Source: a virus
IMG/VR virus record: IMGVR_UViG_3300042397_000767
Coordinates: 1 to 25,737 of that record
Length of the DNA: 25,737 nt
Strand: one strand, 5' to 3'
How positions within the stretch are numbered: the stretch's first letter is position 1; each line of letters starts with the position of its first letter. Below the pieces are notes generated by a model. The model ran no database searches. It was not told where the DNA came from and saw only the letters and a program-made list of their open reading frames with translations. Shown in pieces: positions 1 through 25,737 of this stretch. The translations under genes were made by a program, and so were the position numbers.

Positions 1-39
1 TAGCTCGGCTAGGGAGAAATGTTCAGATAGTTTAGTCAT
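1..39 (-). CDS. Start of a probable M15-type peptidase / endolysin (partial)
   Basis: Only the first 13 codons lie in the window, reading MTKLSEHFSLAEL. The pattern LSEHFSLAEL resembles the start of the peptidase M15 family (zinc D-Ala-D-Ala carboxypeptidase-like), which phages use as endolysins to cut the peptidoglycan peptide. The ATG at 39 follows a strong ribosome site, AAGGAG (47-52), which overlaps the stop codon of the upstream membrane-protein gene, so the two form one minus-strand operon. That neighbour and the late promoter at 538-545 fit a lysis role. The catalytic region lies outside the window, so the assignment rests on the short N-terminus and the context. Confidence 0.5.
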   Translation of the reverse strand, partial: MTKLSEHFSLAEL

Positions 40-50
40 AAGTTATCTCC

Positions 51-500
51 TTAGAATGGACCGAAGTCGTCGTCTGAGTCTTTGTACTTCTGTACAGCAG
101 CCATCATTTTGATTTCGTTGTCAGTTTCGATTGATTCGGCTTGGGCGTTGATTACGTGAGCTTCTGCAAGAGACTTATGATCGGTCTTACCAAGTTCTTG
201 GGTCTTTACGTTTGGATCGAATTCTGCAGTCTTCATGCCCATCATAGTAGCGAAGGCACCAACAAAGGCACCGATGATCATTGAGAAGGCTGGACCAATG
301 ATCTTGAAGATTTCGTTGTTATCGATAACATGGTTTGGCATAAACAAACCAATAAGGAAGATTCCAACAACTGACAGCATGATAGATGATAGCACTAGTG
401 TGACCATCTTCATAATGGTAAGTTGAATCTTACCCTTCTCGAGCTCGAGTTGTTCGAGAGATGTAATCGGTGGTGTGGATAAAAATGAAAGTAAGGACAT
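51..500 (-). CDS. Two-helix membrane protein, possible holin
   Basis: The protein has 149 residues. After a short polar N-terminus with a Glu-rich segment (about 16-24) come two hydrophobic helices at about 29-55 and 66-87, then a charged soluble tail ending in DDDFGPF. The start is the ATG at 500, because GAGG stands six bases before it; a TTG twelve bases upstream would contain the ribosome site. It is the first gene after a minus-strand late promoter (538-545), and its stop overlaps the ribosome site of a probable M15 endolysin. Size, topology and neighbour suggest a holin, but I do not recognise a named family. A second holin-like protein lies at 22886-23137. Confidence 0.65.
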   Translation of the reverse strand: MSLLSFLSTPPITSLEQLELEKGKIQLTIMKMVTLVLSSIMLSVVGIFLIGLFMPNHVIDNNEIFKIIGPAFSMIIGAFVGAFATMMGMKTAEFDPNVKTQELGKTDHKSLAEAHVINAQAESIETDNEIKMMAAVQKYKDSDDDFGPF

Positions 501-519
501 ACGATACCTCAATTAGTGG

Positions 520-547
520 TTGACATAATTCAAAAAGTATTTATAAT
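520..547 (+). promoter_or_regulatory. Early sigma70-type promoter for the DNA polymerase
   Basis: TTGACA (520-525), a 16-base spacer and TATAAT (542-547): both boxes match the bacterial sigma70 consensus exactly. Transcription would start near 554, giving a leader of about 15 bases with GGAG before the ATG at 569. It overlaps the minus-strand late promoter at 538-545. Confidence 0.85.
538..545 (-). promoter_or_regulatory. T4-type late promoter for the minus-strand lysis genes
   Basis: Read on the minus strand, this is TATAAATA followed by C, matching the T4 late consensus (TATAAATA, recognised by the gp55 sigma factor). The predicted start is near 532, leaving a leader of about 32 bases that contains GAGG before the ATG at 500. 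No -35 box is needed in this class. Confidence 0.7.
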
Positions 548-568
548 AGGGAGTCAATTGGAGATCAT

Positions 569-3121
569 ATGAGCACATTTTACACCCGCGTTGACATGGT
601 CCGCGACAAACTATTAGTCCGCGGCTTCAAGGATGGCAAGCCTCACAAAGAGGAGGTCGAGTACGAACCGTACATGTTTGTTCCTTGTCGGACAGAATCA
701 AAGTACAAAACCATCGATGGCAAGGCTGTCGATAAGATTCACTTCTCGTCAATGTCCGAGTGCCGTAACTACATCCGTGAGTACAAGGATGTTGCGGGGA
801 TGCCGATCTACGGTCTCGATAAGTTTATCTTCGCTCACATCTACGACAGGTATAAGGGAGAGATCAAGTATGATCCATCTCTCGTCTCTGTGGTCACGCT
901 CGACATCGAAGTCGACATTGCTGGTGACCGTGGCTTCCCTAGTCCTGACAAGGCTCAGAACGAGATCACTCTGATCACGATCTCTCGCAATGGTAAGAAG
1001 TCTGTGTTCGGCTGTCAGCCATTCACCAACACCAATCCAGACGTGACATACTACCAATGCACGGACGAAGCTGCGTTGCTACGTTCGTTCCTCGATATGT
1101 GGAACTCCGTTGAATACTCGCCCCATATCGTCACTGGATGGAACATCGACTTCTTCGATATTCCCTACATTATTAACCGCATCGGTAAGGTGCTAGGGGA
1201 ATCTGCAAAGAGCAAACTTTCTCCATGGGGTATCGTGAAGTCGAGAGAGATCACCAACATTCACGGCAAGCAGACGATGTGGGATATGTACGGTATCTCT
1301 CATATCGACTACATGCAGCTGTATAAGAAGTTCGCATACACTCCTCAAGAGTCCTACTCGCTCGACCATGTCTGCGAACAAGAACTTGGTGAAAAGAAGA
1401 TCAACTACCACGACGAGGGCTACGACTCTCTTGCTGACCTGCAGGTTCGTAACTGGCAGCTGTATACCGAGTACAACATCCGAGACGTTGACCTTGTCGA
1501 CAAGCTCGATGATAAGTTGAAGCTGATTGAGCTGTGCATGGCGATGGCCTACGATGCAAAGGTCAACTACCACGACACATTCACAACTGTGGGTATATGG
1601 GATGTCATCATCCACAACTACCTACTCGATCGTTGCTATGTTGTTCCTCCTGTCAAGGTCGGGGACGCCAGAGACACTATCCTCGGTGGCTATGTGAAGG
1701 ATCCTCAGGTCGGAGATCATGATTGGGTTGTTTCGCTCGACTTGAACTCGCTGTATCCTCATATCATTATGCAGTATAATATCTCTCCCGACGTGTACAA
1801 GGGCGTGCTGCCAGATGCTCCAATCTACCTTGCAGATGGCGCAGACAAGGCTGAACCTCTTGTTCTGATGATGCTCGACGGTCACCTTAACGAAGAAAGA
1901 AAGAACTTCCTTCGTGAGAACAATCTGACTTGTACAGCTAACATGCGAATGTTCTCTCGGGAGAAGCAAGGGTTCCTTCCTGCGCTGATGCAGAAGATGT
2001 ACAACGATCGTGTGGTCTATAAGAACCAGATGATCGAGGCAAAGAAGCAGTATGAGCAGGACAAGGATCCTCAACTCGTCAAGGACATCGCCAGGTTCAA
2101 TAACCTCCAGATGGCTAAGAAGATTCAGCTGAACTCTGGATATGGTGCTCTTGCTAACATCTACAACCGTTGGTATCGTGCAGAGTTTGCTGAGGCGATT
2201 ACCTCTTGTGGTCAGCTGACTACTCGTTGGATCGAACGTAAGCTCAATGAATTTCTCAACAAGACGTTCAAGACTGAGCAAGTCGACTATGTGATTGCCT
2301 GTGATACTGACTCTGTCTATATCAAGGCAGAGAAATTCATTGAGCTGGCTGGCAAGGAGATGGACAAGCAGCAGGCTGTTCAGTATCTGGATAAGGTCTG
2401 CACGCAGGTGCTGGAACCGTTCATCGACAAGAAGTATGACGAGCTCTGCGCTTATGTCAATGGCTATGAGCAGAAGATGAAGATGAAGCGAGAGTGTATC
2501 GCTGACAAGGCTATCTGGACTGCTAAGAAGCGCTACATCCTCAACGTATACAACCAAGAAGGTGTACAGTACGATAAGGCAAAGCTCAAGATGCAAGGCA
2601 TCGAGGCTATCCGTACTTCGACTCCGATGGTCTGTCGTGATGGTATTAGGGACACGCTCTCTGTGATCATGAACTCAACAGAGGAGGCCATGCAGAAGTA
2701 CATCACCGAGTTCCAGGTCAAGTTCATGCAGCTACCGTTCGAAGCTATTGCATCACCTCGATCTGTGTCCGAGCTTGATAAATATATCGATACGAGTCTC
2801 ATCTTTAAGAAGGGGACACCTATCAACGTCAAGGGTGCTCTTGTGTACAACGATCTGCTCAAGAAGCATAAGCTGACGAAGAAGTATGAGGCGATTGCTG
2901 AGGGTCAGAAGATCAAGTACTCCTACCTTAAGCTCCCCAACCCTATTCAATGTAATGTGATTGCTACACCAGGTGCGCTTCCTCCGGAGTTCGGCCTGGA
3001 CAAATATATCGATCGACAGCTGCAGTTTGAGAAGTCATATCTCGAACCAATCAAGACGATCTGCACTGCGATCAACTGGAAGACTGAAAAGACATTCACA
3101 CTAGAGGACCTTTGGAAATAA
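569..3121 (+). CDS. 43: Family B DNA polymerase, T4 gp43-like
   Basis: The replicative polymerase has 850 residues (T4 gp43 has about 900). The 3'-5' exonuclease comes first: Exo I LDIEVD (D112, E114), Exo II GWNIDFFD (190-197) and Exo III YNIRDVD (302-308). Polymerase motif A is SLDLNSLYPHI (D391), motif B KKIQLNSGYG (517-526) and motif C ACDTDS (D579, D581), followed by KKRY (653-656). All catalytic aspartates are present, so the enzyme should be active in both synthesis and proofreading. The ATG at 569 follows GGAG and a consensus promoter at 520-547. Its stop overlaps the start of the next gene (TAATG), and uvsX and gp41 follow, as in T4-like marine phages. Confidence 0.98.
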   Translation: MSTFYTRVDMVRDKLLVRGFKDGKPHKEEVEYEPYMFVPCRTESKYKTIDGKAVDKIHFSSMSECRNYIREYKDVAGMPIYGLDKFIFAHIYDRYKGEIKYDPSLVSVVTLDIEVDIAGDRGFPSPDKAQNEITLITISRNGKKSVFGCQPFTNTNPDVTYYQCTDEAALLRSFLDMWNSVEYSPHIVTGWNIDFFDIPYIINRIGKVLGESAKSKLSPWGIVKSREITNIHGKQTMWDMYGISHIDYMQLYKKFAYTPQESYSLDHVCEQELGEKKINYHDEGYDSLADLQVRNWQLYTEYNIRDVDLVDKLDDKLKLIELCMAMAYDAKVNYHDTFTTVGIWDVIIHNYLLDRCYVVPPVKVGDARDTILGGYVKDPQVGDHDWVVSLDLNSLYPHIIMQYNISPDVYKGVLPDAPIYLADGADKAEPLVLMMLDGHLNEERKNFLRENNLTCTANMRMFSREKQGFLPALMQKMYNDRVVYKNQMIEAKKQYEQDKDPQLVKDIARFNNLQMAKKIQLNSGYGALANIYNRWYRAEFAEAITSCGQLTTRWIERKLNEFLNKTFKTEQVDYVIACDTDSVYIKAEKFIELAGKEMDKQQAVQYLDKVCTQVLEPFIDKKYDELCAYVNGYEQKMKMKRECIADKAIWTAKKRYILNVYNQEGVQYDKAKLKMQGIEAIRTSTPMVCRDGIRDTLSVIMNSTEEAMQKYITEFQVKFMQLPFEAIASPRSVSELDKYIDTSLIFKKGTPINVKGALVYNDLLKKHKLTKKYEAIAEGQKIKYSYLKLPNPIQCNVIATPGALPPEFGLDKYIDRQLQFEKSYLEPIKTICTAINWKTEKTFTLEDLWK

Positions 3122-3399
3122 TGGCTAACATCAAACTAGACGAAACATTCGACTTTGGCTTCTCCATCGTAGACGAGGGAGAGCTTGAAGTACTACAAGA
3201 AGCACAAGATACTATCACTACAGTATCTGCAGAAGCAGCTACATTAGAAGAACGGCTGAACAAGCTATACAATATGATGATGCCGCTACTGAACAACTTG
3301 GCAAAGAACCCAGACAAGAACTATATCTTCTGGCCCAATAGACTTGCGAAGATTGAACAATTCCGCGATCAATTGGATAAGGTCTATCTTAACGGTTGA
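3121..3399 (+). CDS. Conserved small T4-like protein next to the polymerase
   Basis: The protein has 92 residues. The ATG at 3121 overlaps the polymerase stop (TAATG), so translation is probably coupled; a TTG three codons earlier is less likely. The N-terminal half is acidic and predicted helical. The C-terminal half holds MMMPLLNNLAKNPDKNYIFW (about 52-71) followed by PNRLAKIEQF, a stretch I recall from uncharacterised small proteins encoded beside polymerase or recombinase genes in T4-like cyanophages. There is no transmembrane helix, cysteine pair or known catalytic motif. Its stop lies inside the -35 box of the uvsX promoter. Its place between polymerase and recombinase suggests a replication or recombination accessory role, which is inference. 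Confidence 0.8.
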   Translation: MANIKLDETFDFGFSIVDEGELEVLQEAQDTITTVSAEAATLEERLNKLYNMMMPLLNNLAKNPDKNYIFWPNRLAKIEQFRDQLDKVYLNG

Positions 3400-3424
3400 C
3401 CTTTATAGTAAAACATCGTATAAG
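3396..3424 (+). promoter_or_regulatory. Early/middle promoter of uvsX
   Basis: TTGACC (3396-3401), a 17-base spacer and TATAAG (3419-3424). The spacer begins TTTATAGTAAAA, a small dyad (TTTA/TAAA) placed as in the other TTGACC promoters of this window. The -35 box overlaps the TGA stop of the upstream gene. Confidence 0.8.
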
Positions 3425-3455
3425 GTAAGTTCACTTAGAGCTACAGGGAGTCATT

Positions 3456-4526
3456 ATGTCGCTTATTGATAAATTAAAGAAGAATTCTACATCAAAGTAC
3501 ACTGCTGTTCTATCTGAGTCCAAGTTCTTCTCGGACAAGGATATGATCCAGACCAAGGTGCCTATCATAAACGTTGCTCTGTCGGGCAAGCTCGATGGTG
3601 GCTTTACTCCTGGTCTGACGATGTTCGCAGGACCATCGAAGCACTTTAAGACTGCGTTCTCGCTTCTGATGGCAAAGTCGTATCTCGACAAGTATGCAGA
3701 TGCTGTGCTGTTGTTCTACGACTCAGAGTTCGGTACGCCACAAGCCTACTTCGATTCGTTTGGCATTGACACGTCACGTGTTCTCCATACACCTATCACA
3801 GACGTCGAACAGTTGAAGTTCGATATCATGAGTCAGCTCGATCAGATCGAGCGTGGTGATCACATCATCATCGTTGTTGACTCGATCGGCAACCTTGCTT
3901 CCAAGAAGGAAGTAGAAGACAGTCTGAACGAGAAGTCGGTTGCGGATATGTCTCGTGCAAAGCAGCTCAAGTCTCTGTTCCGTATGGTAACACCTCATCT
4001 CACACTCAAGGACATTCCTATGTGTGTCGTGAACCATACCTACATGGAAATCGGTATGTTCCCTAAAGCCATCGTCGGTGGTGGTACTGGATCGTACTAC
4101 TCGGCAGATAACATCTTCATCATTGGTCGCCAGCAAGAGAAGGATGGTAGTGAGGTTTCTGGCTACAACTTTATCATCAATGTGGAGAAGTCACGCCATG
4201 TCAGAGAAAAAGCTAAGATCCCAGTTACGGTTCTTCATGAGGGAGGCATTTCGCGATGGTCGGGGCTTATTGACCTGGCCACTAGTAGTGGTCATGTTAT
4301 CAAGCCTTCCAATGGTTGGTATCAACGAGTGGACATGTCTACAGGAGAGATTGAAGACAAGAAGTGGCGATTCAAAGATACAGAGTCAAAAGACTTCTGG
4401 CTGCCAGTACTCTCCTGCAGCAAATTTAGCGAGTTTGTGGAAAAGAAGTACCGAGTAGCATACGGCGACATTCTGCAAGACGAAGACTCTGTCCAAGACG
4501 TATATGATGCGATGGGTGAAGAATGA
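3456..4526 (+). CDS. uvsX: UvsX RecA-like recombinase
   Basis: This is the strand-exchange protein of T4-type recombination-dependent replication and repair, 356 residues long (T4 UvsX is about 390). The ATP site is GPSKHFKT (59-66), the phage-type Walker A form seen in T4 UvsX rather than the bacterial GPESSGKT. The expected Walker B strand is HIIIVVDSIGN (136-146), and YDSEFG (88-93) is in the place of the RecA catalytic Glu region. The ATG at 3456 follows AGGGAG. The gene has its own promoter at 3396-3424, and its last bases overlap the helicase start (ATGA at 4523-4526), tying it to gp41. Confidence 0.95.
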   Translation: MSLIDKLKKNSTSKYTAVLSESKFFSDKDMIQTKVPIINVALSGKLDGGFTPGLTMFAGPSKHFKTAFSLLMAKSYLDKYADAVLLFYDSEFGTPQAYFDSFGIDTSRVLHTPITDVEQLKFDIMSQLDQIERGDHIIIVVDSIGNLASKKEVEDSLNEKSVADMSRAKQLKSLFRMVTPHLTLKDIPMCVVNHTYMEIGMFPKAIVGGGTGSYYSADNIFIIGRQQEKDGSEVSGYNFIINVEKSRHVREKAKIPVTVLHEGGISRWSGLIDLATSSGHVIKPSNGWYQRVDMSTGEIEDKKWRFKDTESKDFWLPVLSCSKFSEFVEKKYRVAYGDILQDEDSVQDVYDAMGEE

Positions 4527-5911
4527 ACACAGAGAAAGTAATCCTTTCTAGTCTAGTTACGAACGATGATTATGCGAGGAAGGTTATCCCCTTCCTCGAC
4601 ACCTCCTACTTCCACACTAAGTCTGAGCAGATAGTCTTCAAGCTCATTGAGGACTATGTGGCCAAGTATAATGCCTTCCCTACAAAGGAAGCATTGCAGG
4701 TGGATCTCAGTGATAAGTCGATTCAGCAAGAGCTGTTCGATCAAGCAAAGCAGGTGATCGATGAGGTCACGAAGCCTAACACCCTCGAGCGTTCAGTGGA
4801 TTGGCTGGTCGACGTGACAGAGAAGTTCTGTCAGGACAAGGCAATCTACAACGCTATCATGGAATCGATCTCGATCCTAGATGATAAGAGTGAGAAGAAG
4901 CTGACAAAGGGCTCGATCCCTAAGATCCTGCAGGATGCTCTTGCTGTATCGTTTGACTCGTCTATCGGACATGACTTCATCGAGGATGCAGAGGCTCGCT
5001 ATGACTTCTATCATCGCAAGGAGCAACGTCTGAAGTTCGATCTGGACTACTTCAACAAGATCACTGGTGGAGGTCTGCCTAATAAGACTCTCAACATTGC
5101 TCTGGCTGGTACTGGCGTTGGTAAGTCGATGTTCATGTGTAGCTGTGCTGCAGCTAACCTCAAGGACCATAAGAACGTCTTGTACATCACCCTCGAGCTT
5201 GCAGAAGAACGAGTAGCAGAACGTATCGATGCTAACTTGCTCGACTGTCCTATTGGAGAGCTCGCAGACATGCCTAGGAACGTGTATGAGAAGCGAATGG
5301 CTAAGCTCAGGGAGACTTCGAAGGGCAAGCTGATCATCAAGGAGTATCCGACAGCATCTGCCGGCTCTGCGAACTTCCGTCACCTCATTCAAGAGTTGAA
5401 GCTCAAGAAGAACTTCATTCCTGACGTCATCTATATCGACTATCTGAACATCTGTACATCCAGCCGTATCAAGGCTGGTGCCAATGTCAACTCGTATACG
5501 GTGATCAAGGCAATCGCAGAAGAGCTTCGTGGTCTGGCTGTGGAGTTCAATGTTCCGATCATCTCGGCTACTCAGACTACTCGTTCAGGCTTCTCTAACT
5601 CTGATGTTGGTCTTGAGGATACCTCAGAGTCGTTTGGTCTGCCTGCCACGGCTGACTTCATGTTCGCTCTGATTACATCCGAAGAGCTTGCTGCCCTGAA
5701 TCAGATCATGGTCAAGCAGCTAAAGAATCGCTACAACGATCCTGACAGGTTCAAGAGGTTTGTGGTGAGTGTAGACAAGGCCAAGATGCGTCTGATGGAT
5801 GCAGAGGATGCTACAGACGACCTTGTAGACGATACGCCGGTGATGGATAAGACTCAGATCGGCCAGCGTATGCAGGATGAACGTAAGAACCTATTTGAAG
5901 GATTTAAGTGA
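4523..5911 (+). CDS. 41: Replicative DNA helicase, T4 gp41 / DnaB-like
   Basis: This is a hexameric 5'-3' helicase of the DnaB family, 462 residues long (T4 gp41 is 475). The N-terminal domain (about 1-150) is helical. The RecA-like motor carries Walker A AGTGVGKS (195-202), the LELAEE segment (223-228) that follows strand 2, Walker B VIYIDYL (301-307) and the ATQTTR sensor (348-353). The acidic C-terminal tail (residues 420-445) resembles the partner-binding tails of gp41 proteins. It overlaps uvsX by four bases and should load with gp61 primase, which is encoded far downstream at 23646. Confidence 0.95.
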   Translation: MNTEKVILSSLVTNDDYARKVIPFLDTSYFHTKSEQIVFKLIEDYVAKYNAFPTKEALQVDLSDKSIQQELFDQAKQVIDEVTKPNTLERSVDWLVDVTEKFCQDKAIYNAIMESISILDDKSEKKLTKGSIPKILQDALAVSFDSSIGHDFIEDAEARYDFYHRKEQRLKFDLDYFNKITGGGLPNKTLNIALAGTGVGKSMFMCSCAAANLKDHKNVLYITLELAEERVAERIDANLLDCPIGELADMPRNVYEKRMAKLRETSKGKLIIKEYPTASAGSANFRHLIQELKLKKNFIPDVIYIDYLNICTSSRIKAGANVNSYTVIKAIAEELRGLAVEFNVPIISATQTTRSGFSNSDVGLEDTSESFGLPATADFMFALITSEELAALNQIMVKQLKNRYNDPDRFKRFVVSVDKAKMRLMDAEDATDDLVDDTPVMDKTQIGQRMQDERKNLFEGFK

Positions 5912-6156
5912 TGGTTAATTACAAGATGCAGCCTACTGGACACATTGTAGACGTTGGTGGGGGGTTCTCTATCGCGGGAGCTGATGTCATAGAAACCAAG
6001 ACCAACCAGGTCATCGCAAGCAGTATCCCAATGCCCGATGCCAAAGCAATGGCACGCCACCTCAACCTGGGCGGTGGATTCAATGGTTCCACGCCAGCAT
6101 TTTTTTTAAATAAACCTGGGAAATTAAATAATCAAGAAGAAAGTTATTATAAATAA
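5911..6156 (+). CDS. Small conserved-looking protein after gp41
   Basis: The protein has 81 residues from the ATG at 5911; a GTG at 5908 that overlaps the gp41 stop is an alternative start. The ribosome site is AAGGA (5898-5902). The sequence has glycine-rich turns (VGGGFSIAG and LGGGFNG) and the run ADVIETKTNQVIASS, suggesting a compact beta-rich fold. I do not recognise the family. The last 18 codons are oddly AT-rich and follow a run of eight T (6100-6107). One T fewer would end the protein right after the run, so the C-terminus may be an artefact or a recent extension. The stop codon lies within the TATAAATA element at 6148-6155. Confidence 0.7.
   Translation: MVNYKMQPTGHIVDVGGGFSIAGADVIETKTNQVIASSIPMPDAKAMARHLNLGGGFNGSTPAFFLNKPGKLNNQEESYYK
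6148..6155 (+). promoter_or_regulatory. Candidate late promoter before the structured RNA
   Basis: An exact TATAAATA lies at the end of the preceding gene. Transcription would start near 6161, a few bases before the closing stem of the folded RNA at 6166. A TATAAT at 6162-6167 lacks a good -35 box, so the late-type element is the better candidate. Confidence 0.55.
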
Positions 6157-6160
6157 AACA

Positions 6161-6300
6161 TTATAATGCGTGTAAGTGTGGCATGTTCACACTAGTGGCA
6201 AGTGCTTCGGCGACTGGAATTGACGGGGAAGCTGCAAGGCAGGTGGGGTTCCTCCCGTCCACGCATAGAGGGCAGGCTCGAAAGGGCCTGCCCTTTTTTT
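6161..6300 (+). ncRNA. Candidate structured small RNA of about 140 nt
   Basis: No reading frame fits this gap, but it folds well on paper. A closing stem ATGCGTG (6166-6172)/CACGCAT (6260-6266) encloses three arms. Arm one is AGTGTG (6175-6180)/CACACT (6188-6193). Arm two is AGTGC and GCGACT around a TTCG tetraloop, with one bulge. Arm three is GACGGG (6222-6227)/CCCGTC (6254-6259) with an inner CTGC/GCAG hairpin. A strong terminator (6269-6300) follows at once, and a TATAAATA element precedes it. It does not fit a tRNA fold, and I recognise no known RNA family. Confidence 0.6.
6269..6300 (+). terminator. Strong rho-independent terminator
   Basis: AGGGCAGGCTC, a GAAA tetraloop, then GGGCCTGCCCT: eleven pairs including one U-G, followed by six further T and, after one G, four more. 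It closes the replication transcript and the candidate RNA, and insulates the early promoter at 6311. Confidence 0.92.
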
Positions 6301-6310
6301 GTTTTCCTTG

Positions 6311-6339
6311 TTGACCTTTTTTTGAAAACGTCCTATATT
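6311..6339 (+). promoter_or_regulatory. Early promoter of the small-gene island
   Basis: TTGACC (6311-6316), a 17-base spacer starting TTTTTTTGAAAA, and TATATT (6334-6339). The predicted start near 6346 rules out the ATG at 6350 as an ordinary start and favours the ATG at 6371. Confidence 0.85.
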
Positions 6340-6370
6340 AAATTATAAGATGAAGAAAAGGGAATTGGTT

Positions 6371-6673
6371 ATGACAAAGTTCACGAAACAAAATTTGGTT
6401 ATCAGCGGCGACTACGTTTTCTATCATCCACATGCTGACAGCTTCTGGGAAGATCGTAAGTTTGTTGCTCGTTTCAAGCATCGTGGTCCTGTCACGAAAG
6501 CTAAGTTCATCAAGACTCTGATCAATTACTACTCGGTTGAAGAGTACTTTGCTCGCCTCGGTGGTGCTTACAACGCACAGGGCGAAGCTCCTTTGCAGAT
6601 CCTCATGAACGATGGAATCCTGGTTTTTGACTCGGAAGCTCGTAAGTTCGCCCTCGCTGGAAAGGCACTATAA
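6371..6673 (+). CDS. Small early protein, unknown function
   Basis: The protein has 100 residues starting MTKFTKQNLVISGDY. The ATG at 6371 was chosen over an in-frame ATG at 6350 because the promoter at 6311-6339 would start the transcript about four bases before 6350, and AAGGGA precedes 6371. The protein is mixed alpha/beta in appearance, aromatic-rich in the middle (YVFYHPHADSFW, about 15-26), basic, with no cysteine, signal peptide or membrane helix. I do not recognise a family. It is the first gene of an island of small genes with strong early promoters, a setting that in T4-like phages often holds host-takeover factors; that role is inference. Confidence 0.75.
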   Translation: MTKFTKQNLVISGDYVFYHPHADSFWEDRKFVARFKHRGPVTKAKFIKTLINYYSVEEYFARLGGAYNAQGEAPLQILMNDGILVFDSEARKFALAGKAL

Positions 6674-6678
6674 TACTG

Positions 6679-6707
6679 TTGACCTTTTTGCGAAAAAAAG
6701 GGATAAG
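6679..6707 (+). promoter_or_regulatory. Early promoter of the TTGACC family
   Basis: TTGACC (6679-6684), a 17-base spacer starting TTTTTGCGAAAAA, and GATAAG (6702-6707). The start is expected near 6714. The T-run/A-run dyad in the spacer matches the other members. Confidence 0.75.
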
Positions 6708-6732
6708 GGTATATCAAAAGAAGGAACCGAAA

Positions 6733-6909
6733 ATGAAAAATCCAGTTTACACCTACAACTTTCAAACTTCACAACCCCTCACCGAAGCTCAACTCGAATG
6801 GCTTCATACTCAACTTTGGGATAACCTTCCTACGGAAAATGACCTCGAAGATATTCCAGAATGGACCACAGAAATCGTACTCGAAAGCGTCGAAGAACTT
6901 ATTGATTAA
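6733..6909 (+). CDS. Small acidic early protein
   Basis: The protein has 58 residues starting MKNPVYTYNFQ. The reading frame is open upstream to 6679, but that part is the promoter, so the ATG at 6733 after AAGGAA is the start. The protein is strongly acidic, especially in the second half (ENDLEDIPEW and then ESVEELID at the end), with three tryptophans and no cysteine. Small acidic early phage proteins often bind host enzymes or mimic DNA, but nothing specific identifies this one. It is followed closely by the gene at 6923. Confidence 0.7.
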   Translation: MKNPVYTYNFQTSQPLTEAQLEWLHTQLWDNLPTENDLEDIPEWTTEIVLESVEELID

Positions 6910-6922
6910 TGGGAGTAATAAT

Positions 6923-7174
6923 ATGACTAATGTGAACCAAATGACCGACAGCGAACTCACGCAATACCTCGTAGAGACTGTAGATGTTCCTGAGTCTGCT
7001 CGGAAGTCGTATGCAGCTGGATACTTCGAAGGCGCTCTCCTTTCTATGATGGCTCAGTTTCCTGAGGTTCGGAAGGAAATGGAATGGCGAGCTGAATACC
7101 GCCGGAACGAGATCGAAGCCAAGGAGTATAACGAGCGGGCAGACGCTCGCCGTGCAGCCATGGAGGTGGAATAA
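6923..7174 (+). CDS. Small helical early protein
   Basis: The protein has 83 residues starting MTNVNQMTDSELTQYL. The ATG at 6923 follows GGGAG (6911-6915) at good spacing. The first half includes a helix of mixed polarity (SYAAGYFEGALLSMMAQF, about 38-55). The second half is a highly charged, probably long helix rich in Arg and Glu (residues 56-83). There is no known motif. The stop overlaps the next start (TAATG at 7172-7176), so it is translationally coupled to the 54-residue protein downstream. Confidence 0.7.
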   Translation: MTNVNQMTDSELTQYLVETVDVPESARKSYAAGYFEGALLSMMAQFPEVRKEMEWRAEYRRNEIEAKEYNERADARRAAMEVE

Positions 7175-7338
7175 TGTATAAGGCAGTATTGATGAGCGTA
7201 GGCGAAACGATCTACGAAGGTATGGATCAGCTCCAAGCTATCCTCAAGGCTCAGTTCTCTGGCGCGCAGGCAATCGTATATTCGCCGGATGGTGGATCGA
7301 TGATCTATGATCCAGAGTCTGGCTGGCGTCAGTTATAA
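7174..7338 (+). CDS. Small protein of 54 residues
   Basis: The gene reads MYKAVLMSVGETIYEGMDQL and ends in SGWRQL. The start overlaps the previous stop in a TAATG junction, with GGAGG about ten bases upstream. The predicted pattern is beta-alpha-beta: an N-terminal strand, an amphipathic helix (QLQAILKAQF, about 19-28), then SGAQAIVYSPDGG and MIYDPESGW strands and turns. This looks like a small folded domain that presents a substrate-context-type hairpin. I do not recognise the family. It ends just before the early promoter at 7351. Confidence 0.65.
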   Translation: MYKAVLMSVGETIYEGMDQLQAILKAQFSGAQAIVYSPDGGSMIYDPESGWRQL

Positions 7339-7350
7339 TTAAAATAACTG

Positions 7351-7379
7351 TTGACCTTTTCGTGAAAATGTCCGATAAG
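7351..7379 (+). promoter_or_regulatory. Early promoter of the TTGACC family
   Basis: TTGACC (7351-7356), the 17-base spacer TTTTCGTGAAAATGTCC and GATAAG (7374-7379). The spacer contains the perfect inverted repeat TTTTC-GT-GAAAA. The start is expected near 7386. Confidence 0.82.
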
Positions 7380-7408
7380 GGGGTATCAAGAGTGAAAAGG
7401 AATTTGAA

Positions 7409-7693
7409 ATGGAAATCGTAAATCACATCCCTGGTATTTTCGTCGGCGATCGCGTTCGTTGGGAGTCGTGCGAAGGCACGAAGCGTGGTGAAGTGATGCA
7501 GATCTTCAGCGCGCTGGATTCGTATGGCGATAACATCAACTTCTATCACATCGCATATGGTGATGGGTTCGACGGAAGGTCGATGGCTATGATCTCGGAA
7601 GATCGTCTCCATGAGATTGAATTCAAGGTTTTCGCCCGTGACTGGGAGCTCGAAGCTGATCGCAATGATTATGAGCGTATGTTTGAGGTTTAA
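7409..7693 (+). CDS. Small early protein with an SH3-like or KOW-like look
   Basis: The protein has 94 residues starting MEIVNHIPGIFVGDRVRW. AAAGGAA precedes the ATG. The segment IFVGDRVRWESCEGTKRGEV, followed later by FYHIAYGDGFDGRSMAMISEDRL, has the spacing of a small beta-barrel: a GDxVRW strand, a GxV turn, and a later IxEDRL strand, as in hypervariable Tudor/SH3-like domains. That reading is tentative. The C-terminal third is a charged helix (WELEADRNDYERM, about 78-90). It stands alone between two promoters. Function is unknown. Confidence 0.7.
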   Translation: MEIVNHIPGIFVGDRVRWESCEGTKRGEVMQIFSALDSYGDNINFYHIAYGDGFDGRSMAMISEDRLHEIEFKVFARDWELEADRNDYERMFEV

Positions 7694-7702
7694 TATACCT
7701 AG

Positions 7703-7731
7703 TTGCCTTTATTCCTCAGCTAGGGTATAAC
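7703..7731 (+). promoter_or_regulatory. Promoter of the compact small RNA
   Basis: TTGCCT (7703-7708), a 17-base spacer and TATAAC (7726-7731). It differs from the TTGACC family at the -35 box and lacks the T/A dyad. The start is expected near 7738, inside the 5' strand of the RNA's long closing stem. Confidence 0.65.
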
Positions 7732-7733
7732 TA

Positions 7734-7817
7734 GAATATGGACAGGGTCACGAGTGACTTTTCGTAAATTGCTAGTGATTGCAGGGTGAGTCGATCCTGT
7801 CCATATTCGTTTTTTTG
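7734..7817 (+). ncRNA. Candidate compact small RNA closed by a 13-16 bp stem
   Basis: GAATATGGACAGG (7734-7746) pairs perfectly with CCTGTCCATATTC (7796-7808). Three more pairs, one of them G-U, extend it inward to 7749/7793. A run of eight T (7810-7817) follows, so the 3' arm also acts as a terminator. The loop of about 43 bases can form a small GTCA/TGAC hairpin and has repeated GTGA motifs. A promoter ends seven bases before the predicted start at about 7738, giving a transcript of about 80 nt. It is not a tRNA, since no TTC-type loop or anticodon arm can be drawn. Alternatively it is only a leader attenuator for the gene at 7827. Confidence 0.6.
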
Positions 7818-7826
7818 GAGATTGTT

Positions 7827-8042
7827 ATGTATCAACGTGGTGGTAAAGTTTCGAAGCCGATTGGCGATGAGCGCATCAATCCGATGACTCTGATGCAGTT
7901 TGCCCGCGAGTGCGCGAACCAGCTTAACGGAGCTGGATACGAAGAGAGTGCTTTCTACTTCGAACAGATCGTAGATCATCTGCGAGCTGGTAAGGGTCTG
8001 ACTGCTGATCCTCGTAAAGTTTCTTCGTTGTTAGGATTGTAA
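7827..8042 (+). CDS. Small protein of 71 residues, unknown
   Basis: It starts MYQRGGKVSKPIGDERINPM. The ATG at 7827 follows TTGGAG at six bases; the frame stays open further upstream, but only through the small-RNA sequence. A basic N-terminal tail precedes two predicted helices (TLMQFARECANQLNGAGYEE and SAFYFEQIVDHLRAG), the second ending in a GKGLTADPRKVSSLLGL tail. The look is of a small helical, possibly nucleic-acid-contacting protein. No family is recognised. Expression depends on reading through the U8 terminator at 7796-7817, or on another promoter. It is followed one base later by the gene at 8044. Confidence 0.7.
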   Translation: MYQRGGKVSKPIGDERINPMTLMQFARECANQLNGAGYEESAFYFEQIVDHLRAGKGLTADPRKVSSLLGL

Positions 8043-8043
8043 T

Positions 8044-8208
8044 ATGGATATTCGATTGCAAATGGAGCGCATTCAGAACGCTCGTAGAGCAATGGTTCGA
8101 GCTCAGAATCCCGAGTTTCGTAAGCTGTGGAATGACATTGCTAATGAGTTATTTGCCAAGCTGGAAGGTCAGCCTTGGCTTCGTACTTATGATGGGAAGT
8201 TAAAATGA
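8044..8208 (+). CDS. Small basic helical protein of 54 residues
   Basis: The gene reads MDIRLQMERIQNARRAMVRA and ends in YDGKLK. It begins one base after the previous stop and overlaps the next gene by four bases (ATGA at 8205-8208), so it lies in a tightly coupled series. It is Arg/Lys-rich with two amphipathic helices (residues 3-20 and 24-42) and a Trp-containing end (GQPWLRTY). No known motif is seen. It is kept as real because of the junctions on both sides and codon use like its neighbours. Confidence 0.65.
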   Translation: MDIRLQMERIQNARRAMVRAQNPEFRKLWNDIANELFAKLEGQPWLRTYDGKLK

Positions 8209-8606
8209 TTGTACAGAATGCTGTAATTTGTTTGTGTTGCGGAGATACAATTGTCTCGAAGCATCGTCACGACTTTGTGACCTGCAGCTGCAGCGCTATC
8301 TCCGTTGATGGGGGTCAGGATTATCTTCGTCGCGTCGGTAGTTTAGAAAAGAGATCTTATGTAGAACTCGGCTGGGAAATTCCCAGCGAGCTGTATAAGG
8401 CCTGTGCGGAAGCTGTCGAGGAAGCTATCGATACCGATCGTAATAAGTTTGGTATTGCTAATGCTGTGATGCGTAAGCTCCGTGAAGCAGATCGTATCAT
8501 CGCAGATCATGAGCAGCGTATCTTGGCATGTAATCCTGATCTGGATGAAGTGATGGTTGTTGAGGCTGATGGCACTATCAATCGCTATAAGAGAGTTGTA
8601 GAATGA
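8205..8606 (+). CDS. Zinc-ribbon-like phage protein (DUF7695-like N-terminus)
   Basis: The protein has 133 residues. The N-terminal 45 carry cysteines at 9, 11, 12, 27 and 29 around GDTIVSKHRHDFVTCSC and then VDGGQDYLRRVG. This pattern recurs in small phage proteins that I recall as the DUF7695 family: a cysteine pair, SKHRHDF, a second cysteine pair and DGG-DYLRR. It probably binds one zinc ion. The rest (50-133) is helical and charged, and may be a separate module. It is coupled to both neighbours by ATGA overlaps (8205 and 8603). The molecular role is unknown. The family name comes from memory and should be tested by profile search. Confidence 0.75.
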   Translation: MIVQNAVICLCCGDTIVSKHRHDFVTCSCSAISVDGGQDYLRRVGSLEKRSYVELGWEIPSELYKACAEAVEEAIDTDRNKFGIANAVMRKLREADRIIADHEQRILACNPDLDEVMVVEADGTINRYKRVVE

Positions 8607-8839
8607 ACCTAGAACTTGAAGCGTATGAGGGTGAGCTTGCAATGCTACGTAAGTGTTACAGCCTTGTTAAGCATACAGGCCTTGCTGAAAAGATGGGGGA
8701 TATCTATTTCATCTGTGGCGAGGGTGGACAGAAAGATCAAAATGGCTTGCCCGATAGAGTCTACGTCTGCCCTGCATATGGCGTAGATTGGTTTCAGGTA
8801 TATGAAAAGACACCGAGCGCAGTAGGTCCGGAATATTAA
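8603..8839 (+). CDS. Small protein of 78 residues, unknown
   Basis: It starts MNLELEAYEGELAML and overlaps the previous gene by four bases. An N-terminal helix (about 2-30) is followed by strands: DIYFICGEGGQKDQNG, RVYVCPAYGVDWFQVYEK. The second half, rich in aromatic residues with two cysteines (38 and 56), looks like a small beta-sheet domain. I do not recognise a family. It is the last gene of the 7827-8839 series; a new TTGACC promoter begins nine bases after its stop. Confidence 0.7.
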   Translation: MNLELEAYEGELAMLRKCYSLVKHTGLAEKMGDIYFICGEGGQKDQNGLPDRVYVCPAYGVDWFQVYEKTPSAVGPEY

Positions 8840-8847
8840 AATAGCTG

Positions 8848-8876
8848 TTGACCTTTTCGTCAAAATGTCTGATATT
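8848..8876 (+). promoter_or_regulatory. Early promoter of the TTGACC family
   Basis: TTGACC (8848-8853), the 17-base spacer TTTTCGTCAAAATGTCT and GATATT (8871-8876). The spacer differs from that at 7351 by only two bases. The start near 8883 excludes the ATG at 8882 and fixes the downstream start at 8906. Confidence 0.82.
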
Positions 8877-8905
8877 GATGTATGAACTCAGAAAAAGGAA
8901 ATCGC

Positions 8906-9070
8906 ATGAAGAAGTATATTGAGATTGAAAAGATTGCAGTCGCTAATGTTCTTAGCGAGTTCACTGTGTCTGACATTCAACGTAACCCTGTTGAAGTTCA
9001 CCTGCTGATTACTCGAGCAAGCAAGTTGCTGCTCCAGTCAGCTAAGAAGCCTATTAAAATTGCAGCCTAA
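8906..9070 (+). CDS. Small basic early protein of 54 residues
   Basis: It starts MKKYIEIEKIAVANVLSEF and ends KKPIKIAA. The ATG at 8906 follows AAAGGAA at suitable spacing; the in-frame ATG at 8882 coincides with the predicted transcription start. The protein alternates short helices (residues 5-18, and LLITRASKLLLQSA at about 33-46) with a basic C-terminus. No motif is recognised. It is the first gene of the transcript that continues through 10076. Confidence 0.65.
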   Translation: MKKYIEIEKIAVANVLSEFTVSDIQRNPVEVHLLITRASKLLLQSAKKPIKIAA

Positions 9071-9083
9071 GAAAGGAATGAAT

Positions 9084-9326
9084 ATGGATAAGATTACTGT
9101 TGAGTTGGATTATGAAGTTGTCGATGAGATTGTTCAGAGTCAGCTAGTGCGCAGTTGGGAAGCTCTCAAGGAAGACCTTGGAGCTGGTAATGCAGTGTTC
9201 GTCTGGGGGGATCCCGCAGCCGATGATGCAGCGATCCAGAAATATCTAGATGCATTTGAGCTTGTGCTCAAGTGGTATTCGACTCCGGATCAGCTTCGGG
9301 AGTTGGGTCTTGAATCCGAATCCTAA
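9084..9326 (+). CDS. Conserved-looking small acidic protein
   Basis: The protein has 80 residues starting MDKITVELDYEVVDEIVQ. The ATG at 9084 was chosen because AAGGA ends six bases before it; an in-frame ATG at 9078 touches that site. It is acidic and mostly helical, with the run GAGNAVFVWGDPAADDAAIQ (about 36-55), and LKWYSTPDQLRELGL near the end. I recall similar sequences as uncharacterised proteins in T4-like phages, with the VWGDP-containing centre best conserved. Its end overlaps the start of the next gene by 17 bases. Confidence 0.75.
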   Translation: MDKITVELDYEVVDEIVQSQLVRSWEALKEDLGAGNAVFVWGDPAADDAAIQKYLDAFELVLKWYSTPDQLRELGLESES

Positions 9327-9525
9327 TTGCGAGAAGGACTGCCGGTTTCGTATCGGCATGGGTGTGACTACGTGCGCATACTATCCTCCTATCTACGACA
9401 AGCACGGCAACAACACCAACCCTGACGGTAATACCACCACTGGGGTGATCCAGTGTAATGTTTGCAACCGCTGGTGGCAGTACAATACACAGTATGGTGA
9501 AACCAGATTCGCGGAAATGACATAA
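9310..9525 (+). CDS. Small cysteine-containing phage protein with a TTG start
   Basis: The protein has 71 residues, MNPNPNCEKDCRFRIGMG at the start. No ATG fits the N-terminus. The TTG at 9310 has GGGAG (9298-9302) seven bases upstream, so I take it as the start, overlapping the previous gene by 17 bases. The body has TTCAYYPPIYDKHGNNTNPD (about 20-39), an NTTTG turn and a CNVCNRWW knuckle near residues 49-56. Cysteines at 7, 11, 22, 49 and 52 suggest a small zinc-bound fold. Related uncharacterised proteins with NPNC, YYPP and C-x2-C elements occur in T4-like phages, as far as I recall. Confidence 0.72.
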   Translation: MNPNPNCEKDCRFRIGMGVTTCAYYPPIYDKHGNNTNPDGNTTTGVIQCNVCNRWWQYNTQYGETRFAEMT

Positions 9526-10076
9526 TGAACATCTTCTACCTTGACGAAGATCCAAAGCAGTGTGCTGAGTGGATGGTCGACAGGCATGTAGTCAAGATGA
9601 TTCTCGAAACAGCTCAACTACTATCTACTGCTCATCGTCTACTCGATGGGGAAGAGGTAGTAGTTGAACTTAGACACAAAGATACAGGAAAGGTGAAGAA
9701 GAAAAGTGTGTGGATCCTGCCCGACGACCGCAATGACGTTATTTACGCTTGCACACACCGCAACCACCCCAGTGCTATATGGTGTCGAGAATCGGTTGAG
9801 AACTACAACTGGTTGGTCGACCATCTCCACGCTCTGGGAAAAGAATATACCTACAGATATGGGAAGAAACATGCAACAATTGAGAAATGCTTTTATCAAC
9901 TCCAGTCCCCTCCTTTTGGGCTCCGCACTTGGGATTGGAGCATCCCTCCTTCTGCAATGGATGGGTCTTATATAATATCTGACGACCCAATCGTCAACTA
10001 CCGTAACTATTATAAGTACGGTAAGGCGAACCTCCATTCTTGGAAAAAGAGATCAGCTCCTGAGTGGATACTCTAA
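9525..10076 (+). CDS. Conserved T4-like phage protein (MNIFYLD family), unknown function
   Basis: The protein has 183 residues. The N-terminus MNIFYLDEDPKQCAEWMVDR, followed by HVVKMILETAQLLSTAHRLL, and the C-terminal KYGKANLHSWKKRSAPEWIL are hallmarks of a protein I remember as widespread in T4-like phages and in a few bacteria. It usually has DKHVVKMxxE and PxWxR-type motifs and is annotated as hypothetical. The invariant-looking D19-H21 and K24/E28 pair, the HPSAIWCR segment (about 81-88) and the conserved tryptophans suggest an enzyme acting on nucleic acid or nucleotides, but the activity is unknown. The start overlaps the previous stop (TAATG). A terminator begins in the stop codon and closes the early transcript. 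Confidence 0.8.
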   Translation: MNIFYLDEDPKQCAEWMVDRHVVKMILETAQLLSTAHRLLDGEEVVVELRHKDTGKVKKKSVWILPDDRNDVIYACTHRNHPSAIWCRESVENYNWLVDHLHALGKEYTYRYGKKHATIEKCFYQLQSPPFGLRTWDWSIPPSAMDGSYIISDDPIVNYRNYYKYGKANLHSWKKRSAPEWIL

Positions 10077-10095
10077 CCGGCTTCGGCCGGTTTTC
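10075..10095 (+). terminator. Rho-independent terminator with TTCG loop
   Basis: AACCGGC, TTCG, GCCGGTT: seven pairs around a stable tetraloop, followed by TTTCCTTTG. It separates the early block from the late promoter at 10104. Confidence 0.85.
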
Positions 10096-10103
10096 CTTTG
10101 TCT

Positions 10104-10111
10104 GATAAATA
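10104..10111 (+). promoter_or_regulatory. Candidate late promoter (GATAAATA)
   Basis: One base differs from TATAAATA. It lies between a terminator and a gene, and the predicted start near 10117 favours the ATG at 10134 over the one at 10113. Confidence 0.5.
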
Positions 10112-10133
10112 GATGAAACAGGGAATCAGACAA

Positions 10134-11087
10134 ATGTACGTACAGCTTAAACATGGCGATCTTACCAAGAGAGGCGGCGACCGTCTTTCGAAGTTTGTGG
10201 ATATGGCTGGCGAAGGCAGCACATTTCTCACATCCAAGGGCCCTATCGTCCTTGACCTAGCAAAATCACCATACAAAGGTGAGAAGCTACATAAAGGCAA
10301 TCTACTCAGAATCATGAACGTATCGGGGTTCTCACATACGTTCAACGCCAAGAAGCCAGGTGGCGGATCTGTACAAGTCAAGTATCCTACCGACTTCCTC
10401 AAGACTCCAGAGTTTGGTGGTAAGGGTGCTGGATCAGGGACAGTCGCAGAAGATAGAGCGCTGACCGAATTCCGTAGCGAGCTGGCAAAGGCAATGGAGG
10501 CCGCAGGACTCCCTTACGTCGAGATTAAGATTAATGGTCGCGTTGTTAGGGCGGTCGATGCCGGCCAGCCAAAGGGAACGCCGAAGGCTGATTTCTTTTT
10601 GACGAACGAGAAGGGGGAGCAAGTAGCATGGCTATCCCATAAGGATGGCTCATCCGCTAAGGATTTCCAACAGTGGGGCGGTATCACTGAGCTCAGTAAA
10701 AAGTATCCCAATCATCCTGAAATCGAATCCTTTGTTGAAGCTGTCAGACAGGATTCTGGCGGAGCAATGGATGGTAAGAAATCATATGCCAGAGACATCA
10801 AGGATCCAAAGTTAATTCGTGCTGCGGTGTACGGTATAGACTATGGAGGCGCACCTGGATTACAGAATGTCGACATTCTCCTCCAAGGACGAATTAAACT
10901 GACCAAGTCAGGAAAACATTTCGTGTTCTCATCAAGCCACACAATGGTGAACGGAGAGATACCTCAGAATGGTTATGGGGCGAGGTTTTTCACTCGTAAG
11001 GGTGACAGAGATAATTTCGGTATCAAGAATTCTCGCTTCATGGTAGCTCCGAAAGAACTTCGTAGAGCATCTACAGTTGAAATTTAG
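10134..11087 (+). CDS. Putative PD-(D/E)XK-like nuclease or nuclease-related phage protein
   Basis: The protein has 317 residues starting MYVQLKHGDLTKRGG. The start was chosen for AGGGA upstream and for the promoter position; an ATG at 10113 would add seven residues. The middle has PKADFFLTNEKGEQVAWLSH followed by KDGSSAKDFQQWGG. An acidic residue after PKA, a strand, then S-H-K is compatible with the PD-(D/E)XK nuclease core, with SHK as the second half-site. That would make it a restriction-type or recombination nuclease. The C-terminal part (LQNVDILLQGRI, then FVFSSSHTMVNGE) adds strands. The assignment is by motif only; a virion or DNA-repair role is possible. The next promoter starts three bases after its stop. 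Confidence 0.6.
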   Translation: MYVQLKHGDLTKRGGDRLSKFVDMAGEGSTFLTSKGPIVLDLAKSPYKGEKLHKGNLLRIMNVSGFSHTFNAKKPGGGSVQVKYPTDFLKTPEFGGKGAGSGTVAEDRALTEFRSELAKAMEAAGLPYVEIKINGRVVRAVDAGQPKGTPKADFFLTNEKGEQVAWLSHKDGSSAKDFQQWGGITELSKKYPNHPEIESFVEAVRQDSGGAMDGKKSYARDIKDPKLIRAAVYGIDYGGAPGLQNVDILLQGRIKLTKSGKHFVFSSSHTMVNGEIPQNGYGARFFTRKGDRDNFGIKNSRFMVAPKELRRASTVEI

Positions 11088-11090
11088 CTG

Positions 11091-11119
11091 TTGACTTTTT
11101 ATAAAAAAGAATGTATAAC
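11091..11119 (+). promoter_or_regulatory. Early-type promoter of the ligase-like gene
   Basis: TTGACT (11091-11096), a 17-base spacer starting TTTTATAAAAAAG, and TATAAC (11114-11119). The dyad TTTTTATAAAAA lies at the same place as in the TTGACC promoters. TATAAAAA at 11099-11106 is one base from the late consensus, so mixed early and late use is possible. Confidence 0.75.
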
Positions 11120-11151
11120 GGTATAATAGGCTAGTCCAACAGGAAGAATTA

Positions 11152-12375
11152 ATGAGCTTTAAGCGCTATCTAGAAGAACAGAAGAACACTCACATGGAGC
11201 ATGCCGAGGACCTCGTCCTCAATGCGGGGGTTCAGGGTGCTCGTATGGCTATCAATTACTTCCAGGGGGTCCGCGACATGCTCGCAGGACACACTAAGCG
11301 TCCTATGAATCTCACTGTGAAGTGGGACGGAGCTCCTGCTGTGTTTGCTGGTGTGGATCCATCTGACGGAAAGTTCTTTGTCGCTAAGAAGGGTATCTTC
11401 AACAAGAACCCTAAGGTATACAAGACTCCTGCGGAGATCGATGCTGACACTTCTGGTGACCTTGCAACAAAGCTCAAGATGGCTCTCAATCACTTCAAGG
11501 ACCTTGGTATCAAGGGCGTTGTGCAGGGCGACCTGTTGTATACACATGACACTATCGACCATACAGAGATTGATGGTGAGGCATACATCACGTTCCAGCC
11601 TAACACTATCGTGTATGCAGTGCCCGCTAACTCAAAGCTAGCCAAGCAGATCCTGCGTTCGAAGATTGGGGTCGTATGGCATACCATGTACACAGGGGAC
11701 TCGTTCGAGACGATGAAGGCATCGTTCGGACAAGCGATTTCTACGAAGCTGAACAACTCTGCAGCCGTCTGGCACACTGATGCTACGTTCAAGGACGTAT
11801 CAGGCGCAGCAACGTTCACAGACGCTGAGACAAAGGCTCTGACGGGCGTTCTATCGAAGGCTGGATCTCTCTTCAATACAATTCCAGCTTCGACCCTGAA
11901 CGACATCTCAGACAATGATGAGTTCCTGATGCGTGTGAAGACCTATAACAACTCGAAGGTTCGTGCTGGCGAGAAGATCACAAACACCTCTGCTCACGTT
12001 ACTGGTCTGATGAACTTCATTCACAATTATTATCAGAAAGAAGCTGACAAGAAGAAGACCGAGGCAGGCAAGAAGGTTCAGCTGGATAAGCAGAAAGAGA
12101 TGCTTCGCTACTTTACTAACCACAGTAAGTCGGACATCGTCAAGGTGTTCGATCTAATGAATCTTATGGTCGACTGTAAGGACATGGTTATTCGTAAGCT
12201 AAATATGGTACAGTCGCTGAAGACTTTCCTGCGCACAACAGATGGATTCCGTACAACCTCTCCCGAGGGATATGTTGCAATTGATCGCATCGGCAACGCA
12301 GTGAAGCTGGTTGATAGACTCGAATTCAGTAAGGCGAATTTCTCGCCTGATATTATTAAGGGATGGCAAAAATGA
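11152..12375 (+). CDS. DUF6267-type protein with ligase-like KxDG motif
   Basis: The protein has 407 residues and belongs, as far as I recall, to the phage family DUF6267. TVKWDGAPAVF (55-65) holds K57-x-D59-G60, the nucleotide-binding motif of DNA/RNA ligases and capping enzymes. GVVQGDLLY (122-130) resembles their motif III strand, and GEAYITF and NTIVYAVP follow as further strands. This suggests a nucleotidyltransferase fold, perhaps an RNA ligase. The Lys-rich C-terminal half (residues 290-407) is helical. The N-terminus MSFKRYLEEQ resembles T4 capsid-targeting tags, with cleavage expected after E9. AGGAAG precedes the ATG. It overlaps the FkbM gene by four bases. The enzymatic activity is inferred. 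Confidence 0.8.
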   Translation: MSFKRYLEEQKNTHMEHAEDLVLNAGVQGARMAINYFQGVRDMLAGHTKRPMNLTVKWDGAPAVFAGVDPSDGKFFVAKKGIFNKNPKVYKTPAEIDADTSGDLATKLKMALNHFKDLGIKGVVQGDLLYTHDTIDHTEIDGEAYITFQPNTIVYAVPANSKLAKQILRSKIGVVWHTMYTGDSFETMKASFGQAISTKLNNSAAVWHTDATFKDVSGAATFTDAETKALTGVLSKAGSLFNTIPASTLNDISDNDEFLMRVKTYNNSKVRAGEKITNTSAHVTGLMNFIHNYYQKEADKKKTEAGKKVQLDKQKEMLRYFTNHSKSDIVKVFDLMNLMVDCKDMVIRKLNMVQSLKTFLRTTDGFRTTSPEGYVAIDRIGNAVKLVDRLEFSKANFSPDIIKGWQK

Positions 12376-13004
12376 TATTTGGTAATCTGTGTCGTGTAAG
12401 AGAAGAAGAAGTAGCTGGGATTAAAAATTGGCTATGGATCGCTAGCGATGATGGTGCCTGGGATGGTCCTAAGCACGACTGGGAGACCAGTCACTTAGTT
12501 GGTATCAAGGACCTCGTGACAGACTGGTCTATCTGCGTTCAGGCGGGTGGTAATCAGGGAATGTATCCTAGACTGCTCATAGAGCATTTCCAGCATGTCT
12601 ATACGTTCGAACCCGATCCATTGAACTTCCACTGCTTGGTTAATAACTGCCAGTCAGACAACATCTATAAGATGCAGGCTGCACTAGGAGAGACGACTGG
12701 TCTGGCTCGTGTGAACCGTGCTTCAATGAACAATACAGGCTGCCACACCGTTTCTACGGACGGCGCATGCTATGTTCCTATGGTAACAATCGACTCACTC
12801 AAGTTACCTTCATGTGGCCTATTCCAGCTTGATCTAGAAGGCTATGAGCTCAATGCACTAAAGGGTGCACTAGAAACAATTGCTCGTTGTAAGCCTGTGA
12901 TCCAATGTGAGCGTGGTAACAACGAGATTCTCGACCTCCTAAGACCTTTCGGATATGAAGTGGTTGCAACGTCTAAAGCAGACACATTCTATAAGGTAGT
13001 CTAA
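12372..13004 (+). CDS. FkbM-family SAM-dependent methyltransferase
   Basis: The protein has 210 residues. ICVQAGGNQGMYPRLL (about 55-70) is the glycine-rich SAM loop, VYTFEPDPLNFHCL is the acidic end of strand 2, and FQLDLEGYELNALKG near residues 152-166 is the FkbM-typical motif (D-x-EG-E). The C-terminus PVIQCERGNN also fits the family. FkbM enzymes O-methylate sugars or other small acceptors. In phages they may modify glycans on the virion or DNA. The ATG at 12372 overlaps the previous stop and has AAGGG nine bases upstream; an ATG at 12363 lacks such a site. The substrate is unknown. Confidence 0.88.
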   Translation: MIFGNLCRVREEEVAGIKNWLWIASDDGAWDGPKHDWETSHLVGIKDLVTDWSICVQAGGNQGMYPRLLIEHFQHVYTFEPDPLNFHCLVNNCQSDNIYKMQAALGETTGLARVNRASMNNTGCHTVSTDGACYVPMVTIDSLKLPSCGLFQLDLEGYELNALKGALETIARCKPVIQCERGNNEILDLLRPFGYEVVATSKADTFYKVV

Positions 13005-14347
13005 TGGCACAATGGCGCATCGACTCGCACGAGTGGAAACAACCACATAACGTAACACTCTTCGAAGCAGTAATGCTTGCGGATCCTTATGGGAACCTGG
13101 TAGGTCCAGCTAACCCATCGGGTGTTGCAGTCGATGCGTTCGGCCGTGCTAGAATGTCTGTTCCAATGACGCTGTTTGATTCATCTCATCGCTACAGAGA
13201 TAATGGACTGTGGAATACATCTAACACTGCTGGATCCACATACACTCATAGTGTAAATGAAGGGCTTGTAGCTCTTAACCTTCCTACTACAGCAAACGCA
13301 GAGATTGTTCGTGAGACTACCAAGGCATTTTCATATCAGCCAGGTAAGTCACTCTTCATTCTTAATACGTTTGTGCCCGAGACTCCAAAAGCTAACCTTA
13401 GACAGCGTGTTGGCTACTTCGGAGCACAGAACGGAATCTACTTCGAGATCGACGGCACCCAAGCATACTTTGTAGAGAGATCATACACTACAGGAGCTCT
13501 AGTCGAGACACGTGTTGCGCAGGCAGACTGGAGCAACGATAACCTATTAGGACCTGAAGTAAACACACCAGGACAAGGCCTTGGGCCATGCCCATCGGGC
13601 ATTCTATTGGATAAATCGAAAGCTCAGATTTTCTGGATGGACATTGAGTGGCTTGGTCTGGGTTCAGTGCGCTGCGGCTTCGTAATCGATGGAAAGTTGG
13701 TTCACTGCCATACGTTCCACCACGCCAACCGTATCACATCCACATACATTACAACAGCGTCTCTTCCACTCAGATATGAGTTTAAAAACACAGGCACGAC
13801 TGCTAGCACCTCAACTCTTAAACAAGTATGTTCGACTGTAATCTCAGAAGGTGGTTATGAATTACGTGGTTTGCAGCAAGCTGCCACTGTTCCTATTACA
13901 GCCCCTATAGATCTGCCGACAGCAGGGACATATTACAATATTATTTCTATGAGATTGAAAGCTAGTCCCGATAGACTAGATGCTATTATCATTCTAACCG
14001 CGTTGTCGATTCTTGGTATTACAAACAATTGCCATTATAACTGGCAGGTCAGGGCAAGCGGAACCTCTGCAGGTAGTACATGGACAAGTGGCGGTAGTGA
14101 AAGTGCTGTAGAATATAAGATTGGCGGTGGTGAATATACCGGCGGTAGAATTCTAGCATCAGGTTATACAAGTGGTTCAAACCAGGGTTCAGCATCTGTT
14201 GATATTTTGAAAGAGGCTCTGTTCAAATTCCAACTGGAACGTAACGGTTTGACTGGTGCGCCACTAGAACTTTCACTAGTTGCGTCTGCAAGTGTCAATG
14301 GTGGTGATATTTTTGGTTCAATGGACTGGGAAGAAGTTTCTCGCTAG
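13004..14347 (+). CDS. Virion structural / tail-associated protein
   Basis: The protein has 447 residues. The segment VDAFGRARMSVPMTLFDSSH (43-62), then YRDNGLW, is a signature found in many phage structural proteins (usually FGRLRVS-P-TLFD). The middle (residues 90-300) is beta-rich, with GYFGAQNGIYFEI and then QIFWMDIEWLGLGSVRCGF, typical of the jelly-roll or receptor-facing shells of tail and fibre proteins. The last third, from about residue 300, changes in base composition toward AT (coding 13900-14340) and reads like a separate beta module with a TWTSGGSES turn. The start overlaps the FkbM stop (TAATG). The exact place in the virion is not visible. Confidence 0.75.
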   Translation: MAQWRIDSHEWKQPHNVTLFEAVMLADPYGNLVGPANPSGVAVDAFGRARMSVPMTLFDSSHRYRDNGLWNTSNTAGSTYTHSVNEGLVALNLPTTANAEIVRETTKAFSYQPGKSLFILNTFVPETPKANLRQRVGYFGAQNGIYFEIDGTQAYFVERSYTTGALVETRVAQADWSNDNLLGPEVNTPGQGLGPCPSGILLDKSKAQIFWMDIEWLGLGSVRCGFVIDGKLVHCHTFHHANRITSTYITTASLPLRYEFKNTGTTASTSTLKQVCSTVISEGGYELRGLQQAATVPITAPIDLPTAGTYYNIISMRLKASPDRLDAIIILTALSILGITNNCHYNWQVRASGTSAGSTWTSGGSESAVEYKIGGGEYTGGRILASGYTSGSNQGSASVDILKEALFKFQLERNGLTGAPLELSLVASASVNGGDIFGSMDWEEVSR

Positions 14348-14359
14348 CGTTCAGTTTGA

Positions 14360-14367
14360 TATAAATA
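14360..14367 (+). promoter_or_regulatory. T4-type late promoter
   Basis: An exact TATAAATA, followed by G. The start is expected near 14373, within the 5' stem of the possible pseudoknot that leads into the gene at 14431. Confidence 0.75.
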
Positions 14368-14370
14368 GAA

Positions 14371-14419
14371 CGTGGTTAGGGCTACGCCAAACCCACGAGA
14401 TTGTAACTGATAAGCCCTA
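14371..14419 (+). promoter_or_regulatory. Possible H-type pseudoknot in the 5' leader
   Basis: CGTGG (14371-14375) can pair with CCACG (14393-14397). TAGGGCT (14377-14383) can pair with AGCCCTA (14413-14419). The two pairings interleave, which is the H-type pseudoknot order. The second stem ends at the ribosome site AGGGA (14419-14423), seven bases before the ATG at 14431. A shorter competing pairing (GGTT with AACC) also exists. If transcription starts at 14373, the first stem loses two pairs. Confidence 0.35.
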
Positions 14420-14430
14420 GGGAACCTCAG

Positions 14431-16848
14431 ATGGAAGTTAAGAAGAACGACACCAATACTGTCAAATCAAAGCCTGTTAAACTGAAGGCAAAAGGCCGCT
14501 CCCTCACTGGTCAGCCTTTGGATGATATCGATCTCAATCCTCAGCTTGATACTACCGATAAACAACAGGTGCAAGAACAATCTCGTGGAGGCGTGGTCCT
14601 GACCTTTGGTCGCATGAACCCCCCTACAGTTGGTCATGAAAAGCTGGTGAAAAAAGTTGTAGCAGTCGCCTCACAGGCGAAGGCAACACCAATGGTATTC
14701 CTATCCCATTCCCAAGATAAGAAAAAGAATCCTCTCGAGTATGAGGATAAGATTCGCTTTGCGAAGGCTGCATTCGGTAACGTTGTCCAGTCCTCTCCTG
14801 CAAAGACTCTAATAGATATTCTCAAAACATTGCAGCAAAAGTTTGAAGAGCTGACCCTCGTTGTCGGCTCTGACCGCGTTAGTGAATTCCAAACTCTTCT
14901 CAATAAGTACAATGGTAAAGACTTTACCTTCGCCAAGATCAATGTCGTCTCTGCAGGCGAAAGAGATCCTGACGCAGAAGGTGTAGAAGGTATGTCTGCC
15001 TCTAAGATGAGAGCAGCAGTACAGTCAGGGGATGAGCAGAAGTTCATATCTGGTCTTCCACAGAGACTCAAGTCGCATGGTAAAGACGTCTTCAAGATGG
15101 TCTCTGCTGGTATGCAGCTTCATGAAGAGTTAGAAGCAGAGAACCTTCTCTCAGAAGTTCTTTCGCTCGATCAGCGCCGTAAACGCGCTCTTATCATGAA
15201 GCGCTATTCAGGTAAGATCGAAAGAGCAAGAGAGCTGGCTCGCAAGAGAATGGCCACTACAGAGAAGCTCAAGAAGAGATCCTTCATCCAAGCAAGGGAC
15301 ATCGTACGCCGCAGAGTAGCAGGTCGTCGTGGCGCAGAGTATGCGACACTATCTCCTTCTGAAAAGATCCAAATTGATACAGCAGTAGAGAAGCGTAAAG
15401 GCGCAATCAAGAGGATTGCAAGCCGCCTTATGCCACAAGTTAAAGCTGCAGAGTATGCAAGACTGAAGTCATTTACTCATGGCGCTCAGATGCAGCATCT
15501 GCATTCGGGTCCTGCTGTCCAGCATGAACAGTTCAATGAGGCGTTCGAAGAGTTTGCAAAGACTATCGAGATCGTTACAGTAGACGATATCCTCAAGGAA
15601 ATGACTGATCTCGTTCTTGACAAGATCATCACCGAGAAGCAGATCCAAGCACTCGAAAAGAGAGCTCAGAGATCCGGTATCCAATATGATCTACTCGAGC
15701 AAGTTTATATCCGTGGTCTGCTCGACTCAATGGGCGATCAGAACATTGCTTTCAACAGAGTCAATGCATTCTGCTGTGGCGGTAAGACTGCTATGAACGA
15801 AGACTTCGATCTATACGAACAGATCGAAAGAGAAGACCTCAACACAGTATTCGAAGCTGGTCTATGGGATAACATCCATGCCAAGCGTAAGCGTATCAAA
15901 GCTGGATCCGGTGAGCGTATGCGCAAGCCAGGATCTGAAGGCGCACCTACAAAGCAGAATTTCAGAGATGCATCTGAGTCAATCGAAGAAGGTTATGACG
16001 TCAACTCGAAGCACTACAAGGCTCTGACTGATCTCGATCTTAATACTAAGAACCGTGACATGACCACTCAGAATGATGGTTACGGTCCTTTGAATCCTGG
16101 CGACACAAAGGGATCCAAGTCTTTCTGGGAAGAAAAGGCTAAAATGTGGAAGACCACAACTGAAGCTGCAATGGAAGCTCGCTGTGGCAACTGTGCTGCA
16201 TTCAACCAGGCGCCTGCTATTATGAAAAAGATGGCAGAAGGTCTTGGACCAGCTGGCGAGAAGATTCAGGACCTCGCGAACCTTGGTTTCTGTGAGCTGT
16301 TCGAGTTCAAGTGTGCTGGTGATAGAACCTGCAACAAGTGGTTGGTCAACGGTCCTATCACGGAGAAGTCTGCAGGAACAGAAGCTCGTAAGAAGATCGA
16401 AAAGGTTGACCGTAAGCCACCTCACACAGAGCACGGTAAGCAGGCAGAGATCCAGACAAAGATCATCGACGAAGAAGGCAACTCACAGCCTAATCCTAGG
16501 AAGAGATTGCAGGGCACAGATTCACTCGTAAAGGCATACAAGAAGGACACTCCTGGTGAAGGTCTTAACGAATCGTTCAATATTGCCTATGGAGCTGGTA
16601 TTGGTATCACTCTAACAGCAGCTGATATGGGCATCAAAGCCCAAGGTGGTTTTGCGCTACACCCTTCTGTAATCCAGCAAATGGAAGATGAGGAATTAGA
16701 AGAGGCTGCAAAGACAGCTGACAAGGCTCCTGTAGTTATTCCTGCGCACAACAACGCAAGTGGTAAAGCTGTCCCAGCGAAGACTGTAATGCGTAGAAAG
16801 TCTAAAACAATCGTCAATAGTGGCGACAACCCATCGGACGGTCAATAA
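14431..16848 (+). CDS. Nucleotidyltransferase fused to phage core / structural modules
   Basis: The protein has 805 residues. Residues 54-200 form a cytidylyltransferase-like (NMNAT-type) Rossmann domain: GRMNPPTVGH (60-69) is the (H/T)xGH site, VVGSDRVSEF (144-153) follows, and GMSASKMR (187-194) is the ISxxxR-like motif. Next come a Lys/Arg-rich helical module (about 243-350), an acidic helical part (370-460) and the common phage module GLWDNIHAKRKRIKAG (about 476-491). A cysteine module (RCGNCAAFN to CAGDRTCNKWLVNGP, about 582-646) and a Gly/Ala-rich tail complete it. L/I-x-E sites lie between modules. It sits behind a late promoter. I infer a virion or prohead-core protein whose enzyme domain may act on nucleotides after infection; the substrate is unknown. 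Confidence 0.8.
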   Translation: MEVKKNDTNTVKSKPVKLKAKGRSLTGQPLDDIDLNPQLDTTDKQQVQEQSRGGVVLTFGRMNPPTVGHEKLVKKVVAVASQAKATPMVFLSHSQDKKKNPLEYEDKIRFAKAAFGNVVQSSPAKTLIDILKTLQQKFEELTLVVGSDRVSEFQTLLNKYNGKDFTFAKINVVSAGERDPDAEGVEGMSASKMRAAVQSGDEQKFISGLPQRLKSHGKDVFKMVSAGMQLHEELEAENLLSEVLSLDQRRKRALIMKRYSGKIERARELARKRMATTEKLKKRSFIQARDIVRRRVAGRRGAEYATLSPSEKIQIDTAVEKRKGAIKRIASRLMPQVKAAEYARLKSFTHGAQMQHLHSGPAVQHEQFNEAFEEFAKTIEIVTVDDILKEMTDLVLDKIITEKQIQALEKRAQRSGIQYDLLEQVYIRGLLDSMGDQNIAFNRVNAFCCGGKTAMNEDFDLYEQIEREDLNTVFEAGLWDNIHAKRKRIKAGSGERMRKPGSEGAPTKQNFRDASESIEEGYDVNSKHYKALTDLDLNTKNRDMTTQNDGYGPLNPGDTKGSKSFWEEKAKMWKTTTEAAMEARCGNCAAFNQAPAIMKKMAEGLGPAGEKIQDLANLGFCELFEFKCAGDRTCNKWLVNGPITEKSAGTEARKKIEKVDRKPPHTEHGKQAEIQTKIIDEEGNSQPNPRKRLQGTDSLVKAYKKDTPGEGLNESFNIAYGAGIGITLTAADMGIKAQGGFALHPSVIQQMEDEELEEAAKTADKAPVVIPAHNNASGKAVPAKTVMRRKSKTIVNSGDNPSDGQ

Positions 16849-17117
16849 TGCTTACATTCACTCAGTTCATAGCCGAAGCTGAATACCAAGGCAAGAAGGT
16901 TCCTCTTAACAAGCCAATGGCTGGTGATGTTAAGAAGTCGAAGGTCTATGTGGATCTCGATGGGGATGGTAAAGCCAAGAAGGTAAACTTCGGCGACAAG
17001 AACATGACGATCAAGAAAGACAATCCTGCTCGTCGCAAATCATTTAGAGCACGTCATAACTGCGACAATCCTGGTCCAAAGGATAAAGCACGTTACTGGT
17101 CGTGTAAGGCTTGGTAA
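16848..17117 (+). CDS. Small probable internal capsid protein with targeting tag
   Basis: The protein has 89 residues. The N-terminus MLTFTQFIAEAEYQGKKVPL is very like the T4 internal-protein tag (MKTYQEFIAEA), which directs proteins into the prohead and is cut by the gp21 protease after L/I-x-E. The predicted cut is after E10. The rest carries KVYVDLDGDGKAKKVNFGD (32-50), then KNMTIKKDNPARRKSFRARH (51-70) and NCDNPGPKDKARYWSCKAW (71-89), a module widespread in T4-like phages (I recall DUF6321). It is strongly basic, with C72 and C86 possibly forming a metal site. It starts on the previous stop (TAATG), coupled to the large core-like gene. Confidence 0.8.
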   Translation: MLTFTQFIAEAEYQGKKVPLNKPMAGDVKKSKVYVDLDGDGKAKKVNFGDKNMTIKKDNPARRKSFRARHNCDNPGPKDKARYWSCKAW

Positions 17118-17126
17118 GGATATATC

Positions 17127-17573
17127 ATGGACGAACAAGTACAAGCATTAATCGAAGAGCTAAAGGTAGCCTTTGCTAGCACCTATGCGTTCTATCTGAA
17201 GGCACACTACTATCACTGGAATGTTGAAGGTCCAGACTTTCCTCAGTATCATAAGTTCTTCGGTAAGATATACAAAGAGGTAGGCGATTCAATCGACAAG
17301 ATGGCTGAACATATCAGAGCACTAGATGCTTATGCTCCTGGATCCTTCAATCGTCTCGAGGAGCTATCTGCTATTAAAGGCGATGATAAAATTATTCCTG
17401 CCCGCAATATGATTCAAAACCTACTAGAAGACAATGACAAGCTAACTCCAATGCTTATTAGCGTTATGAAGAAGGCAGAGGCTGTTAACAGATATGGCAC
17501 CGCTAACTTCATTCAGGATAGAATCGAAGCGCATAGAATTCACTCATGGATGCTGAGGTCAACACTCAAGTGA
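17127..17573 (+). CDS. Dps-like ferritin
   Basis: The protein has 148 residues in the Dps/ferritin-like fold. The motif HYYHWNVEGPDFPQYHKFFG (27-46) is followed by IDKMAEHIRAL (56-66). Dps proteins form dodecameric shells that oxidise iron at H-W-N, H, D and D-x-x-A-E ligands between subunits. Here H30, H42, D57 and E61 are present, but the usual Asp four residues after the second His is glycine (G46), so ferroxidation may be weak. AAGGA precedes the ATG. It lies in a late structural operon, and its end overlaps the next gene. It may protect or compact DNA, or sit in the virion; its role in the phage is not known. Confidence 0.85.
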   Translation: MDEQVQALIEELKVAFASTYAFYLKAHYYHWNVEGPDFPQYHKFFGKIYKEVGDSIDKMAEHIRALDAYAPGSFNRLEELSAIKGDDKIIPARNMIQNLLEDNDKLTPMLISVMKKAEAVNRYGTANFIQDRIEAHRIHSWMLRSTLK

Positions 17574-18139
17574 AGTACAGATCGCTAGAACAAACTATCA
17601 GAAAGATGTACGAAGCGAAAGTGGAGACGGACGCTAACGATCAGATTGCCATTGGTTCATACCAGACCAAGGCGTTTGAAATGTCTCCTGATGCTCAGAA
17701 GATCTATATGCAGTTTCCGAAGAACAAGGATCCTAACGCAGCTCAGAACATTGCTGTGCAGTTAGATAGACTGTTCGATCTACAGAAGACAATCACATCC
17801 CAGGAAAAATCTTCTCCAAAGGATATCGATCATGCAAGACAGATTGTTGATACAGTCGTCAAGCTGTCGTCGGATCTGGGTATGGAGAAAGAGTTTGACT
17901 TTATTCATAAGCACATGAAGGCTATTGAAAAGTATCTGGCTCCTCATGCAGACTATGTGGATCAACACATCCATCCATCTGACAATCCTAAGTTCAGATC
18001 TCCCCCTAAACACAACCTACCTGATGCCAAACAGAATGTACAGGGTCCTGGGGACAGAGATGTAGACAATACAAGAAATTATGCTATCTCTAGAGGAACA
18101 CTGGCGCAGCGCAAACTTAAAATCATCGACAACGATTAA
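17570..18139 (+). CDS. Phage structural-cluster protein, GTG start
   Basis: The protein has 189 residues starting MKYRSLEQTIRKMYEAKV, a beginning seen in several T4-like core or structural proteins. I chose the GTG at 17570, which overlaps the Dps stop by four bases, with GAGG eleven bases upstream. An ATG at 17546 would add eight residues. The protein is charged and helical throughout. An Asn/Asp-rich linker region (YVDQHIHPSDNPKFRSPPKH, about 143-162) precedes the C-terminal segment ending RGTLAQRKLKIIDND. It resembles prohead-core or head-associated proteins, but no domain is certain. A late promoter follows its stop. Confidence 0.7.
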   Translation: MKYRSLEQTIRKMYEAKVETDANDQIAIGSYQTKAFEMSPDAQKIYMQFPKNKDPNAAQNIAVQLDRLFDLQKTITSQEKSSPKDIDHARQIVDTVVKLSSDLGMEKEFDFIHKHMKAIEKYLAPHADYVDQHIHPSDNPKFRSPPKHNLPDAKQNVQGPGDRDVDNTRNYAISRGTLAQRKLKIIDND

Positions 18140-18141
18140 AC

Positions 18142-18149
18142 AATAAATA
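18142..18149 (+). promoter_or_regulatory. Candidate late promoter (AATAAATA)
   Basis: One base from TATAAATA, between two late genes. The start is expected near 18155, with GAGGG before the ATG at 18180. Confidence 0.5.
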
Positions 18150-18179
18150 AAAGAAAAATATCAAGCTGAGGGAATACAA

Positions 18180-19814
18180 ATGGCAAAAATGTTCGATAAA
18201 GTTTCACAGGATTTCATGAATGCCATTAAAGGCGTTCTTGAAGCGAAGAAAGTTAACAAGCACGGTCACGACCATGTGGGCAAAGAAGATGACGACATCG
18301 ACAACGATGGCGACACTGATGCATCAGACAAGTATCTGCACAATCGTCGTAAGGCAATCGGCAAGTCTATGATGAAGAAGGAATCGAAGGACGATGTTCC
18401 TTTCAAAGGTCCTTACGGAAAGTCTGGCGAGCGCAAGGATGAATATGGCAACAAGGTAAAGAATGTTGCAAAGCATCTTGCCAAGAAGGCTATGAAAGCT
18501 AATGAAGAAGTTGAAGAGCTAGAAGAGCTTTCGAACGACACACTTCGCAGCTACAGAATGAAGGCAAAATCTATTGCGGATCATGGTGGCAAACAACGCA
18601 CCCAAGGTCGCGAACTAGCTGGCCGTAAGTCATATGGTGGCAGAATGGCTGGGGTCGAAAAGGCCAAGGTCATGGCTAAAGAAGAAGCTGATCAGATCGA
18701 TGAGCTCTCGACAGGTACGCTACAAAGCTATGCTGATAAAGCATCTGATGCTGGTGGCCACCGTAAGCTCTCTACTAAAAAGGTTGACAATCGCTACAAG
18801 GGTGTAGCTACCGCTGCTAAAAAGCTCGCTAAAGAAGATGTCGAGCAGGTCGATGAGCTATCGAAGCCTACAATGGGTCGTTATATCAACAAAGCTAAAG
18901 ACTCCATTGATATGGCTTCGTACAGACAAGGAAACAAAGAAGCTACCGGTAGCACGTCGAAGCCACTTGAAAAGAAGCTAACGAAGCGTCATAAAGGTAT
19001 TGAAACTGCTGTTAGCAAGCTGACCAAGGAAGAGATCGAAATGATCGAAGCCAAGATGGCTGGCGTTGCTCCAGGGTCGATGGAAGGCGACAAGCACATG
19101 TGTGCTACAAAGGTCTTCCACAAAGAGTGGAACGAAGGTACGCCCATCAAGACTATGCACGCTGATCCAGATGCAGAAGGTCTGATCGAGTGGTATGATG
19201 TTATGTTCGATCATGGCATCGAGCGCGTAATGACAGAAGACATGGAGATCCTCCAGGCCGAGTCACACATGCACTCGAAGAAGAAGATGAAAGAAGAAAC
19301 AGCTGTAGATAAATTTATTGCAGGTGCTGATAAAGCAAAATCTGACAATAAAAAAATGCAAAAAATGCTAGGACTAAAGCGCGGTAAGTCTGTTACAAAG
19401 GGCAACGTGACTACAACTTCGTATAAGAAAGAAGAAGCTGAAGAGCTAGATGAAGCTCGTGGCCGTCCTAAGAAGACTGGTCAGATGGATTACACTGTGC
19501 ATCCCAAGACTAAAGAAAAGCTGATGCACAACAATCCTGAGCACATGAAAAGGATTGAGAGACTTCAGAAGAATGGTATCCTCGAGAAGCCAAAGACCGA
19601 AGCCAATCAGCACATCATGAATCAACTTCAGAAAGCCAAGACCTCGATGCAGGGGGGATCAACTATCCAGTTTACACATGGTTCTGCAAAACACGTTTCG
19701 GGTACACATGCTGCGAAGCTTCTCGACAAGTATGCTGGTATGAAGCCAGATGAGAAAGAAGCCTTTCAGAAGAAGATTGGTCACTCACACGAACAGCTGA
19801 TGAAGCACGTCTAA
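18180..19814 (+). CDS. Repeat-rich modular core-like / structural protein
   Basis: The protein has 544 residues. After a helix, residues 39-50 form a Ca-binding loop (DIDNDGDTDASD), as in dockerin/EF-hand proteins. Residues 116-290 are three repeats beginning ELS-xxT-xxxY-xxKA and ending in KE(E/D)-rich segments. A central module (HMCATKVFHKEWNEGT to MFDHGIERVMTEDM, about 306-355) and a C-terminal module (ANQHIMNQLQKAK to the end) also occur in other T4-like structural proteins. At each repeat start stands (L/I/V)-(E/D)-E before LS, matching the prohead-protease cleavage rule. It is very rich in Lys and Glu with no hydrophobic core. I infer a prohead core / scaffold-type protein processed on maturation. 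The promoter is at 18142 and GAGGG precedes the ATG. Confidence 0.7.
   Translation: MAKMFDKVSQDFMNAIKGVLEAKKVNKHGHDHVGKEDDDIDNDGDTDASDKYLHNRRKAIGKSMMKKESKDDVPFKGPYGKSGERKDEYGNKVKNVAKHLAKKAMKANEEVEELEELSNDTLRSYRMKAKSIADHGGKQRTQGRELAGRKSYGGRMAGVEKAKVMAKEEADQIDELSTGTLQSYADKASDAGGHRKLSTKKVDNRYKGVATAAKKLAKEDVEQVDELSKPTMGRYINKAKDSIDMASYRQGNKEATGSTSKPLEKKLTKRHKGIETAVSKLTKEEIEMIEAKMAGVAPGSMEGDKHMCATKVFHKEWNEGTPIKTMHADPDAEGLIEWYDVMFDHGIERVMTEDMEILQAESHMHSKKKMKEETAVDKFIAGADKAKSDNKKMQKMLGLKRGKSVTKGNVTTTSYKKEEAEELDEARGRPKKTGQMDYTVHPKTKEKLMHNNPEHMKRIERLQKNGILEKPKTEANQHIMNQLQKAKTSMQGGSTIQFTHGSAKHVSGTHAAKLLDKYAGMKPDEKEAFQKKIGHSHEQLMKHV
18525..19049 (+). repeat. Three tandem protein repeats of about 51-65 residues
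   Basis: The coding repeats start at residues 116, 175 and 226 of the host gene. Each begins ELS then T[LM]xxYxxKA, has a middle R-rich or K-rich part, and ends with A-xxK/M-L/A-KE[ED] before the next (Q)(I/V)DE. They are diverged at DNA level, so they are old duplications rather than a recent expansion. Confidence 0.75.
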
Positions 19815-20059
19815 TGGCAATCAATATCGGTCAATTCGTTCTAAAGCGCAAGGAGCAAGAAGAAGTTGCTCCGAGCGCACATTCGAACGCTATCAACGCG
19901 GGCCAAGTGGTTGTTCTAAACCAGACGGCCCGCGCGGTGCCGGTGGCTGAACCAGTATCGGAGGTGCCGCCGCTTCCTTTAGATGAAAATAGACCTATCT
20001 TTAACTCTCTTATCGAGAATAAAAAGAGCTCGCGTTATATACTCGATATGATGAAATAA
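19814..20059 (+). CDS. Small Pro-rich late protein
   Basis: The protein has 81 residues starting MAINIGQFVLKRKEQEE. The start sits on the previous stop (TAATG) with no good ribosome site, so coupled re-initiation is likely. The middle is an Ala/Val/Pro-rich linker (ARAVPVAEPVSEVPPLPL, about 39-56), and the C-terminus KSSRYILDMMK is basic. This arrangement, a short head, disordered proline linker and basic end, fits a flexible virion or lysis connector, but I do not recognise it. Its stop codon overlaps the candidate late promoter of the next gene. Confidence 0.65.
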   Translation: MAINIGQFVLKRKEQEEVAPSAHSNAINAGQVVVLNQTARAVPVAEPVSEVPPLPLDENRPIFNSLIENKKSSRYILDMMK

Positions 20060-20065
20060 TAAATA
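20058..20065 (+). promoter_or_regulatory. Candidate late promoter (AATAAATA)
   Basis: AATAAATA followed by C, one base from the T4 late consensus. The start is expected near 20071, with AGGAG before the ATG at 20096. Confidence 0.55.
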
Positions 20066-20095
20066 CAACACAGAAGAAGTTTTAGGAGAATACAA

Positions 20096-20905
20096 ATGGC
20101 TCAATGGGGCAATACAGATGACGCAGCGAATTCGGTCCTGTGGGCCACTTCGCAAGTCAACCTTCCAGCTAACACAGACAACCAAACAGCTCTGTTTGGT
20201 AACGTAACACCTAGTGCCTTTATCACTGGCGCGACTGTCGGTCAGTTTGGTGTAGACACAACAGAAATGGGCGTATCGAACGGCTCGATCGTTTCATACA
20301 CAATCACCAACGCCGGTTCAGGCTACGGTGCTAATGCTGCTGTAACCGTTTCGGGTAACGCTACATCCAACGCCACTGCAACAACAGGTCGTATTACAGC
20401 GGTCAATGTTAACACTGCTGGTTCTGGATATACAACTATCCCTTCAGTTACGATTGCTGCACCAGCTGCAGTCACGTTCAACGCTCTCAGCGCTGTTTCG
20501 AACACTAACGACACTATCACTATCTCATCAGCAAACTCGAGGTTCCTAGTGAACGACAGAGTGACTTATACAGTCGAAACTGGTAACACAGCTATCGGTG
20601 GTCTGACATCAGGTACAACATACTTCATTCAGGCTGCTAATACAACAACTGTTAAGCTAGCTACTACACAGGGTGGCGATGCTATCGATCTTACGGCTTC
20701 GGTTTCAGAAACCGGTCACTCGCTAACAGGTGAAACAGCAACAGCAGTTGCAGCTCTTTCGGGTGCTCGTCCAGCAGCTCACGCTGGTTGGATTCTACGC
20801 ACAGTTGGCACAGGCGGTCGTGCAGGACGCGTTCAAGAAGAAACACTAGTCGCGATGGGATCGATGACAGAAGACGCCGAAGATACCATTATGAAGGACG
20901 CCTAA
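20096..20905 (+). CDS. Virion structural protein with inserted beta domains
   Basis: The protein has 269 residues. The ends, MAQWGNTDDAANSVLWA and then GWILRTVGTGGRAGRVQEET followed by LVAMGSM, form a core found in many phage structural proteins. Between them, at about 65-125, are two GSGY-type repeats (ITNAGSGYGANAAVTVSG and NTAGSGYTTIPSVTI), then a domain with NDTITISSANSRFLVNDRV (about 142-160) and TTYFIQAANTTTVKLATTQG, also common in tail-fibre and decoration proteins. The inserts are rich in Thr, Ala and Ser, as in surface-exposed adhesion domains. AGGAG and a late promoter precede the ATG. Its location on the virion is not determined. Confidence 0.8.
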   Translation: MAQWGNTDDAANSVLWATSQVNLPANTDNQTALFGNVTPSAFITGATVGQFGVDTTEMGVSNGSIVSYTITNAGSGYGANAAVTVSGNATSNATATTGRITAVNVNTAGSGYTTIPSVTIAAPAAVTFNALSAVSNTNDTITISSANSRFLVNDRVTYTVETGNTAIGGLTSGTTYFIQAANTTTVKLATTQGGDAIDLTASVSETGHSLTGETATAVAALSGARPAAHAGWILRTVGTGGRAGRVQEETLVAMGSMTEDAEDTIMKDA

Positions 20906-20908
20906 TAA

Positions 20909-21160
20909 ATGGCTGATCGTGCTAAGAAGATTACAGAACTGACATCCATTGGCACGGCCAACACGTCGATCGTTAGCGGGGACCTCTTTATTGTCGAAGA
21001 CGTCTCCGCTAACTCGACAAAGTCTGCTACATTATCAACGCTTCGCAAAGCAATTGTACAAGGCCCCTATGCAGACGACACAGCAGCAAATACAGCTGGT
21101 GTGGCATTGGGACAGTTATACTACACAGCTGCAGGGGTAGTCAAAGTAAGAATCGCATAA
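20909..21160 (+). CDS. Small virion protein, tail-fibre-type domain
   Basis: The protein has 83 residues starting MADRAKKITELTSIGT. The N-terminal part KKITELTSI...SGDLFIVEDVSA is a common start of phage tail-fibre and decoration proteins. The C-terminal part GPYADDTAANTAGVALGQLY (53-72) followed by YTAAGVVKVRIA is a recurrent module that often ends such proteins. It lies four bases after the stop of the previous structural gene, behind AAGGA. I infer a virion surface or fibre-attachment protein. Confidence 0.72.
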   Translation: MADRAKKITELTSIGTANTSIVSGDLFIVEDVSANSTKSATLSTLRKAIVQGPYADDTAANTAGVALGQLYYTAAGVVKVRIA

Positions 21161-21161
21161 T

Positions 21162-21551
21162 ATGATTGATGTTGTTAATGAAGATAACTTCGTGGTATAC
21201 GCTGCAAGGCATTATGATAACCCTCAGTGCTACGACACCGAAGAGTTTCTAGACGATCTGAAGCGGTTTAAGTATATCAAGAGGTTGTTCAATAGGTTTG
21301 AAATAACTGGGGATCTCAAAGAGAGACTGATCCTTAACCATATAATGGTATTATACAACCTTTTCGGGGATGAGGCAACAGTTCTTTTGTTCGTCAAGCT
21401 CAGAGGATACTATACCTTCCTCAAGCCGTTTCTCGTTTTGATAAACAGAATGCCTGACAAAGTATACGGTGTGATTACTAGAGACAATGTAGTCTACAAT
21501 AGCGACATCGCAATGGACCCCAGAATAGTAGAAGCATTAAGGAAGATTTAA
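21162..21551 (+). CDS. Conserved T4-like protein (DUF7207-like)
   Basis: The protein has 129 residues. YAARHYDNPQCYDTEEFLDD (13-32) then LKRFKYIKRLFNRFEITGDL (33-52) and ERLILNHIMVLYNLFGDEAT match what I remember as DUF7207, a helical family conserved in T4-like phages near head or tail genes. The rest is hydrophobic-helical (LLFVKLRGYYTFLKPFLVLI) but reads as a folded core rather than a membrane anchor. Function is unknown. It lies one base after the previous stop and shares its stop with the start of the next gene (TAATG at 21549-21553). Confidence 0.8.
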   Translation: MIDVVNEDNFVVYAARHYDNPQCYDTEEFLDDLKRFKYIKRLFNRFEITGDLKERLILNHIMVLYNLFGDEATVLLFVKLRGYYTFLKPFLVLINRMPDKVYGVITRDNVVYNSDIAMDPRIVEALRKI

Positions 21552-21850
21552 TGGCTAAAGATCCTAGAGAATATGGTTTTGAAGGTGAGATGGCAATGTC
21601 TCAACTGAAAGGCATTATGCAGCACGCTAAGCAGCTCCATGATATGCTTGAGCCTAGCACAGACCTTCCAGAATGGGTTCAGTCGAAGATCACTCTTGCT
21701 TATGACTATATGCAGACCGCTACTGACTATATGTCAACAGAGATGAATGAAGAAGCTCCTGCCAATGTAACCGCTGGTGTTGCAAAGGTGGATCCATTGC
21801 TAGGTCAAAAGAAGAAACCAAAGATCCTCAAGCGCTTCAAGGAAATGTAA
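21551..21850 (+). CDS. Conserved phage virion-cluster protein
   Basis: The protein has 99 residues. The segment YGFEGEMAMSQLKGIMQHAK (8-27) followed by DLPEWVQSKITLAYDYMQTA (38-57) is a signature of small helical proteins encoded in structural clusters of many T4-like phages (typically EGEMAKxQL and LPEWVQSKIT-AxDY). A basic linker and tail (GQKKKPKILKRFKEM) follows. It may be a head-associated or tail-completion protein; the function has not been assigned, as far as I know. Its start overlaps the stop of the DUF7207-like gene. Confidence 0.78.
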   Translation: MAKDPREYGFEGEMAMSQLKGIMQHAKQLHDMLEPSTDLPEWVQSKITLAYDYMQTATDYMSTEMNEEAPANVTAGVAKVDPLLGQKKKPKILKRFKEM

Positions 21851-21851
21851 T

Positions 21852-22364
21852 ATGTTCGGCATGATCCCACTACCATATAAGTTACTCGCAGGAGCAGCGC
21901 TCATTGTTGGAGTATTCTTCTATGGCTACATGAAGGGATCTGCATACGCCGAAGCGGAGCTAGCTAGATTCGCTGCAGAGAGCAGCAAGCAGGTCGCAGA
22001 GCTCGAGAAAAAGAATACAGAGATAAGTAATCAGGTCGTCACAGAGTACGTCGATAGAACGAACACTATTAGGGAAAAAGAGTATGTCTACCTTGATGCC
22101 GCTAAAAACAATGTTCCTGCTCAGCACGTTATGTCTAACGGCTGGGTGTACACGCACGATCTTAGTGCCAGTGCCGGTGATGCCGACCCCACCAGAGCTT
22201 CTGATGCGAGCTCCTCAGGAATTAAAGACAATACAGCCCTCCTCACCATCATCTCCAACTACGCCACCTGCCAAGCCAACGCCGAGCAGCTCAGACAGCT
22301 CCAGCGCTGGATAGCAGAGAACAAAGCAGCTGTTGATAAGATGGCAGAAGAGAAGAAGAAATAA
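21852..22364 (+). CDS. Rz: Inner-membrane spanin, Rz-like
   Basis: The protein has 170 residues with one N-terminal transmembrane helix (LLAGAALIVGVFFYGYM, about 11-27) and then a long charged helix / coiled coil facing the periplasm. The reading frame contains, in the +1 frame, the whole Rz1 lipoprotein gene (22084-22314), the classic arrangement of spanin pairs. The i-spanin joins the o-spanin to bridge and fuse the inner and outer membranes in the last step of lysis. The overlapped middle is Ala/Ser/Asp-rich, as expected where two frames constrain each other. It belongs to the late cluster. The start is the ATG at 21852. Confidence 0.85.
   Translation: MFGMIPLPYKLLAGAALIVGVFFYGYMKGSAYAEAELARFAAESSKQVAELEKKNTEISNQVVTEYVDRTNTIREKEYVYLDAAKNNVPAQHVMSNGWVYTHDLSASAGDADPTRASDASSSGIKDNTALLTIISNYATCQANAEQLRQLQRWIAENKAAVDKMAEEKKK
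22084..22314 (+). CDS. Rz1: Outer-membrane spanin lipoprotein, Rz1-like, embedded in Rz
   Basis: The protein has 76 residues. The signal peptide MSTLMPLKTMFLLSTLCLTA is followed by G-C22; LTAGC is a lipobox, so C22 would be lipidated after cleavage. The mature part of 55 residues has about 13 prolines (for example LVPVPVMPTPPELL), typical of Rz1 o-spanins. The gene lies wholly inside Rz in the +1 frame, with AGGGA (22071-22075) eight bases before the ATG. With Rz it completes the spanin complex. Confidence 0.88.
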   Translation: MSTLMPLKTMFLLSTLCLTAGCTRTILVPVPVMPTPPELLMRAPQELKTIQPSSPSSPTTPPAKPTPSSSDSSSAG

Positions 22365-22627
22365 TGGCTAAGAAACTAGAAGACTTTCTCAACGAAGAAG
22401 ATGAAGCTCCGGATGGCCGTGAGCAGCTAATCAACTTCATTGTACAGAATTTCTACAGGTTTATCAACAATCCTAATATGAAGGACGATAGATCCCTGTT
22501 GATGTTAATTGCAGCTTTGGCTACCATCAGTGCTACAGAAGGTAACTCACCTGCTGCACTACAGGCTGCTAGAAGACTTGCACAGAACGCGCTATCACGC
22601 GGCGCAAAGATGAAAAAGGAAAAGTAA
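22364..22627 (+). CDS. Small helical late protein, unknown
   Basis: The protein has 87 residues starting MAKKLEDFLNEEDEAPDGRE. An acidic N-terminus is followed by helices (QLINFIVQNFYRFINN, then SLLMLIAALATISATEG and PAALQAARRLAQNALSRG). The SLLMLIAALATISA stretch (44-57) is hydrophobic but short for a membrane helix. The start overlaps the Rz stop (TAATG). It lies between spanins, an EF-hand peptide and a holin-like gene, so a lysis-related or head-related role is possible; no family is recognised. Confidence 0.68.
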   Translation: MAKKLEDFLNEEDEAPDGREQLINFIVQNFYRFINNPNMKDDRSLLMLIAALATISATEGNSPAALQAARRLAQNALSRGAKMKKEK

Positions 22628-22628
22628 T

Positions 22629-22844
22629 ATGTGGAATAAGATTAAAAAATGGTTTGGATTACTCGACTTTAACAAAGATGGTAAAGTGACCCAAACAGAC
22701 CTCGAACTTGCTAAGGAACTTGCAGGTGCAAAGTATAGCGAGGCAATGGAGCAGATCAACATTGCAGCCGATAAGGCAGATGCAGTAGCTAACACAGTCA
22801 AGAAGACTGCAGCTAAGGTTAAGGCAAAAACCAAAAAGAAGTAA
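22629..22844 (+). CDS. EF-hand / dockerin-loop small protein
   Basis: The protein has 71 residues. DFNKDGKVTQTD (13-24) is a complete Ca-binding loop with the D-x-N-x-DG-x-V-xxx-D pattern. A tryptophan-rich amphipathic start (MWNKIKKWFGLL) precedes it. A lysine/alanine-rich helical tail follows (VKKTAAKVKAKTKKK), suitable for binding DNA or membranes. Similar single-loop phage proteins are known, but the partner is not. The gene begins one base after the previous stop, in the late cluster near the spanins and the holin-like gene. Confidence 0.75.
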   Translation: MWNKIKKWFGLLDFNKDGKVTQTDLELAKELAGAKYSEAMEQINIAADKADAVANTVKKTAAKVKAKTKKK

Positions 22845-22885
22845 CTGATAACTCTTTCATTATGCAATCTTAAAGGAGACGAGTA

Positions 22886-23137
22886 ATGAAAGCAGTTTTA
22901 GATTACATCAAAGGCATCCTTGCAGACGGTAAGGGTGTGCCTTCGACAAAGAGAGTGATCTCTATTTTGTTTGCCCTACTGATCGGGGTTGCATTCGTTG
23001 CAAACCTGGGCTGGAACTTGGATGTTGATGACAACCTCCTAGATGCTGTTATGCTGATTGTGATTGCAGGACTCGGTATCACTGGTATCGAGAAGTTTGC
23101 TCCCAAGTCAAAGGACCCTGAGGATCCAATCGCATGA
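22886..23137 (+). CDS. Holin-like two-helix membrane protein
   Basis: The protein has 83 residues with two transmembrane helices: VISILFALLIGVAFVANLGW (24-43) and AVMLIVIAGLGITGIEKF (about 54-71), joined by the short turn NLDVDDNLLD. The N-terminus is charged and the C-terminal tail acidic. This two-helix layout and the STKRVIS...DNLLDAVM pattern occur in many phage holin-like proteins. AAAGGAGA precedes the ATG at good spacing. It follows the spanin genes and overlaps the next gene by four bases (ATGA). It could be the holin, or an antiholin alongside the minus-strand membrane protein at 51-500; topology alone cannot decide. Confidence 0.75.
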   Translation: MKAVLDYIKGILADGKGVPSTKRVISILFALLIGVAFVANLGWNLDVDDNLLDAVMLIVIAGLGITGIEKFAPKSKDPEDPIA

Positions 23138-23586
23138 TGGAAGATTTCACTGGTCTCCAGAGAGATATAACTAAGATCAGCACGATTGTGGATCGCTTCG
23201 ATGTGGCTATTGATAAGCTAACCGAAGTGTCCACATCGGTCTCCCAGCTTCTTGCTGTTCATGAAACTAAGATCACTGCACACGATGTGCTCACGAAGCA
23301 GACTGTAGAACTTATGGAAAAGCGCAGAGTAGAGACAGACGACAAGATTCAGATCCTACACGAACGCATCTCATCTGGCGAGCGTGAGCTTAAAGTCAAC
23401 ATCGACAAGCAGTACGACGAGTTGATGACAGAGATCAAAGAGATGCGCGCAGAGTCACAGACTCAGCACACCGCGCTCAGTGACCGTATTACAGCGATGG
23501 AGAAGTGGCACTGGCTGATCATTGGCGGATCGATCATTATCGGGGTTCTTATTAGCCAAGTCAATTTAGCACAGATTTTTAGTTGA
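23134..23586 (+). CDS. Tail-anchored coiled-coil protein (DUF7201-like)
   Basis: The protein has 150 residues. Residues 5-125 are a long coiled coil (LQRDITKISTIVDRFDVAID, then KLTEVSTSVSQLL and later HERISSGERELKVNIDKQYD). A C-terminal membrane helix WHWLIIGGSIIIGVLISQV (128-146) ends the chain. This tail-anchored layout is common in phages, and I recall a family DUF7201 with the ISSGE and K(W/R)xWxIxGG segments. Its neighbour is a holin-like gene, so an accessory role in lysis timing or in membrane tethering is plausible. The start is the ATG at 23134, overlapping the previous stop; a second ATG at 23137 is an equally good start. It is followed at once by the primase promoter. Confidence 0.75.
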   Translation: MMEDFTGLQRDITKISTIVDRFDVAIDKLTEVSTSVSQLLAVHETKITAHDVLTKQTVELMEKRRVETDDKIQILHERISSGERELKVNIDKQYDELMTEIKEMRAESQTQHTALSDRITAMEKWHWLIIGGSIIIGVLISQVNLAQIFS

Positions 23587-23610
23587 CCTTTTCTCAGTTT
23601 CTAGTATACT
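23583..23610 (+). promoter_or_regulatory. Early-type promoter of the primase gene
   Basis: TTGACC (23583-23588), a 16-base spacer and TATACT (23605-23610). The spacer starts TTTT but lacks the A-run dyad. Its first bases overlap the stop of the preceding gene. The start is expected near 23617. Confidence 0.78.
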
Positions 23611-23645
23611 GACATATGTCCCAATGAAGAACTATAGGATGTATT

Positions 23646-24680
23646 GTGAATTCACTGTATCTAGACGAGACGTTTTTACGGCAGATCTCCAGCCGACTTG
23701 ATAAGTTTAAACAGACCTCTCCACACCACTTTAATGCTCGTTGCCCTACTTGCGGGGACTCTAAGAGAAACAAAAGTAAAGCTCGTTGGCATGCATTCCA
23801 GCATTCTGATAAAGGCTTCCTTGTGTGCAAGTGTTTCAACTGTGGATACACAAACTCATTCGATAACTTCCTAAAAGAGTTTGAACCAGAAGTACATAAG
23901 ATGTACGTAATGGAGAAATTTAGGGATGCGAACAACAATACTAAGTCTACTACCCTAGATAACTTCAAGCAGACCAAGCCTGTGTTTGATGACAATCCTC
24001 TTAAAGGGTTGAAGAAGATATCCCAGCTTCCTACTGAGCACCCTGTGAAGAAGTGGGTAGCCAAGCGTAGGATCCCAGCAAAGTCTCACTATAAGCTATA
24101 CCTGTGCTTGAAGTTCAAGAAGTGGGTCAACTCATTCTATCCGGACAAGTTTGATAAAGATTCTCTCGAGAGAGATGAACCTAGACTACTTATACCTTTG
24201 TTTGATGAGCAGGGTGGGATGTTCGGAGTCCAAGGCAGAGCGTTCAAGAAAGACTCAGTCAAGTACATTACGATCATGCTCAAGGAAGAGATGGGTCGAT
24301 GGTATGGACTTGATACTCTCAATAAGAACTCTACAGCATATTGTGTGGAAGGTCCAATTGATAGTTTGTTTATCGATAACGGAATTGCTTCGTGTGGAGG
24401 CGATATTGTTTCGGAATTAGCGTTGCTTAATATGCCGAAAGAGGATATAGTGGTTGTATACGATAACGAACCTAGAAGTGTGGATACTGTAAAGAAGATC
24501 GAGAAGGCGATTGCAAATGAGTATCCTGTCTGCATCTGGCCAGATAGTGTAGTTGAGAAAGATATAAATGATATGGTATTGGTTGGCTATTCGCCCAGAA
24601 CCATTCGTAACATGATCAACGATAACACGTTCACAGGACTGGCAGCAACACTAAGATTGTCGCAATGGAAGAAGATATGA
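23646..24680 (+). CDS. 61: DNA primase, T4 gp61-like
   Basis: This primase makes RNA primers with the gp41 helicase. It has 344 residues (T4 gp61 has 342). The N-terminal zinc site is C33-x2-C36 (RCPTCGDSK) with C61, C63 and C66 (CKCFNC), which recognises the template. The TOPRIM catalytic core has EGPIDSLF (E235, 235-242) and VVYDNEPRS (D273, E275). The start is a GTG at 23646 with AGGA six bases upstream; an out-of-frame ATG lies just before. The gene has its own TTGACC promoter and is far from gp41 in this genome. It overlaps the next gene by four bases (ATGA). Confidence 0.95.
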   Translation: MNSLYLDETFLRQISSRLDKFKQTSPHHFNARCPTCGDSKRNKSKARWHAFQHSDKGFLVCKCFNCGYTNSFDNFLKEFEPEVHKMYVMEKFRDANNNTKSTTLDNFKQTKPVFDDNPLKGLKKISQLPTEHPVKKWVAKRRIPAKSHYKLYLCLKFKKWVNSFYPDKFDKDSLERDEPRLLIPLFDEQGGMFGVQGRAFKKDSVKYITIMLKEEMGRWYGLDTLNKNSTAYCVEGPIDSLFIDNGIASCGGDIVSELALLNMPKEDIVVVYDNEPRSVDTVKKIEKAIANEYPVCIWPDSVVEKDINDMVLVGYSPRTIRNMINDNTFTGLAATLRLSQWKKI

Positions 24681-24940
24681 CAGATATAGTAGATAACGAA
24701 TACGGCATTGAGTACGAACAGATCTCGATAAAGAAACTTCGGATCTTTCGAGTTGGCAAGCAGTGGCTTGTAGAGTATCAACGCACTCCTCGCCCATGGG
24801 CGCCATGGGATTACTTCTGGTGGTACAACGATGGACAGTATGTTGACTACCAAGACGCTGTGTTCCGCATCAACGAATTGAAGACAGCTGGATGCGTGAA
24901 GATTCCACGTTTCCAAAAGGTGAAGGAATTTACATTATGA
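24677..24940 (+). CDS. Small Trp/Tyr-rich protein after primase
   Basis: The protein has 87 residues starting MTDIVDNEYGIEYEQISIKK. I chose the ATG at 24677, which overlaps the primase stop; an in-frame ATG at 24665 would add four residues. The middle is rich in aromatic residues (RPWAPWDYFWWYNDGQYVDY, about 39-58), suggesting a small barrel or sheet that packs on a ring-shaped ligand. A basic end (KIPRFQKVKEFTL) follows. No known family is visible. As a member of the primase transcript it may be a replication accessory. Confidence 0.7.
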   Translation: MTDIVDNEYGIEYEQISIKKLRIFRVGKQWLVEYQRTPRPWAPWDYFWWYNDGQYVDYQDAVFRINELKTAGCVKIPRFQKVKEFTL

Positions 24941-25071
24941 ATGAAGTGACGTATGAAGAAGCCATGCATTGGCTTGATCAGAGGCTTCAAGAAGCTGAAT
25001 ATGGGGATCCAGAAATTATTGAATACATCAAAGAAATGCTCTGGCGTTATGAAGATATGAGGAATAGTTAA
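24937..25071 (+). CDS. Small acidic protein of 44 residues
   Basis: The gene reads MNEVTYEEAMHWLDQRLQEA and ends in WRYEDMRNS. It overlaps the previous stop by four bases (ATGA), with GAAGGA eight to thirteen bases upstream, and is followed directly by the next start (TAAATG). It is very acidic and helical, with an aromatic pattern (W12, Y22, Y30, W36, Y38). Its shape suggests a small helical hairpin. It is kept as real because both junctions and the ribosome site are good. Function is unknown. Confidence 0.65.
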   Translation: MNEVTYEEAMHWLDQRLQEAEYGDPEIIEYIKEMLWRYEDMRNS

Positions 25072-25266
25072 ATGAAGAATGAAATTACAAGTGCGCTGCG
25101 CAAGCAATTCCAAGCTGGTATTGAGAAGCATGCAATGAACGTTCGTGTTATGTTGAATAACCCGATGGCTATTCATGAACATACCGACTTTATGGGTGCA
25201 ATCGAACTTGAACTTGGTCAGATTGCTGAATACAAAGACAAACTTGAAGCGATGGAACATATTTAA
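25072..25266 (+). CDS. Conserved T4-like small protein
   Basis: The protein has 64 residues. RKQFQAGIEKHAMNVRVMLN (10-29) followed by NPMAIHEHTDFMGAIELELG (30-49) and IAEYKDKLEAME recalls an uncharacterised short protein found near replication or regulatory genes in many T4-like phages (NPMAIHEHTDF is the memorable core). It is helical, with several conserved-looking histidines. It starts one codon after the previous stop and overlaps the dehydratase start (TAATG at 25264-25268). Function is unknown. Confidence 0.78.
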   Translation: MKNEITSALRKQFQAGIEKHAMNVRVMLNNPMAIHEHTDFMGAIELELGQIAEYKDKLEAMEHI

Positions 25267-25737
25267 TGAGTAAAACAATTTTGATTACTGGCGGTGCGGG
25301 TTTTATTGCGCATCATGTTATTGACAAAGTGCTAGCGACGACAGATTGGAATATCGTGTCGCTTGATAGATTAGACTATTCGGGCAACCTGAATAGGCTA
25401 AATGAAGTTGTGATGAGCTACCCTGCGCAGGAGCGCAAGCGTGTTAAGGTTGTACATCACGATCTAAAAGCTGATCTCAATCCACAAATCATGTCTCTGA
25501 TAGGCGATGTTAATTACATTGCTCATCTTGCAGCTGGATCGCATGTCGACCGTTCTATCGAATACCCTATGGAATTCATCCTAGATAATGTTGTAGGGAC
25601 AGCAAACCTTCTAGAGTATGCTCGTAAGCAAGACAATCTAGAGCGATTCATATACTTCTCTACTGATGAGATCTTTGGACCAGCTCCTGAGGGTGTCAAG
25701 TACAAAGAGAACGATCGCTACAACTCTACGAATCCTT
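25266..25737 (+). CDS. dTDP-glucose 4,6-dehydratase-like (NAD sugar epimerase/dehydratase), partial
   Basis: The window shows 157 codons of a short-chain dehydrogenase. ILITGGAGFIAHHVIDKVL (5-23) is the NAD-binding glycine motif (GxxGxxA type). SLDRLDYSGNLNRL (32-45) is typical of RmlB-type dehydratases, and HLAAGSHVDRSIEYPMEF (87-104) followed by DNVVGTANLLEYAR matches the substrate-binding strand. FIYFSTDEIFGPAPEG (127-142) contains the T-D-E catalytic segment. The later YxxxK pair lies beyond the window. Such an enzyme makes 4-keto-6-deoxy sugars, which phages may use for DNA or surface glycans; an epimerase of the same family is the alternative. The start overlaps the previous stop (TAATG). 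Confidence 0.85.
   Translation, partial: MSKTILITGGAGFIAHHVIDKVLATTDWNIVSLDRLDYSGNLNRLNEVVMSYPAQERKRVKVVHHDLKADLNPQIMSLIGDVNYIAHLAAGSHVDRSIEYPMEFILDNVVGTANLLEYARKQDNLERFIYFSTDEIFGPAPEGVKYKENDRYNSTNP

Follow-up and report, generated by a model that had tools for sequence, protein, structure and literature searches.

The DNA that follows the helicase gene gp41 in the window (by which we mean the whole 25.7-kb stretch analysed here, a virus record of the IMG/VR type that carries T4-like replication genes in order) raises the question of whether the short stretch between a small ORF and the next island of genes specifies an RNA and, if it does, whether such an RNA is an appendage of its neighbours or a gene in its own right. 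Comparison with related contigs leaves little doubt that the stretch belongs to a real, large and undescribed RNA family of uncultured T4-like phages, of which the window is the first member to have been noticed. There is also strong reason to regard the RNA as an independent late gene of ~140 nt; the transcript and its late expression are inferred from the sequence.

The RNA gene in the window

The order 3' of gp41 is small ORF, RNA stretch and then a small-gene island behind a sigma-70-type promoter (TTGACC-17-TATATT) that begins at 6311, eleven bases past the T-run of the terminator. The RNA gene itself (6148-6300) consists of a late promoter, a four-helix core (6166-6266) and an intrinsic terminator. 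The features referred to below are as follows.

569-3121: DNA polymerase
3456-4526: uvsX
4523-5911: gp41 helicase
5908-6156, + strand: small ORF of 82 aa, LNLGGGFxGxTPxF family, upstream of the RNA and regularly adjoining it
6148-6155, + strand: T4-type late promoter element TATAAATA, exact match
6166-6172, + strand: P1 closing helix, 5' strand AUGCGUG, pairs with 6260-6266
6173-6174, + strand: UA linker between P1 and P2 in the family parse, common among members
6175-6193, + strand: P2 hairpin AGUGUGG-CAUGU-UCACACU, sequence varies and pairing is kept
6194-6202, + strand: junction J2/3, family consensus RGAGGCAMG, AGUGGCAAG in the window
about 6202-6214, + strand: P3 hairpin, UUCG loop in the window, length variable
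6216-6221, + strand: junction J3/4, consensus GGAAYA, GGAAUU in the window
6222-6259, + strand: P4 arm, 6-bp helix 6222-6227/6254-6259 stacked directly on P1
6231-6240, + strand: optional P5 hairpin GCU-GCAA-GGC within P4
6241-6253, + strand: P6 hairpin AGG-UGGGGUU-CCU, 7-nt loop UGGGGUU at 6244-6250
6260-6266, + strand: P1 closing helix, 3' strand CACGCAU, pairs with 6166-6172
6268-6300, + strand: intrinsic terminator, GAAA-loop hairpin of 12-13 pairs, seven T

The late promoter overlaps the last codons of the small ORF. T4 late transcription starts ~6 nt past the element, so that the predicted start of the RNA is ~6161. The P5 hairpin reads GCC-GCAA-GGC in one other member (L001) and is absent or different in other members.

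An earlier note, made from the sequence alone, had proposed a self-contained structured RNA with its own late promoter and terminator and without a known family. Both proposals held, the first being strengthened by the comparisons described below (with the transcript still inferred) and the second by the absence of any Rfam match. Every element that it named is present where it had been placed: the promoter TATAAATA at 6148-6155, the closing stem 6166-6172/6260-6266, three internal arms of which one has a TTCG loop (P2, P3 with UUCG, and P4) and an early promoter eleven bases behind the terminator, which is the sigma-70-type promoter at 6311. The terminator, described as an eleven-pair GAAA-loop hairpin, has 12-13 pairs instead, and the statement that the gap holds no gene is correct only in part, since no other gene lies there yet the promoter overlaps the end of the small ORF.

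The stretch including the terminator has a fold z of -4.3 and beats all 200 shuffles. The core without the terminator is unremarkable (z -0.66), as are 68 family cores (mean z -0.75). Because the core is not significant in this respect, folding energy alone proves only the terminator; the folding energy of the core was rejected as proof of RNA structure in window and family alike, which leaves comparison as the basis of the case.

The early promoters of the small-gene island (6311-6339, 6679-6705 and 7350-7380) resemble copies of one long element, TTGACCTTTT..GAAAA.., which exceeds ordinary -35/-10 boxes in length, and two of the copies are 86% alike across 29 bases. A second blastn match in the window (7349-7377), entertained as a second RNA, was rejected as a copy of this repeated promoter. 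Further along, the first part of an 805-aa protein (14431-16848) matches phage cytidyltransferase families (phrog_3041 and phrog_395), and the protein has additional partial PHROG matches.

Comparative evidence for the structure

The first set of relatives consisted of 80 IMG/VR contigs fetched with gp41, many of which carry the same element behind that gene. A pattern scan together with the gp41 loci gave 95 true distinct sequences; one viral pattern match (L111) was a false positive in which P4 fails to pair. Because the pattern scan imposes the conserved motifs, the analysis was repeated on two sets of IMG/VR contigs fetched by protein (gp41 or the small upstream protein), the RNA being in neither query. 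A covariance model finds the RNA in 26 of the 80 gp41-fetched contigs and in 77 of the 80 fetched by the small protein. The model was trained on motif-bearing members, and very divergent members could be missed by it. The window, itself among the training rows, is scored at E = 1e-13, and a model built without it scores it at E = 1e-5. The parsed order of the family is P1 (6-15 bp), UA, P2, (A)GAGGCAMG, P3, GGAAYA, P4 (6 bp), optional P5, P6 (3 bp with the loop UGGGGUU), P4', P1' and terminator.

The less biased supports for this architecture are a fixed-offset test of P4 and a MAFFT alignment, given that alignments fitted by the model lean towards structure. When the six bases after GGAAYA are set against the six bases that begin one position after GGUUCC, without any alignment, all six pairs form in every one of the 95 distinct sequences, among which there are 27 true sequence combinations. 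For 20 members aligned by MAFFT, covariation is 0.472 vs 0.204 (sd 0.018) when shuffled and at most 0.154 with partners slid; RNAalifold applied to this alignment independently gives P1, P2, P4 and P6, and misses P3. Covariation among 69 model-aligned members is 0.702 (0.228 shuffled, at most 0.122 slid), and the values for the gp41-fetched and small-protein-fetched sets are 0.755 vs 0.252 and 0.662 vs 0.230, respectively. All four alignments stand far above their shuffled and slid controls; in the last three, covariation reaches about three times what shuffling gives and is lost whenever partners are slid.

The individual helices are not equally well supported. P1 has two-sided changes in all 6 modelled pairs, with 98.1% of cells paired (A3 alignment), so that the covariance search beside gp41 for compensatory changes in the closing stem, proposed in the earlier note, has been run and passed. 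The inner pairs of P2 are paired in 93% of cells, with many compensatory changes, and P4 in 100% (69-member alignment and both protein-fetched sets). P3 is the weakest helix, with 64-73% of cells paired and compensatory changes present. All three closing pairs of P6 covary while its loop stays fixed, the variants being CCG/CGG in L027 and L044, CAC/GUG in L032 and CAG/CUG in L033. A GGAA/UUCC pseudoknot, suggested by two conserved segments, was rejected since P6 covaries in these four members while GGAA stays.

The helices P1, P2, P4 and P6 are thus real by comparison, and P3 more weakly so. RGAGGCAMG, GGAAYA and the loop UGGGGUU are strongly conserved single-stranded elements. In the sets fetched by the small protein and by gp41, the loop is the same in all 54 and all 23 distinct sequences, respectively, as is the GGAA of J3/4; in J2/3, GGC is invariant and GGCA is present in 93-96% of these two sets, which were fetched without the RNA motif. 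We consider the covariation to be decisive and hold with very high confidence that a conserved RNA structure exists.

Self-complementary P2 loops (CUGCAG, GUGCAC, UGCGCA and CAUG; 6182-6186 in the window) are commoner than in shuffled sequences (26 of 73 vs 14.6) and might conceivably allow kissing dimers in some members; the count is inflated by related rows, and most loops lack self-complementarity. Two near relatives, L001 and L002, have identical RNA cores and differ in their terminator hairpins and the sequence behind them, as if terminator and downstream island had been swapped as a block.

A unit with its own promoter and terminator

The unit of promoter, RNA and terminator is conserved. 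Of 73 members, 68 have the late promoter NNTAAATA at a distance of 9-18 nt ahead of P1, where shuffled sequences would give 2.1, and 69 have an intrinsic terminator behind the RNA (2.95 expected). The hairpin of the terminator stands apart from P1, without overlap, and differs in sequence among members.

Most members have the RNA codirectional with gp41 and the small ORF. Others carry it on the opposite strand of the same gap, with its own late promoter kept. A tree of gp41 places the inverted members in a single branch (SH-aLRT 100), which comprises 13 inverted rows, one contig that lacks the RNA and two whose length does not allow the orientation to be told; next to it, with weak support, is the group of codirectional members. 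A 3' UTR of gp41 should always be codirectional with that gene, an expectation not met by the 13 of 35 RNA-bearing tree rows that are inverted. A riboswitch or cis-regulatory leader should precede a conserved gene on the same strand, and no conserved downstream gene was found among the members compared, in which the downstream genes differ. Since the inverted clade keeps its own promoter, the RNA is not a 3' UTR, leader or riboswitch, and the inversion relative to gp41 with the promoter kept means that the unit behaves as its own gene. What would be expected of an autonomous small RNA gene (own promoter, structured body, terminator and a conserved unit) is met, and each of 10 large phage contigs with a match has one confident copy. 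Late transcription is inferred from the promoter type, and action in trans from the independence of the RNA from its neighbours.

The small protein upstream belongs to a family of about 60-80 aa (82 aa in the window). In 77 of the 80 contigs fetched by this family the RNA lies directly behind the protein, and in the inverted clade, where both occur, the two remain neighbours although the RNA has flipped. Six contigs (L011-L013, L254, L292 and L297), all with at least 400 nt downstream, carry the protein without the RNA, which can therefore be lost; four gp41 contigs have the RNA and no recognisable small protein. No Pfam family matches the protein, tblastn against GenBank phages finds nothing, and the only PHROG match (phrog_29065) is weak; the predicted structure is of modest quality, at a pLDDT of 73.5, and no fold in the PDB matches it significantly.

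Distribution and searches for known families

A blastn search with four family members against 50,697 GenBank phages found none, apart from one chance match of 25 nt. Under stricter filters the model had no confident match in 12 cultured or named phages, among them T4, HTVC008M, Melnitz, P-SSM2, phiM12, Cr30 and DLP6. The RNA is kept across a gp41 divergence of roughly 40% in an environmental lineage, no cultured member having been found. A pattern scan of bacterial genome contigs revealed no credible bacterial carrier; five matches were rejected, the best of them (L226) lying inside a protein-coding gene and the other four scoring weakly and being about the number that we estimate for chance.

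Rfam 15 contains no family that reaches its gathering cut-off in the window or in 12 loci (nine of them carrying the RNA), and relaxing E to as much as 10 brought up, in four members, nothing beyond terminator-like or chance matches. ARAGORN detected no tRNA or tmRNA in the window or in 15 family loci. Three resemblances were considered and rejected: a likeness of the window's GGAAGCUGCAAGGCAG to the signal recognition particle, confined to the optional P5 of the window's subgroup, and likenesses to the c-di-GMP riboswitch and RNase P, which had no Rfam support. No description of the RNA was found in the literature searched, which was limited to open-licence papers. What is new is the class of RNA, with its sequence, fold and invariant loop; small RNAs of phages are, as a broader idea, already known.

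Comparison with known systems

Near counterparts in kind are the T4 species 1 and 2 RNAs (rnaC, 139 nt, and rnaD, 119 nt), which are likewise small, stable RNAs of a T4-like phage, of similar length and of unknown function. They differ in sitting in a tRNA cluster, and homology is not supported, since the model R2 has no match in the T4 genome (stricter filters) or in the rnaC/rnaD stretch (L208). Structured RNAs carried by phages and known mostly from environmental DNA include GOLLD, ROOL, manA, wcaG, PhotoRC and the glutamine riboswitch (PMC12286853, PMC2864571, PMC9964418, PMC9004378). The new RNA is, like these, conserved, structured, phage-borne and metagenomic, but Rfam gives no match between them. 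GOLLD and ROOL are several times larger; manA, wcaG, PhotoRC and the glutamine riboswitch are mostly leaders of downstream genes, which the new RNA is not. The packaging RNA of phage phi29 is similar in size and also has a fold of its own, but there is no Rfam match of any kind to it, and a pRNA is not known to have a role in packaging of the T4 type. The promoter element of the unit matches the consensus of T4 late promoters, which drive virion genes, whereas here a lone structured RNA stands behind it.

Proposed function and alternative explanations

We favour, as a likely reading, an autonomous late RNA with a structured body that acts in trans and uses UGGGGUU to bind a conserved partner; expression, action in trans and binding are inferred, and the partner and the outcome are unknown. 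In this view the T4-type late transcription apparatus would make an RNA of ~140 nt late in infection, ended by the intrinsic terminator. P1 and P4 would stack, with P2 and P3 branching off and the two conserved purine-rich junctions building the core, and the invariant loop would project from the tip of P4 and bind a single conserved partner, which may be a protein or a universally conserved RNA, of host or phage. An unchanging loop on a covarying stem suggests a surface for binding, not the variable seed of an antisense RNA. No partner has been found. The regulatory or host-interacting role suggested in the earlier note remains possible.

The best surviving alternative, which we nevertheless think improbable, is an antisense regulatory RNA whose exposed UGGGGUU pairs with AACCCCA in phage or host mRNAs. 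Its small size, own promoter, T-run terminator and exposed loop are typical of trans-acting small RNAs. Against this, AACCCCA is not enriched in phage DNA once the antisense strand of the RNA genes themselves is set aside (212 occurrences, of which about 140-150 are that strand, vs 91 expected), and most antisense RNAs have seeds that drift, unlike a loop kept invariant over deep divergence.

A second alternative, for which we see very little support, is that P6 imitates the P-loop (helix 80) of 23S rRNA and binds CCA ends or P-loop ligands, serving as a decoy or as a means of tuning or blocking translation. E. coli 23S rRNA holds GAC-UGGGGCG-GUC (GACUGGGGCGGUC), in which a 3-bp stem likewise closes a 7-nt loop beginning with UGGGG, and tRNA pairs with the P-loop through C75 (to G2251) and C74 (to G2252) (PMC6337491). 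P6 (NNN-UGGGGUU-N'N'N') has the same dimensions; it shares the first five bases of the loop, and its stem can vary. However, five of seven loop bases agree and the last two differ (CG vs UU); the five-base likeness was sought after the fact and may be chance; the context is rRNA in one case and a late phage RNA in the other, the rest of the RNA being unlike the surroundings of helix 80; and there are no binding data. The likeness, an analogy only, might serve as a lead and is not a test. A bolder form, in which a copy of the P-loop hairpin on a four-helix scaffold captures tRNA CCA ends or P-loop-binding factors, is equally doubtful; if it were true, a phage RNA would take control of translation, or stop it, during late infection.

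No better placed is the idea that the RNA is one half of a small ribonucleoprotein, with the adjacent LNLGGGFxGxTPxF protein as the other. The adjacency in 77 of 80 contigs, and its survival of the flip, speak for it. Against it, each partner occurs without the other (the four and six contigs mentioned above), the adjacency may reflect no more than shared ancestry, and the protein model is modest and lacks a significant fold match. The small protein could be a partner of the RNA, but this has not been shown.

The remaining alternatives can be all but dismissed. A cis element (a structured 3' end of the replication mRNA, an attenuator, or a leader or riboswitch of downstream genes) would fit the majority of relatives, in which the RNA follows the gp41 transcription unit directly on the same strand and is closed by a terminator, but a whole clade is inverted with its own late promoter, the downstream genes differ, and the terminator is separate from P1 and variable in sequence; the earlier suggestion of a 3' end protecting the replication mRNA fails on the clade (SH-aLRT 100) in which the RNA is on the strand opposite to gp41. 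An element acting as DNA (a protein site, an origin or a packaging signal) would agree with the conserved position by the replicative helicase gene, but G-U pairs are kept at positions where an element of DNA would require A-T or G-C (for example, 8 in the first P4 pair and 6 in each of two P1 pairs of the 69-member alignment), and the oriented promoter and terminator fit transcription.

Implications for the T4-like phages

To our knowledge, dedicated late noncoding RNAs have been little described in T4-like phages, and the stable RNAs of T4 have no assigned function. The covariance model of the family provides a means of searching metatranscriptomes. The invariant loop on a changing stem predicts that these phages would make a late transcript of ~140 nt with one conserved partner, reached by UGGGGUU.

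What the first reader, a model, noticed from the sequence alone, without database searches (positions are those of the whole stretch)
11152..12375. Ligase-like KxDG protein that may be packaged in the capsid
The DUF6267-type protein has K57-W-D-G, the covalent-nucleotidyl motif of ligases, and a GDLL strand like motif III. Its N-terminus MSFKRYLEEQ also looks like a T4 capsid-targeting tag (F/Y, L-x-E). An RNA or DNA ligase co-injected with the genome could repair host-cut DNA or tRNA at once, which would be a new defence-evasion route.
Basis: partly seen in the sequence, partly recalled or inferred. Interest (0 to 1): 0.7.

Follow-up and report, generated by a model that had tools for sequence, protein, structure and literature searches.

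The report
Ligase-fold phage enzyme with packaging tag
A T4-like phage gene of unknown function encodes what looks like a nucleic-acid-ligase-type enzyme carrying the short address label that T4 uses to load proteins into its head, so it may be injected into the host together with the viral DNA.

Summary
The predicted fold matches polynucleotide ligases in 50 of 50 listed PDB rows, RNA ligases first (best Z 8.7).

The N-terminus is a T4-type capsid-targeting tag with the spacing mapped in T4 IPIII. It is a removable extension: many cyanophage homologues start at MAKNTHLEHLED or similar. Around DUF6267, other proteins carry the tag too (65 of 1548 first-ATG ORFs against 18 of 4908 internal ATGs). 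Some cyanophages instead tag the cytidylyltransferase, which published proteomics reports in virions of four of them. The gene just upstream has an MspI-like fold.

Not shown: DUF6267 in any virion (three cyanophage proteomes do not list it; there it is untagged), ligase activity, substrate, or defence evasion. Best reading: a head-packaged, Rnl-like ligase within a tagged cargo cassette.

The parts
11152..12375 (+). DUF6267 ORF, 407 aa, predicted covalent nucleotidyltransferase of the ligase superfamily
11152..11178 (+). capsid-targeting-like tag, residues 1-9 MSFKRYLEE; predicted prohead-protease cut after E9 (L-x-E)
   Evidence: sequence; E9 invariant in the 44 rows of A1
11320..11331 (+). 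motif I, K57-W-D-G60
11386..11394 (+). K79-K80-G81 after strand 75-79; K80 invariant in 102 of 102 ungapped rows
11524..11532 (+). motif III, Q125-G126-D127
11821..12210 (+). predicted helical region, residues 224-353, between motifs III and IV; much shorter in ~300-aa cyanophage forms
12265..12276 (+). motif IV, E372-G-Y-V375
   Evidence: compare Rnl2 E204-G-Y-V
12304..12318 (+). motif V, K385-L-V-D-R389
10113..11087 (+). gene just upstream, 324 aa, MspI-like restriction-endonuclease fold; no tag in this window, tagged in some relatives
10105..10111 (+). ATAAATA, T4-type late-promoter-like core (consensus recalled)
   Evidence: 7 sites in the window, 2.9 expected
14431..16848 (+). 805-aa cytidylyltransferase/NMNAT-like protein with GRMNPPTVGH at residue 60; untagged here
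16848..17117 (+). 89-aa protein with a second strict tag, MLTFTQFIAEA

Best explanation
DUF6267 is a covalent nucleotidyltransferase of the RNA/DNA-ligase superfamily, closest in fold to RNA ligases. In the lineage of this window it is a head-packaged cargo protein: made late next to a nuclease-fold protein, carried into the prohead core by its N-terminal tag, trimmed by the prohead protease after E9, and ejected into the host with the DNA. There it most likely forms a lysyl-nucleotide at K57 and joins ends in nucleic acid (RNA or nicked DNA) at the very start of infection. Shown by computation: the motifs, the fold, the tag and its spread. Inferred: late expression, packaging, cleavage, chemistry, substrate and purpose.
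For: K57, D59, G60, K80, D127, E372, G373, V375, K385 and R389 do not vary in any ungapped row of 103 relatives. Model pLDDT 84.4. VIA-align: 50 of 50 listed rows are ligase entries: Naegleria RNA ligase Z 8.7 (183 aligned, rmsd 3.5-3.7), RNA editing ligase 1 Z 8.1, T4 Rnl2 7.5, T4 Rnl1 7.4, human DNA ligase I 6.7 (many rows are copies of few proteins). Tag: the strict pattern finds only ipII and ipIII in 52 kb of T4. In 80 DUF6267 loci, DUF6267 left out, it is at 65 of 1548 first ATGs against 18 of 4908 internal ATGs (odds ratio 11.9). In a 194,645-base contig 5 of 7 tagged gene starts lie at 23-39 kb, around DUF6267; in a 133,055-base contig the only two hits are DUF6267 and a gene two places upstream. 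A gp21-type protease (PF03420) is in 5 of 8 long contigs. Where the tag sits on the cytidylyltransferase, that protein is reported in virions: S-SCSM1_91, S-SZBM1_140, S-CREM2 gp154, S-SM1 GC190 (tags). The tagged phage DLP6 has a separate DNA ligase, so the tagged enzyme is extra there.
Against: No virion proteome of a phage with tagged DUF6267 was found. Tag does not always go with detection: S-SZBM1_191 and _192 are tagged but not in its table of 30. Sequence profiles do not link DUF6267 to T4 Rnl2 or to a solved ligase. Foldseek alone has no PDB hit at E 0.001 or better, and a best Z of 8.7 is only just above the 7-8 that the tool reports for models without clear relatives. Motif V has one lysine where Rnl2 has K-x-K. 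Z-scores do not decide RNA against DNA.
Confidence: 0.6

Rival explanations
1. DUF6267 is first of all the phage's own replication or repair ligase, standing in for T4 gp30; packaging is a secondary or absent trait.
For: T4 g30 homologues are reported missing from cyanomyoviruses, with the remark that unidentified distant homologues may exist (PMC2984593, passages). PF01068 was found in 0 of 9 cyanophage records and PF01653 in 0 of 18 records, while all 9 cyanophages have DUF6267. Cyanophage DUF6267 read here is untagged, and in S-CAM9, S-CAM1 and S-SM1 it follows replication genes.
Against: 5 of 9 non-cyanophage records with DUF6267 also have PF01068, so it is not a simple replacement there. 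No OB-fold domain follows motif V in the model. RNA ligases score above DNA ligases. S-SCSM1 and S-CREM2 annotate a ~166-aa 'DNA ligase' of unclear status.
Confidence: 0.35
2. It is an RNA-repair ligase made inside the infected cell (as T4 Rnl1/Pnkp mend cut tRNA); the N-terminal tag is incidental.
For: RNA ligases are the best fold matches. DLP6 carries many tRNA genes. A PF09414 RNA ligase is over its cut-off in only 1 of 13 records.
Against: The tag keeps all four functional positions, lies in a stretch predicted disordered, and is shared by unrelated neighbours far above chance. Kinase and HAD-phosphatase motifs never occur in the same locus: 0 of 81 and 0 of 37.
Confidence: 0.2
3. It is a ligase-fold enzyme that does not join ends: a capping-type or protein-modifying nucleotidyltransferase delivered to act on host RNA or proteins, perhaps with the cytidylyltransferase/NMNAT-like partner.
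For: One S-PM2 chain of 591 aa joins DUF6267 to a cytidylyltransferase-like domain, and phrog_455 spans both. Only one motif V lysine. T4's packaged Alt is a protein-modifying enzyme (PMC9026906, passages).
Against: A nuclease-fold gene lies next door.
Confidence: 0.2
4. A degenerate, non-catalytic ligase-fold protein with a structural role in the head.
For: No activity is known; phage head genes often reuse folds (inference).
Against: Full invariance of the catalytic lysine, acids and motif V lysine over 103 rows.
Confidence: 0.07

Closest known systems
T4 RNA ligases Rnl1 and Rnl2, Naegleria RNA ligase, RNA editing ligase 1
   Same: Nucleotidyltransferase fold (Z 7.3-8.7); order of motifs I, III, IV, V; E-G-Y-V as in Rnl2 E204-G-Y-V.
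   Different: No profile link to Rnl2; about 140 extra residues between motifs III and IV; one motif V lysine; packaging tag; activity untested.
T4 internal proteins IPI, IPII, IPIII with their capsid-targeting sequence
   Same: Same N-terminal pattern and L/I-x-E cut site; tag on otherwise unrelated proteins.
   Different: T4 IPs are small inhibitors of type IV restriction enzymes (PMC12373910, passages); this is a 407-aa enzyme fold. Packaging not shown here.
T4 DNA ligase gp30 and other ATP-dependent DNA ligases
   Same: Nucleotidyltransferase fold (Z 6.7).
   Different: No OB domain after motif V in the model; present together with PF01068 ligases in 5 of 9 non-cyanophage records.
MspI restriction endonuclease (for the upstream gene)
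   Same: Predicted fold, Z 7.5 over 168 residues, next row 3.8; invariant D160 and S175-x-K177.
   Different: No sequence link; Foldseek has no hit at E 0.001 or better; activity and target unknown.

Membership tests
DUF6267 (PF19782) | score over the curated cut-off | tested here: met
   371 bits against 27
RNA ligase (Rnl-type) superfamily | nucleotidyltransferase fold | tested here: met
   50 of 50 listed VIA-align rows are ligases, best Z 8.7; Foldseek alone is weak
RNA ligase (Rnl-type) superfamily | motif I lysine K-x-D/H-G | tested here: met
   invariant in 101 of 101 ungapped rows
RNA ligase (Rnl-type) superfamily | motif III acid and motif IV E-G-h-V | tested here: met
   D127 in 102 of 102, E372, G373 and V375 in 99 of 99 ungapped rows
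RNA ligase (Rnl-type) superfamily | motif V K-x-K | tested here: inconclusive
   K385 invariant (99 of 99) but followed by L-V-D-R
RNA ligase (Rnl-type) superfamily | sequence-profile similarity to a known family | tested here: inconclusive
   none to T4 Rnl2 with shallow alignments
RNA ligase (Rnl-type) superfamily | adenylylation and end joining | not testable with these tools
   needs the protein
ATP-dependent DNA ligase | OB-fold domain with motif VI after the nucleotidyltransferase domain | tested here: not met
   after strand 383-386 the model has only helix 389-397 and the end
T4 capsid-targeting-sequence cargo | N-terminal tag with aromatic, aromatic, L/I and E at IPIII spacing | tested here: met
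   sequence
T4 capsid-targeting-sequence cargo | gp21-type prohead protease in the same phage | tested here: inconclusive
   5 of 8 related long contigs; the window is a 25.7-kb record and was not searched for it
T4 capsid-targeting-sequence cargo | found in the virion, trimmed and ejected | not testable with these tools
   no proteome of a phage with tagged DUF6267 was found
PD-(D/E)XK nuclease (upstream gene) | fold and D...(E/Q/S)-x-K core | tested here: inconclusive
   MspI Z 7.5, well above the next row; D160, S175 and K177 invariant; Z under 8 can be a common arrangement

The most novel reading that the evidence does not exclude
The T4 capsid-targeting tag is a general, swappable address used across T4-like phages to load an island of enzymes into the head: nuclease-fold, ligase-fold, cytidylyltransferase/NMNAT-like, HAD-like, P-loop and HD proteins. 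The nuclease, ligase and nucleotidyltransferase act together on nucleic acid in the first moments of infection, with the tag on the ligase in one lineage and on the cytidylyltransferase in another.
Probability: 0.45. Interest if true: 0.85.

Novelty: new variant of a known kind. Interest (0 to 1): 0.68.

Why it matters
DUF6267 had no assigned function; 456 records of the phage collection have a match. A ligase-fold assignment gives cyanophages, said to lack T4's DNA ligase (PMC2984593, passages), a testable candidate. If the tag works as in T4, a pattern of about nine residues would predict injected proteins in many uncultured phages and open the stage before phage transcription to sequence search. 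A pre-packaged ligase would let a phage mend cut nucleic acid before any of its genes is expressed.

Tried and rejected
Sequence search against solved structures found no ligase: the single sequence gave weak PET-hydrolase hits (best E 0.43) and the profile one hit at E 0.32. The Pfam and NCBIfam hydrolase hits are below cut-off and were set aside. hhalign of 27 DUF6267 rows with 13 T4 Rnl2 relatives gave nothing.

Idea that the island holds a full end-healing kit (kinase plus HAD phosphatase): the two motifs never occur in one locus, 0 of 81 and 0 of 37; dropped. Idea that SSCSM1_90 is kin to the MspI-like protein of this window: no hhalign link. I first took S-SZBM1_139, then SSCSM1_90, for DUF6267; the DUF6267 genes are S-SZBM1_141 and SSCSM1_257. 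Promoter-like sigma-70 sites near the gene: 7 found, 6.9 expected, no signal.

Limits of the counts. One search used six patterns, one of which (EEQKNTHM) overlaps the tag and one of which limits to close relatives, so tag counts for DUF6267 in L001-L080 are biased; the genome-contig scan used motifs inside the enzyme. Rows are related; p values are guides. Of 80 loci, 51 were read and 44 aligned in A1; L054 (internal stop) and others were left out. In one search, of 80 loci, 50 had the strict tag, 21 a looser one, 4 none, 5 no anchor. In one search, 4 of 37 genome-contig loci had no anchor. In one search, 93 of 103 rows were kept. Searches used looser tag patterns. The S-CREM2 scan covered 50 of 175 kb and the S-SCSM1 scan all but 50-60 kb. 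PF09414 was not run on five of the cyanophage records. Whether DUF6267 (T4-GC71) is among the 41 proteins of the S-SM1 virion is in a supplement that I did not read.

Full report
WHAT IS THERE. The window is a 25,737-base virus record. Pfam and PHROG searches were run on nine of its proteins. The gene at 11152-12375 (+) encodes 407 aa and is DUF6267 (PF19782 E 8.8e-111; phrog_455). In the phage collection 456 records have a tblastn match, mostly cyanophages, all under 60% identity. DUF6267 was found in 0 of 14 control genomes; 37 places in genome contigs encode a relative, which I take for phage contigs among bacterial bins (inference).

CATALYTIC MOTIFS. K-x-D-G alone is weak: 0.2 expected by composition. 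But in 103 relatives K57, D59, G60, K80, D127, H177, K343, E372, G373, V375, K385 and R389 do not vary in any row without a gap there (98 to 102 rows each). E372-G-[YF]-V and K385-L-V-D-R, near the C-terminus, look like ligase motifs IV and V. The T4 Rnl2 family aligned here has K35-I-H-G, G98-E99, E204-G-Y-V and K225-C-K227. Motif I to III is 70 residues against 64 in Rnl2; motif III to IV is 245 against 105. The excess is close to the predicted helical region 224-353, much shorter in the ~300-aa cyanophage forms. The motif names are recalled; the residues come from the calls.

FOLD. AlphaFold2 with 44 sequences gave pLDDT 84.4 and pTM 0.78. Foldseek against PDB gave no hit at E 0.001 or better, though ligases recur among its first rows. 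VIA-align on 999 chains: the 50 listed entries are all ligases by title, led by Naegleria RNA ligase (Z 8.7, 183 aligned, rmsd 3.5-3.7), then RNA editing ligase 1 (8.1), fungal tRNA ligase (7.7), T4 Rnl2 (7.5), T4 Rnl1 (7.4) and human DNA ligase I (6.7). Many rows are copies of the same protein, and Z in this range can come from a common arrangement; the uniform list and the motif order carry the claim. No OB domain follows motif V in the model. In BFVD the first 13 matches (E 0.001 or better) look like family members, among them a 591-aa S-PM2 chain named cytidyltransferase-like; named RNA ligases follow from E 0.016.

THE TAG. T4 ipII and ipIII, read from the record, begin MKTYQEFIAEA. Published work puts IPIII targeting at residues 4 and 7, processing at 8 and 10, and the gp21 cut after L/I-x-E (PMC9026906, passages seen). 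MSFKRYLEE has F3, Y6, L7, E9, the same spacing. The strict pattern, M, up to five residues, [FY]..[FY][LI].E, gives only ipII and ipIII in 52 kb of T4 (2 of 97 first ATGs, 0 of 243 internal ATGs); ipI, a known internal protein, escapes it. In 80 DUF6267 loci, DUF6267 left out, 65 of 1548 first-ATG ORFs match against 18 of 4908 internal ATGs (odds ratio 11.9, Fisher p 1.2e-25). Tagged proteins include P-loop/zeta-like (L054) and HD (L031) proteins over Pfam cut-offs, and HAD-like and cytidylyltransferase-like proteins by motif. In a 194,645-base contig 5 of 7 tagged first-ATG ORFs lie at 23-39 kb with DUF6267; in a 133,055-base contig the only hits are DUF6267 and a gene two places upstream. 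In DLP6 (168 kb) DUF6267 alone is tagged.

THE TAG IS AN ADD-ON. Several cyanophage DUF6267 begin MAKNTHLEHLED or similar, without the extra residues. In the genome contigs set 15 of 33 readable members have the strict tag. On a 93-row tree made without the tag, tag (looser pattern) and no tag need 6 changes against 28.8 with shuffled labels. Tags look reciprocal: in 40 short-form, S-SM1-like loci DUF6267 is untagged in 35 of 35 readable and the cytidylyltransferase tagged in 39 of 39 found; in L001-L080 plus the window DUF6267 is strictly tagged in 53 of 79 readable and the cytidylyltransferase in 1 of 33 found. Many rows are near copies. The pattern is not strict: some genome-contig loci tag both, some neither, and 3 of the 6 isolate cyanophages with both readable tag neither.

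VIRION EVIDENCE. The tagged cytidylyltransferase is reported in virions of S-SCSM1 (_91; PMC9602691, passages), S-SZBM1 (_140, 2 peptides; PMC9146016 Table 1 in passages), S-CREM2 (gp154, 3 peptides; PMC10665884 Table 3 in passages) and S-SM1 (T4-GC190; PMC3037559 section 26; GC number, tag). Two of these papers allow for carry-over in purification. Against: S-SZBM1_191 and _192 are tagged but not among the 30 listed proteins. Untagged DUF6267 (S-SZBM1_141, SSCSM1_257, the S-CREM2 gene at 58914-59762) is not listed or marked as a virion protein in those three. This fits 'tag means packaged' but is no proof for a tagged DUF6267. In Melnitz both DUF6267 and the gene before it are tagged; HTVC008M DUF6267 starts MYNDLLVEDK, a looser match.

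NEIGHBOURS. The gene before DUF6267 (10113-11087) was modelled from 26 sequences (pLDDT 88). VIA-align puts MspI first (Z 7.5, 168 aligned, rmsd 4.8), the next row at 3.8, with other restriction and junction-cutting nucleases below; Foldseek and a profile search gave nothing firm. D160, S175 and K177 are invariant. The place just before DUF6267 holds different families in different phages, often tagged: of 73 loci with room, the five commonest families were tagged (looser pattern) in 8 of 10, 5 of 6, 3 of 6, 6 of 6 and 3 of 5; several show D...E-x-K or D...S-x-K by eye. A tagged protein two genes upstream in L032 shares phrog_1462 with SSCSM1_90, annotated as a virion protein. ATAAATA occurs 7 times in the window, 2.9 expected (2 of 100 shuffles reach 7), once just before the nuclease-fold gene and once before the cytidylyltransferase gene. 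Late expression would fit packaging (promoter consensus recalled).

IS IT THE MISSING CYANOPHAGE LIGASE? T4 g30 homologues are said to be absent from cyanomyoviruses (PMC2984593, passages). PF01068 was found in 0 of 9 cyanophage records and 5 of 9 non-cyanophage records, PF01653 in 0 of 18, PF09414 in 2 of 13, one below cut-off. So untagged DUF6267 may be the resident ligase and tagged DUF6267 an extra, delivered one. The contrast rests on few records, eight of them contigs that may be fragments.

VERDICT. The sequence observation is right and richer than stated. My estimates: ligase-superfamily fold and motifs about 0.9, packaging in the tagged lineage about 0.75, joining of nucleic acid at entry about 0.5, defence evasion unproven. 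Papers in the library that name DUF6267: 0. Papers that name the capsid targeting sequence: 15 (listing); with 'cyanophage' as well: 1, a review of T4 head research.

Noticed in passing
window 16848-17117: A second strictly tagged protein, 89 aa, MLTFTQFIAEA, nearly T4's own tag; function unknown.
   Followed up: partly
window 17127-17573: Ferritin/Dps-like protein (PF00210 E 7.3e-25) next to the cargo genes; no tag.
   Followed up: no
window 10105-10134: The late-promoter-like core ends one base before the ATG at 10113, so the true start of the nuclease-fold protein may be a later ATG (residue 8).
   Followed up: no
window 18180-19814: Protein with repeated ELS..T...Y-type segments joined by E-rich linkers; could be a substrate of the prohead protease.
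   Followed up: no
window 9525-10076 and 12363-13004: Pyrimidine-dimer-glycosylase-like gene (PF03013 E 6.8e-05) and FkbM methyltransferase (PF05050 E 2.8e-12) flank the nuclease/ligase pair.
   Followed up: no
L054 5248-5925; L031 12162-12719: Tagged P-loop kinase or zeta-toxin-like protein (PF13671, PF06414) and tagged HD-domain protein (PF13328) near DUF6267.
   Followed up: partly
L094 43530-44027 (SSCSM1_180); L256 44929-45432 (SCREM2_gp190): Short ORFs annotated 'DNA ligase' with no K-x-D-G by eye; possibly misnamed.
   Followed up: partly
L280 3507-5286 (S-PM2): In the older S-PM2 record DUF6267 is split over two ORFs, the second running into the cytidylyltransferase; BFVD holds one 591-aa chain.
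   Followed up: partly
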